Positions 1 through 64,000 of a stretch of 64,000 nucleotides of DNA are shown here, piece by piece. The position numbers and the translations under genes are program-made. Source of the stretch: Sipunculus nudus (taxonomy: Eukaryota > Annelida > Sipuncula > Golfingiida > Sipunculidae); assembly GCA_026874595.1 (NCBI GenBank), contig CM049319.1:6396101-6460100 (forward strand). Reading direction: 5' to 3'. The notes under the pieces were generated by a model that was not told where the DNA came from, ran no database searches, and worked only from the letters and a program-made list of their open reading frames with translations. Each line of letters opens with the position of its first letter. Within the stretch, counting starts at the first letter, position 1.

Positions 1-1776
1 TTTTGTAAAAGAACCTTTTACAACATGCTCTATACTTAAGAAACCTAGTATCGAGCAAAATATGCCATCAAGCTTCTCTCGTCGATTTTAAAAGAGAGCA
101 CACAAGCAGTAATATATACCAATCAATTTTTGCCAATGCCGTTGAGAAAGTAACATATGGATTCCATTTAATCCTTACGGAAGACGCAAAAGCTGTTGGG
201 ACAAAATGCAGCACTTTTGAATCGTATTACACAAGCTTGGTTAAACCTCTTAGCAGCTGAATGGATTGCATGTTATTTCCCGTGCTATATTCTGAGAAAA
301 AATTGATTCATGTGTCATAAAGGCTGTTTCCTATATCGACGTAGAATACATACATCTTAGTGGTAACACATATATATTTTTCCGAGGGAAGAGAGGAACT
401 CTTTTTGAGTCCCTTCCTTTCCTCAAGTCTATCACTCTGTGCACATTCAATATAAACGCTACCAACAGGATAACAGCAAAACCTGCTCGTGCTACAGATC
501 CGATTTTCACATGATGGGGTATAACAAACACACAACTGGTCGTTTCTTTTACATCTGACAAGATTCATCAATTCCGAGAGCCGGAAAACAAAGGTGCATT
601 TGTCTTGTCAAACATACACCTCTCCAAGGTTGGAAGAAAAATCGAACGCCTTTGTCGTGTTGGTGGTTTATATATGTATGTTAGATGAGAGTGTTTTGTT
701 TTCAAGAAAGCACGTTAAACGATTACATGTCGGCGAAAGAAATGTCAGTAAACAGTAAACCTATATATCGGAGAGACGGTACCAACATGTCGCGCCCAGC
801 AGTAAATACAAGCTGATAAACTCTGTTTAGTGCTTTCACGAATGAACTTGATTTGTTGTCCAGCTTTAAGACGTAAACATTGCCATTGATCTAACTTCTA
901 GTTTTAAGTTTGTATTCTAACCTCGAGCCATTATGTTTATCCAGTTTATAGCAGAGTTGCCGGTATATCTACATATATGTTGCTGACAATTAAGTCCTGT
1001 TAATTCTCTGTAAATCCGTGCCACTGCAATGCTTTTCAGACTGTACATATCCAGATTACCCTTAGAAGCAAGGCAGATAGATCCGAATAAGGTCATACCG
1101 GCATATGTTGGGTAGTGTCCAATGATGTTAATACAATAGTCGTTTCCTACCGGTTCTTCGATATCACCAGAAATTCTTCTCAGCTCACTGGGTTGGGACA
1201 TTAGTTCCTTGTCAGGGCGGACTCTTCACTACACGCGCGTTAAGCGTAAGTGAAGTAGTTCTCTATTGATCTTGACTTTGGTCTTAATTAGTATGATTGA
1301 TTCGGTTAGCACGGACCGCCTTATACCATGGACAGCAGGTAATAACCGAACGTGTCTTAAAGTATGTATGTTCCATAAATCATACTACCGGGAATCCACA
1401 AGATTATACTTTAATGGTTTCTTTATTTGATAAGGTTCAACAATATTCGATGAGGAAGTTAAAATCACTTTCAAGGGATTAGCGATAACGAGATGAACAC
1501 GCCTAATTCTCTTTTCCACGATCTCATTTACATTTCATCAAAACCTTATCTATTGCCATATATCCCCAGGCCTCGCGATTACACGAAACCACACGCACAA
1601 GGAAATAAAGATTTCTATCCCCTAGTGGGTTTTCTGTTTGCTCAGTTATCGAGTTCGCTACAGTGATACATCAATAGTTTTCTCGTGTATATGTATTTGT
1701 TTGCCTTTTTAACATGTTTTTGTATTTCTAGTGACTGTCGAGTGATGTATGCGGCCTGCACAAGTGAATCGTAGCC

Positions 1777-1778
<2 letters not shown>
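1..1778. other. Unique AT-rich stretch, no supported gene
   Basis: All frames are broken by frequent stops. The longest open frames (under 100 residues, for example 917-1201 minus and 1297-1482 plus) show no family I recognise. No repeat end, TIR or tRNA-like box was seen. It could be intron or intergenic DNA. Confidence 0.5.

Positions 1779-1824
<46 letters not shown>
1779..1824. repeat. (TA)n microsatellite
   Basis: An uninterrupted TA dinucleotide run of about 45 bp. The apparent minus-strand YIYIYI open frame across it is a by-product of the repeat. Confidence 0.95.
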
Positions 1825-1827
<3 letters not shown>

Positions 1828-1959
1828 GTAGCCCTGATCTTTACCGATACCAAATCTTCCTTCAGCTCAGAGTTCGTTGTTAAGGTTTGCTCTGTGCTAG
1901 AATATATGTAATCATGCATAGCTTTGTTTGCTCAGAAAATGTTACGGCACAATAGAAGA

Positions 1960-1991
1960 CCCCCCACCCCCCCCCCCACCCCCCCCCCCGC
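1960..1991. repeat. Poly-C tract
   Basis: Long C runs interrupted by single A or G bases, followed by a C-rich tail to about 2042. On the other strand this is a G-rich tract that could in principle form a quadruplex. A second C run lies at about 2328-2344. Confidence 0.9.
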
Positions 1992-2344
1992 CGAGCGTGC
2001 TCAAAGTCTCCTCCCGACAACCGACCCTCCACCCCAACCCCCTTGGACAAATAAGACAAAAGCATATAATAATTTTCTTTACTTTCACCAAATATTATGC
2101 AATATATACTTTGAAGAAGACGATTGCTCGATTTTCAACACTATTATTCATAATCACATATTATATATTCATATCACAAATTATTCATAATTTATATTTG
2201 AATTAAAGAACATTCCGGAACATAGGATGGTTAAAAATTATGACGGCAAGAAACTGATAAATCCCAGATCCAAAATATAACTAAACTGAAAAATAAATGA
2301 GGAAAATTATTTTGAAAAATTAAATTGCCCCCCCCCCCACCCCA

Positions 2345-3084
2345 CAAAATGGGCTATGTTATCTTGTTTTCGGAATTCCAGGAATGAAGCTTTTCCATAC
2401 AGTCATAACACAGAAAGCTAACTATAAAATCACTTATTGTGAAGAACCGTGCTTAGCAGCTGAATTCTTTGTAGCACAATTATACATTCGCAGCTGAAAG
2501 TCGGGTCGATCAAAAATGTTAATACTTTTCTTCAGATAATAAAAACGGCTTGAGCAAGGAGGGTTCAAAGTAAAATCCTTCCGGTAAACTAGAAAGCACT
2601 TAATAAGATTGGTTGATGCTTTCTTATGCCTACAAAGAGAAAAATAGTTGTTTGCAATTGCCAAGCAACCAATGGAAGCGACCTTTCTCCTGACGATCGC
2701 AACTTTGCGAACTTCACTATTCAATGAGGAATCGGCTATAATAAACGGGCAGATTTGAGTGAATATATATATAAATATATAAAGAAAAAATGTATTTGGT
2801 GGTTTTGCAGTCTGAGAGACTGAAGAAAGCCCACTCACAGAAATATTGATTCAGAAATAAAATCCTCAGCCCCAATAGGCCTAGCAACGAGGGGAAAATT
2901 AAATATGCAGACCAGAGAAGTATGCATGGTTATAATCCTGAAAGTAACAAATTAGCAATGGTGGAGTTAATATCAGTGAGTGCATATGGTGTCTCCGGCA
3001 AGGAATAGTGACAGATTGTTCAGACCAAAATGTTAAATCCCAGTACATCCTCCCTTGTCATTTAGGAGGTTAAAATAATGTCGT
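2345..3084. other. Gene-free AT-rich stretch
   Basis: The minus-strand open frame at 2434-2838 (134 codons) has no recognisable motif and includes a low-complexity FLYIFIYIFT segment. I judge it a chance ORF in AT-rich DNA. Confidence 0.4.
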
Positions 3085-3427
3085 TAGGCCAAAAAAAATT
3101 AAAGGTATGGTTCTCAGGCACCGCCCGCATCAATTTTAACCCCCCGCATCAAAAATTTTTATTTTGATTTTCAACAGAAACTTACCGATTTTGAGCTGCA
3201 GCCGTTCGGATATTTCTTTTAAGTAGATAAAATCATACAATTTCCTTTGTTATGTAGTGCTTTAGCTTGTTTAGCAAAATAAATCTGTTATTATCATGTT
3301 TTTCCCTTATCATCTGACATTTTTATCGAAACATACAAAAAAGATAAAAAATAAAAAAAACCGCCCGCCCGCATTGATTTCTGAAAAAAAAATGCCTGAG
3401 AACCATATCTTTTTTATTTTGGCCTTA
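3085..3427. mobile_element. MITE-like TIR element, GGTATGGTTCTCAGGCA family, copy 1
   Basis: The left end reads TAGGCC, an A-rich stretch, then AAAGGTATGGTTCTCAGGCA. The right end is its inverse (TGCCTGAGAACCATA..., a T-rich stretch, GGCCTTA), giving TIRs of about 35 bp. The interior has CCGCCCGC motifs near both ends (near 3121 and 3361) and no coding capacity. A second copy lies at 23979-24277 with the same ends and the same internal landmarks. It is non-autonomous, and no transposase of this family is present in the window. Confidence 0.85.
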
Positions 3428-4585
3428 CTGTCATAAATTTCTATCCACGATCAGAGGGAACAGAAGGAATCATGTTAAAAAATGCTTTCCATGGGGTGTG
3501 TGTGGGTGGGGGTATATTTCGCAAACTATAAGAAGTTTCTGCGGTTGCGGAAATTACTTAAGTACCGTGATCCTCCATGTGTTGAAACAACACTTTAAAA
3601 CGCCTTCCATGTAGCCTTATATAACCTAAAACATGGCAACTTCCTGGCTAACTATTTGCTTCTGCAGGAAACAGTAAAATATATATTTCCTGTTACGTTT
3701 CACCAGAGAAGAAGAAAATGTATCCATTCTGGATTCGCCCATTTTTTGCCATCCATAAATGTAACCCTCGACCCTACCAAATAGTCCATCTGTCAGAGCA
3801 GTCACGTGACATGTCACCAGCGTCACAGCCCTACAGACAATAACCCATACTGTTACACTATGTTGGCAGGCCGTCGGGTCGTGATTGCTACTTGAATGTT
3901 TTGCTGTCATCATCGGTCGGTTCATTACGGAAATGACTGTGAGCCACCGGCGGCATTCCCACTGTTAACAATAATACAGACATCAACGTGTCTGATATTA
4001 CAGGAACCCGAAGAAAGTGATCATCAGCTAGAGATCCTGGGTCTTGATAAGCCACGCCTGTGAATGTCAAATAGTCGGTTACTAGGTCACGGGGTATATG
4101 TATACAGTATAAAATTAAATCTCGGTACAGAACATTTACCTTATAATCTTAAAATCGTTTAAAAAAGCTTGTAAGTATGGTATACAGATGAAATTATGAA
4201 TAATATACGGGCTAATAATATCTCTATGTTCAATTTTTAATGCGGGTTGTTTTTTTTTGTCTCTTTCAGTGGTTTATGAAGATGCTAAAACAACAAATGT
4301 CTTCCGGAACACTTCCCTAAGCGGGCAAATCTTTTCAGTTGTTTTATACCCCAAACTTAGCTAAACTGCTCCAAATGATCCTATTCCAATGCAGTTCTTC
4401 AATTTCTTTTAAACTAGTGTCATTTAAGTTGCTCTCGCTGTCAGCAAGAGCAAGAAAAAAATCACAATTTTAACAACATGTATTTTAATTTTACTTCCTC
4501 CGCTATTCATCTAATGTTGCTTGCTTTAATTATATGATTTTTTAGTTATGTAAACAGAAACCAGGTGTTAAAAGTGAACATGATA
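3428..4585. other. Gene-free stretch
   Basis: Contains a GT/G-rich patch near 3495-3513. No repeat ends or supported coding regions were seen. The minus-strand frame at 3626-3925 has no recognisable motif. Confidence 0.4.
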
Positions 4586-4589
4586 CTGT

Positions 4590-4885
4590 AACGACCGGAC
4601 ACTGTGGACAAGGGATAGACCATCGGACTAGCAGCCGGGAGGTAAATTTTCAGCCAAGGAGCAGTGAGCGCTCTGAAGGCTTAACGGGAAGATCGTGCAT
4701 CCCAATATATGTCACTCAAAGATGAGAAAAATCTTTGAGGGTTCCATGGTGTTTTACCCAGCAATGGGTTTAATACACACCCATGAACCACAGGTGCGGT
4801 AGACACCGGGCCTGGGTGACACCAGATATAAATACAAATGACAGGAAGCGAGTGTCACGTATTCCCATACCGAAACGGAGACAAG
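4590..4885 (+). mobile_element. tRNA-headed SINE, family A, copy 1 (degraded)
   Basis: The segment matches, on the plus strand, the elements found on the minus strand at 30786-31200 and 32117-32453. Shared landmarks in order are a degraded tRNA-like head, GGCTTAACGGGAAG, CCCAGCAATGGGTTTAATACACACCC, a GGGCCTGGGTGACACCAG block, then an A-rich stretch and AGGAAGCGAG. The A and B boxes are eroded, so this is an old copy. The open frame starting at 4838 partly uses its tail and is not a gene. Confidence 0.75.
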
Positions 4886-4889
4886 TCAC

Positions 4890-6138
4890 AGGTGGTAAAC
4901 TCCAACAAAAAAGACAGGTCTAAATCCAAAGGAAGTGAAATCTCATCTTTTCGTAAAGTACTTATGTATGGATGGTTGAGGAGAGTTTTTTTAATAAGAC
5001 TTTGTTACATGTTTTCTAATCCACTTTACTCTTTTTGCTACAATGTACTGTCCAAATCAAAGTACACGATTGACGAAGAAAAACTTGACCATATTTGATA
5101 TGGGCTTAAAACAGCCGATGGACTATTTTTTTTTCACCGATTTACTGTGCAATATTAAACTATAACGAACCCTTTACAGACGGTTAAGATACACATACAC
5201 ACATCCCGCGCGAATGACTAAACATTATAGTCGCCCCTCCCAGACAGCAACCATAATACCTGCGTGATATGTCAATAAAGTACCGGGCCTTTCCAATGTT
5301 TGTCAAAATTACAACCGTACGTAATCTATATGCTAAATTAACACTGTTATTGCTGGTTCAATCACTTACTTTGGCAATTCTCCGCTTTTCCAAACTCAGC
5401 AATATGATGTCCTCGGGAAAAAAAATCTGCTGGCTTATTTTTAACTTACAAATGCACACCTTTTGTCGACCGTTGTCTCACTAGTATGATAAGTCCCGTT
5501 TCCTGGCTTTTCGTTCCATCTTTTTGCACAAGTCTTGATTAACTAGTCCTTCGCTTTTCTGAGAATGTATCTGATGTCTTATGTTCACAATCCGTTTTTT
5601 TTTTGTCTGCTTAAACCTGGGGAAAATCCACAATACAACTGTTCTGTATGTTGTCCTGGTCATCAAAAGCAAAGCGCTTTTGGGAAATTACTATTATAAA
5701 TGTCGATGTTAATCTGTGGTGCGACGCAACAAATCGACAAGTGGTTGGTCACCTTTGCTGGCACACTCTGTTGTTTAAAAGCCCGCCATACAAACGCACA
5801 TCGACGTACAGCGCCCCTCCCTGGGAGGGAATCAATGAGTCGGCCCCAAAACCAACCTAGAATACTTCGATTTTACCGGTACATACGGTAATCTCACGAC
5901 CCACTACAAATGATTAATGATTGCCAAGCAAGCGGATTAATTGTAGCAAAAGACTTTAGTGCCGCTGTTGCTGGTAGCAGCCCCTGTATGGGTATATTGT
6001 ATGTATCAGCTATTCTATAGACACCCATATTTATAGATTTGTTCTATTCCGTCGCTAATATGAGACACTGGTAAATTCATGACATCTCTGTACTAATGTT
6101 CCCCTATGCCAGCTTCATTGTGTAATTTGCATAACCAC
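4890..6138. other. Gene-free stretch
   Basis: Holds only short open frames in several phases, none recognisable. Around 5700-5860 there is a locally GC-richer patch with two overlapping 60-70-codon frames and no motif. No repeat ends were identified. Confidence 0.35.
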
Positions 6139-6264
6139 GTTAAGTTAATAAAAAACATCAATGCATTGCTGTCACTATCCGCAGGTTTCGTGCACACTAT
6201 ACATATAGTGCACGACACATGCGGGTAGTGACAGTAATGCATTGATGTATTTTATGAACTTATA
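6139..6264. repeat. Near-perfect palindrome (fold-back element)
   Basis: The arms 6139-6200 and 6203-6264 are inverse copies. ACATCAATGCATTGCTGTCACT on the left is mirrored by AGTGACAGTAATGCATTGATGT on the right. The centre is CACTATACATATAGTGCA. Only a few mismatches separate the arms, so transcripts would form a long hairpin of about 60 bp. It could be a fold-back MITE or a structured RNA precursor, and the sequence does not decide between them. Confidence 0.85.
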
Positions 6265-6324
6265 GCAGCTCTACTTTAATGTATCAAGCACTTTGATCCT
6301 GGAATAGCAACCAAACCGTTTCAG

Positions 6325-6326
<2 letters not shown>

Positions 6327-6383
<57 letters not shown>
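6327..6383. repeat. (TA)n microsatellite
   Basis: About 57 bp of uninterrupted AT dinucleotides, 130 bp from a second large tract. Confidence 0.95.
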
Positions 6384-6387
<4 letters not shown>

Positions 6388-6511
6388 AGACCAATCATCC
6401 TTTAAACGCTGCATTAGTGGGGCCGCTCAAGATTAGTAATAGTGATAAAACATTGAAAACATTGAAAATATCTTATTGATAAAAAAATAAATATATATAT
6501 GCATAAGTATG

Positions 6512-6514
<3 letters not shown>

Positions 6515-6575
<61 letters not shown>
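6515..6575. repeat. (TA)n microsatellite
   Basis: About 60 bp of uninterrupted AT dinucleotides. The minus-strand YIYIYI open frames at 6433-6655 are artefacts of this tract. Confidence 0.95.
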
Positions 6576-6577
<2 letters not shown>

Positions 6578-6735
6578 ACGTACAGACTTAATAATATAAG
6601 ATGATATAAACTTTTCATCTATAAAATTATTATTAATCAATCTATCAATGATCATGGAACTTGGAAACTTTTCACAGAATAAACATCTGCTCTTTAACTC
6701 ACCAAGAAACTTAATATCCAGATTACCACCCCTAA

Positions 6736-7077
6736 ATACTACTCTGTATCTTTACACACGTGTACGATGCATACGTGTTTTCTGGCGGTTCACCGGCTGA
6801 GAACAAAAATAACGTGAGTTTTGAACAAGCTGGTAATATGACAGAAATTATAACGGCAAATCAAGTTGCATCAAAAGTACGCAGTTGGCAAAACCGTAAA
6901 CATGCCGTTTCAACATTACAACATGGATCAGAAAAGGGTTGGTTTACAAGTCTTTATATGACTGGTCAACTATTAATAAATACTACCAGATTTGATTCCA
7001 GGGTAGGAACAGATCCGTACATGGATCGTTTACGCGAGTTACTTGATTGGATCAATTGCCTTTTTGAAAATTCATGA
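6736..7077 (+). CDS. Weak candidate exon of unknown product
   Basis: An open frame of 114 codons (105 from the first GTG at 6760) runs from just after a stop at 6733 to TGA at 7075. The predicted product is hydrophilic and ends in a leucine/aspartate-rich segment (DPYMDRLRELLDWINCLF). No family is recognised. The next 75 bases are GC-rich and, in another phase, stay open with a Gly/Arg-rich segment (RSLRGGAGG) up to a good splice-donor-like GGTATGTGAG near 7154. Together these would fit one exon carrying a single frameshift, or plain chance. There is no ATG near the start, so it would have to be an internal exon. Open frames of this size occur elsewhere in the window by chance, so confidence is low. 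Confidence 0.2.
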   Translation: MLLCIFTHVYDAYVFSGGSPAENKNNVSFEQAGNMTEIITANQVASKVRSWQNRKHAVSTLQHGSEKGWFTSLYMTGQLLINTTRFDSRVGTDPYMDRLRELLDWINCLFENS

Positions 7078-7159
7078 TATACCAGGCCGGCCAACTGTTG
7101 GAGCAAGGTCTCTTCGTGGCGGCGCGGGAGGTCTTGCTAACAGGAAGATGACTGGTATG

Positions 7160-8285
7160 TGAGCTTCCTATTTAATTTAATGCCAAAATGTTCGTTCGTA
7201 AATTATAGAAAAAAAGGTAGCCTAGGTATATAACTAACATGTGGTCTTTACACACAGGTTAATATTTTAATAAAATAAATGAAAGTACTTCAAATATGAA
7301 TATGATATATCAGCGACAGGAAGCAAAACAATTAAAAACTACAGAGTAGCAACAGCCTCCATCACTTCCTCCGCACTAATCAAACTCCGCATTGTACTCA
7401 GCTACACAAAATATATGGACATAAAATCAACCCTAGGCGGCCCTTACAATATTGAATGGCCTGGGAACGCGATCTGAAAAGAAGTCACGCAAACTCACAA
7501 TCCTTACAATTTCAGATACTTTTAATGAAAACAATATTATATTGATCCAGACAATCGGCAAAATTCAAAATCAATCCAATATTTCTTGAATAAAGTTGCT
7601 AACAGACAAACCAGGTAACAAACATACTAACGGTAAAACAAATTAACAATTTCACAGCAGCCTACGTGCATCTTCTCGTAATATTCTTCGCTATCACCAA
7701 TGCAATGTAAAGTGCAGGTCAGGAATAGACGGCCGGTACTTGAGATCCTGCAATGATTAGCTGTACAGCCTATACAACTATAACCATAGCAACACCTTCC
7801 GCGACACCGGACCCTGGCTTGAAGTGGTCAGTCATTTCCGAGCATTAGTGGCACCTATTGTAATGATAGATCAATTAAACGTGCACACGGCTTCGTCGGC
7901 TCACGTGAAATCGTCCAAGCGATAATCTATCTCATAAGTCCTCTCACCTCACTTCTCGACAATAATACCTTTGAATGTCACAGTTAGTCGATGTTTTACG
8001 TCCGGCCGTACATCCATTAACTCATCCGAAAAGAGATTACTTTGGTAGATTTCCTAAAGGTGAAATGTGTGATATCTTTTATGCAATCCCAATTGATAAC
8101 TGCTGTGTTTCGGTACTATGTGTCAGTATTGTCAAAAAAAAAAAAAAACATAAAAAAAGCTCCAACACGTACTTCGTAGCCATAAAGGTAAAACACATTT
8201 TTTCTTAATTCGCGGATCAGATGAAAAGAAAATGACGTTTAAGTAACTGACCATTTCGTCCACTGTGCCCTACGACGGGCTATTT
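7160..8285. other. Gene-free stretch
   Basis: No repeat ends, tRNA boxes or recognisable coding segments were seen. The open frame at 7975-8208 runs through a poly-A tract (KKKKKHKK) and has no family signature. Confidence 0.4.
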
Positions 8286-8286
8286 G

Positions 8287-8350
8287 TCTTTGTTTGACGA
8301 GACAGGTCACTGTTATAAGAAGAAACAGTGACAAGTCTCGAAAAACAAAG
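8287..8350. repeat. Short hairpin-forming inverted repeat
   Basis: The left arm CTTTGTTTGACGAGACAGG continues to CACTGTT. The right arm AACAGTGACAAGTCTCG continues to AAAAACAAAG and is its inverse with a few mismatches. The loop is about 9 bases, and the stem would be 27 bp. The function is unknown. Confidence 0.75.
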
Positions 8351-8769
8351 AAGAAATATTACAGGACTTTAATTTCTTTATGTTTGTTACTTACCGATAT
8401 AACTTTGAGGTACACTTATATCATCGTAAATAATTTTCTGCTGACAGTATGAGCCTTTCAAGCAGGACATTTATCATTTTATTTTTTAGGGAATAATTTT
8501 GTTTATATTTGGTTACTTTTGCTTAAAACTACCCTGTCCTTAAACGTCCACACCGAGGTGTAAGTTTAGGCAAATTGCGAATTGGTTTATGCGAAGGTCA
8601 TTGGAAACACAGTGCAGGTTTATGTTGATCATGAAAAAGAAAGTATTCCTTCTTTTTTCGGCAGGTGCTGCCACCTGGTAGAGGATTATTTATTGATATT
8701 TGTACAGGGCTCTTTACTCATGTGGATGTATAAAATAAATCGTAACGAGGACAGCCCAACGAACACATC

Positions 8770-8990
8770 ATAAAAGGTTAGCTGGGAAATCAAAAGGCAT
8801 CGATGTGTTTATGTATATACTAATGATAGTAATAAATTGTGGTCTGGTGTTTTTAAAGTGAACGAGCATTTAATCAGGCTAATACCAGAGGTCGTAACTA
8901 AACGAACCTCTTCAAATTATAAATTTTTAGGATGGGTAGGAATAATTTTAATGTCAAACTTTAAAATCAAAATTAATTAAATTTTAAGGG
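8770..8990 (+). repeat. Diverged dispersed repeat, copy 1
   Basis: Shares ordered blocks with 10485-10790: an AAGGTTAGCTG...AAATC...GG..TCGATGTGTT block, CCAGAGGTCGT, and TGTCAAACTTT near the end. The two copies are in the same orientation about 1.7 kb apart and strongly diverged, which suggests an old duplicated or transposed segment. No TIRs or coding capacity were seen. Confidence 0.55.
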
Positions 8991-10340
8991 AATACCGTCT
9001 GTTTATATTTCCATTGCGCATGCTAACAATATTCTACTTTTTTACCAAAAATGCATACCACAAAAGTACCTATGCTTATGTAATTGACTTGAAACAATCT
9101 TAATCCAACGTTTACGATAGAACTACATCTTCCTCTTCACTTCATTAATATCTACGCCGCCTTAAATTTGTATTTAAAACCCCCAGTACATTGTGGGCAT
9201 AGAATTTATATACCTACAGACCCTAAACAACAGAGTCGTTTTTTGTGAGTCCGAATGGGTGCAGAGTGGCATTAAACGTGCCGGGTCTATGACAGTCCAC
9301 GAGCTGGTCGGGGTAAACTTGTTTAAATATACTCTGAAAAAAACACGAACATCCGTAAATGTAATGATTTTACATTTTACTGAAAAGAACTTTGTGGAAT
9401 GGGTAACATGATCTTCTTCACTTTAACTATAACTAAGTTTCCGATACGCAACAATATAATATAATAAATACCATTGCTCTTGTTTAACTAAATATTGGAT
9501 TTTTATTGCCATGTTAAGCTCACCACACACGGCAGAATTCCTTAAGGATTGGTTTTTGTCTCACCTTTTCGTTGTTGACATTGTCTGATTATGCTGCCAT
9601 CTGGCGTAGAGATATTAAACTATCATAACACATTGCCTTGACAGAAACCAAGTACTTTAATCAAACAGCATTTCTGCTGACTCAGCGACAGGAGATCGCC
9701 TTGGTCCGCCTTAAATAATTAATATATGACACTTGTCTGTTAATATCACGGCATTTCCAGACTGCGGATTCGTTGTTCATTGCAATGTGCTTTTGAATAC
9801 GAACACGTGTACCGGGGATTACAGAAATATCACGGTATTTTATAAATATCACACTCATTGGGATCGACGTTTATAATACAGCAACAGTTGTTGGGTTAAT
9901 GTACATATGTCATGTCCCAAGCCATATGTTATTCTGACTTAAATTATTTCTAAAGTGTCACATAAGCACCTTACCTCTGGCTTTGGACATTTATGTTAGT
10001 GTTTGGAAATTTGGAGGTCATTTCAAATTATTGAGAGAATAAGAGATACCGATGTACCCTCTTTTCTACTAGATTAGAGATAGACCTCCAGTTTGTTTTA
10101 CAACAAATGTAAACTCTTCACCAATTTTAAGCGAAAAGAAAGGTCATACAAAATATTGTTATTTTTTAAGGATTGGATTCGCCCGCTCCCATTTTTTGGA
10201 TCAGTTGAATTTTTTTTTAAATGAATACAACGTTCTTGATAATGTTGCCATTTTCTGCTATGGCACAAATTCCCAAAACGACTTTAAAAGGTATAGAAAA
10301 TTTACTAAATATTGTGTTGATCATATACATTATATAATTC
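8991..10340. other. Gene-free stretch
   Basis: AT-rich, with no element ends found and no recognisable open frame. The frame at 9193-9411 has no motif. Confidence 0.4.
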
Positions 10341-10484
10341 AAAAACTTTGTATTTTCTAGGCACTCTCAAAATTCCACGTATTGTGTGTCGAATTTGCCT
10401 GTTCAATGCTCCTATCCAGTCTGCATATATAAATTACATCGTAAAGATGACAACCGTTACCAATTGTCACATCACGGAGACAGC

Positions 10485-10790
10485 ATTAGTAAGGTTATCT
10501 GAGAAATCCAAGGGCCTCGATGTGTTAATGAAGCAATATATACTATTGATAATAATATATATAAAAAAGCAACAGCTCTTATGGTTTGTTGTAAAAATGT
10601 GAACACAAAAGGTAATACGATCAGTTAATACGATCAGTTATCCGTCATCCTTTTCGACCGAACATTAAAATAAAACCTACCGCCAGAGGTCGTTACTATT
10701 CAAAACGATCTTATTGCAGGTTGGACTTGTGGGGATGGCCGGGATTAATTGTCTCATCTGTCAAACTTTGAAATAATAATTCGTTACATT
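10485..10790 (+). repeat. Diverged dispersed repeat, copy 2
   Basis: Partner of 8770-8990. This copy also carries a perfect 13-bp tandem duplication (TAATACGATCAGT twice, 10613-10638) that the other copy lacks. Confidence 0.55.
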
Positions 10791-11330
10791 TCAAGGACAA
10801 ACTAAATGTTTTAGGGAACATGGTGAAAGTTCATTTTCAAGGAAGAGTTGTTGATGACGCGGATTCGTCCGCGAGGAGAGGTGTTACATTTTCTAGCTAC
10901 TTTTTTATTTCTCACCTCTTGAGTTTCGAATTAATGGAAGATTTGTGTCAACTTATGAGTTTTGTTTTACATTTGCACACATTATAAATCATATTTGAAA
11001 TAAATTACACAAAAATTTAACTGATTAAGTTAATGTGAAGAATAAAACTCAACCATCATTAAAATCGGTCAGTCCGTTCAACATTAATCACTGTTACACG
11101 CTGACACTGTGCTAATTGCGTGCAGGTGTTTGATTATTTTCCTCTCGCAACTAATCCCTTCTCACAAATGAAATAATTAAGACCATATAATGAAGTCTTT
11201 GCTCTTAATTATCCTCCTAAATGCTTGTAGGCAGCAGTTGGGATGATTATCTACCAGTCACTATTTACTTGTTAAGACTTGATTATTTTAAATAAAGACA
11301 ACAGAAACTGTATCATTTGGTATTTTTTCG

Positions 11331-11438
11331 CATATTTTGACGGGATGAAGTTGGATCGATATTTGAGTGATATTCAAAATTCGCTTGCGAACATCGAATT
11401 TTGAATATTGATCCAACTTCAGTCCCGTCATATTTTGT
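11331..11438. repeat. Palindromic fold-back element
   Basis: The left arm (ATATTTTGACGGGATGAAGTTGGATC, then ATATTCAAAATTCG) and the right arm (CGAATTTTGAATATTGATCC, then AACTTCAGTCCCGTCATATTTTG) are inverse copies around a short centre, CTTGCGAACAT. Each arm is about 45-50 bp. The structure is that of a very small fold-back element without coding capacity. Confidence 0.85.
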
Positions 11439-11439
11439 A

Positions 11440-11965
11440 TTTATTTGAAGCTCAGTAAAAGCAGTGAACCAACCTGTTTGAACCTGAACTTTAAATATAT
11501 ATTAAAATATATTGGGGGTTTTATTTTAAAAAAAGTTGGATGGTGACACCTCTGTATCTTGGCAACTTTTGTTCGAGGCACTTACGAGCAGTTGTCCTTA
11601 TAATTATAAATGTAAACCTCGAAAAACTCCGCTTCAAGGACACCTCTCATGGGCGAGCTCTCATAAAATAACTTATGTGTTATCTGAATAATATTTCAGT
11701 TAAAAAGTCTTGTCACTACTTGTCTCTTGTGTCAAACGATAAAACAGTGTTAATAAATACTGAAATCTTCATAATTTTGTTTAAATTTTAAAATTATATC
11801 TTAATATCCCTGTGAAAGGGAACATAAAAAAGCAATTGGAAGTAAAATAAAGATTACAGAATTTCTCTGATTTCTTGCACGTATAACTCGAGAGATAAAA
11901 GTAAAATGCCGCACGTGTCCTTATATTAGATGATTAATTGTAATTAAAAGTGTTCCCTAAACGTT
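11440..11965. other. Gene-free stretch
   Basis: AT-rich DNA between the palindrome and the (CAT)n tract. I see no feature in it. Confidence 0.4.
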
Positions 11966-11970
11966 TAGAA

Positions 11971-12012
11971 TATACACATCATCATTATCATCATCATCAT
12001 CATCATCATCAA
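11971..12012. repeat. (CAT)n trinucleotide microsatellite
   Basis: A run of CAT/ATC trinucleotides with minor interruptions, ending in CAACAACAAG. The histidine-rich open frame across it (11950-12240 plus) follows from the repeat and is not supported as a gene. Confidence 0.9.
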
Positions 12013-12381
12013 CAACAAGAAGATCTGAAAAATCTACTCACCTCATATTCCATTTTCTGTTTCGCCATAGTCCTGTGTGCTGTCCTTGCTCTTAAAAATG
12101 CTTTCAATTTAAACTTGCAATATTGTTTGCGTTTACTTGTACAACCAATAGTTTGTTTCCATCGTAAGTTTGAAAACAGTGTATGCTTCTTTCCTATTGT
12201 TTCATGTATTAGGTTATCTGACACCTCGATATTACATTAGGTCACGCAAACTTTCCATGGTATGATGATAATACAGTATTTCCTAAGACTGTCAAATCTT
12301 GAATATAACATGGCGCCGTTCTGAGCTAATTAAGTCATAATTATTTAATGCTCTTGTTTTACCAGCTGTGTAATCTCCTCC

Positions 12382-12394
12382 GTTGCTAAGCAAC
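12382..12394. promoter_or_regulatory. RFX/X-box-like palindrome
   Basis: GTTGCTAAGCAAC is a perfect inverted repeat of GTTGCT and AGCAAC with one central base. It resembles the X-box bound by RFX factors (consensus half-sites GTTGCY and RGYAAC, from established knowledge). No gene start is recognised nearby, so function is unproven. Confidence 0.3.
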
Positions 12395-12419
12395 GCGCTG
12401 CTGTGAATTGCCGTATTAC

Positions 12420-13762
12420 TGAGTATTTGTATGAAATGTCTGACATTTCCGGGTTAATATTGTCAATACATTTCATTAAAGGCGTTAGCCTAATATTTGT
12501 ACAGTGGTTGGGAGATTTTCCGCCGAGCGTCTAGAGTGATTTCTGTAGAAATCTGCCAAGCCTGCAAAGTCGTGTAAAGTTATACGTTGACGGTCCCCCT
12601 ATGCCAAACACGCAATCATACGCAACCAGCAACCAGGTAATTTATACGTAAAACTACTCCGCACTATCTTCCGATAAAACGTTCATATCTACCCCAAAAA
12701 AAATAATATCACCTAGATACTGTTCGCAATATCACATTTAAAGATTGCCGGTCCTGTTTTGAGCATTTTTTTGCAATCCTGTATATTAACTTTTAAACAT
12801 CTTACTTCATCAAGTATTTCATCCTCTTCAAAATTCATTTGACATTAATCAGGCCTGTGAAATTTACCCTTCATACTAGACTAGGCTCCAACGGATGCAT
12901 TGTCGGAAACCAGTTTTCAAATTCACTTTCAGTTCGAAGATCACCCGTATACTTTGTTATTGCACTAAAAACCGCACAGACGGTGGATTAAATGACAAAT
13001 TCAGTACCTGCTTTCAAATCGCGAGGGTGCCACATGAGAAAGATACGGACGTGTCCAATATCGCTCGCAAAGCTTTTTGGGAAGAATGAAGCCACTAGCT
13101 AGACTGGAGGGGACCTGCCAATCAGGCAGCAGTTCTAACACGAAAGATGATGACGTCATCTTAGAATCTTGTTGTGGTAACTTCTTTTTAAGTGCAAGCT
13201 GGCTTCGAGTTTCAATTTTAATGGAAACATGAAGGGATGCTTTCGAAAATAAAAGTTTTGCGAGCAAATCCACCTGTTATCGACCAAAATTCTTTATGAG
13301 GAATGCGCCATAGAGATGAAGACAATAGGATTCTTATTTATAATTCCCATCGCTGATTTCAGCATGAATGACATTCACACAGATTTCATATTTTACGACT
13401 TTAGCGACATCACGTAAGCTCTTGAGGGAACATCCCGGTCATTTCACGTGGTGTGTTTCCATGCAGACAGTCGCCATGAGGATGTCATTACGTGCATTAT
13501 GAATAGCAACACCTGTCAGATTGAATAGACTGACAGCTCATAACTCATTTTTGTCCATTTCTAATTCATCAACAGATATGTTTTTTTAATTGAGCCATCG
13601 AGAACCATATGTTTACGCGCACGCGAAGTGCAGTCTCGCTGAGTGATACTGCGTTCTGTTTGTCATCGCACTTAAAAGGGTTAAAAAAATGTCCTACAGC
13701 TTATAAAATGTACATCGGTTGAAGTTTTCTTTCATTTAATGTAAAGGATTTTGTGCCTTTTT
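12420..13762. other. Gene-free stretch with one CRE palindrome
   Basis: No gene or element ends found. It contains a perfect TGACGTCA at 13151-13158, inside the longer palindrome-like GATGATGACGTCATC. The open frames at 12895-13089 plus and 13001-13273 minus overlap each other and show no motif. Confidence 0.4.
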
Positions 13763-13763
13763 A

Positions 13764-13818
<55 letters not shown>

Positions 13819-13838
13819 CATATATATATATATATATA
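13763..13838. repeat. (TA)n microsatellite, interrupted
   Basis: A TA run of about 75 bp interrupted by TACATA and TTTATACATA. Confidence 0.95.
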
Positions 13839-13849
13839 CGAATGGATAA

Positions 13850-15705
13850 AATTATAGATTAATGGCAACTGTGGCCAAGATGAGATATTACTTAACCGGG
13901 CCATATCAGTTACGCTTTTATATTTTTAAATTGACATGGGCCGAGGATAATGATTTTTCTTTGATTTTATTAAAGACTTTTTAATTGCTTGTAAAACACG
14001 ATCTGTTTACTTAATCTGTATTAATATTTATTATCCCATTAATATTGCTTTGACAATCCGACAGCCTTTATAACAATCCGAATATGACATAAAAAATTAT
14101 TTAGACGTATTTGTTTAATTAGCAATCCTACCTGAATTCTCATTTACCTTTGACATCACTCGTCGGCCCATGCACATAGATAGCAGGCCTATTAGGCTTG
14201 CCGATCGGCTATACAACAGATACTGTTTTCTCAGTCGATACCACGGTCTGTTAATAAAAGTTAGCTGTAGCCCGTCTCGAAAGTATCAAATAGGGCTAAC
14301 GGATTATGTGATTACACAATAATTGCAGGTCTTTCCATGTGGGAAATTTCTAGCACTAATGGGGTTATTTGTTGTTTGTATCACTTTGATGCCTGCAGAC
14401 GCAATGTGGATCGAAATGTGTTGAAGTTTTGATTGGTGTTTAGAAGTTCTTTGATTTTTGACGACTGCGTATCCCTGTGGGTACACATGGAGCTAATATA
14501 AACTGAACCAATATTGAAATCATCATTTCATGAAGTAAGAGCGTCACTTCTCATTTATACATTTGGATTCAGATAATAAAGTCATGACTGTATATTGTGC
14601 GTTGTATCTTATAAGTGTCACATTTAGTCAATCGTTTTTCCTCACAATGTCAATAATTAAATTCATACATTAGTCTCATTTCATGTTGATTCAGCTGAAC
14701 TGGTAACAGTTTGAAAAGTGTGTATCATCTATTTATCCCATTAAATATGCATATCTTATACATCGGAAAGTTACAGTCGTATAAAGGTTCGGAAATATTG
14801 GAAAGCATTTACATTTAAACCGACAAAAAAACCCAGAAAAACAAACAATATAGGATCTATGTTGTTTTTTGTCACCAGTATGCCTGTACAAGATCAGCCC
14901 CTTCACTAGCGTCTACTTAGAAGGTAGGGCCATATTTTTTAATTAATTAAATGTGTGTAAAGCTATTCCTATAAGAAAAAAATACACAAATATCAATCAA
15001 TCATTTGTCTGCATTATCTGTCTATTTATAAAGTATTTCTATCATTTTCTTTGATAAAATGACTGAGTTTCTCAAGTACTCCATTATTATTTTGAATTAA
15101 CATTATATTGTTCACATAATTGTCAGATAGTTTAATAAATAAATACTCGGACAGGCAGATCACGGAGCAAAAACCAAATAGTTTGCCAATCTTTCATTAG
15201 GTGGCAGCACATTGAACAAATGACGGCAGCACGTACGTTGTGGTTGAATTCGGTCCCATTGCTCACAGCACGTTATGCGATGTCACCGAGGTTATGAATG
15301 GCAATTATCGTAATACCTAAATGGCTAAAACGCATTGTGCGTCAGATTATATTGCAAATACAGTTCACAGGCTTAAAAGTCTACTGAAGTGCCGGGGCCT
15401 GTCGCAGTGTGTACCCCTCCCATAAATCAATACGCTCAACACTTTACATTAGGAGGGTGGCGTGATCTTACTAATGAGTACTCGGCGGTGAATCCAGATT
15501 CTGTGACAGTTACGAGGTTTTACTCCTGACTGATGTCGGAAAAAAGAACAAAAAAAAAAACAAACGGCCCTAAACGGCTGCCATTTTTACATCTCTGTTC
15601 TGTTTACGAGTTATTAAAGGCAACACCTTTACCGGATAAGAATTAAATAAATGGTTCTGGTATTTGTTGTACACGTGAATCGTCCCTTCCTCAGTGGTCC
15701 ACATA
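13850..15705. other. Gene-free stretch
   Basis: Mostly AT-rich unique DNA. I found no TIR, SINE box or recognisable open frame in it. Confidence 0.4.
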
Positions 15706-15710
15706 GATTA

Positions 15711-16190
15711 TTGCCTCCGCCAGGAGGGTACGTGTTCATCTCCGTTTGTGTATGTGTTTGGGGGTTTGTTAACAGATTAACTCGCATGGTCATGAACGGA
15801 ATCTCATGAAATTTTCAAATCATTTCGGGGATGGGCCAAAAAAGAATCGATAAGATTTTAATGTAGATCCGGAAGATAATACGGATTGTTATGAAGACAA
15901 AGTGCTCAGGGGAAATATTGGGCCGATCCGGGAGTCGAACCCATGTTGGTGGCGCACATGTCCGGCGTTACAACCGCTCCGCTTGCAAAACAAGCTTCAC
16001 TAGCGAGAAAGTTCGGTCCGCTTTTATGTCACCCCGTAACAGGATTGACGAACGTAATCAAGGAATATTCACAAATGTACATTTACTTATACACAAATAA
16101 ATCAGGTAATAATGGCCGAATAAGTGAATGCAAGCACAGTTTTTGGAGCATTAAACAATAGGGACCCTCACATGGCGGAGGCCTGCATAT
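15711..16190. mobile_element. CCTCCGCC-ended TIR element with nested SINE-like insert, copy 1
   Basis: The left end TTGCCTCCGCCAGGAGGGTA and the right end CATGGCGGAGGCCTGCA are inverse at their core (CCTCCGCC and GGCGGAGG). The left end has its own small hairpin (CCTCC...GGAGG). Internal landmarks match the copy at 62713-62998 in order: GTTTGTGT repeats, CATGAACGGA, a GGGCCAAAAAAGAA block, GATCCGG, GGAATATT.ACAAATGT, GAATAAGTGAATGCAA. A segment of about 150 bp at 15885-16038, absent from the other copy, interrupts this one. Overlapping 70-codon frames across it are not genes. Confidence 0.8.
15885..16038 (-). mobile_element. tRNA-like SINE inserted in a TIR element
   Basis: Read on the minus strand, the segment contains an A-box-like AAGCGGAGCGGTTGTAACGCC and a good B box, GGGTTCGACTCCC, spaced as in a tRNA. 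This is an internal RNA polymerase III promoter layout. It is missing from the equivalent position of the sister element at 62713-62998, so it is best explained as an insertion. GGATTG lies at both edges and may be a short target duplication. The clover-leaf stems do not look complete, so I do not call a functional tRNA. Confidence 0.6.
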
Positions 16191-16204
16191 TTCTACAGTT
16201 TCGG

Positions 16205-16255
16205 GGTGTGATAGTTATACATGTTGCGGTTTGATAGTCATACATGTTTCGGGAT
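16205..16255 (+). repeat. Short direct repeat
   Basis: TGATAGTTATACATGTTGCGG is followed at once by TGATAGTCATACATGTTTCGG. These are two units of about 21 bases with two differences. Confidence 0.7.
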
Positions 16256-17500
16256 GCTGCGCACCGTGAGCAAAGGTTGTTTAAGGTGCAGCTGACCGCT
16301 ATTTGTGCAGTTGTAATCTGAAAAGTGCAATTGTAATTCGTGATTTGCGCAGTTCTGAAAGTTTCCGTTAGGTTGCAGAGTAAAAAAAAAAATGCCAATG
16401 TGTAAATACTGCGTTTTATCGATCAAACCAAGGCTATACATCATATATTTGACTCTTGCTTGAGTTTGCAAACATTCGGTTATCATATTATCATGGTATA
16501 ATCCATTTGGTAATGGTTCAGCCATGATAGGCCAATGTCTGTGAAGACCCTGGCCTGTTGTCCTTTAACTAGCTAATCTTTAGGTGTACCTCACAGACCT
16601 CGTTTTATGCTGACGTAGAACGCTTGCCAAGTTTTACAAATTTTTTAAAAGATTTTAATCACCACAACCGAAGTCTGGTTCCTATCACTTTTTAACGATA
16701 GACCTTGATAATTCCTGAAAGGATAAATCCTGGAGTGACGTTTCAAAGATGGTCCTGCATTTCGTTTTACGTGGATGGGGCAGGGTGGGGTGGAGTCTAT
16801 AATTATGTCTTTATAATAATGTTTTTCCACAGAGTCTGAGACTGCCACTCATTGCAATCATTCATAAGTATTCAGGTCATATGATTTTATGGATTCCTTA
16901 ATTGTACACGATGAAACTATTTGTAAACCAGCGTCGTTGTTGCAACTTTTTAACTTTTTTCCAATGACGTTTTTGAATAAAGAAACCTTAACGCTACATG
17001 TGAAAATATAAAAGACTTTCTAAATATATTAAATTATGTGCTAAAAACGTTCCAGGATAAAATTTAAGTAATTTTGGAGTTATATATACTTAATAAGAAC
17101 TCAATTACATCAATTACAGACAACAAATCCTGAATGAAAAGCAATGATCGAGCGAACAGTGTCACATGACAACATGTAATTGTGCTTTTTGGAGTAATTA
17201 TACATGTGAGAGTTCGCAAAATCACAGCACGCGTATTTCCGTGTTCATCTTAGTTAAGAAAGAGGAAAAAGAGCTCTTTTTAATTCTAGCCTTTGGTGCT
17301 TCCTTTTGATGACGTCAGAAATCCAGGCACTTCCGGCATTCAAGGATTTATCATGCCGTTGCTTGTTCACCTAAATTACTGACTGTCATTCTTCAAATAT
17401 TTTCCCATTGAAGCATCGTTTCCTACTTTTCCTTCAATCGGAAAACCCATTGGCAATTTTTTTTTTAAATCGTAAACATGATGAAAGCTGCATTATCACT
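16256..17500. other. Gene-free stretch
   Basis: No supported gene. One TGACGTCA palindrome lies at 17310-17317. The minus-strand frames at 16168-16525 overlap each other and look like chance ORFs. Confidence 0.4.
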
Positions 17501-17507
17501 TTTTTGT

Positions 17508-17782
17508 GGAGGTAACCGCCTCCATGTTTAATGCCGCCTTATCCAGGTACTTTGTATATCCGCAGAATTCCATTACGGTTTCCGGATTTTCCTGGGGATT
17601 TCTTGTGTGAAACCCAATTTTCGAATACATGCAGTCTCCCAATGAAGCCTGAAGAGGCTCACCCTGGATGGGGACTTACCGTGAAAATTCTCCCCGCTCC
17701 TTGGCTAAGATTCGAACGCAGGTTCTCCCGGCCTTGAACCCTGTGTTTTGAGTGCTGATTACATCTCTCCGAAACCATATAA
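17508..17782 (-). mobile_element. tRNA-headed SINE, family A, copy 2
   Basis: Read on the minus strand, the head has a GTTCGAATCTTAGCC B-box-like segment, followed by the family body (CACGGTAAGTCCCCATCC, GGTGAGCCTC). It ends at the family hairpin GGAGGTAACCGCCTCCA at 17508-17525, which is shared with the copy at 32117. It is more diverged than the 30786-31200 copy. Confidence 0.75.
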
Positions 17783-18040
17783 AAAGGTCTGATAATCCTT
17801 GGGTATTTCGTCTTTTACCGTTAGTCATGTATGTTAACTGTTCCTAGGTTATGGGATAACTTAATTCCCATAAAAGATAATATATTAAATGAAAAAAATA
17901 AAAATGAAATAAAAATAAAATGAAATCTGCATATCATAAAGTCATATCATTAAAAGAAATTGTAATACTAACTACAAAATTGTCCCAGGCTACAGCCTCT
18001 CTAAAGACCCTTATATTATCAAATCATGCCATACACATGA

Positions 18041-18175
18041 CAGTGATACAGTCGAGTCCACGCCATCCGAGTCCGAGCGCAAGTCCGAGTCCAGGCCAGT
18101 CCGAGTCTGAGTCCCTAAAAAAGTGGACTCGAGTCCGGAAAAACTCCAGGTTCGGACTCGAGTCCTACATCACTG
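18041..18175. mobile_element. Miniature hAT-like element with GAGTCC iterations
   Basis: The left terminus CAGTGATACAGTCGAGTCC and the right terminus GGACTCGAGTCCTACATCACTG are inverse. CAGTG ends fit the hAT superfamily. The interior is an irregular iteration of GAGTCCGA and GGACTC in both orientations. Flanks ACACATGA and ACACGATG are similar and may be a diverged 8-bp target duplication. At 135 bp it has no coding capacity. Confidence 0.75.
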
Positions 18176-18261
18176 ACACGATGTTTGTGGAAAGGTTAAC
18201 AAACTTCATGGATTGGTGAACATCTGTAGTCATGTGACTGGAAATTTTGAGAGGTCGGAGG

Positions 18262-18295
18262 CCACGCTCGCACCGGACGTTTTCAGCGAGCGTGG
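18262..18295. repeat. GC-rich hairpin
   Basis: CCACGCTCGC and GCGAGCGTGG are perfectly inverse with a 14-base loop. The 10-bp stem stands out against the AT-rich surroundings. The sequence gives no function. Confidence 0.6.
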
Positions 18296-18299
18296 TATC

Positions 18300-19685
18300 T
18301 TAGTTACGTGCAAGGTTTTTTATTTGTAATTGTAATTTGTAATTTCACAGGTATATATGTTGGTTCAGACTAGGTAAATGATAAGCTTTGTGGATTGTGT
18401 GTATCTAAGAGGCTAAGGCTTGACAATAAAAATTTCAAAGTCAATGTGACGTAAGTTTGTTAAAACTCCATTTCACATTGTATAGAACTAAACAATTGAT
18501 CATATATGATGCTGGACAAGATTACCTCAACAATTGAAAGGCTTATTCCATGGGTATTGACCTAACCTCCGAAAATATTCACCCAACTGTATTTTTTTTT
18601 ATAAAATTGCTAATAACCAACCAGACAATAAACCAACCAAAGGGAAATATAAATACCTCGCCATCTAACAGAGGTATAATAACAAACATTAAAAATCACT
18701 TTACGACAAAAAAAATTTATTTACTGAAAGTAAATGGAGTCACGACGTGTTGTATGACGACGGATATACCTCCTGTCAGAGAGATGGGTCACGTGATTCG
18801 ATTACGCGGACAAAATGTTGTGTTTACAGTAGGCGTTGAGTTAGTGTGAGTGCTTCATAATTGGGTTGGTTTCGTTCCAGGTGTTTTTATACGTCTGCCA
18901 CTGTTCACGACTTCAACAGAAGTGGGATAAATGGTGAATTTGGCTGGGATGACATTAACCGCATTCTTTAACTCTGAACATGAAATTCCTTTATATTCTT
19001 ATCTATTTCTAACACAACATTCTTCAGGTTGGCTTACACTTGCATTATAGACAGGTCCCCGTGAGAAGAACAAATAAAAATATACACTGTAGAGCAAATA
19101 AGAAATCACATGACACAATGGATGAAATTCTACGACTGTGTAAGCAATGATGTTAAAATGATGAATTGGGAGAACATTGGTAAGCCGTAGTCTCGTCTTG
19201 ATTAACGTAAGTGAACGCAATAAAATCGATTCTATGATAATATCTCCAGGGCGTTTCCACGCGAATCAATACATGTACGCGAACGTGGCCATGGCAGTCG
19301 CGCCGCATTCGCAGTGAATTCTTTAAATGAGGTCATTAAGGGAGGGCATCCCTGTGTTTACAGCGCGATCGCGTGCCTAAAGGAATACCAACATGCAAAA
19401 GGCACTGACACTGTTTAGTGATGGTGTTGTGGAGAAATTGGTTGTATTTATAAATAAGGCGCCCTAAAGTTTACTCAATTCCACGTCGGCTTATATAAAA
19501 AATACGCTTAAATGTTTAGTAACGTAAAGAAGTATTTGCAATATCAATGTAAAAGTCAGAAAATTGAAAGTAATTTAAAATACGTCTAACAACATGTTCT
19601 TCATTTTCAGATAAATACAGATTCGAACATAAGTTTAATTCTAAAATATTCACTTTAATCAATTTTATCAGTTTACCAAACGAAA
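18300..19685. other. Gene-free stretch
   Basis: No gene recognised. The open frames at 18550-18849 plus and 18999-19220 minus have no motifs. A slightly GC-richer patch at 19250-19380 carries no identified element. Confidence 0.4.
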
Positions 19686-19689
19686 CCAG

Positions 19690-19985
19690 TATTTCATATT
19701 CGAGGGTAAATTCGCTTATGGGAGTGTTCGACTACTGAACGGAAGGACTTTATCTCGCACCCAACCAGAGTTTCGAAGATAAAATGGATAGAACCTCGAA
19801 GATTCGCTCTTATGTCTTCACCGGAGGATAAGACTTGGAATATTCCTCATCCATTGCTGTTATGTCTTCATCCTCAGGGATGGATGCTACCTTCATTCTT
19901 ATCATATACTCATCTTCATCCTATTTCAACATAGACACTGACAATAAACAGGTCGCAGACCGATCCTTTAACAAATAAGTTAATA
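19690..19985 (+). mobile_element. SINE family B, diverged copy outside the triplication
   Basis: The 3' half matches the SINE in the 2.18-kb units: ATTCGCTCTTATGTCTT, CTACCTTCATTCTTAT, then CATCCTATTTCAACATAGAC, AACAGGTCGCAGACCGATCC. The tRNA-like head is eroded and no clear B box remains. It appears older than the copies at 46-51 kb and shows that the family is dispersed. Confidence 0.65.
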
Positions 19986-20503
19986 ATAGCCCCACCTGCT
20001 ATTTTGACATTTAGCAGAATATAAAAATATCAGTAACACATTAACACAAAGCGGTTCACATTTGAAGTATTATCGCATCTCAGTATTGCGTAACTGGTGC
20101 TTTTTGTGTGTTTTTTTTTTCTGCAAGCCCATTAATACCCTAACAGGCCTATTCTCAAAAAAGATCGGTAAAAGCCGTTTACCATGACGGTTATTGTCCT
20201 TGACTCTTTAAATTGCAGGCCGAGGCTCAAGGTTCCATTATATTAGTTAATTGATGGATTTGAGGAGACGCCAATTGAGTGAGTGGAAGAAATGGAGAAC
20301 CTGCTGTCTGTGATGTTGAGAAAAGGCCACGGCAACGGCGACTATCACATGGAAGCCACTGTAATGGACAACTTCTTTTTGCTTGCAAGATATTTAAAAT
20401 TTTATTGCGTGGGTGTTACTCAAGACTCGTTTGCAAGTGAGGAAGTCGTTGAGTTCTATGATGAGCCGCACTGGGTTAAAAGAATTAAAATCAAATCTGT
20501 CGG

Positions 20504-20642
20504 AAAGATTATGACATGTCGCAAAAGCCGCCTGCTGCTTCGTGGTAAAACTATGCAGCCAGTATTAAGAAGAAATCTGTCTGTAAGATCACATGTCGCA
20601 AAAGCGGCCTGTTGGTAAGATTACGGCATGTTGCGAAAGTCG
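20504..20642 (+). repeat. Three degenerate copies of a ~27-bp motif
   Basis: The motif TAAGATTA..ACATGTCGCAAAAGC.G occurs at 20504-20532, 20584-20608 and 20616-20642 in the same orientation. The plus-strand open frame 20283-20618 (111 codons from GTG) ends inside these repeats. It has no recognised domain and I do not call it a gene. Confidence 0.6.
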
Positions 20643-20659
20643 ACATGCGGTCCGTGTCA

Positions 20660-21290
20660 GTTGATAAATGGAGAAACCACTTAACGTAATTCCACTGAGT
20701 ATTAGATGGGATAGAAGACAATCCACCTGGTGAAATAAAGCTCATTGATGACAACATTCACAGCTGCTCTAATGTAAGAAAATCAATATGACAAAAGATT
20801 GGTCAGAAAACAGAGGACAAAAGGTCATGGCAGTTACGAATATAAAAAGATAAAGAACCTGATAAGAGGCAGGAATGGTATTGATAAGAAGTAAGACCCG
20901 AAGGAATCAACGTTAAAGGCTGTTTGACAGGATTCAGACCAGCTGGCTCAAGGACGCATAAAAATAACATCGGACGATCGATAGATCTGTCACGGCGGAC
21001 ACCTGTTTTTGTGATTAGAACAGACGCCCTCTGTATCGAGATGCCATGCCTGAAGTCCCCGGTTAAGTGGGCTGCCCCGACCGGCAGATGGGGCGAGTGT
21101 CCTACACAGTGGTCCCATGAATAATCGAAGCAGCTACATATTAACGTGTCCCGCCAAATTACGGGAGCGCGTGATTTGCAGCATTAATACGATTCATAAA
21201 CTTGCTACCAATATACCTTCGCGTAAATAGGGACATGCTTTATGTACCTTTTGGGCTGACTAAATTATACATTAAATAGATAGTGTATCC
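20660..21290. other. Gene-free stretch
   Basis: No element ends or supported coding sequence found. Confidence 0.4.
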
Positions 21291-21298
21291 CCCTCTCT

Positions 21299-21301
<3 letters not shown>

Positions 21302-21374
<73 letters not shown>
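21302..21374. repeat. (TA)n microsatellite
   Basis: About 72 bp of uninterrupted TA, preceded by a CCCCCTCTCTCTT tract. Confidence 0.95.
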
Positions 21375-21376
<2 letters not shown>

Positions 21377-21708
21377 AAAAAAACTGAAGATCGATTTTTA
21401 ACCTCTATACAGTATTAACCTCAACCACTCGAGCCATGGAGAGTGCCCTTTATTCATAAAAATAAGGTTTAAATTAATTCATATAATTTTATGTACCATC
21501 TTTATTACCGTTCATTATGATGTACAGAATTTTACACTAAAATATTGCCCGAATAAATTCAGTCAAACTTATACATCACGCTGAACAGTCAGGGTGAGGG
21601 AAGGGTTGTTGCACAAAATAAAATTAAATGCTGTTTTATTTTTTTTTTTTTTTTGCATCGTTTTTCTAATATCTCTGACAGGATAAGAATATTTTATCGG
21701 GATGATAT

Positions 21709-21748
21709 GATCGATTATGCAAATATGCAATCGATTAATCGATTATGA
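21709..21748. promoter_or_regulatory. Octamer and ATCGAT cluster
   Basis: Within 40 bp there are an octamer-like ATGCAAAT (21717-21724) and ATCGAT-type motifs in GATCGATTATG, CAATCGATTAATCGATTATG. These resemble POU and CUT/homeodomain binding motifs (established knowledge). The cluster could also be chance in AT-rich DNA. Confidence 0.25.
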
Positions 21749-22003
21749 TTTCTTCTATATAGTTATTATGTCCTGCATTCATTTATTTACTGTATCACAC
21801 TTTCATTCGTGAATATGAGTTATTTTAACTAATAACGGGCAGGTATCGTAGCAACAGACTGGAGTTAAATCTCGCTAATGGAATCAATCATCATTAATCA
21901 ACAGACAATTCGCAGAAACAATCCAGAATACAAATTGCTCTCTATTACTGAAGTCATGAAAAATGTCCTCGAGATAAATAAATTCGACCACACACGTTCA
22001 GCC

Positions 22004-22114
22004 AAAGCAGAATAAAGATAATCAACTGTATGTCTATAATATTCAGTGGCGGATCTAGGGGGGGGGGGGGGCTGAAAGCAGAATAAAAATAAACAACTAT
22101 ATGTTTGTAATATA
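22004..22114 (+). repeat. 40-bp direct duplication flanking a GGCGGATC element fragment
   Basis: 22004-22043 and 22075-22114 are direct copies with a few differences (AAAGCAGAATAAAGATAATC against AAAGCAGAATAAAAATAAAC). Between them lies CAGTGGCGGATCTAGG followed by a G run (22044-22072). That matches the left terminus of the hAT-like element at 44250-44456, and no right terminus is present. Confidence 0.7.
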
Positions 22115-22208
22115 TTATTTAAAATAAAATTCTATTATTTATACCATTATCGTGTGAACATCGCCCCGGCAGGTATTGATTTCAACTGTGTAACATAGAA
22201 TTTCCGTG

Positions 22209-22262
22209 TGACGTCACCATAAGGTATAAATAGGAACCATTTGACACCTTCGTACCAGACAT
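22209..22262 (+). promoter_or_regulatory. Promoter-like CRE plus TATA pair
   Basis: A perfect CRE palindrome TGACGTCA (22209-22216) is followed 8 bp later by TATAAATA (22225-22232). The first downstream ATG at 22261 opens only a 23-codon frame (MSETVEKNPSEINALTATPW...). The arrangement resembles a TATA promoter with an upstream CREB/ATF site. No gene is recognised downstream, so this is a weak call. Confidence 0.25.
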
Positions 22263-22339
22263 GAGTGAAACAGTGGAAAAGAATCCCTCTGAAATAAATG
22301 CTCTGACTGCAACCCCCTGGCACTGCATCTAACATTTAT

Positions 22340-23978
22340 GTTAATGGAATGGGACTGCTTGAAGATAAATGGAATCTGAATGACTTCATAATTTTCCTAC
22401 ATTTCAAAATGCCGAATATGAAATTCAAGTACGCTTACTTAATATGCATCATGTCTAGAATCTTATGGATGGATACATATTCTCCAGTTCACTTTATTCT
22501 AAAATCACCACAGACGCTGCAATTACCTCTGTTATTTAAAACTCGGTCGCAGCAATTAAGCTTTAATTTAAGTTGTATAATAATTAATTTCCAAGAAAAA
22601 TTCCAGAAACTTTTGCCTATATATGCAATACAAGTTAGATTATAACTCCATGGTTTATATTCATACTAAAAAAAATCCCACTAAAGGCTTACACATACGT
22701 TTTGCCAAAGTGATTTTTTTCTATACAAACTAAGTGTGATTTACAAATCTTACGTTTAAATAATTGAAACATTTTGTGCTGTCAGAATAATCATAAGATC
22801 ATAATCATAAGAAACAAAGAATCTGAAGTACACAATTGACTTAATAAGGCAGCAAATAAATTGTAGTAAAAATCTCATGTAACCTCTTAAAAACCAGGTC
22901 ATGTTACAGACTGATCCATCACATTGGGTCGCCAGCAGAAATAAGCTGCATGTATTATATATGCGAGCAGCTCGCGTGGCAACTACCCTGATTTATTTCT
23001 TTTTAAATGCTCCCTTCATTTTACGTTCTCCTTTCTGGTGAACAGTTAAATTAAGATCCCACCGCTAATTGCTACAACAATATGCCAATAGGTACCTTCC
23101 TATGTAATGAACATGGTTACATGTTGTTTAAGCCCGAAATAAAGAAAATGATTACCTCTCGAGGGAGGAAATACTCAGTTCCTGTGATCGTCTGAATGTT
23201 TCTTCTAAAAACCCGAGGGTGGTACAATAAAACAGTTGTTCATCTCCGCGAGGCAGACACGCTTCAACCAAATAAATCTGGTTTTGTTAATTCGATAAGG
23301 CAGCACATAAAATGATAAAATAGGATACGAGCGGGTATTTTATTCTCTTTTTTTATGAGTATTTATCCGCCGTGACAAAACTTGACTTTTTCCAGCTTAC
23401 AAGAAGAGGGTTAAAATTTGCGTCCGTTCTTGAAGTGGCTCAACTATGCAAAGTATAAACAAACTTAAGTTTAGCCGACTTTCATTGTTCACACACACAC
23501 ACACACACACGATTTGCTCCATAAAGTAAGGAGCGAGATTCCCTGGAAATTGTTTTACTGTCTTTTTTTTTATATATTTTGGGCAGCCTTTCAAGAACAT
23601 TATTCACTACACCGGACTAGATCTCGACAGTTACTCACAAATACAGCTGTCTTATCCAGAAGACATGAAACGTCGTATGGACATAAGAGTCCATCATAAC
23701 CTCCATGCTCTTCTGTCTCAGCAGGGATCTCCGGTTTTAAATCTATAAGGACGTCAGCTTTTAATCTCTCCTTTAATTTGAATAAATCCCTGATTCAGAA
23801 AGCGTTCTACATGTTTTAGTTTCCTTATATTTAAAAGAATAAAATATCGGATAAAATTGGAACAAAGAGGAGTCCGTGTTCCAGATTCCAATCGTGTTCT
23901 ATAACTCTTCCCCTTCACCTTATGTTAAATCAATTTCTGCCTTGTTATGACGAGACTTCGGGGTCCTACACTTCAGTG
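22340..23978. other. Gene-free stretch with a (CA)n microsatellite
   Basis: The (CA)10 tract is at 23491-23510. Otherwise it is AT-rich unique DNA. The frames at 22349-22645 and 23397-23699 are unrecognised. Confidence 0.45.
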
Positions 23979-24277
23979 TTTAGGCAAAAAAGATAATAAT
24001 AAAAGGTATGGTTCTCAGGCACAGCCCGCGTCAATTTGAACCCACGCATCAAACATTTTTATTTTGATTTTCATCTTTCAAGGAGATAAATAGACAGTTT
24101 TGATACGACTGCCTCTGTTACGTAGATCTTTAACCTGATTTTTTCTGCTTTTCCCTGTTCTTATGACATTTTTATCGAAACGTACAAAAAAGGTCAAAAA
24201 TAAAATACTGCCCGCCCGCAGAGGTTTCTGAAAAATAGTGCCTGAGAACCATACCTTTTTATTTTTTTGGGTCTTAT
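23979..24277. mobile_element. MITE-like TIR element, GGTATGGTTCTCAGGCA family, copy 2
   Basis: The ends AAAAGGTATGGTTCTCAGGC and GCCTGAGAACCATACCTTTT are perfect inverses over about 20 bp. The TIRs extend outward through A/T-rich sequence to GTTTAGGC on the left and GGGTCTTAT on the right. The interior matches the copy at 3085-3427, including ACATTTTTATCGAAAC and CCCGCCCGCA. It is non-coding. Confidence 0.85.
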
Positions 24278-24279
24278 TG

Positions 24280-26638
24280 CTCCATATTCACTATACAGAC
24301 CTACAGTCTATGCCACTGGGTTATATATCAGCTTCTTTTTTTATCCACGCATCAGTTAACCAATGAATATTTAGAGGTAGAGTATTTAAATAGGGTGAAA
24401 AAATTGATTGTACTGTACATGATATTGTTTACCTATCCTGAGAGAGAGGGAGAAGTTTTGGCCATTAAAGAGACCATTCCCCTGGCTATTTTAGGACAGT
24501 AATACAACTTATGTAAGAACAAATTTCTTTCCTCTCTACAGCGCCAAGCAAGTTTGGGAATAGAGTAAACTAAGGGTGGAACTGGTCCTCTCTCTCGTAA
24601 ATCAATTACCAGTTACAGCTCTCTCCTTTTACACGATGCCAGGTGGACCTTATACGTCAAAGACAGAGGTTTTCCGGACCAAAAGACATCTTCCTTATCG
24701 TAACGTGAGCGCCACTCGGCCTAACAAATAATTAGTCTCCACTGGTATAGTTGCGTTTCATTAATTTTATTTATTTATGTCTTAACTTTTTTTTATTTAT
24801 TTTTCATCCACTGTTGTGTCAGCACAGTGTCCTGTGATACATACCAAGACAAAGGCAAATTGGCGCTGGCGACAGGCTAGCTTCCATTCAAGCAAAGGGT
24901 AAAATCGCTCCGCGCCGTTTCACATAAAATACCCGGCTCTTGGACCAATTTTGCAGCTCGCACCAGGTGAAATTCTTGCAAAACCTTTATTAAATTGTAA
25001 ATTTACACGTGTATATATATAAATATATCCTTTTATAGATGTATACATAATTATTCTAGGATATATAGTGAATATTATAGCTGTTTATAACACATGATTA
25101 TCATGACTTTTTTATGTGAGTTACAACAGCCTGCTATACACATTTTTAATTAAGTGAAGACGTTGGGGTGGCAGTACAAGCTATAGGGTTCGGATCAATT
25201 CTAGTATAAGTAGATTTGCACGAAATTTCCAAAAGTACTTTTTCATTTTCATCCGCTTGTTGAACTGTTATTTAGCCGAGTTAAGATAAAATGTGACGTT
25301 ATTCTGTTTGAGAAAAAAATAATAATTAATACATTCACGATTGACTTAAGTGTAACCATGCAGCAGATATTAATAACGAGGCTGGTTTTACTCGGAAAGT
25401 GTGTCTCTCCGTCCGTCATGGCGGTTTGACAACGGAAACTAAGGTAGCCGAAACTGTTACAAACTTTATTTTTCGCCGCCGGGTATCCGCCACATATTTT
25501 GTGAAACAACATTATTTTTTTATTATTCAGAAAAATAAAAACACGAGCATATAATCCTCTGATGTAAAACACTTCCGCAAAGCAACTATTTTGATCCGAC
25601 CTCTGGCATTGGTGTTCTGTTATGATTCGAATCATGATTCTCAGGCCCCTATAAATTTTAAGAGGGCCTGAATGTCATGTTGTCAAGGTTAGAATTACAC
25701 TTGCTCTTGGTAAACTTTTAGAAACCAAGAAGTTAAGGCATATGTGTTTTAATTTACCTGTTGAAACAAAATACATAGATAGTTCAGAGGAAGAGAAAAA
25801 AGCTGTCCCTCAGTTATTGACAATAACATATTAACCGTTTTTGCATTTGGGCATGATCGCGCGAGTTCGGTCGAGTTGGCCCGGAAAGGTTTTTTTTAAT
25901 GGGGAAAGGTTCTCCCGCGGAATGGACATGTGAAGTATATGATAGATGGCGTCGTGATACACCTTTCGGGAAATTACCCAATTAATGTCAATTTTTTTGC
26001 GGGATTAATGGGGGAGATAAGGAAAGTGACCCCTATCAGGACACACTTGACATCTTTCCGAAACATCCGAGGAGAAAATAACAGGCATTTCCGTGGCCTG
26101 ATAACAGAGAACGTGTATAAAAATGTTTTAGTGCCACCGGGTGGGGCCATGGGCCGAGTTCTCCAGCTGCCTACACTTATCCGCATCCGGATAAAATCGG
26201 ATGAGTACATTATCAGTTAATAGTTGATAATTCCCTAATATTCAGGACTGAAGATTATTTTCATTTTATCGACTGTACATATTACTTGATCTTTCGGGGT
26301 CGACTATTTCGCATTCTCAGGTTTACGTTACCGACCTAAGTCGCGTGTCCTTTGACCTACTGAGGATTAAGCCTTTTTTGCCAGGGAAAAGACTTTTTTT
26401 GTATTCGAGACATCTGAGATCACTTGATCACTTGTACTCCGCCTGAACGCGCACACGTTGTAGTGAAACTGGCAAATAAGGGGCAAACCATTCCATTAGG
26501 GGAGGGGTATGCATCTTTTATGATTATTCTGTCTTAGTGACCGAACAAAATGCCATATTCTGTGAAAGGGAAGTTAACATGGTATTGAAAGAATAAAAGA
26601 TTTATTTTCGGTATGTGAAATAATAATAAAAGATGTCT
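24280..26638. other. Gene-free stretch
   Basis: No gene supported. The minus-strand frame 25249-25635 (128 codons) is low-complexity and unrecognised. A short hairpin, TCAGGCCCCTATA...AGGGCCTGA, lies at 25641-25671. The region 25860-26220 is less AT-rich and has open frames on both strands with no family signature. Confidence 0.4.
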
Positions 26639-26718
26639 GGGGAGAGAACCCCCCCCCCCTTCCCACTCCCCCGATATGAAATGGTCGGTGCCTAACTGAT
26701 TGGCCTATAATGTAGCTT

Positions 26719-26831
26719 GAAGCTGTCGTAGACTGGTACCCCGTTCTATTATGGCACCGCTGCTCTTGGCCAATCTATGCTTGGCTTGAGGGCCTTAATA
26801 GAGCAGGGTACCAGTCTAGAAGCTGTCGTAG
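26719..26831. mobile_element. Sub-100-bp TIR element with 12-bp target duplication
   Basis: The perfect direct repeat GAAGCTGTCGTA at 26719-26730 and 26819-26830 brackets an insert of 88 bp. The insert ends are inverse: GACTGGTACCC at left, GGGTACCAGTC at right. Weaker pairing continues inward (GTTCTATTA against TTAATAGAGC). The insert has no coding capacity. A duplicated target this long is unusual for cut-and-paste DNA transposons, which typically duplicate 2-9 bp. Confidence 0.8.
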
Positions 26832-26849
26832 CAGAGACATAGAGGGCAC

Positions 26850-27590
26850 ATGTCCCTGCAAATGCAGTCAGCTCCACCTGAAATCCTCACGATGCCTACC
26901 AGAATGATTCCTAATTAACCTCCACTACGACGCCGTTCTCCTGTTGACGGAGTGTCATTAAATATTAACGGCTAAACCTGCATCTCAAAAAGCGACATCG
27001 GCAGAATAGCCTCGAACCTGTCAAAATGACACTCTCTAAGCAACAGTACTAGCAATAGCTTATTTTTAGCCGTGTGTTTCCTAACATAAAGGGAAGGAGT
27101 AGTTCGGTGCCTTATTAAAGCTGCAATAAATTGGTGATGAGATATATTTAACTTATAAGGTAAGTATTAATGACATCCTCGCAGGTATGACGTCACTGTT
27201 GCTATGATATTCAATTAAACCGATCAAACCCAAGCGGTCGTACGGGTACACGTGTGATCTGGGTTTAGTAGAAGGGTGTTCGATGAGTTATCGTGTCAGA
27301 TATCTAGAAACGCGACGTTAGGACTCGTGTTCACCCTGCCATCGGCACGACCACTCGGCAAGAGATATGCATATATTTATATATATAGCTACATGTGACC
27401 ACATAGCAATATTTGATTGAGAAAGTTTTCAAATGTCAAATTATGTTAATTACAGAAAGATCTTAGTATTTAAGCTTCACCTAGGCTCCCACGAGTGCAT
27501 AACCGTCGATTTTAAATTATTTTTCTTCTGCCATTTTCTGTTGCGGTAGCACTTCAATGTGGCAGGCTTTCAACAGCTAAAACTAGTAAA
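26850..27590. other. Gene-free stretch
   Basis: Contains a TGACGTCA palindrome at 27188-27195. No gene or element ends seen. Confidence 0.4.
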
Positions 27591-27594
27591 GACA

Positions 27595-27930
27595 AGTGAA
27601 TTTATGGTGAAAATAGCTGAACCTCTAAAAATGGTTACAAACGGTTTTTCAAAGTTTTTGTTGTAACCAAAGTACGTATTACTCGACGAAAAAATAAAAC
27701 CATTAATGGCGTGTTTAGGGTCTTTGCGGCCATCTTGGACGCCATCTTTAATATAACAACCTATCCGTTGATTTTCTTAGGTTCTTAGTATGTTATTCCC
27801 GGTATGCAATGGTACCAACAACCGTTAAAAAAACCTTTGTAGCAATTTTGACCAAACTAGTTTTGACCAGAATAGTACAAAATTTAGGTCTAGTTCATAA
27901 ATTTTCACCTAATATTTATTTATGGGACCT
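27595..27930. mobile_element. Imperfect long-TIR element
   Basis: The left arm (27600-27690: GGTGAAAAT, TGAACCTCTAAAAATGGTTAC, AAACGGTTTTTCAAAG) and the right arm (27800-27930, inverse) pair imperfectly over roughly 80-100 bp. The centre carries GCGGCCATCTTGGACGCCATCTT. The open frame at 27809-27994 lies in the right arm and is not a gene. The boundaries are approximate. Confidence 0.5.
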
Positions 27931-28259
27931 ATTATGGAACCTCATTACCAAAGTTGTATATTCCGTAGCCTATTTCCCATTATCGCTCAGTTGAGGGCCG
28001 GGCTTCGAGTGATCACATATAGTTATATATTGAGTTATGTACTTGATAATCAGGACTAACACTAGACTATAGGGAATTGAGTAAAATGTCAACATATATT
28101 TATAGCTTTATAAACAATTCATGATTGAAAGTAGTGTACCTGTAAGGGCATCTAATGATACGCCCATCATTATTGGTGTATAAGACTTGTCGAGGTGTTG
28201 GGGTCAAAAGCGTTAAAGGCAAATTTGAACTCTCAAAAATACCTCACCTCAGTGAATAT

Positions 28260-28461
28260 ATGGGCGGATTTAGGGGTCGCAGCCTTAACAGTCTGGGAAA
28301 CAGACCGATTTCTACTAAGCGATTAATACCGTAAAACAGAGCAATATTTTAAACTATCCCATACTGCACATTTACAGCCTGTATTTTCAAATGTTTCTAC
28401 ACCATGCCAGGGGGACCCCCCCCCCCCCCCCCAACACTCTCAAATACTGTATCCGCGCCTG
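28260..28461. mobile_element. hAT-like GGCGGAT element, copy 1 (degraded)
   Basis: The left end GGGCGGATTTAGGGG and the right end TATCCGCGCCTGA are inverse over the GGCGGAT core and match the better preserved element at 44250-44456. The interior has a C run at 28416-28432. The target duplication is unclear. Confidence 0.6.
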
Positions 28462-28469
28462 ATTTTTTA

Positions 28470-29200
28470 GATAAGGAAACCATACCACAGGGAGGGTCTG
28501 AAGTGATGCATAGATAAATAAACTTCATAGATAAAATTTAATATATTTTCTGATGGAATTAATTTTCTGTATTAAGGTAGACACGCACAACAATGGATGG
28601 ACCTAATAATGCGTTGATTTCTTTTAGTGCTTCAGACTACGAAAGAGAGTGTGGAATCGATCCCTGCATCGCCTTTACAAGAACTTGTCACCCTAAACAC
28701 GGTCCCGCGTGACAGCTTACACGACCTGCGTGTTTTATTTGTATCCCCTAATGCTAGTCTTTGTCCCCATCAATGAACACTAAGCTATCACCTAGTATGC
28801 TGTACATTAATGTTTATTTACTAGACACGCTGAAAGCTGACTGCTCACGCAAGACCCTAACATTTGGGCGCTACCGCACGTTATATCTAACTTATGCATC
28901 ATAACTTCATTTGTTTTTCTACCATAGTTTTTATAATTGACCAAAAATTGTTTTGAAGCACAGATGGTTTGTTCTTATATGATAAAACTGGGTGCATCCA
29001 GGTTTTTTCTTTTACAGATATTATATAGATCAATTACCAAATGGATTCCAATGTGGTCCACGCAGAATATTTAATTCAAGATCACGCAATATGAAATTGA
29101 AACAAGAAAATCTGTTGAGTTTGATTAACATTTCGAAGCCCCTTGTGTACTTTTACCATATGGATTATATGACATGGTTATAATTGTGAAAAAAGTGAAT
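28470..29200. other. Gene-free stretch
   Basis: No repeat ends or supported coding region seen. Confidence 0.4.
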
Positions 29201-29203
29201 GTT

Positions 29204-29207
<4 letters not shown>

Positions 29208-29237
<30 letters not shown>
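29208..29237. repeat. (CT)n microsatellite
   Basis: A CT dinucleotide run of about 30 bp. Confidence 0.95.
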
Positions 29238-29239
<2 letters not shown>

Positions 29240-29240
<1 letters not shown>

Positions 29241-30250
29241 AATGTAGGAATATGATAAATTTTGCCTCAACAAATATTTGCCTTGATTTTATTCATTTTG
29301 TTCTTTTCTTGTAAATTCCATATACATTTCTGTTAATCATAAAAAATCAACGTAAAATCTGTATCTTTTATCTATTTTACGGGTTGATGTTTCCAAATAA
29401 TATTCCATAAATCTTATTTCAATTATTCTTATTACTTTTATACAGATATTGTTAAAATTGATAGGCGCAACATATACTACATATACTAGAAACAAAGGGA
29501 CGCACTTTAATACCCACAGGTATTATCAATACAGCCGCCGAAGACATATCTTTCTTTGGCTGACAAATATTCCTCATAAAAGTACTAGTGAGAGTATTAT
29601 ATGTGCTATTAATGGTGTGGCTGTGTGGCGTTATATTATTTGTACAGCAGATTAGAACGTTCGCTGGCTGCGTGACACCATGAATCAATCATCAGGTTAA
29701 TGTCACAAGGCAGAAATAATCTAAACCTACTAAGTCTCTACAAAAGTAACCCGATAGGTTCCTTATTTACCAGTATTCCGACGTTGATCCTTTCACAAAC
29801 TTGCCGTTATCTGATCGTGTTATTTAACATTGATTCTTGTGAAAGACTTCTGATACAGAATTGACGTAATAATGCTGGTAACCATGACAACCAGTAAGAA
29901 GATGATAGAACTCATCGTCGCTGACAGTACCCATCTTTAGCAAGGTGTATCAGTTCATTTCCTTCAAAGACATGTTCATTTTGATCTTTCGCCCAGGTTT
30001 CTCAAAATAATCGATTTTATTCCCCGAGCGATTTCGTATTTTCAGATAATATTAGTGCAAATCAACAGGCGTCTCTGTTCATGAATTTTCTTTTTGTCTA
30101 AGTGAGAATAAACCTTATGTAGACCTAATCACCCGCATGCGCAGCCGAATCAGTCCCGGGCCAAAAAAAAGTGTTTTGCTGTGTTTAGTATTTTATTGTT
30201 ATCTCCTTCAAAGAGATCTTCACACCCTTTGGTTAGCTCATTTTCTCTTC
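29240..30250. other. Gene-free stretch
   Basis: No recognised gene. Open frames on both strands at 29449-29688 overlap each other and have no motif. Confidence 0.4.
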
Positions 30251-30254
30251 GCAG

Positions 30255-30390
30255 GAATAATAAGCAGACAAACAGAAATTAACTGTCCAACGCATCTGGC
30301 CCTCATTCTGCATCTAAATGAACATTTATTTACGTTCTGGGCAGATTAAATTATACAATCTACTGGATTCCCCTGTTTCTCTAGAGAAAA
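30255..30390 (+). repeat. Dispersed repeat J, copy 1
   Basis: Matches the minus strand of 34495-34625. Shared blocks are AATTAACTGTCC, GCATCTGGCCC, ATGCATCTAAATGAACATTTATTTACG..CTGG and AGATTAAATTATACAA. Each copy is about 130 bp. No TIRs or RNA polymerase III boxes identified, so the class is unknown. Confidence 0.7.
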
Positions 30391-30561
30391 AACTTTAAAA
30401 ATCATATCTTCCTTGCGTATTTATGGTTATTTTCTCACTATTTGACCGTTATGTCCATAGTCCCTGGCTAACATCTGCTAGAGAAATCAATAAGAATACA
30501 CGAAAATCAAGGTCTGGAACTAGATGTGCTACTACCAATCACAAGTTTACTGTATAAAGAT

Positions 30562-30563
<2 letters not shown>

Positions 30564-30607
<44 letters not shown>
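30564..30607. repeat. (TA)n microsatellite
   Basis: About 43 bp of TA dinucleotides. Confidence 0.95.
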
Positions 30608-30612
<5 letters not shown>

Positions 30613-30785
30613 ACAAATTTCATCCCCTCTCGAAAAGAGTCTATATTCTTTAAGAGATCTTGTTGGTTTTAGTACGATTCGAAGTAAGTGTCGCTACGTT
30701 TAGGAAATGACCATTTTTTGTCTGTTTGCATGCTGCTTTGGTATTTCATGCCTTAAAATAACGTGACACAAGTTGAGACACTTTT

Positions 30786-31200
30786 CGTGGAGGTATCTGC
30801 CTCCATTTTGTAAATGCTGATCTCATTCTTAACCTTAGTATGTACATCTGCTGAGTTTCGAATTCGGTTTGGGACTACTTGACAGGGCGGTAACTCTCGC
30901 TTCCTAACTTTTTTTTTATTTTGTATCCTGGTATCACCCAGGCCCTGCGTCTAAAGCATCTGCGGGTCCAGGGTGTGTAATCAGCCCCAATGCTTGGTCA
31001 TGACACCGAGGAACCCCGATAAGACGCACTCGTTTTTGAGTGATGCATGGCTGTGAGGCACAGCCTTCCTATTAAGCCTGCTTAGAGCTCACCATGGGTG
31101 GGGGCCGACCGTGAAAATTTCACCACCTCGGCTGAGATTCGAACCCACGATCTCCCGGTTTTGAGTCCAGCGCTCTACCCCTGAGCCACAGAAGCCGGCA
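30786..31200 (-). mobile_element. tRNA-headed SINE, family A, best-preserved copy
   Basis: Read on the minus strand it starts TGCCGGCTTCTGTGGCTCAG. An A box (TGGCTCAGGGGTAGAGCGC) is followed by the B box GGGTTCGAATCTC, spaced as in a tRNA with a plausible anticodon arm between. The body contains GAAATTTTCACGGTCGGCCC and GGGCCTGGGTGATACCAGG, then an A-rich tract (30906-30920). The far end is the hairpin-like GTGGAGGTATCTGCCTCCA at 30787-30805. RNA polymerase III transcription from the head is expected of such elements (established knowledge). It has no protein-coding capacity and would depend on a LINE for mobility. Confidence 0.88.
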
Positions 31201-31420
31201 AATTGAGAGGCTTTATCCCATGATGGGAGGGAAAATTCATATGGATTAAATTATAAAGCAGCACAATGTTACACGCGATTGTGTAAAAAATATATTGTCA
31301 GAAATTCTCGTGAGTCCTTTTATGACCTTTAAGGCCATTGCACTTCAATATGAGGTATATTAACAGTACTAACGATTTCTTCTAATATTGCTAATATTAA
31401 TATTAATACTATATCCTCCT

Positions 31421-31463
31421 AATATATATATATATAAATATATAAATATATATATATATAAAA
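31421..31463. repeat. (TA)n microsatellite, interrupted
   Basis: A TA run broken by TAAATA. Confidence 0.9.
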
Positions 31464-31469
31464 TATTAA

Positions 31470-32110
31470 TAAAATGCTATATAATCCTTAGCCACATTTT
31501 GTTCTTAAATTAACTTGGCAGAAGCCGAAGTTTTGGACACTTTTAGGCGAACAGTAGCCAAGGTCTCTGTCTCTCTCTTAATCGGCGAGGTAGCTGCCAA
31601 TAACGGGACCAGTCTCCTATAAACGAATATCCTACGCAGCAGCAAACATTGATGTCTTCATGTACTAGATTTATAAAATTCAATTAGTTCTCAAGCCGGG
31701 CCATAAACTAATCAAAATATTCAATACTCCCAGACAGGCGGTCCCCCTACCCTGACAGACCGACATCATAAACAGAGCCGTGAACATAAGACGGGATTAA
31801 ATGCAATCAAAAGGTCGTCTAATTAGGCCTGAGGTACACCCGCTCCACCGGCCATACATTGTCTAACCTGTCTAGACTTTATGGCCAGTTTTATGCAAAT
31901 GTCCACGGGCATTCTGGAACTGAGCCGCCTAGTCTTTTTATTATTTACTTAATGTACTTAAGATAATTGCTTCTGCACCCGGGACGCAAAAGTAGAACAG
32001 AGAGGAAGACTTTAAGAGAAGAACCACCAAGGAGCTTACTGTTATTTTGATTTCCGGTGTGGTCATACACTAACCTCATTTCTCTAAGCCCCGTCATTAA
32101 CGTTCATTTT
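31470..32110. other. Gene-free stretch
   Basis: No features recognised. Confidence 0.4.
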
Positions 32111-32116
32111 CTTTGC

Positions 32117-32453
32117 GCAGGTAACCGCCTCCATTTTTTAGTGCTCGCTTCATTAAGTGTATGTACATCAGTGGAATTTCCGGTTTCGGACTTCGTGACA
32201 AGGCCGTGTCACACGCTTTTTCCCATGTTATAGCCTGGTTTAAACCAGACCCGGTGACTACTTCACTTAAGGGCGCTGGGTGTGTAATCGTTTACCTTTG
32301 GGGTGTCATGCTATCGGGCACGGCCTTCCGATTAAACCTTCAGAGCACACACCCTGGATGGAAGACTTCAGTGAAAAATCTCACCGCTCTTCGGATGAGA
32401 TTCAAACTCTCTTTGAATCCGGTGCTTTACTGTACAGCAACAGAAGCCGGCAC
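32117..32453 (-). mobile_element. tRNA-headed SINE, family A, copy 4
   Basis: Same orientation as the copy 1.3 kb upstream and with the same landmarks. On the minus strand it begins TGCCGGCTTCTGTTGCTGTA. The B-box region is eroded (AGTTTGAATCTCATCC), the body has CACTGAAGTCTTCCATCCAG, and the far end is GGCGGTTACC with CTGCGCAAAG beyond. The 120-codon plus-strand open frame at 32161-32523 lies mostly within this SINE and is therefore not called as a gene. Confidence 0.8.
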
Positions 32454-32916
32454 GTTCATTTTTAAAGAATCAGTATTAAGAAAGCAGAACTATTTGGTAG
32501 ATATCGTCATATTTAAGCTGTGATTTTTCTAGGAGCAGTGATTTGTAGATGCATCTTTATAATATATAAGATAAAATTAAAGCTGACTTTGATGAGAATA
32601 AATTCCACGAGATATACAAAAATCATAAACTGCCACCACTGATCCAGGTTTTACTGTATATTTAATCTGTACTGTTTGGGGAAAATGTTAAGATTTTAGG
32701 AACGTATTTGGTCTATCCAGGAACTATCAGTTTAAAATAATTTAGCTGTAGTTGAATACTTATACTGTTGGCTTGTTTTATCAGCGTTCCTGTGTTGAGA
32801 CGTTGCCTGCACAGCTACCACAGAAAAATAAGTATTCTAACTAAAATGTGAACGGCGACGGGCAAGGTCATTAAAGCTTTTTTTACCGTTTCTCTGAATA
32901 TGTCGCACACCAAACC

Positions 32917-33205
32917 TTACACTCCTCACGCAGCTGTTATATACACTGCTGCGTGCTGTATCTCCTTCGCTATAACCGCTGCTTTGTTAAAAAAAAAGTT
33001 CTGTTTTCACCACCAGGGCTGGGACAGGCAAAGAATTGTAATCAGACCAATGACCAATGAATGCATGGCATCGCATGTTGCATCCAACTCCAAATCCGCG
33101 ACACCTACTCCCATTGTTTGACGCACGATGTGATACTACTCTCTCATTTGTCTGATCACAATTCTCAGACATGTGGAAGCTCTGGTGGAGAAACCCCGAA
33201 AACAT
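32917..33205. mobile_element. Head-to-head pair of repeat H (palindromic element)
   Basis: The segment 32917-33075 (minus) and the segment 33120-33205 (plus) are inverse copies of the same repeat. Shared blocks are TTGTCTGAT.ACAATTCT and AGC.CTGGTGG.GAAA. The outer left end, TTACACTCCTCACGCAGCTG, matches the terminus of the TIR element at 62308-62533. The ORFs on both strands here (32900-33121 plus and 32987-33205 minus) result from the repeat and have no family. Confidence 0.65.
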
Positions 33206-33408
33206 GGCTATGCAAAGCTTAAAGTGGAAATCTGGATCGAAAGCAGTGTATAACGGAATCTTGGCCGTTTATTTATAATGACTATAGCGGTATACATTAT
33301 ATTTAATCTTTGTGATAAAATATTTACATTTATCATGTTAAGAAAGCCATGTCAAATATATCCAGAAAATATTGTATATTTAGTAACAATATTTCAAATA
33401 GCAGTGCG

Positions 33409-33411
<3 letters not shown>

Positions 33412-33439
<28 letters not shown>
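33412..33439. repeat. (CT)n microsatellite
   Basis: A CT run of about 28 bp followed by GATCTGTCTGTGTGTG. Confidence 0.95.
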
Positions 33440-33442
<3 letters not shown>

Positions 33443-33449
33443 CTGTCTG

Positions 33450-34490
33450 TGTGTGTTTTTGTTATTATCTTTAAGATTCTGATTCCCAATGAGCCTATTG
33501 AGCGGAATGTCATGGCCATGGCAAATTGTTTATGAACCTAATTCGAGTTATGTTCAGAGTGTTATCGGCCTTGAAAGTTTGCAGTCGTCTTGACTAACTA
33601 ATATAAGATACAGGTCACGTAATGTGTCTGATCAAATTACTTTGGACTTCATGAAATAAATGAGCATGTCCGTGTTTTTCCTGTTATATGGATTTCCCTG
33701 GTTGTCGGGGAGGTTCGAGAAACAAGAGACCTCTTTGTAGCCAAGTTCTTTTTTCTCCTATTGCAGGAGTGTTATTGATGCGCCCTAGGGCTAACAGAAT
33801 CATACCTAGACAAATACACTTTCAGCAGCCATTAACAAGGTTATCTCAGATTAAACTGTATTCCAGGACGACGCCGGTTTAAATTTGAGTCACGTGAGAA
33901 TGTTTTAAAAGGGTGTCTAGGGCTGACTCATCTGGGGAGGTCCCGTTATGAAAATAATACTGCCCACTTAACGAATTAACCACTCGGTTTTTCTTAGTAT
34001 ATTGTCTTTTGTGGACATTTACACGGCCAAATGTCTAAAATTGTATCATTTCCACCGGTCTAACCGAATTTTACCATGTCTGTATTATGATTGATATCAA
34101 AGAAATAATTCAGCAAGTCTACATATATATATATATTGATAGGTGTTGCAGTTCCATTTGTTATTAATTACAATTTATAATTTACAATTTCTCACAGTTT
34201 ATTGCATCTTATTTATTTCGCAGTTTAATGCTTTAAAGTTATTGACAAAGAATTGTAAACAAATCAAATATTTTGCCTATGACATTTACGTCAGAACAAG
34301 ATGTGTCCAAATGCTATAAATTATTGAATCATGAGGCTGAAAAGTCAGAACATACTTGGCTTGGCTTTCGCTTCGTTTATTTTGTATTTAATTGGTCTCT
34401 CTTGCGGAGGGACGATGGACATATCGCTCACATAGTGAGATAATACCCATAAATTCACAGGAAGCATAAGAATTTTTAAATTTATTTTCT
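33450..34490. other. Gene-free stretch
   Basis: No features recognised beyond a short (TA) run at about 34121-34137. Confidence 0.4.
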
Positions 34491-34494
34491 CTTC

Positions 34495-34625
34495 AGAAAC
34501 AGCAGTCCAGTAGAACCAACAGACTTGTATAATTTAATCTTACCAGAGCGTAAATAAATGTTCATTTAGATGCATGAAGTGGGCCAGATGCGGTGGACAG
34601 TTAATTTGACGCGCTGTGCCAAACC
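34495..34625 (-). repeat. Dispersed repeat J, copy 2
   Basis: Inverse orientation relative to 30255-30390. The conserved core CGTAAATAAATGTTCATTTA is followed by GATGCATGAAGTGGGCCAGA. The two copies could pair in a long transcript across 4.2 kb. Confidence 0.7.
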
Positions 34626-34639
34626 CTTGCTGTGTTAGA

Positions 34640-36435
34640 AAATTAACACTACTTCATTACCGCGAGTAAACAGGAAGTCTGCTTAAAACAGCTACACATT
34701 GCATGACCAGAAAATTGAATGGTATTCCTGACCCAATCTGTGCTGAACCTGAACGTAAAGGACTTGTTATTCTTAAAGATAATCTCCTCGCTAGATTAAT
34801 TTGCATAATTATATTTGCATAATAAAGGGATGTTACCTTAAAGATGTAAAGCCTCCTTGTTAAATCATTTTATATAATCGTATTTGCATAGTCAACGTAG
34901 CCCATGATAACCCATTAGATTCTACCGTTCCTTCCTCTGAAAGTTAAGGCAATGTTTCAATAGGATAATTTGACAACTTGAACCAGTGAAGTGTGAGAAA
35001 GCCCCGTCGTAACTTGTGTATGTTTCAGGGGAATACGTTGCGCGAGCCCTAGCTTCTACTCCAAGAATCTTAATATTAGAATGCTACTACTAGAAGCTAT
35101 TCTGATTAACCGGTTTAGGCCAAATAGTGTTGCTGATTAGAGGCTCTTTGCTGAAAGGGACCTATTACGAAATGTGACGTCATATAACAAAAGGTAATCA
35201 CTTTAAACTTTCATAAAAGTCAGCGTTTTGAAGCCAGTGCCCTTTCAGTATCCGCACATTTACAAACAACCACCAAGACGGACGCTTGCACAATATTTAC
35301 TGACAGCTTGTAGATGAACAGGGTAATATATCGGTCACAGAAGCATAATGAGAAACATTCTTGCGTAGTTAACTACAGTCCATTAACATGTATGTAGCGT
35401 AAGCCAGAAATTACATAAAGGCTACAGATAAGCAGGTGAGAGGCTGACTTTAAAGTATTTTGTTTGTTAGTATTTTGCTTTAGACAAAGTATTTAACTTT
35501 AAAAACACAACTGCAACACTGAGCTTTTCCTAAAGGATAATTTTTTCTGTCTCGTATATCTCATTAATTTATTTTTGATATTGGGCTGGGGCTAGAAACC
35601 CGTAAAATATTAAACATGTTATAAACAGAGAGACCATGAAAAGTTTAGCTGTGCCTGCTACGTTGTCTTGTTTTGATTTTCATTTTCACATCACGTGACC
35701 TTCGCGTGGCGGAGGGGTGACACGATGGGTCACGGGTGCCATTCTATTCCATTTGTGGTTGACGCCAGGGAGCGCTCCATGTTCCTCAGAACGACAGTCC
35801 AGGGGCTACCCTTGACTTTCAGGAAGTAAAAGTCGCAAAAATCAGCCCAGTCACTCTGCTTCTGCCAGCACCATGTCATGAGGGTTAGACGTGCCTGGGT
35901 GTTACATCCAATACATTTTCATTCCTGTTGTTGATCCTTTCCTTTTTTAATTGAATTCTTTTTGAGGTGGTTCAGGAATCTTTTCTTCCGTGCATTGTTA
36001 ATAATTACAATGATTAAATATTTAAACAATTTATATTTGCTCAATTCTTTTACATGTGGGTGTTTAAATTTGAATTTGTTTTTCTTAATTTACAATAGTC
36101 ATTTCATGTATGTGCATATATTTAACACTTCTGATGTTTATCTCCTGATACGGCTTACATAAAGTCAAGATGAAAGAGTATAGTACAACCTCTCCCGGCG
36201 TAAACACAGATCCGTGCTCAAAACTAATTCTTACTGATTTGGCGTACTTGAAGGTAATCCACATCAGGTTGATATTTTTACACTCAATCAATCAGCATGT
36301 GTTGATACTCACAAAGAAAATCATATGCACTCATTGTTTTAATTGATTTTTATTTTTAATTTATTGGTAAGACAAATGATAACACCGGGACATGCTTCCA
36401 TTGGTCTGATTCGTGGCCCTGTGCCTAAAATGGTG
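34640..36435. other. Gene-free stretch with one GC-richer patch
   Basis: A TGACGTCA palindrome lies at 35175-35182. At 35735-35920 the minus strand has a 62-codon open frame in a GC-richer patch, tryptophan-rich (TWCWQKQSDWADF), but no family is recognised. Nothing else was found. Confidence 0.4.
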
Positions 36436-36439
36436 TTAT

Positions 36440-36600
36440 TAGTCCAACGAGAGCGCTGTTTAAAATTATGACTTGATGCGAAATGCAATACCACGCTCTA
36501 ATTTGTCTGATTACAATTCTTTTCTCTGTGCGCACCCTGGTATTCTTACCCAGAGAACCTATTCCCATTTAAAGCAGCGGTTACACGAAAGGAGGTATGG
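36440..36600 (+). repeat. Repeat H, diverged single copy
   Basis: Carries the H-family blocks ATACCACGCTCTAATTTGTC, TGATTACAATTCTTT, and AAAGCAGCGGTTACACGAAA in the same order as the copies at 33 kb (inverse) and 62.4 kb. Confidence 0.6.
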
Positions 36601-36689
36601 GACGACTGCCGTCTATAATCGCTTCGTGACGAGCGTATTTTCGATCAACTTTAAAAAAACATTCCCCTAACTTTTTTTGGCACTTAACA

Positions 36690-37370
36690 GAGAAGTAATG
36701 CTAGCCACTAACATGTATAAAGAGAGACACAAGGCCGGAATTATGTGCCTATATATTGGCACGTACACTTGAAAATGGATAGGACACATTCTTATTTATA
36801 AATAATGCATATTCATAGGCAACAACCCCAAGACAGTCAACTTTATGGCGAGAACGAGGCTCGTTCAAAGAGCATTGACAGTGTTTCTGGAAGACGACAG
36901 AGGTGTATGACTTTCAACGTGTTCGTCTGTCAGAAACTTCCGCAGTCCATGCAACTCAATCCTCGAGAATGTACCAAGGGAAATAAGAACCGTCAGATGG
37001 CATCACTTCTATTTGCTTAATATTCTTTTAATGGCACCTACTGCAAGCGTTCAAAGAGACTGGGGTTTCCTGAGGAAATAAAGATCGCAAGCCCATCGAC
37101 TTCTAAACTCACCTTCCGTAAGAACGATTGAATTTTGAGGGACGTTTCGCGGGTCACAGGATGCAATTAATTTTATGTATGCGTCAGCACCTTCCAGACA
37201 TGGCGAGCTCACCGTTTTCTTTAACTATACGGACGTAAAACCTGTTTTAGAAAAGAAGACGCGAAATTAGCTCCCTGCCTTGTTTTAATATCTCGGACTT
37301 TTAAACTACATAGTATATAAAGGGTTCAAAACTTGTCATGTAGGTCACCACGAAAGACCAACAAACTAAT
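36690..37370. other. Gene-free stretch
   Basis: The plus-strand open frame 36805-37020 starts at an ATG and is polar (RSKSIDSVSGRRQRC) but unrecognised. It is not called. Confidence 0.35.
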
Positions 37371-37374
37371 TATG

Positions 37375-37463
37375 AATTATGAAAAATGACGGAAGGACGG
37401 AATGACAGAATTACGGACAAGAGTAAAACTATATGCCCCGGCCACTTTGTGGCGGGGGGCATA
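37375..37463 (+). mobile_element. End of a TIR element (GACGGA repeats plus GC-rich hairpin)
   Basis: Iterations of GACGGAAGGACGGAATGAC and ACGGACAAGAGTAAAACTATA lead into the hairpin TGCCCCGGCCACTTTGTGGC followed by GGGGGGCATAA. The hairpin stem is TGCCCC.GCCAC against GTGGCGGGGGGCA. No matching left end was identified, so this may be a truncated terminus. Confidence 0.5.
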
Positions 37464-37542
37464 ACAAAAAGAATGTATCTCAATGGTTTAAATTTTGAAA
37501 AATATCATAAGGTGAATTGAATTTATATATACTTTATATACA

Positions 37543-37770
37543 CTAGCCAGACAAAAAATCCGTAATGTCGATACCCTTTTCGCAATCAGTAAATGGATCG
37601 TCTGTCACCGCACGTGACCGTATGCTGCTCAGGATGAGCAAGTGGTGATAAAACACATTAACTTCCTCCGGGAATGAGAGACACCCGGCCAAGATATGGT
37701 TATACCATAAACCGAATCCGCCATGTTTCCTTCTTCTAAGTATTGGCTTGGCCAGAATTAGGTTGGACAT
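37543..37770 (-). CDS. Weak candidate small ORF, unknown product
   Basis: A 75-codon frame with a genuine ATG start (reverse strand, at 37770) runs to TAG. The patch is less AT-rich than its neighbourhood. The product has a basic start (KPILRRRKHGGFG), a central FPEEVNVFYHHLLIL segment and an acidic end (DDPFTDCEKGIDITDF). No domain or signal peptide is recognised, and no splice context or polyadenylation signal was established. It may be an exon or a chance ORF. Confidence 0.15.
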   Translation of the reverse strand: MSNLILAKPILRRRKHGGFGLWYNHILAGCLSFPEEVNVFYHHLLILSSIRSRAVTDDPFTDCEKGIDITDFLSG

Positions 37771-38050
37771 TGTACCTTCTAAACAGATTGCTAGGTAATT
37801 GCACCAAATAACAACTGAGATGCTACCGGCTTGCTGTGAGACCTTGATTGATAGAGGTTTATCTCGAATGACAACCCGAGCAATGAATCTCAGTTTATGA
37901 AATTGATTTGTTTCCTTCGCTTCTTTCCTTACTTATACATATTCTGCAAAATTTATATTGTAGGTTTCAAACATTCCATCGTATGTAATATTTTCAATAT
38001 AGCCTTTATACCAATCAACAGAACAGGATATCGGATCGAGATCTAATCTT

Positions 38051-38056
<6 letters not shown>

Positions 38057-38121
<65 letters not shown>
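38057..38121. repeat. (TA)n microsatellite
   Basis: About 64 bp of TA dinucleotides. The YIYIYI frame on the minus strand is an artefact of it. Confidence 0.95.
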
Positions 38122-38123
<2 letters not shown>

Positions 38124-38124
38124 C

Positions 38125-40843
38125 CTGTAAGGGGATTTCTGTGAATCGTAAGATACGAGAATGCAGTTAACGATAAACGCAACAATTCACTTGTTAGATC
38201 GCAGGCAGCAAAACGTTGGTCTTTATACAAAGGGTAAATAGTAAGGACAGTCCTCGCTTCATTGATATTCCATTATCGGAGTACGCAGCAAGATTATGTG
38301 TTTTCCAGCTTTGTTGCTCGAGTGGCCATTGATCAGTGAGCTGGTACACATTAAGGTGAGGGCGCCAACCCTTCAGTGGAAGATTTAGGCCTGAATATTT
38401 CAGTAATTTTAAACAGGTGATTTGGTAAAAAGATCTATAAAAAAAGCTAGGTAAATATTAATAGAAAGGACAGGACATTGGTTCTTTCATATTAATATTT
38501 ATTTAGTAAAATAAAATATTTTATAAGACATAACTATCAGTCCTTATATGACAATTAACTTTTCTTTCAAAAGTATGGCTCCAGTATTAATTGTGGTACC
38601 GTAACCCAAGAAGGCAACCAATTATCTAAACTGTTAGTGTATCTTTAAAAAAAACCAGATCGAGCGCATTGCATTAGGAGAAGTCGTGATTTGAATCTGC
38701 ATGGATTCTAATCTCCTTTATAAATAGGTACTTTATCACATCAGCCACCAGATGACCATGATCCACGCAAGCTCCAATCTTCCACATTTATTCAAACATG
38801 ATTAAATAAGCTCCTTTTCCCCGCCAATGATTGTTTAATGGCATCCAGCCATGGACTTGATCTTCCACCTGCCGCCGGAGTTAATCATAAAATATAAAAC
38901 AGTAGTACTCTAAAGAACACCTTTCTTATCTTTTTTTCAATTGGCCTTACACGTCTTTACAGAATGGCCTTGAGATGTATAAAGTTATATTATCAAGCAA
39001 AAAGTCGGGAAGCTTTTTTTTCTTATTTTTATGTCCTTTGTGTAATTATTTTTTTGTCAGAAAGCAGTTGATTGGTTGAAGATAGTCGTAGCTGTAGGAG
39101 GTATATTATTATATTCCAAGATCTTTTAGGTTTTCACTGCTTTACTGTGATGTAATATCTCCTACGTACTATATATCCGGGAGAGTTTAATGGAAAAATG
39201 GAAAAAAAATACCTTGCCTAAGGGAGCAGACGGTGCATGGTGGCATTAAAAAAAATATTGCTTTAAAATGCTATGGTCACGACGTCTGGATTTAATCATT
39301 AATTTTCCAGTCTAATTTCCCTTATTTTTTACATTATCTAATCGTGAATGTATTTGTTATTTTTTTCAAGTATATGTAAAATACATTCATATTCTAAACT
39401 GCTAGCAACAAAACAGAACTAAATTGAAGACTTATTGGAGACTTATCACGAACAGAAAATGGCAGAAAAGAGAAAAGAATAGAAAAAGATGGTTTGGACC
39501 TTCCGGGGACACAGGTGGGTCCACCCACATGTTTTGTTTTAACTTAATATGAATATAGCAAGAAACTCACCAACCCCTATATTAAATCACTTTTCAAAAT
39601 TTCATTATTACATGCTCAATGTGGCCCTGCTGATGGCTGCAAACACGTTAGCAATGGCAACTAGGCATGTTCATCACTCATATTTTATTTAAAAAGTCCG
39701 ATACTATTATGAAAAAAGTTTAAAAACGGCATAGAGCAAGTTTGGGATAGGAAGTGTAGTGCAAAATTGCCCGATCTTCGTCAAGATCAAGACATCTAAC
39801 CTTAACATGTCTTTGATGTTGGTTGCGTGAAAACTTTTAAACTCAACCTTTGCCCTTACAAGTTCTTTTCCATCATATAGGATACAATCTGTTTACTCCA
39901 GCGGGTTGGTGACCGTCATATCCAATTTATTCCAAACTAAATTACTTCAGTTAAATAGATGATACCATGCGTTTAAGTTAGAAAATAGAGTAAACAACTC
40001 TACACTTTTTCCTAGTCAGAAAATATAATGCCACATTCAATTTTACATTTTTTTATTTCATAAAAGGTTTCTTATTCTCAGGTGTCTGAAGGCCGGCCAA
40101 ACCTGATGAGTAACATTCCAGGATGTCCAATACGATATATCCAGGTCATGTTATCTTCCAGGCCTGCCAGGGCTCCCTAGGCGAGCCTTCGACCAGCCTC
40201 TTGTCTGTCAGAACAGATTCATTGATGATTAGGTCAAACCATAGACTTTCTGTTGGTTTAGATGCTCTCAGGCCGGTGTATAAACGATAGTGTCACTAGT
40301 GTTTAGGCGTAATGGTCACTGTCAGTCATCAAACCGCTCCCCGTGTACTAATGGTACTCTCGTGTACGGCGTGTTTATATACACGCACACTATAAAATAC
40401 CACACAGGAAGTCTCCGTCTCCAGGTCAGTGACTGCTCAACAACAGGCAGTTAGAGACCAGGAATCGTGAATATTTGTATATGTAACATTTAGTTCATGG
40501 CTAGTAGCCGTTTTATATGATAAACAGTGTGTTCCTAAAACACTGTCAGGTCAGAAAAGCCTGGCAAATCCAGCAGGTCACATCTAGATCTATCCGTAAC
40601 TGTCAAGCGTGAATTAACTGTGAAAATATGTTACCTTCTACTTCTGATCTCTGACCTTTCGATATCAAAATCATTAAGGTTCTTACCTGGCGGGACAAAT
40701 ATATGTAAAGTTTAGATCCAATTTCTCGATCCAAACTGCAGTTGTGATCAAGAAAGGAATTAGTTGAGAGACAGAGGCTTGTTGGTTGGACGGACGAACG
40801 GCACAACGGGTGATGATAACTAGATTTTTTTAAGCGGGGTCCC

Positions 40844-40845
<2 letters not shown>
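38125..40845. other. Gene-free stretch
   Basis: About 2.7 kb of AT-rich sequence with no open frame of note, no repeat ends and no tRNA-like boxes that I could identify. Confidence 0.45.

Positions 40846-40847
<2 letters not shown>

Positions 40848-40877
<30 letters not shown>
40848..40877. repeat. (TA)n microsatellite
   Basis: A TA run of about 29 bp. Confidence 0.9.
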
Positions 40878-40878
<1 letters not shown>

Positions 40879-40921
40879 CCTGAGGACTTTTTTTTTCATC
40901 AAAATATATTGTCTTAATCCG

Positions 40922-40969
<48 letters not shown>
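40922..40969. repeat. (TA)n microsatellite
   Basis: About 47 bp of TA, 45 bp from the preceding tract. Confidence 0.95.
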
Positions 40970-40971
<2 letters not shown>

Positions 40972-40974
40972 ATC

Positions 40975-43160
40975 TCTATTTTAACAAATTTCTCGTCAAG
41001 TTCCTTGAGCTACATTATCGTGGCGTTAGATGGGGATCGATTGCCCGTAATTTCAACAGATAAACGGCAGCACCAGTCAAATTAGTGCACAATTAGTGAA
41101 CAATAATTACTAGAAACATTACAATTATTTGAGTGTTACATCACTGATGAACAGATGACGCTGAATTAACCTGTAACACGGGTTCCTTGGCTGATATGTG
41201 GCGCCAGGATGTTAATCTGCACTTCTTCTTTTCCTGAATTTTTATCTTGTCAGCCATATTGGATGCTGTGTCTGAACTAAATGACTGGACTGAAATTACA
41301 TAAACTGATAAAAACAAAAAACGGCATATGAGTGTACATGTATGTTTTTTTTTCTTAAGATTCAGTTTATTAGTCGTTTAATACTTTTGTTTAACCTGTA
41401 TCTATCTTCTCACTTCGATGTTCAACTTCTGAGTCACCCCTAGGGTATCAGACAATATTTCGTATATGTAGCTCACGTTATTTTTTTCACATTTCATGTA
41501 TCTATGGAAAAGAGTGCGATTTATAAAAAAAATATCTTTAAAGCACTTTAAGTAATTAAAACTACAGAGAATTTTGTCGTTAATATACATATAAAGCATT
41601 CTGTTAAAGAAGGATTCGCATTCGACCAATTTTCTATTTAGTGCTGCGTTGGTTTAATATCAAGTAATAAATTCTTGGGACAAGACCAAAGTCAACATTA
41701 TAATTACTATATATTGCGGAAAATAAAAGACCGTAAACATTACTTTTGCGCCTGTATACCTTACACAAGAGGTAATATCATCAACACTTCGTTGAGTTAC
41801 GGTCTGGTCGAGATGGATCGTGTGATGGTTGAACTGTTATGTAATGAGACGCTGGAAATATTATATTGTCATGTCGTCATTGGAAGCCATCTTAATTTGG
41901 ATAATTGTCTGAGCAGATCCATATAAATGTGACTTAACACCGTCAGTGCTGGGTGGGTATTGGCGGAACCAACATTAAAACAAAATACGACACATCTGTG
42001 GTGTTATCTGCCGAGGAAACATGGCTTCAGTCGCTGTAACGCCTCCATTTAGGGAACCAATATCGTGAAAATGTGCTGCAATTACCGTAAACATGTCGTA
42101 TAACGGATTACCGTAAACACGGTAAAGCCCTGGAAAAAACTCCATGAAACAGGCCGCCTCAGTAGTAAAGCCATTTATCACCTGTCGGCTGTAAGTCAGG
42201 CACGCATGTTTAGCCGTCTACTGTTTGGACTGAAAAGTGAGTTAAAAAAGACCGGACACCAGGAATTCATATTAGCTCGGCATTTTTCTAATGCAAGTAT
42301 ATACATATTAATAAAATTTGGTGACTTTCAAAGGCCCTTTCGAACGTTTGGTTTTCTTGGTCAAAGCGTCCAATCGGACGCGCGAGTTACTGACTGTAGG
42401 GCAAGAGGATCAAACAAGCTCTTGCAGCAGTCAACGACCATTACCGACTACCTTAAACAATCAGTCCTTTGTCTAAACACTGTGTTCAAAAATGCCCCTT
42501 ACATTTCATTATAGTCAACATCTCATATAATGACATGATGTTCCATAATATGATAATGATATAAAATACAAAATAAAAACCCAATCCCTTCAGAATTGTA
42601 CACATATACTCCGATCATGCTAGCCTCCAATTCAATTCTATGTATTCGGATGGTCACAGATAAATATATGGCTTAAACAAATTTCTTTTTACTGCGTTCA
42701 TTCTTGATATCAGTATATAGTTTGCGTCAAAGAATTCTGAAGCAGCATTTGTCTTACTGTGTTCTGTTTCAACATTTATTTCCACATGGCAATTCTGTCA
42801 AATTTATGTCTTCATCAACTAAAATGCGGGCCATTTTATAGGTATCAGGGCTCCCCTTGCTTCTAGAGCTAGAGGAAGTGAATTTTTCGTTTTGAACTTG
42901 AAAGTTTGCTCAATAACCTGGCGTGGGTATAAATTAAATTTCAGTTTATGGTTTGATAATATACGTATCTTGTTTCTGGTTACTCTCCTCGTTTATTATA
43001 GTCCTGTCATCGAAGCAAACAAGATGAGGCATTTTGCATTAAAATACACACAAAAAAAAAAAAAGATTAGGAGGGGCTATAGGGCGGAGTATTTATAGTA
43101 CAGTATTACCGCGAATCTTACAAAGAGGTGTCACAAGTCTTTTAATTTGCCAAAGTGTAG
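40975..43160. other. Gene-free stretch
   Basis: Several unrecognised small frames (41402-41629 minus, 41675-41926 plus, 41975-42181 minus, 42206-42514 plus). The 41975-42181 frame lies in DNA with a short direct repeat (ATTACCGTAAACA twice, about 42083 and 42108). None has a family signature. Confidence 0.35.
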
Positions 43161-43169
43161 GAGGAAGAG

Positions 43170-43257
43170 TGAGTCACTATGGCAACAAGTGTGACGTCAC
43201 AGTGGTAACAACGGTATTTAAGCCTGCTCCCTGACTTAAGCCTCAAATATATATAAC
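43170..43257 (+). promoter_or_regulatory. Promoter-like AP-1 / CRE / TATA cluster
   Basis: In order on the plus strand: TGAGTCA (AP-1-type, about 43171), GGCAACAAGTG, the perfect palindrome GTGACGTCAC (43191-43200, CRE), then TATATATAA at 43249-43257, about 50 bp downstream of the CRE. The spacing fits a CREB/ATF-responsive TATA promoter (established knowledge of the motifs). The first downstream open frame (about 43271-43534) starts without a nearby ATG and is unrecognised, so any transcript is hypothetical. Confidence 0.35.
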
Positions 43258-43539
43258 AGCAACAGACTACTTGTCTGTGTTTGTATGCTTTAACTTTATT
43301 TTCTTTCTTATTGTTCAAAACGTTAATTTGAGAGTATACAAGAAACATACATCTTGGAAGCCAACCTTGTACCGTCTGCTAAAAATAAATCACCAAGCCG
43401 TAAGTATAAGGGCGTCCAGTTTTGGTACACAAACACAGCCTAAGATTCTCTGTCATACGGTCACGCCAGTTAGAGGCCGTTTCCTCGCGCTAAGGGTGCT
43501 AATTATCCTATTTATCGACAGCAGGTGCGTGTAGTCGCC

Positions 43540-44243
43540 CTTCCACATCGTTAATTCTTACTGTTACTGACGTTCGGGTTGGCAGTTTCACTTTTCCAAA
43601 AACACCGAGTTATACAACAATAAACCAGGTAAAACAGAAAATCAGTCTGAAAAAGATTACCACACTCGACTGGTAAGCTTTTCTTCCATGACGGTGGGCA
43701 GAAAAAGGTCTTTTCAGTTTCACATAATCAGTTCTCAGGCATGCGTTTTCCTAGTAAATATTAGTTCATTATACACGACCGTGTAGATATTATCATTCTT
43801 TTGAGAACATTTAATGTTAAAGTTTTGTGAAAGAAAAGAATGCATCCCCTGCTCCGTTTTTACTTTCCTTTTGTTTCCAAACTTAACTGATATAGATGAA
43901 TTTACCAAATCTTGGGCAAACTCATTGTATGGCTTCAACATATATCTAGCCGGCTTCGCTCTTTATCGCCGGAGGAGCAAAGGTACTGCTAATTAGATAA
44001 AATTATTTACTGAAATGGGTTTCTGCCCTATCCCAATGCGATAATTAGACGCCTCTAGGACATTTGTGCCAGCACCAGGATGTTTAATGTTTTAGTTGTG
44101 TGACAGATATAGCGCTGATTGCAGGTAAAATCGTCCTTTTTGACGCCTGGCGTTTCATTATTATTTGAATGAATGGTAGACTATAACTGGAAGGGCTAAA
44201 ATGTGTAAATGACAACAAGTTGTCTCTAATTCGCCTCAAGTGA
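43540..44243. other. Gene-free stretch
   Basis: No recognised coding region or repeat ends. Confidence 0.4.
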
Positions 44244-44244
44244 A

Positions 44245-44461
44245 ATTACCAGGGGCGGATCCAGGATTTAGGAAAAAAGGGGGTCCAACCCAGGAGGACT
44301 AATAAAAAATCTAAAAAAGGTCACTAGGTCCGGAAAAGGGGGGGGTCCAGGCCCCCCCCCCCAAAAAAAATTTCTAAAACCCTTAAAAAAGATTGCGGCG
44401 GATGAAAAAGGAGGGGGTTCTTGACCCACTGGTCCCCTTCCCTGGATCCGCTTCTGATTAC
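44245..44461. mobile_element. hAT-like GGGGCGGATCC element, copy 2
   Basis: The left terminus CAGGGGCGGATCCAGG (from 44250) and the right terminus CCTGGATCCGCTTCTG (to 44456) are inverse with few mismatches. ATTAC flanks both sides (44245-44249 and 44457-44461) as a candidate target duplication. The interior is G/C-run-rich (44339-44347 G run, 44354-44363 C run) and non-coding. Related ends occur at 28260-28461 and 22044-22072. Confidence 0.8.
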
Positions 44462-44700
44462 ACTTATTGATGTCCGGTGTTTTATTATTTTTATATCACA
44501 GGTAGACTAAACTGGAATGGCTAAATTCTTAGCATAACATAAATCTCAAATATATTGTCCAAAATTCATCTCACGTATAATTGCAAACTCTTTTATCTCT
44601 GTCACAGACGGCCGTCGCGGATGGTATGTTTACCTCGGATAACATTCTAGGTCATCATATCTTAAATATGATTGGGATCATGATCAAACATTGTTGTGTG

Positions 44701-45695
44701 CTATGCATGCGAAGAAAACATATGAATCCGAGCCCCGCGTAATGCGTGCCACACCAACTTAATAGGTATATCCCATGTCAGCGGGTAGACCTCGGCCAGC
44801 TCTGCTTGCCAGAATAGAGGCGGCTGTATTACCAGTGATTGACTCCAGCTCTGGGCCGGGGCGTACAAACATCCCGCAAAAGAAAATAAAATTTTTAGAT
44901 AATAAAGAATCCTAAAAAACATACAGTGGTAATGCAGCTTATGTCAGCAAATACATCAAACGTGAAGTGAAGTTGTTAACAAGCCATTCGAATAACCACA
45001 ATGAACAAGTAAAACCTCCCCGCCTAGCGGAGGCATAATCATCTTTGGTCTTTTCTGTTTGACGCCTTTAAGTAGAACGCCAATCACACCATCGTCTCAG
45101 TAATCTAGCGTCTACATAGAAATCTGTGCTCCACACAGATAACACTTAAGAGTGCCTTTTTCTTGTTCATAAAAAATATGGCCTCACAAAAATATTTTCC
45201 GACTAAGCCCAATTGACTATTTGCATTAATAATTGGTGCAGCCAATATCTCATAATGCTTATGCATTACACCATATCTAACACCAGCTATAATCTCGCGT
45301 TTGCTGTCAACATCTCTGTAATTGGATAGTTATCACTAACGTGGTGTTAAATCTCGAACTTTGGATTTATATTATGCTGTCGAAAGTCTAATAAGAAAAA
45401 CTATACAGTTTGTGAACATTAAAGAAAAAGGGGAATATATTCTGATTAAAGGCATTTCATGCAGCGAAACTCGGGGAGATAAGATACTAAAGAGCTTGAT
45501 AGAATTATCGATATATTTATATGCAGATCGATGCGAGATACCTGATACGATTAATCAAGACTATAACTGGGATCAAACCATGATACAGATACAGAATTAA
45601 TGAATTAACAGCATTGACATATGCATAAAGTGTACGGTTTCGGAGAAATGTCCACCATAAAATAAAAAAAATATAAATTACTTAATTATTTATCA
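44701..45695. other. Gene-free stretch with one repeat terminus
   Basis: The minus-strand ATG frame 44701-44922 (73 codons) begins with a hydrophobic segment (LYYLKILFSFAGCLYAPAQS) that looks signal-peptide-like, but no family is recognised. At about 45018-45042, CCTCCCCGCCTAGCGGAGGC resembles a terminus of the CCTCCGCC-ended elements without a partner end. Confidence 0.35.
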
Positions 45696-45758
45696 ATCAT
45701 CTATCCATAATATCCCGATAGCAAGCTCTAATCAATATTATGGGGGAAGTGTCACATG

Positions 45759-45761
<3 letters not shown>

Positions 45762-45818
<57 letters not shown>
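45762..45818. repeat. (GA)n microsatellite of unit 1
   Basis: About 57 bp. The corresponding tracts in units 2 and 3 are shorter, showing independent length change since the triplication. Confidence 0.95.
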
Positions 45819-45820
<2 letters not shown>

Positions 45821-46159
45821 GACATAAAGTTCTAGGTCTAATAATCCGTGAATTTCTAACAGTTTAGTTATGGTGCCACTCTTGATCTCATTTTTCGTCC
45901 AATGTATGTTGTTGTTTAGCTGATGCAAATACTGAAAAGCCTTTTTGCTCAACATACCACAGCGTACCCAAAGTCAATTTCAATGTTCACTGGGCCATGG
46001 CATGCTACCTAAAGCCCGGCTAAAATTAGTCCCGGCTCCGACCTGTCAGCTCCCATGATTCCAATGTTTTCGTGTGCTGATTATCTAAGAGATGCGACAG
46101 GAAAATCGTCCAATTGGAAAAAAAGGGGACAAAAAAGTGATTAACTTGGTGATCAACAG

Positions 46160-46462
46160 GGTGTCGGACGTAGCCTAGCTAGTGGATAAGGCGTTGGACT
46201 TCGGAGCTGTAGTTCCCTGGTTCGAACCACGCTGGTGCGTCATTAGCATCGTGGTGTAATCTTGTGAACCTCAGATATTCGCTCTAAAGTCTTAGCGACC
46301 CGTTATGACTTTTGGACTATTCCTAACTCCGTACATTAAAAAAACCCCTGAAATCCAGAAAGCTTAGTAATAACATTTTATTCTTACCGCATGGATACCT
46401 TCATCCTCATTCAATAGACAGTGAAACCAACAGGTCACGCACCAATCCTTAATAATATAACA
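46160..46462 (+). mobile_element. tRNA-Arg-like SINE, family B, unit 1
   Basis: The head GTAGCCTAGCTAGTGGATAA continues GGCGTTGGACTTCGGAG and closely resembles a metazoan tRNA-Arg(UCG): D-arm, GGATAAGGCGT and a TCG anticodon within GACTTCGGA. The B box GGTTCGAACCA (46219-46229) follows. The 3' body ends in AACAGGTCACGCACCAATCC. The tRNA-unrelated body is shared with 19690-19985. It is transcribed by RNA polymerase III in principle. The head is not a working tRNA, because the acceptor stem halves do not pair. Confidence 0.85.
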
Positions 46463-47364
46463 GGTAATATACTAGCTGAAATAGCGATAGCGGTTCTAAT
46501 TTAATCGAAAGGCTACGGGAAGCAACGCGAAGGGAACTATGTTACTAGGAACGTAAAATGCTCGTTCATGACCAGAAATGTAGGTCGTGATAGAAGGGTG
46601 GCTGTAAATGGCGTGCCATTAGGTGTCATTAAGGAAGTTATGTATTAGCACAGACGTGTGTTTGTTGGTTGGTGGGTTAGTAGGTTTGATTGTTTTACAC
46701 AAAAACAATAAGAGGATTCGGACATAGTCTCAGGAAGAACCCTTAGGACAGGCAGAGGTATTCGCTCTAATTGAGTGTTATTCTAGATTCCGAAATTGTT
46801 TTTAGTGTTCTTATGTAAGATTCAGTACGGCAAGACTTGAAGAAATTATTTGCATTTAGGTAAACCGCAACAGTATTGTTCACGTAAGCCCCTGGTACAC
46901 GTCGCCTCCAGCCTATACAAATAAGCTTGCGAACAATGGCCGCTTTTAGTTATCTGAAGGTTTATTTGAAAGCGATGCAGTTTGACAAGTCAATGTTTGA
47001 TCCATCAAAGACCTTGGGGATATAAAACGAACGTTTATGTCTCAAATGTATCAAGTAACAAGGGAAATGAGTTTCATTGTTCACAGAGATTCAATTTGCT
47101 GAGCCTCCTTAATGCGGGCCATTCTCGAACATTCATAGGCTGTCAAACGAATCTCCATGTATTCATTACATGGATTCTTATCTCGGCTTCCGCTAAGCGA
47201 TTGAATTTTGAATAGCATTAGGACAATGATACTGAATGCCCTTCTAGAGATGCTGAATAGGAAATACGAAAAGGCGGAATGGTTGCTGAAATCACGGAGT
47301 CAAGGGGGTAAAGAGAGAACAGGTGGTGTTATGTGGCACCATATCAACTGTAACATAACACCTA

Positions 47365-47574
47365 CCATTCTGCGAGAGATGAAAGCCGCCAGCCGTAGTT
47401 CACTTCAAGTGAACGGCTCATGTTGCTAACTATACTGAGCCTTTACATTTTGTTCTTCTCTATTGTTTAAAAAGAGGAGTATTCATTCGACTTCAAGGAA
47501 AACCAAACTTGACCTTGCTTTATGTCTATTCAGAAAGCAGAATCGGCTTTTTTGTTCACAGTCAAATGACAGGG
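47365..47574. other. Segment deleted from the third unit
   Basis: These about 210 bp (equivalent to 49550-49758 in unit 2) are missing at about 51736 in unit 3, where CATAACACCTA joins directly to TATAATGCTGATTATATAG. The segment includes an inverted repeat GTTCACTTCAAGTGAAC. Confidence 0.85.
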
Positions 47575-47955
47575 AATGCTGATTATATAGACTTCTGTAT
47601 AGACTACCAGTTTTAAAACGTTGTCAGTTCCAGGCACAAAGCAGCTGCACAATACCTTTTCCAAGAGAACTGACGAGCTGCCACGGTAACAGTTAAAGAT
47701 GGTAATATCTATTATTTTCGGAAATAAAAAAGAAGAGCCAGTTGAAAATATTTTTTCTGGCGTGTGTATTTGTTTGTCAATTTATTGTTGGATAGGGGAC
47801 ATGTCCGCCGACCCCATCCTACTCCCAGCACACTATTCATCCATGGTGACACAACCCCACCCCTCCACATTTTTCTAATTAATTCACCTATCCATAATAT
47901 CCCGATAGCAGGCTCTAATAAATATTATGGAGAAAATTACCTGAAATGTCATATG

Positions 47956-47958
<3 letters not shown>

Positions 47959-47997
<39 letters not shown>
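47959..47997. repeat. (GA)n microsatellite of unit 2
   Basis: About 39 bp. The RERERE open frame across it is an artefact. Confidence 0.95.
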
Positions 47998-47999
<2 letters not shown>

Positions 48000-48341
48000 G
48001 AGATAAAGTTCTGGGTCTATAATAATCCGTGAATTTCTAACAGTTTAGTTATGGGGCCACTCTTGATCTCATTTTTCGTCCAATTTGTGTTGTTGTTTAG
48101 CTGATGCAAATGCTGAAAAGGCTTTTTGCTCTACATACCACAGCGTACCCAAAGTCAATTTCAATGTTCACTGGGCTATGGCATGCTACCTAAAGCCCGG
48201 CTAATATTAGTCCCGGCTCCGACCTGTCAGCTCCCATGATTCCAATTTTTTTCGTGTGCTGATTATCTAATTGAAGCGACAGGAAAGTCGTCCGATTGGA
48301 AAAAAGGGGACAAAAAAGTGATTAACTTGGTGATCAACAGG

Positions 48342-48642
48342 GTGTCGGACGTAGCCTAGCTAGTGGATAAGGCGTTGGACTTCGGAGCTGTAGTTCCCTG
48401 GTTCGAACCACGCTGGTGCGTCATTAGCATCGTGGTGTAATCTTGTGAACCTCAGATATTCGCTCTAAAGTCTTAGCGACCCGTTATGACTTTTGGACTA
48501 TTCCTTACTCCGTACATTAAAAAAAACCCTGAAATCCAGAAAGCTTAGTAATAACATTTCATTCTTACCGCATGGATACCTTCATCCTCATTCAATAGAC
48601 AGTGAAACCAACAGGTCACGCACCAATCCTTAATTATATAAC
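48342..48642 (+). mobile_element. tRNA-Arg-like SINE, family B, unit 2
   Basis: Copied with the unit and almost identical to the unit 1 element. It is not an independent insertion. Confidence 0.85.
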
Positions 48643-50139
48643 GGGTAATATACTAGCTGAAATAGCGATAGCGGTTCTAATTTAATCGAAAGGCTACATG
48701 GAAGCAACGCGAAGGGAACTATGTTACTGGGAACGTAAAATGCTCATTCATGACCAGAAATGTAGGTCGTGATAGAAGGTTGGCTGTAAATGGCGTGCCA
48801 TTAGGTGTCATTAAGGAAGTTATGTATTAGCACAGACGTTGTGTGTTTGTTGGTTGGTGGGTTAGTAGGTTTGATTGTTTTACACAAAAACAATAAAAGG
48901 ATTCGGACTTAGTCTCAGGAAGAACCCTTAGGACAGGCAGAGGTATTCGCTCTAATTGAGTGTTATTCTAGATTCCGAAATTGTTTTTAGTGTTCTTATG
49001 TAAGATTCAGTACGGCAAGCCTTGAAGAAATTATTTGCATTTAGGTAAACCGCAACATTATTGTTCACGTAAGCCCCTGGTACACGTCGCCTCCAGCCTT
49101 TACAAATAAGCTTGCGAACAATGGCCGCTTTTAGTTATCTGAAGGTTTATTTGAAAGCGATGCAGTTTGACAAGTCAATGTTTGATCCATCAAAGACCTT
49201 CGGGATATAAAACGAACGTTTATGTCACAAATGTATCAAGTAACAAGGGAAATGAGTTTCATTGTTCACAGAGATTCAATTTGCTGAGCTTCCTTAATGC
49301 GGGCCATTCTCGAACATTCATAGGCTGTCAAACGAATCTCCATGAATTCATTACATGGATTCTTATCTCGGCTTCCGCTAAGCGATTGAATTTTGAATAG
49401 CATTAGGACAATGATACTGAATGCCCTTCTAGAGATGCTGAATAGGAAATACGAAAAGGCGGAATGGTTGCTGAAATCACGGAGTCAAGGGGGTAAAGAG
49501 AGAACAGGTGGTGTTATGTGGCACCATATCAACTGTAACATAACACCTACCATTCTGCGAGAGATGAAAGCCGCCAGCCGTAGTTCACTTCAAGTGAACG
49601 GCTAATGTTGCTAACTATACTGAGCCTTTACATTTTGTTCTTCTCTATTATATAAAAAGAGGAGTATTCATTCGATTTCAAGGAAAACCAAACTTGACCT
49701 TGCTTTATGTCTATTCAGAAAGCAGAATCGGCTTTTTGTCCACAGTCAAATGACAGGGAATGCTGATTATATAGACTTCTGTATAGACTACCAGTTTTAA
49801 AACGTTGTCAGTTTCAGGCACAAAGCAGCTGCACAATACCTTTTCCAAGAACACTGACGAGCTGCCACGGTAACAATTAAAGATGGTACTTTCTATTATT
49901 CTCGGAAATAAAAAAGAAGAGCCAGTTGAAAATATTTTTTCTGGCGTGTGTATTTGTTTGTCAATTTATTGTTGGATAGGGGACATGTCCGCCGACCCCA
50001 TCCTACTCCCAGCACACTATTCATCCATGGTGACACAACCCCACCCCTCCACATTTTTCTTATTAATTCACCTATCCATAATATCCCGTTAGCAGGCTCT
50101 AATAAATATTATGGGGAAAATTACCTGAAATGTCATATG

Positions 50140-50141
<2 letters not shown>

Positions 50142-50180
<39 letters not shown>
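50142..50180. repeat. (GA)n microsatellite of unit 3
   Basis: About 39 bp at the equivalent site. Confidence 0.95.
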
Positions 50181-50183
<3 letters not shown>

Positions 50184-50523
50184 GAGATAAAGTTCTGGGT
50201 CTAATAATCCGTGAATTTCTAACAGTTTAGTTATGGTGCCACTCTTGATCTCATTTTTCGTCCAATTTGTGTTGTTGTTTAGCTGATGCAAATACTGAAA
50301 AGCCTTTTTGCTCAACATACCACAGCGTACCCAAAGTCAATTTCAATGTTCATTGGGCCATGGCATGCTACCTAAAGCCCGGCTAATATTAGTCCCGGCT
50401 CCGACCTGTCAGCTCCCATGATTCCAATTTTTTTCGTGTGCTGACTATCTAATTGAACCGACAGGAAAGTCGTCCGATTGGAAAAAAGGGGACAAAAAAG
50501 TGATTAACTTGGTGATCAACAGG

Positions 50524-50820
50524 GTGTCGGACGTAGCCTAGCTAGTGGATAAGGCGTTGGACTTCGGAGATGTAGTTCCCTGGTTCGAACCACGCTGGTG
50601 CGTCATTAGCATCGTGGTGTAATCTTGTGAACCTCAGATATTCGCTCTAAAGTCTTAGCGACCCGTTATGACTTTTGGACTATTCCTTACTCCGTACATT
50701 AAAAAAAAACCCTGAAATCCAGAAAGCTTAGTAATAACATTTCATTCTTACCGCATGGATACCTTCATCCTCATTCAATAGACAGTGAAACCAACAGGTC
50801 ACGCACCAATCCTTAAAAAT
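50524..50820 (+). mobile_element. tRNA-Arg-like SINE, family B, unit 3
   Basis: Copied with the unit. One change in the anticodon-stem region (CGGAGATGTAG instead of CGGAGCTGTAG). Confidence 0.85.
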
Positions 50821-52049
50821 ACAACAGGTAATATACTAGCTGAAATAGCGATAGCGGTTCTAATTTAATCGAAAGGCTACGGGAAGCAACGCGAAGGGAA
50901 CTATGTTACTAGGAACGTAAAATGCTCATTCATGACCAGAAATGTAGGTCGTGATAGAAGGGTGGCTGTAAATGGCGTGCCATTAGGTGTCATTAAGGAA
51001 GTTATGTATTAGCACAGACGTTGTGTGTTTGTTGGTTGGTGGGTTAGTAGGTTTGATTGTTTTACACAAAAACAATAAGAGGATTCGGACATAGTCTCAG
51101 GAAGAACCCTTAGGACAGGCAGAGGTATTCGCTCTAATTGAGTGTTATTCTAGATTCCGAAACTGTTTTTTTTAGTGTTCTTATGAAAGATTCAGTACGG
51201 CAAGCCTTGAAGAAATTATTTGCATTTAGGTAAACCGCAACATTATTGTTCACGTAAGCCCCTGGTATACGTCGCCTCCAGCCTTTACAAATAAGCTTGC
51301 GAACAATGGCCGCTTTTAGTTATCTGAAGGTTTATTTGAAAGCGATGCAGTTTGACAAGTCAATGTTTGATCCATCAAAGACCTTTGGGATATAAAACGA
51401 ACGTTTATGTCTCAAATGTATCAGGTAACAAGGGAAATGAGTTTCATTGTTCACAGAGATTCAATTTGCTTAGCTTCCTTAATGCGGGCCATTCTCGAAC
51501 ATTCATAGGCTGTCAAACGAATCTCCATGTATTCATTACATGGATTCTTATCTCGGCTTCCGCTAAGCGATTGAATTTTGAATAGCATTAGGACAATGAT
51601 ACTGAATGCCCTTCTAGAGATGCTGAATAGGAAATATGAAAAGGCGGAATGGTTGCTGAAATCACGGAGTCAAGGGGGTAAAGAGAGAACAGGTGGTGTT
51701 ATGTGGCACCATATCAACTGTAACATAACACCTATATAATGCTGATTATATAGACTTCTGTATAGACTACCAGTTTTAAAACGTTGTCAGTTTCAGGCAC
51801 AAAGCAGCTGCACAATACCTTTTCCAAGAGAACTGACGAGCTGCCACGGTAACAATTAAAGATGGTAATATCTATTATTCTCGGTAATAAAAAAGAAGAG
51901 CCAGTTGAAAATAATTTTTCTGACGTGTGTATTTGTTTGTCAATTTATTGTTGGATAGGGGACATGTCCGCCGACCCCATCCTACTCCCAGCACACTATT
52001 CATCCATGGTGACACAACCCCACCCCTCCACATTTTTCTAATTAATGGA

Positions 52050-53680
52050 ATGTAATGTTGTCAATAAAATGCTTTAATCGCAATCCGTAAAAGATACTTA
52101 ACAGCATTCCAGTTGGAGTTATTAACAAAAATGTCTTAAAGTAGTGCAATTTTCAGATATTGATAAAATATAAAAAAGACTGATAATATGACATAATTCG
52201 GCCCTTTCCGACACTTTTACTTCTTGCTGGTTTCTGAAGCAATGCTATTCCTTATTAATTTAAACTTATATCACTTCAATATTGTTCAGATTTTGAATAA
52301 AATGTTTTTTAAAACTCCTCAAAAACGTCTGAACACTACACACATCTGGTTGTAAATCAGTACGAAATCGACTTAACTGGTATATGGATGGTATAAATAC
52401 AACCTTTGCTAGACATATATATGTCTCAGTATAAAATTTTTTACACACCTGGCCAAACACATATACGCCTGGTATCAACATGATATTCGCAGACAAATGG
52501 ATTCCTATCTTGAGTTTCCTATCTATAATATAATATACATACACAACATTTGCAAGACATTTATATATCTAAGCATATGATATTTGCTTAAATTGGCATG
52601 TCTTAAATGAATATGACATGCAGATGAATAAAATACACATGCGATAGATATCTATATTTATATATATGATAAATATGGTATTCGCTTTAAGTCTGTACGT
52701 CTGAGATGAATATATGTCATTCCTTATGTAGTATACTCTGTGTCTATATAGAATTTCCAACACAGCAAACCTTATAAAACACGACAGTGGGTGAACTTCC
52801 GCATCCCCAAAGGGAAGGCCAACTGAAATAGCAACATAACCACGCAACTGATATAATCCTTAATTTGAGTCGCATCAGCTATCAAGTATATTGTAATTTA
52901 CGAGACACCGCAGTCTCTGTACTTTGTCTCTTGACTACGAAGGCAATCGGGAGAGCTGCCACTTTTGTTTTAATTATAGAATTCATTCCCAAAATAGCAT
53001 TCATCTTGGCTTAAACTTTAATCGTTTCAGAAGCAATTTATATCGTGGGCTATAGACCAGAAATGAACTTCCGGAACAGCAATGCAGTGACAGCCCCTCG
53101 TAAATCAAACCCATAACACAAACTGATACGTCAGTTCAGCTTATTTTCAATTTATTTCATTAAAGCACATATTGGTTTTTACTGTAAGCTGCCGGTTTCT
53201 CTCTGCTAACAAAGGTAAAGATTACAAATCGTTCTCAAGCGCTTCGGGCTGTTGCATTCCTTTTGGTGGTCTCCCGCTAAAACTAGATTGATTAATCAAT
53301 ATTTCTTTATGTGGGCTTTGAAGTGTCCCTTCTCGCTGTGTAGGCATTGCGCCTGAGACGATATTCGTTAGTTTTCCATTTCACATGCGGCAGACTGTCA
53401 AGATAATAACTTTCCCTGGTGGATTCGCGTGTTTTTACCACCAGTAAAGCCACAAGATACGCCAGCCGGTTGTTGAACCAAACTTATCAATCAGTCTTGG
53501 TCCACACCAGCTTGGCTTTGAGTGATGTTAGAGGAATCACCGCCCGAGGTCCGGAACTACGACAAAAGAGGTTCCTTCCGCCCTGCTACTCCTTAAAATT
53601 GGTTCTTATATCCTGGGAGTGGCCTTACCTCAACCACGCCAGGGCAAGCTGCACATCTTCCGATCCATGGAATTCCTTGT
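52050..53680. other. Gene-free stretch
   Basis: The sequence to the right of the triplication is AT-rich with no element ends. The plus frame 53419-53865 (148 codons) is the longest on that strand, but its second half is a pyrimidine tract and no domain is recognised. Confidence 0.4.
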
Positions 53681-53739
53681 CCTGTGTCCGGTCACTAAGT
53701 GCGTCTTTGTCATTCTCTTACATCACGATTATTGCCAGA

Positions 53740-54005
53740 AATCTGCTCATTATTCATATTTTCTCTATCTTTTCTGGTTTTTCTACTTTTCATTATTATT
53801 CTCCTTTATTATTCTTTTCTTTTATTCTTATCCATCACCGGTTATTTTCTTTGTTTCCTAAATAATCATTATTTTCCCATCGTTCTTTTCGATTCATTTC
53901 TTTAACTTTCCACTCTGTCCCTTCTCCTTTTTCTAATATTACTTGTACATGGCATTTTTACTTTTTCTCAATATATTCTTCTTTTTCCTTTTGCCATCTC
54001 CGTCT
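53740..54005 (+). repeat. Pyrimidine-rich (T/C) tract
   Basis: About 260 bp dominated by T and C with TTATTCTTTTCTTTTATTC-like iterations. It produces the three overlapping Phe/Ser/Leu-rich open frames seen here. Long polypyrimidine DNA can occur upstream of 3' splice sites or as degenerate simple repeat. Confidence 0.7.
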
Positions 54006-54249
54006 TATATTATTGTCTGTAAGATTCAAGTCTTGTCATTTCATAACGCCATTAATTGTGTTTGTTTTATTCGGTTTACGTAGGGGACTTTTAACAAAGT
54101 AACCTGGTGGTTATGAAACGTATTTGCGCCCAAGAGACAATACATTCCAGGTACGTACTCAGCTTCTTGTGAGACAAAAACAATGGTGTAACAAATATAA
54201 TATAAAAGTGTAACAGACCCATAACATTAGGAACAATGATCTAGAGACA

Positions 54250-54388
54250 CAAATATACCCCCGCCATATTTTTAACAAGGAAAGTGTAAATCAGTGATGT
54301 GGGGGGGGGGGCGGATGGACGGACAGACGTCGGCACGACAGACGCGGACCATTTTTTTAAGCTCCCTCCTTACGGCGGGGACTTAAAA
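54250..54388. mobile_element. Possible degraded TIR element with GACGGAC repeats
   Basis: ACCCCCGCCA at the left and GGCGGGGA at the right are inverse. The interior has a G run (54300-54311) and GGATGGACGGACAGACG. The style matches the terminus at 37375-37463. The ends are short, so this is tentative. Confidence 0.4.
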
Positions 54389-54389
54389 A

Positions 54390-55815
54390 AAACTGATGCA
54401 AGTCTAAGTAACATATGCCAATAGATTACCTTGAGTAACGTAGACTCTATGAAGAGTGTACTGTGTAGAGGCAGCATACGGAGTCAGGAATCGCTGAATA
54501 TTTATCTAAATGACATGCCATAGACAATTATTAGACATGATGGTCAGCTCTAAATCTTTATGGGTTTCACTTTTTATACACGGAGTCGACAACGATTTCT
54601 ACGCAGTAGAAGTTAACAAATAAAAAATGTGAATATCTGCGGTCCAGCTCTGTTTTTACCATGAGAAGGCTGTATGGAGTTGAAAGAATTTTCAATCCTA
54701 GCATCTGGGTCTCTGCCTCAAGGCTGAATTCCATCCTCGTGTGGACCGATTCTTCCACTTGTCTGAATCCATATGACGTGTATGTCTGCTTGTCCTAATC
54801 TTGCTTTATATTCTGCTGTCATGGGGAAGCCAGTCATGGATTTGTGGTACATGTTGTTATAGGAATATCACTGAAGTGATCTGTCCAAGCCATCCCTATT
54901 TAATCACTACACACACTGATCATACAAATAGCCACCAATCTAAAATGAGTACCGGCTCCACTATTACCTCAAATGACAGTCATAATAACAAATATTTGCC
55001 AGTTTAAATAAGAATCACGTCACTTTAATAATAATAATTACTATTTGAACGTATTTTTTTATGTATTACAATAAATGAAAACACGCTCATGAGAAGGGTT
55101 TAGAGGTAACCAATATCACATCAATATGATATTATACCTAGATAATTACTGCCCAAATTAAAAAAGTGCATAATTTAACCATAAGAAATAACTAAAAAGG
55201 CATCCACATACATATTTTACAGTTTCAGCAAATAAAAGAAAATCTGTAACAAGATCACCGCAATGGTGCATTAAACGCCTAGCGTATTTCCCCTTTGACC
55301 TTATTAAATCTGCATTGGTGTTACCGAGAATTTAATTCGGGTGAAAAACTCTATTGGTAAATATTTAAATCAATAAATATGCGTGGAAATATATATATAT
55401 GGCCTATAGTAATAATTATTATAATTATATTAATAATAATGATATATTTTATATAGCGTAAATTCCACAATCCACAGAGTGATTTAAAGCAATTTAAAAA
55501 ATGATATGAATAAACATAATAGAAATATACAAGTGTGTGCTTATTGTTGAAGTTAAATGATATATGTATACACAACTAGACATTTCTTGGCATCGCAGAT
55601 GCCATTGTATATCCAGATAATAAATCACCCCTCCCCCTTCAAAAATAGGCCCCCATCTTCAGATGCATATACTGACACTTGGCAAACCGCCAGGGTTTCT
55701 TCAGGTGTGACCTTCACAACCAAGGTCAAGGTTAAGAGTCTCTTTCAGCAACTTATCATCTCACATCTTCCATTTTGATTTCCAGGTAGTCTTTTCGACT
55801 TAAGAAACAATATTT
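54390..55815. other. Gene-free stretch
   Basis: AT-rich, including a TAATAAT-like low-complexity segment at about 55410-55455. No features otherwise recognised. Confidence 0.4.
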
Positions 55816-55818
55816 TTC

Positions 55819-56578
55819 ACCAAATATGGGAATATTCAAGGTCATGGCCACTCTCATAGGAAAGGTCATGACCCCAATTTAGATATACTTCATTCCATAA
55901 CCCATGTCTATGTAAATGCATAATATGAAAGAAATCTATCAAGGAGTTTTTGACTTATAATGCTCACAGTACTGTCAAGTGGTAATGATGGGGGTATTAA
56001 AAGGCGCGAAAACAAAAAAGACAAAAGATAGCGCTACCTGTCTTCCGCAGAAGACAAAGCTATTCACGATATTTAGGCAATTGGATTTTTGGACCAATCC
56101 ATGCACTCTAATTGAGATATTCAAGATTTTGTGTGACTTGTACCAAATATGGAAATATTCAAGGTCAAGACCACTCTCATAGAAAAGGTCATGACCCAAA
56201 TTTAAATATACATCATCCCATAACCCATGTCTATGTATATGCATAATATAAAAGAAATCTGTCCATTAGTTTACAATGCTCCCAGTACTGTCAAGTAGCA
56301 ATGATGGGGGTATTTAAAGGAGCAAAAACAAGAAAAGGATAATAGTTGGCGCCATTAGTTTCTGGTACCTGACAAGCCGATGCAAGATCTTCGTTCAACT
56401 TGATTTTTTAACCAATCCATACAAGATTTCTTCAGATATTCAAAAATTCGTGTGATTATCCCCGAAAAGGACCTATTCAAGGTCGGAACACTCTCCTAGC
56501 AAAGGTAATCACCCAATATTAAATATGCTTCGCCCTCTAACCTATATTTATGCATATGTCAAATTTGGTAAGTATCCG
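55819..56578. repeat. Tandem array of ~320-bp monomers
   Basis: Units begin at ACCAAATATGG (55819 and 56142), with a third, partial and more diverged unit at about 56460-56578. Shared blocks are ATTCAAGGTCA, CACTCTCATAG.AAAGGTCATGACCC, AACCCATGTCTATGTA.ATGC and ACTGTCAAGT.G.AATGATGGGGGTAT. The spacing is 323 and about 318 bp. The array ends where the LINE 3' end begins. It may be a local satellite or the 3' untranslated repeats of that LINE. Confidence 0.8.
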
Positions 56579-56579
56579 T

Positions 56580-59500
56580 TAAAATATTTTCTTTTTAATA
56601 TTTAGCTCTGCAACGCTGAAGGCACCATTTTGCACTCGAGATGATTTTGTGAAAGCAACATTCAATAAATATTGGTCAGCAGAACGCAGTGCTCTGCAGC
56701 AGTGCTCTGCAGGGATTGAATGGTTGCAATAGTTCCTGAAGATACCGGGATGCAAGCCCATAGACACACTGATATACCAGAGTCAGAACTTTAAATGCCA
56801 TTCGCTGTTCAACTGGCAACCTGTGAAGAGCATACAAAACTGATTTGATGTGTTTCGAATTTAGTTTTCAAGTGGGGAAATTCTAGCTGCAACAAACATA
56901 CTTAATACGCTGGAGGGGTTTCAGTTGAACAGATATTAACCCGCATCGAATTGCAGGAATCAAGCTTAGTTGTTATAAATTAATGGATGACATTTTCAAG
57001 CGAATCACTATAAAAGTAATTCTTAATTTTGCACGTATTCCGGATGGATGTGCATATTAGCTGAGTTGCACACTGATGACACATGGGCATCCATCGATGC
57101 ATTGGACTTCTTAATGATACGAATATTCCTTGCACAATGCGAGGGTAAAATATATCATTTTTCAATAGTGATGAAAGTGATTGTCAATAGTGATGACATC
57201 ACTAAGAACTCTGTCTTGTCACTGTTTAACTTGAGGGTATGTCTACTCATCCAGCTTTGCACAGATGTTATACAAGTTTCAATCTGACTGATGGCTTCAT
57301 CAATGTCAGTAGATTTGCATGTAATATAAATCTGAATGTCGTCGGCATATACATGGTAAATTAATTATGCTCATTTTACGAAGCAGACATTCTAATGATG
57401 TTGTGTTGATAGTGAAGAAGGTGGGCCCCAATTCTGATCATTGAGGAACCCCACAATTCAGCAACTTTGTTTCGGATTTCACTATTTGATATGGATACTC
57501 TGAGAACGATCCTTTAGGTAAGATGTAACCCATTTTAACACAGTGCCACGGATTGTTAAATTTTGTAATGCTTTGAGGATACAGTCGTGATCTACTGTGT
57601 TAAATGCAGCTGAAAGGTCCAGTATCACAAGCAGCACAATTTTGCATTCACCAACTGCGCAAACAATGTCGTTTTGAACGCGGACAAGTGCGGTCTCGAT
57701 ACTATGCCCTTTCCTGTAGGGAGATTGAAAAAGCTCTTAAAGACCATTGCTATTCAAATATTCCCTAATCTGCTGATCTACCACTTACTTAAGCACTTTT
57801 AAAATAAATGACAGATTGGAGACTGGTCTGAAGTTTTTTGGACAATTTGGATCTAAAGTTTGTTTTTTTGGGCAGAGGGGTCACAAGCACAGACTTGAAT
57901 GCCTCCGGAAAATTTCCCTCTGTCAATGATTTATTGACAATAGCTACAATAACCGCTCAAATTTCAATGAGAACTTTCTTCAGCAATTGTGTTGGGATTG
58001 GGTCCATTGTACAACTCTTATTTGGCAGCGATGCTAAGATCTTTATTATCTTGACTGTTGATAAGATTTTGAAGTTGATGAAGTGGTTTTCCCCATGTCG
58101 AAATGTTGACTTTCTTTTTGTTTGCCTCTTGAATAAAGGAATTTTTAATTTTTGAAATTTGTCATGAAATAGTCCCCAAACATGGCAACCAGCTCAACTG
58201 TTATTTTATAGCAGTTTTGGACTAGATTTCTTACTCAACAGTCTATTTACCACCTGGAATATATGCCTATTATCACCTTTATTTTTCTCAACAGCAGACT
58301 TTAAATAATCTGCTTTTGCCTGACTGATGAGACTATTGACCAAAATTCATCTCTGAATGAACATCTGATGATGGACAGTCAAATGTGTTTTGCGCAAGAG
58401 TCTTTCTGTTGCCTCCGTGCTTGTTTGGCTTCACGTATATTGACAGTGTACTATTTAGCTTCTGAATGAATGGTAATTTTGCGGGGTTTTAAAGGAGCTA
58501 ATTCATCCAAAATGGAAGACAGCACTTTGTTGTATGTGTTGACTATATCGATCATCCAGGGAAAAATCTCAAGTCGCTGCATCAGGCAGCGCACTCTTTG
58601 ATAGCATTTGTCAGGGAACCTTCATTGATGGAATGCAGCTTTCTATATATTACTTCCATCACGGGAAGAGGGTGGTTTGGCGACAGAAAGGTGAGCAAAA
58701 ACCCGGTAATGGTCTGGAAAACTATGATCAACGGAATAGAAGAAACTAAGGAGTCCTGTGTCCTGGTTATAATGAGGTCTAAATGTGACCATTACTGTGT
58801 TTGGAACTTAACACATATTGAGTGAAAACAAACGACACAATTAGACTTAGACACTGAGTGCTGTATTTGGCCCTTTTATCATCCACATGAAAATAAAATA
58901 ACCGACAATCATCAGCAGGCCTTGTACTCTAGAAAGGGTGTACAGGTAATCTGTAAAATCACAGAAAACATGGCTGGCTGACAGGCTATTTTTCTTAGAT
59001 GCTGGGGGTCTGTAGATAAAGGTCAAGCGAATGGTGACCAGGCTCTCCCAATACTTCAAAGGAATCAGATACATTCTATGGACTTATGCTCGGGCACTGC
59101 AGGCTTCTTTGATATATACTTGCTGTCCCTCCTCCCCTGGTTGTCCTTGGATAATGTTTTATATCATAACCTCGGGAAGCAGTTCACTGATGATAACTTT
59201 TTCAATATCTGTGCCAGTGAGCCAGGTTTCTGTCAGTGCCAACAGTCCAGATGCTGGTCAACAATGAAATCTTGCAGGCTAGTGGTTTTAATACAGACCA
59301 TGCATCGAGTAGATCAAATGAAAGTCGAGGGCTTGGCATCGTTTACGCAGAATTGATTTGAATTTCTGGTCATTTTGTCATATTCATATTCATAAATTAG
59401 ATTGCTATGGTTAACATTATGTTTGTTGTGTTAACAAGTCTTAAAGTGCACTGACCTCTGTGGCACACTGACCTTAACCTCTTTGCAATGCCTTTTGATC

Positions 59501-59640
59501 CCCCTTTTGTTGGGTGAATTGTCCTGTGAACAATTCCAAGTGATTTTAAGAATGTCATATGCACTGGGTAACACTCTGTTCATGAGTCCAAGTACAGCTG
59601 ACCACAGGTCCAGGAGGAAACCTCTGTTTAATTAAGACAT
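56580..59640 (-). pseudogene. Dead non-LTR retrotransposon (L2/CR1/Rex1-like LINE) ORF2 remnant
   Basis: Read on the minus strand, pieces in changing frames follow the order of a LINE ORF2. An apurinic-type endonuclease comes first, with LTETWL (about 59240) and IYRPPASKKNSLSASHVF (about 59020-58967). A linker follows with LAPLKPRKITIHSEAK (about 58480). The reverse transcriptase then has YRKGHSIETALVRVQNDI (57717-57664), the catalytic LDLSAAFNTVDHD (57622-57584) and YADD (57349-57338). A C-terminal segment carries LPVEQRMAFKVLTLVYQ (about 56812-56762). The intact protein would nick target DNA and reverse-transcribe its own RNA. Here many stops and frameshifts separate the pieces, including a 13-bp tandem duplication at 56686-56711. 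Only about 80 codons around the RT core (57485-57730) remain open. The 5' end appears truncated within or just before the endonuclease. The exact clade needs a tree. Confidence 0.93.
56686..56711. repeat. 13-bp tandem duplication inside the LINE
   Basis: GCAGTGCTCTGCA occurs twice in a row. Thirteen bases is not a multiple of three, so this alone shifts the frame of the LINE C-terminal region. Confidence 0.85.
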
Positions 59641-59649
59641 TGTAAAGTT

Positions 59650-61280
59650 CACTGGCCTGTAACTTATCCAAATACAATGACTCATAGGGATCAAGCGCAA
59701 ATTGTCCAAGTACTGAATGTCCTGTTTCCCCAGATCAATAAGAACTATAAAAAATTCAAAATATCTGATAATGTGGATGATAATCCTCATAAATACTGTA
59801 GTTTTCCAGAGCAGCAAATTATCGTAGAATTATATAGTGTCTATTTTCAGAGCAATACATGCTAACAATACAGAATAATCAAGAACATTTTGCAGAACAG
59901 AAAATAGGTGCAACCCCTTGGGTGCTGGCCTTAAATTTTCCTATAATCGGGCGAGATGATGTATTGGTTAGTAGTTATAATGAGTTTCGTGAAAAACCAG
60001 CCATTCTTGGTACGTAATCACGGTGATACTCAAAGTTAACGGACGGACTGACATAACGTGGATATACAACGCCCCGTCATAGACGAGCGTATCCAAAGTT
60101 ATTCAAAGCATAACATACTATCTAATATACCGCAACTTTCACACGAATGTTTCAAGAGCAATTTAATAGTACATGTCCAGTTTAAACATATGAATATTTT
60201 ATAATCTAACTGTAATGTCCGACAATATTATGTACGGCATCAGTCATATTAGTTTATAAGAAAAGGGAAGCTGTGAGAAAGTGTGAACCAATGGTGCTGC
60301 TGTAAGACTTTCATTTGGAAGGACGTTTCAAGTCCAAAAACGGGATCTAGGCCTTTCCCTTGATGTTTTAATCGGAATCAGCAAGTTCCATAGACAATCT
60401 GGTACACTGCCTTCGAAAATAAATAACATGCAAGAGTTGCTATGTCAGATATGTGGCTGAGCACAGCTGACCTGACACTCCGAACTTCACTGATCATGAG
60501 GTTTCACACACTGAACATCCATTTGTGTTCAAAGTACTGTCATTCCGCACAGGGAGGTGGTTTGCGGACCGGTCTCATGAAAGGCGTCACTTGTTGGGAG
60601 CAGAGGTGTGTATCTTCGTGATCTTGTGCTGTTCGTACCTTTACTGGTGTTATATTTTGATGTTTTCGGAGACGCATCAAAAATGACCTCACGTGACTCG
60701 CACGGAAGAAGATCAGAGGCTCCTCAGAAATACCTGACGGCACGTGGTGTGGGCAGGCTGACAACCTAACAGCCCATAGCAAGTGCCAAAGTGTCTTCGT
60801 GACACATAGACTTGCCGCCCGGACGGTACTTTGCTTAATAAAAGGACCAGGGTTCTGTTTCAATAAATTTGTTTACGACCAGAGTCCAGTTTGCATACCA
60901 TTGCCACAAGTATGGTAACCATGGTGACTCACACATGAACATGACTTGATCAGTCACTTTGTTGTAAAAGGCCATCTGATACTCATTTCATTATATATCA
61001 ATATTATGTGTCGAGCATATGGAAACTAAAACCGCTCGTCTTAAATGCTTTCCCCGTAAACACGTTTATTCTTTTTTCGGGCTAGTCCGCAAATGACTTC
61101 TAGTTATGTTAATGGGCTTCTAAAGGCTTCAAACACCCTCGAGTGTGTAGGTGTGTGAATGTGTCTCCTTCCGACATCCCACACTGTACTTGTTTACCAT
61201 TTGGGATGATCCTTTCTAAGTATTGGCATAAAACCTTGAATTAGGCTTACACCATTCAATACGCCAGTAAACGCATATAT
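59650..61280. other. Gene-free stretch with a GC-richer patch
   Basis: At 60540-60863 the minus strand has a 107-codon frame starting at TTG in a GC-richer patch. The plus strand also has an open frame through the same patch (about 60690-60918) with several cysteines. Neither has a recognised family, so no gene is called. Confidence 0.35.
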
Positions 61281-61285
61281 CTTGG

Positions 61286-61510
61286 TTTGCCTGGACAGTC
61301 GAGGGGTAAAACGCTCGGCTGTCTCCGCTGCCGATCCGGCTTCGCTCCCCGGCGTGGCTATGCGAGTGGATTGTAGTTGCCCGTCCACGCCGGCGGTTTT
61401 CTCCGGGTTCTCCGGTTTCCTACGCCCCTACAGACTAATGAACGCCTTCATCTGAGCCATTGAGAATGCCTTGATTAGTTATAATTACTATTTGTACAAT
61501 CCATGTAATA
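61286..61510 (+). mobile_element. tRNA-like SINE copy, family C
   Basis: The head GGACAGTCGAGGGGTAAAAC continues to a B-box-like GGCTTCGCTCCCCGGCG. It is followed by CCACGCCGGCGGTTTTCTCC and GGGTTCTCCGGTTTCCTACG, a TTTTCTCCGGGT..TCCGGTTTCC body that recurs in SINE-type repeats of many marine animals (general familiarity, not searched). The minus-strand frame 61194-61388 falls in it and is not a gene. The 3' boundary is approximate. Confidence 0.55.
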
Positions 61511-61514
61511 TGAT

Positions 61515-62300
61515 AAGTTTATAATATTTATCTACCTGATACTGTCTTTATTGCATATATTATGTTATTTGTAATCATAATATATCAGATAACTTTCAGG
61601 GAAAGACGGGTACTAGGGATTATAGGGACTGGGAAACAGAGGTAACAGGGAATATAGAGGTAACAGGCCACATCTGACCTTTGACGTTTCTGTTTCCACG
61701 CTTTCATCTTAATTCTTTACAAGAAAAACAGTTTAATCATAATGAAACTACCATTTATATTAATCATAAGACCGAAGTTACCCCCACACAATTCATATTC
61801 TGTGACTGCTTATAATGCAGTCAATTTATTTCAGGCACAGCAAGCTCAGCAGCAGACAGCTTTCATGGGCTGTTTCACCTTGTAAGGCACGTTACCCAGC
61901 TGAGCTCCATCCAAGCACACGGGTTATCTGTACAACAGTTCGTGCCAGGGTGATATAATCAGCTACATACCAGTAAATCCTAGTCAAAACACAAGGAATA
62001 TATTGATTGGACACCAAGCAACCGCTTTCATCATTAATAGTAAGACTATAAATCTAGGTGAAACAACCAAACAGGTCGAAATGACGCAAAGAACCAGTGC
62101 CGGATATGATTTATTCACAATTATGTCATCCAAAATGATTATGTTGAACCATTATTAGAAATATACTTCTGTTCTGCCAGGCCATAATCTACCCAGCTCG
62201 TCATTATTTAACATCCTTGGCTGCGACTTGCATTTTTCATGGAGTCAAAAATGTACCCGTATGACCCTGATTCCATCACACACACACAAAAACGAAGAAT
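61515..62300. other. Gene-free stretch
   Basis: Contains short GGGAAACAGAGGTAACAGGGAATATAGAGG-like iterations at about 61626-61660. Otherwise no features recognised. Confidence 0.4.
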
Positions 62301-62307
62301 TCCAATC

Positions 62308-62533
62308 TCTCTGTTCACTCCTTACGCAACGGTTATACACTGCAGTCATTTCAGACCAGCGTCGCTTTAATCACTGCTTCGAAGTGTCCAGGGGTCTTAT
62401 CCGATACCACGCTATCTTTGCCCTGTCCTAGCCCTGGTGGTGATAGCCGGAGGATCTTGCTATACAAGCAGCGGTTACGGTGAACGAAACAGAGAACGAA
62501 AGCAATGTGTAACCGCAGCGCCAGGAGTGTAAC
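62308..62533. mobile_element. TIR element, repeat H family, full copy
   Basis: The left end TTCACTCCTTACGCAACGGT and the right end AACCGCAGCGCCAGGAGTGT (to about 62533) are inverse over about 25 bp. The interior has the H blocks GATACCACGCTATC, GCCCTGTCCTAGCCCTGGTG and AAGCAGCGGTTACGGTGAAC. It is non-coding; the plus frame 62228-62431 overlaps it. It gives the boundaries for the rearranged copies at 33 kb and 36.5 kb. Confidence 0.7.
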
Positions 62534-62712
62534 GTTCTCTGGGAAACTTAATAAAATCTTTTAAACAGGCAATAGGCATTCGATCTCCCGTGCACACACT
62601 AGCTGTTTAATGTCCATCTGTAAGAAGGTACAGTTCATGCAGCGTTTACCCTACAAGCCAGCCATATTTCAAATTAATGTTGAGTCCTCCTTGAAAGACG
62701 GATAATTTTTAG

Positions 62713-62998
62713 TTGCCTCCGCTCGGAGGGTATACCTTCATTCCCGTTCGTGTGTGTTTGTGTGTTTGTGTGTTTGTTCACCCGCGCATCATGAACGGAT
62801 TTCGTGAAATTTTCAGGGCTTTTCCGGAATGGACCAAAAAAGAAACTATACGTTTTTGGTGTGGATCCGGCACAATACCCTGATTCAGGAACGGCATGGA
62901 GGAATATTGACAAATGTCAAGTCACTAATGCGCGAATGAACCTGGAAATTTGGGAAGAATAAGTGAATGCAAACACATGGCGGAGGCTTGCATTCCTT
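62713..62998. mobile_element. CCTCCGCC-ended TIR element, copy 2 (uninterrupted)
   Basis: The left end TTGCCTCCGCTCGGAGGGTA and the right end CATGGCGGAGGCTTGCA are inverse at the core. A (GTGTTT)n stretch follows the left end at 62748-62776. It lacks the SINE insert of the 15711-16190 copy, which makes the two a filled and empty site pair. It has no coding capacity. Confidence 0.8.
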
Positions 62999-63302
62999 AG
63001 ATTCCTGCAGAGTTCTAGTTTAGTACATGTTATTTCTTCTTTATATTATGGAACACCTGATTTTACCATTAGGACTTGATGCTTTACTATTGTGAGATAT
63101 ATCTCGTGTTATGATATTCGTATATATCGTGAATTTACCCATGACACTTTACAAAAGAGCACTTAACAATCCTGAGAGACTTGTAAGAACTCATATCGGA
63201 GTTATATCTAACACTCATTTATTTTAGATCCTCGCAGAATTAAACTGGTGCTGTCTTAAACCACATAAACACTAGAATGGCACTCAACAGCAGGGGCGTA
63301 GC

Positions 63303-63303
<1 letters not shown>

Positions 63304-63358
<55 letters not shown>
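63304..63358. repeat. (TA)n microsatellite
   Basis: About 54 bp of uninterrupted TA. Confidence 0.95.
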
Positions 63359-63359
<1 letters not shown>

Positions 63360-63360
<1 letters not shown>

Positions 63361-64000
63361 TTAGGTTCCCTTTGCTATAAGAAGCGGATCCACAGGGGAC
63401 GCCTTCTACGCGCGGCCACCCGTTGAGCTGCAATATTTCTCATTTTATCTAATTTTTCCAATTTTCGTGATTTATTTTTGTTTTTCATATTTGTTTTTTT
63501 TTATTAAATAGCAATTATACTTGATTAAAGTTATCTACAGTTTATAACTTTCAAATTTATTAGTTGAGTATAAAGATATTAACGAACAGCTGCAAAACAA
63601 CTGTAGAGCACCAGGCCATGATTGGGGCGACCGTGAACAATCTCAGGGTTCCTCTGGTGATACCGGTACTCGAAACGCGATCTGTGGTCTTAGCAGTCTT
63701 GTGTGCTGTCGAGACCACGGAACCCAGTAAAATGCAAAGTTTAACATAAGACTTCAACATATCAGTTATTTCACCCCGAGCATTTGTTACAGGTGCCCTT
63801 TTTATTGTGTGACACAGGCGTGACTCGTGTTGTAGCGCCCGTGTCTGGCCGCGTATTGCATTTCTCAGTTTAATCCGTACTGGTTGTCATGCTAGCTTGG
63901 GGCTTTCTCGCCTGGCCGAGCTCGCATGTGAACCCTAATATGTGGAGACACAGCGGTGTTTTTCTAGATGATTCCTGTAACGCGTGTTTACTGTGTGTTG
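63360..64000. other. Gene-free terminal stretch
   Basis: The minus-strand ATG frame 63560-63760 (66 codons) starts with a hydrophobic, signal-like stretch (SYVKLCILLGSVVSTAHK), and the plus strand is also open across the same DNA. No family is recognised. The last 250 bases are less AT-rich but hold nothing I can identify. Confidence 0.35.

Follow-up and report, generated by a model that had tools for sequence, protein, structure and literature searches.

A three-copy tandem array of a 2.2-kb unit in Sipunculus nudus looks like an ordinary local duplication that later gained a third copy

How did three adjacent copies of the same 2.2-kb stretch come to stand on contig CM049319.1 of Sipunculus nudus, and are they as young as they first appear? 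We addressed this question in a window of 64,000 nucleotides, that is the whole stretch of DNA analysed; positions count from its first base, and features carry no strand unless one is given. Self-comparison of the window reveals three head-to-tail units starting at 45701, 47888 and 50072, with the array ending at 52046. The unit start CTATCCATAATATCCCG is present at each of these three positions, resulting in periods of 2187 and 2184 bp. An earlier note on this DNA had described three direct copies with these coordinates and periods, and both the self-comparison and the unit-start positions bear it out. Unit 1, the left copy, spans 45701..47887 (2187 bp); unit 2, the middle copy, 47888..50071 (2184 bp); and unit 3, the right copy, 50072..52046 (1975 bp, lacking 210 bp that units 1 and 2 have).

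Because 45697-49549 matches 47884-51734 at 97.05% identity over 3864 columns, a chance origin of the array is excluded. The same self-comparison aligns 45690-47364 with 50060-51734 at 96.14% identity, and 51738-52046 matches both earlier units over 309 bp (97.4 and 98.1%). The locus thus consists of adjacent direct copies of a multi-kb unit, as expected of a tandem segmental duplication. Its G+C content is 0.41 and its CpG observed/expected ratio 0.79, which is unexceptional compared to 0.84 in the 20 kb to the left (G+C 0.38) and 0.71 to the right (G+C 0.39). Separately, a region at about 54000-61000 shows CpG observed/expected of 0.48 and 0.46 in windows from 57000 and 58000, against about 0.7-1.0 elsewhere; it is perhaps a methylated gene body or old repeats.

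The pairwise divergence of the copies bears on their age. With the GA tract cut to equal length in every copy, 53 of 2137 aligned sites are substituted between units 1 and 2 (2.48%), 47 of 1927 between units 1 and 3 (2.44%) and 40 of 1941 between units 2 and 3 (2.06%). The alignments list 7, 8 and 7 gap blocks, respectively; the last 4-column block in both pairs involving unit 3 is only the array end, and the blocks of 182 and 24 between units 2 and 3 are a single deletion. Among 1855 gap-free columns (column 120 onward), private changes number 22 in unit 1, 19 in unit 2 and 18 in unit 3 (chi-square p 0.80), two of the last sitting at the deletion point and probably being alignment artefacts; one further column has three states. 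Each copy has drifted by about one percent, and the units are almost equidistant. Given pairwise substitutions of 2.1-2.5% and evenly spread private changes, the units are not nearly identical and show no clear age difference. The earlier note had called them nearly identical and the event recent. The first is an overstatement in view of these substitutions plus the indels; the second goes beyond the data, since each copy carries 18-22 private substitutions in 1855 columns, a divergence uncalibrated in time.

How the copies were joined can be read from the four boundaries. Immediately before the cut, the left flank/unit 1 boundary reads ATCAATCAT, junction 1-2 reads CTAATTAATTCAC and junction 2-3 reads CTTATTAATTCAC, each followed by CTATCC; the unit 3/right flank boundary reads CTAATTAAT followed by GGAATG. 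Junction 1-2 (47874..47893) consists of the unit end, TCAC and the unit start, and junction 2-3 (50058..50077) is the same here apart from a single A-to-T change within the unit end. The four bases TCAC stand between the point where identity to the right flank ends and the point where identity to the left flank begins. Allowing one substitution assigns TCA(C/T) to the left flank and makes the join blunt; with an inserted base allowed as well, three bases (AAT) could be common to both sides. A TAATTA motif lies near both breakpoints, out of register. The short A/T-rich microhomology that had been placed just before the (GA)n tract is not exact, as TCAC lies between the two sides.

Compared over 75 bases, the two internal junctions disagree at 2 positions, one 11 bases ahead of the cut and the other the 18th base past it, both away from the join. 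A match this close makes it probable that the join formed a single time and that exchange across the full unit homology produced the third copy. The breakpoint shared by both internal junctions is what unequal crossing over would leave; it fits that mechanism without proving it. The array-masked self-search of the window (E up to 1e-4, matches longer than 50 bp, 13 rows) contains no repeat common to both array flanks and able to seed homologous exchange.

We consider the array to be, probably, a tandem segmental duplication of local, apparently non-coding DNA, which would have reached three copies in two steps; we infer both the mechanisms and their order. In the first step, a 2.18-kb stretch would have been duplicated head to tail with essentially no homology at the join, as the junction suggests, by end joining or by a replication template switch; the partners would be AT-rich sequence at the right end of the stretch and sequence just left of its start. 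In the second step, unequal crossing over or sister-chromatid exchange over the 2.18-kb homology would have added the third copy soon after, as the matching junctions suggest. Afterwards, the copies would have diverged roughly equally, and unit 3 would have lost 210 bp beside a palindrome. This account has its own weak points. A single-step triplication, or homogenisation of the three copies in the past, would also account for their equidistance, and the uneven divergence along unit 1 is unexplained by simple equal ageing.

A single replication-based or rolling-circle event making all three copies at once would account for the matching junctions and for near-equidistant copies with no pair clearly younger (26, 27 and 30 differences in the unit body). 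However, two quick steps would leave the same pattern without a special mechanism, and at the edge units 2 and 3 group together (bootstrap 0.87); we give such an event a small but appreciable chance. Another suggestion is that the first duplication began with unequal exchange at the SINE or the (GA)n tract, both of which lie inside every unit. Exchange through either would, however, place the breakpoint inside it, and neither lies at a junction, which contradicts the suggestion and makes it extremely unlikely.

An assembly artefact, with haplotypes or misplaced reads producing a false triplication, deserves separate attention. A pairwise divergence of about 2% could fall within the allelic range of a highly heterozygous animal. 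Three distinct sequences would likewise result from a genuine two-copy array that received one haplotype copy in error. Several observations speak against an artefact. A single-copy locus has two haplotypes, fewer than the three mutually distinct sequences seen; an overlap error would be expected to require homology at the join, which is lacking; and the 210-bp deletion is private to unit 3. Real duplication is the better reading because the three sequences are each about 2% apart and joined without overlap homology. Judged from the sequence, a pure artefact appears unlikely, and artefactual triplication of any kind we regard as improbable.

The earlier note missed that unit 3 (1975 bp) is incomplete. 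More specifically, the match between units 1 and 3 halts at 47364/51734 and restarts at 47575/51738, so that 210 bp present in unit 1 (47365..47574 in the unit alignment) are replaced in unit 3 by a 3-nt filler (51735..51737). Between units 1 and 2, this stretch shows 5 differences in 206 columns, an ordinary divergence, and no duplication flanking it is seen in the unit alignment. For these reasons, and because units 1 and 2 both keep the stretch, a deletion in unit 3 is likelier than an insertion. A palindrome with perfect 10-bp arms and an 18-nt loop occupies 47325..47362 of unit 1, its right arm ending 2 bases ahead of the first base missing in unit 3; the surrounding 47310-47380 folds at -20.7 kcal/mol (RNA parameters). 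This proximity suggests that the palindrome may have caused the deletion.

Divergence is not spread evenly along the units. In the first 297 compared columns (~45821-46117 in unit 1, its most diverged compared stretch), there are 16 differences between units 1 and 2, 14 between units 1 and 3 and 8 between units 2 and 3; in the remaining 1558 columns, the body, the corresponding counts are 26, 27 and 30. For units 1 and 2 this amounts to 5.4% (16/297) at the left edge and 1.7% (26/1558) in the body. The first part holds 11 of the 22 changes private to unit 1, against 8 of 37 for units 2 and 3 (Fisher p 0.042, an optimistic value as the cut at column 420 was picked post hoc). Clustering of differences in 100-column windows, which uses no such cut, gives p 0.0015 for units 1 and 2, 0.005 for units 1 and 3 and 0.15 for units 2 and 3 (2000 shuffles). 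In block-bootstrap draws, units 2 and 3 are the closest pair in 49% over all columns, 87% at the edge and 10% in the body, where units 1 and 2 are closest in a fraction of 0.54, units 1 and 3 in 0.36 and units 2 and 3 in 0.10 (ties credited to the first pair).

These patterns raise the question of homogenisation. None of the longest identical runs stands out (p 0.07, 0.18 and 0.16), so a recent conversion tract is not shown. Present homogenisation of the units, which had been offered to explain their likeness, finds no backing in these runs (p 0.07-0.18), although the left edge of unit 1 exceeds the body in divergence. That more diverged edge hints weakly at one of two histories: the body may have been homogenised in the past, or unit 1 may be of mixed allelic ancestry. 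A stronger form of the idea, in which the array would be a nascent non-coding macrosatellite whose body (1558 columns) gene conversion kept equally alike in the three copies while the left edge of unit 1, adjoining unique DNA, escaped and diverged, strikes us as doubtful. Satellite DNA forms long homogenised arrays with copies at other loci; the array here has three copies only, 2.1-2.5% diverged.

Each unit carries a (GA)n tract and, as the earlier note had proposed, a Pol III-type SINE-like element, for which A- and B-box-like sequences are found in unit 1. The tract, on the + strand, is (AG)28 in unit 1 (45762..45817, 61 bp from the unit start) and (AG)19 in both unit 2 (47959..47996) and unit 3 (50143..50180), each 71 bp from the unit start. 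The SINE-like element of unit 1 lies at 46160..46460 (+), its ends being approximate and set by eye, with an A box at 46171, 470 bp inside the unit, and a B box at 46219. The boxes match the consensus at 11/12 and 10/11 positions, respectively, these being raw match counts, and start 48 bp apart. The boxes were scored in unit 1, and the unit alignment shows the stretch to be nearly identical in the other units. A dispersed copy, as expected of a tRNA-derived SINE, exists in the form of one relative of the SINE body at 19791-20053, without the tRNA-like 5' part; its score of 114 exceeds those of all 100 mononucleotide shuffles, the best five reaching 55-60. A recognisable tRNA fold, also expected, was found by neither search: in 45400-52400, Rfam gives no tRNA match at E up to 5, and ARAGORN, with bacterial settings, none at all. 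The 7-bp repeat CAACAGG (46154, 46428) was considered as a target-site duplication and rejected, since the similarity to the dispersed relative crosses the second copy. One 30-base SINE pattern has 0 loci in each of viral_contigs and genome_contigs, collections of viral and prokaryote DNA, a result without bearing on animals.

Other repeats occur in the window. A tRNA-like sequence at 31124-31195 (-; Rfam tRNA, 33.3 bits), with similar stretches near 17632 and 32317, is perhaps a different tRNA-derived SINE family. A 122-bp stretch at 6141-6262 matches its own reverse complement at 85% and is possibly a palindromic mobile-element remnant. An inverted repeat pair of about 200 bp lies at 30276-30465 and 34408-34607 (81-83% identity), a direct-order pair at 3094-3420 and 23995-24265 (69%), and a partly overlapping, more diverged direct repeat at 55819-56558 (about 77% identical over about 420 bp).

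Might the unit itself be mobile, perhaps as a Helitron-like element, or a satellite monomer, inserting or amplifying as tandem arrays? Helitrons have a 5' TC end and a 3' CTRR end with a hairpin just upstream. The start of the unit at the left flank, where TC follows A, and CTAA followed by T near the right end resemble such ends. In the internal junctions, however, nine bases separate CTAA (CTTA in junction 2-3) from CTATCC, and the 5' TC is missing; the terminal 35 nt of unit 1 form no stable hairpin, and the terminal 60 nt only a 6-bp one of -4.3 kcal/mol, about 40 nt from the end. A hairpin of -11.5 kcal/mol lies further in. A Helitron-like concatemer was rejected on the junctions, which read CTAATTAATTCAC followed by CTATCC (CTT for CTA in junction 2-3) without a 5' TC. 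Beyond Helitrons, the SINE-like element within the unit lends the idea some support, as a SINE origin has been proposed for a limpet satellite (PMC11121367). However, the rest of the window holds a single match to the unit below E 0.01, that to the SINE body at 19892-19968. We regard amplification as a mobile element or satellite monomer as very improbable.

Coding content offers no other explanation for the array. No stop-to-stop open reading frame (ORF) of 90 aa or more lies within it. All three units share eight short ATG-started ORFs of at least 25 aa; the 29-aa ORF at 46936, the sole one of them scanned on its own, has no Pfam match at E up to 1. A further scan took in 10 ORFs of at least 70 aa, of which 7 lie in unit 1 or span its junction and 1 each belongs to unit 2, unit 3 and the left flank; none of the 10 matches Pfam at E up to 0.1. 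The Pfam scan of the window covered 111 of its 128 ORFs of 70 aa or more, the omitted 17 being 10 in units 2 and 3 and 7 low-complexity or overlapping frames elsewhere. Three families appear at E up to 0.01 (RVT_1, Rad51 and DUF1980). The RVT_1 and Rad51 ORFs are both outside the array, and DUF1980 is absent from the unit 1 and unit 1-junction ORFs scanned singly (E up to 0.1). A coding function of the array was rejected in the absence of a long ORF and of a Pfam family in the array ORFs scanned, bearing in mind that ORF scans would miss short exons and non-coding functions. In Rfam the array yields no more than two matches, both below threshold (E 2.5 and 4.7), which we take as chance. The array DNA is apparently non-coding, with no function evident.

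Two ORFs elsewhere in the window are worth recording. One at 18538-18846 (+) matches Pfam Rad51 at the borderline (E 1e-4, 22.1 bits with the cut-off at 22) and could be a Rad51-family exon or a chance match; the other, at 57485-57736 (-), encodes an 84-aa reverse transcriptase piece (Pfam RVT_1, E 5.6e-8) and is probably a broken retrotransposon.

Taken together, the array looks like an ordinary local duplication, not a brand-new one, that later gained a third copy, and a neutral copy-number change is the likeliest reading. Being a minor structural change in DNA that is apparently non-coding, it matters little alone. It would be usable as a copy-number marker, with the junction, the 210-bp deletion and the GA length as tags, and it would provide a small test case for edge copies escaping homogenisation.

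Two known systems invite comparison. The PcH-sat satellite of limpets is described as stemming from a truncated SINE that lacks A and B boxes, and as mainly pericentromeric (PMC11121367). Our array resembles it in having tandem copies that include SINE-like sequence, but consists of three copies of a 2.2-kb unit in which the SINE-like part is small. Amplification of lac in Escherichia coli is interpreted as a join with little homology followed by unequal crossing over of the duplicated stretch (PMC3161906). As at lac, a new join would here have been followed by copying of the duplicated stretch through direct-repeat exchange. Unlike lac amplification as described there, the array has only three copies, no inverted parts and no known selection, and its join lacks exact microhomology, whereas the embedded inverted duplications at lac have 3 to 30 bp (PMC3161906).
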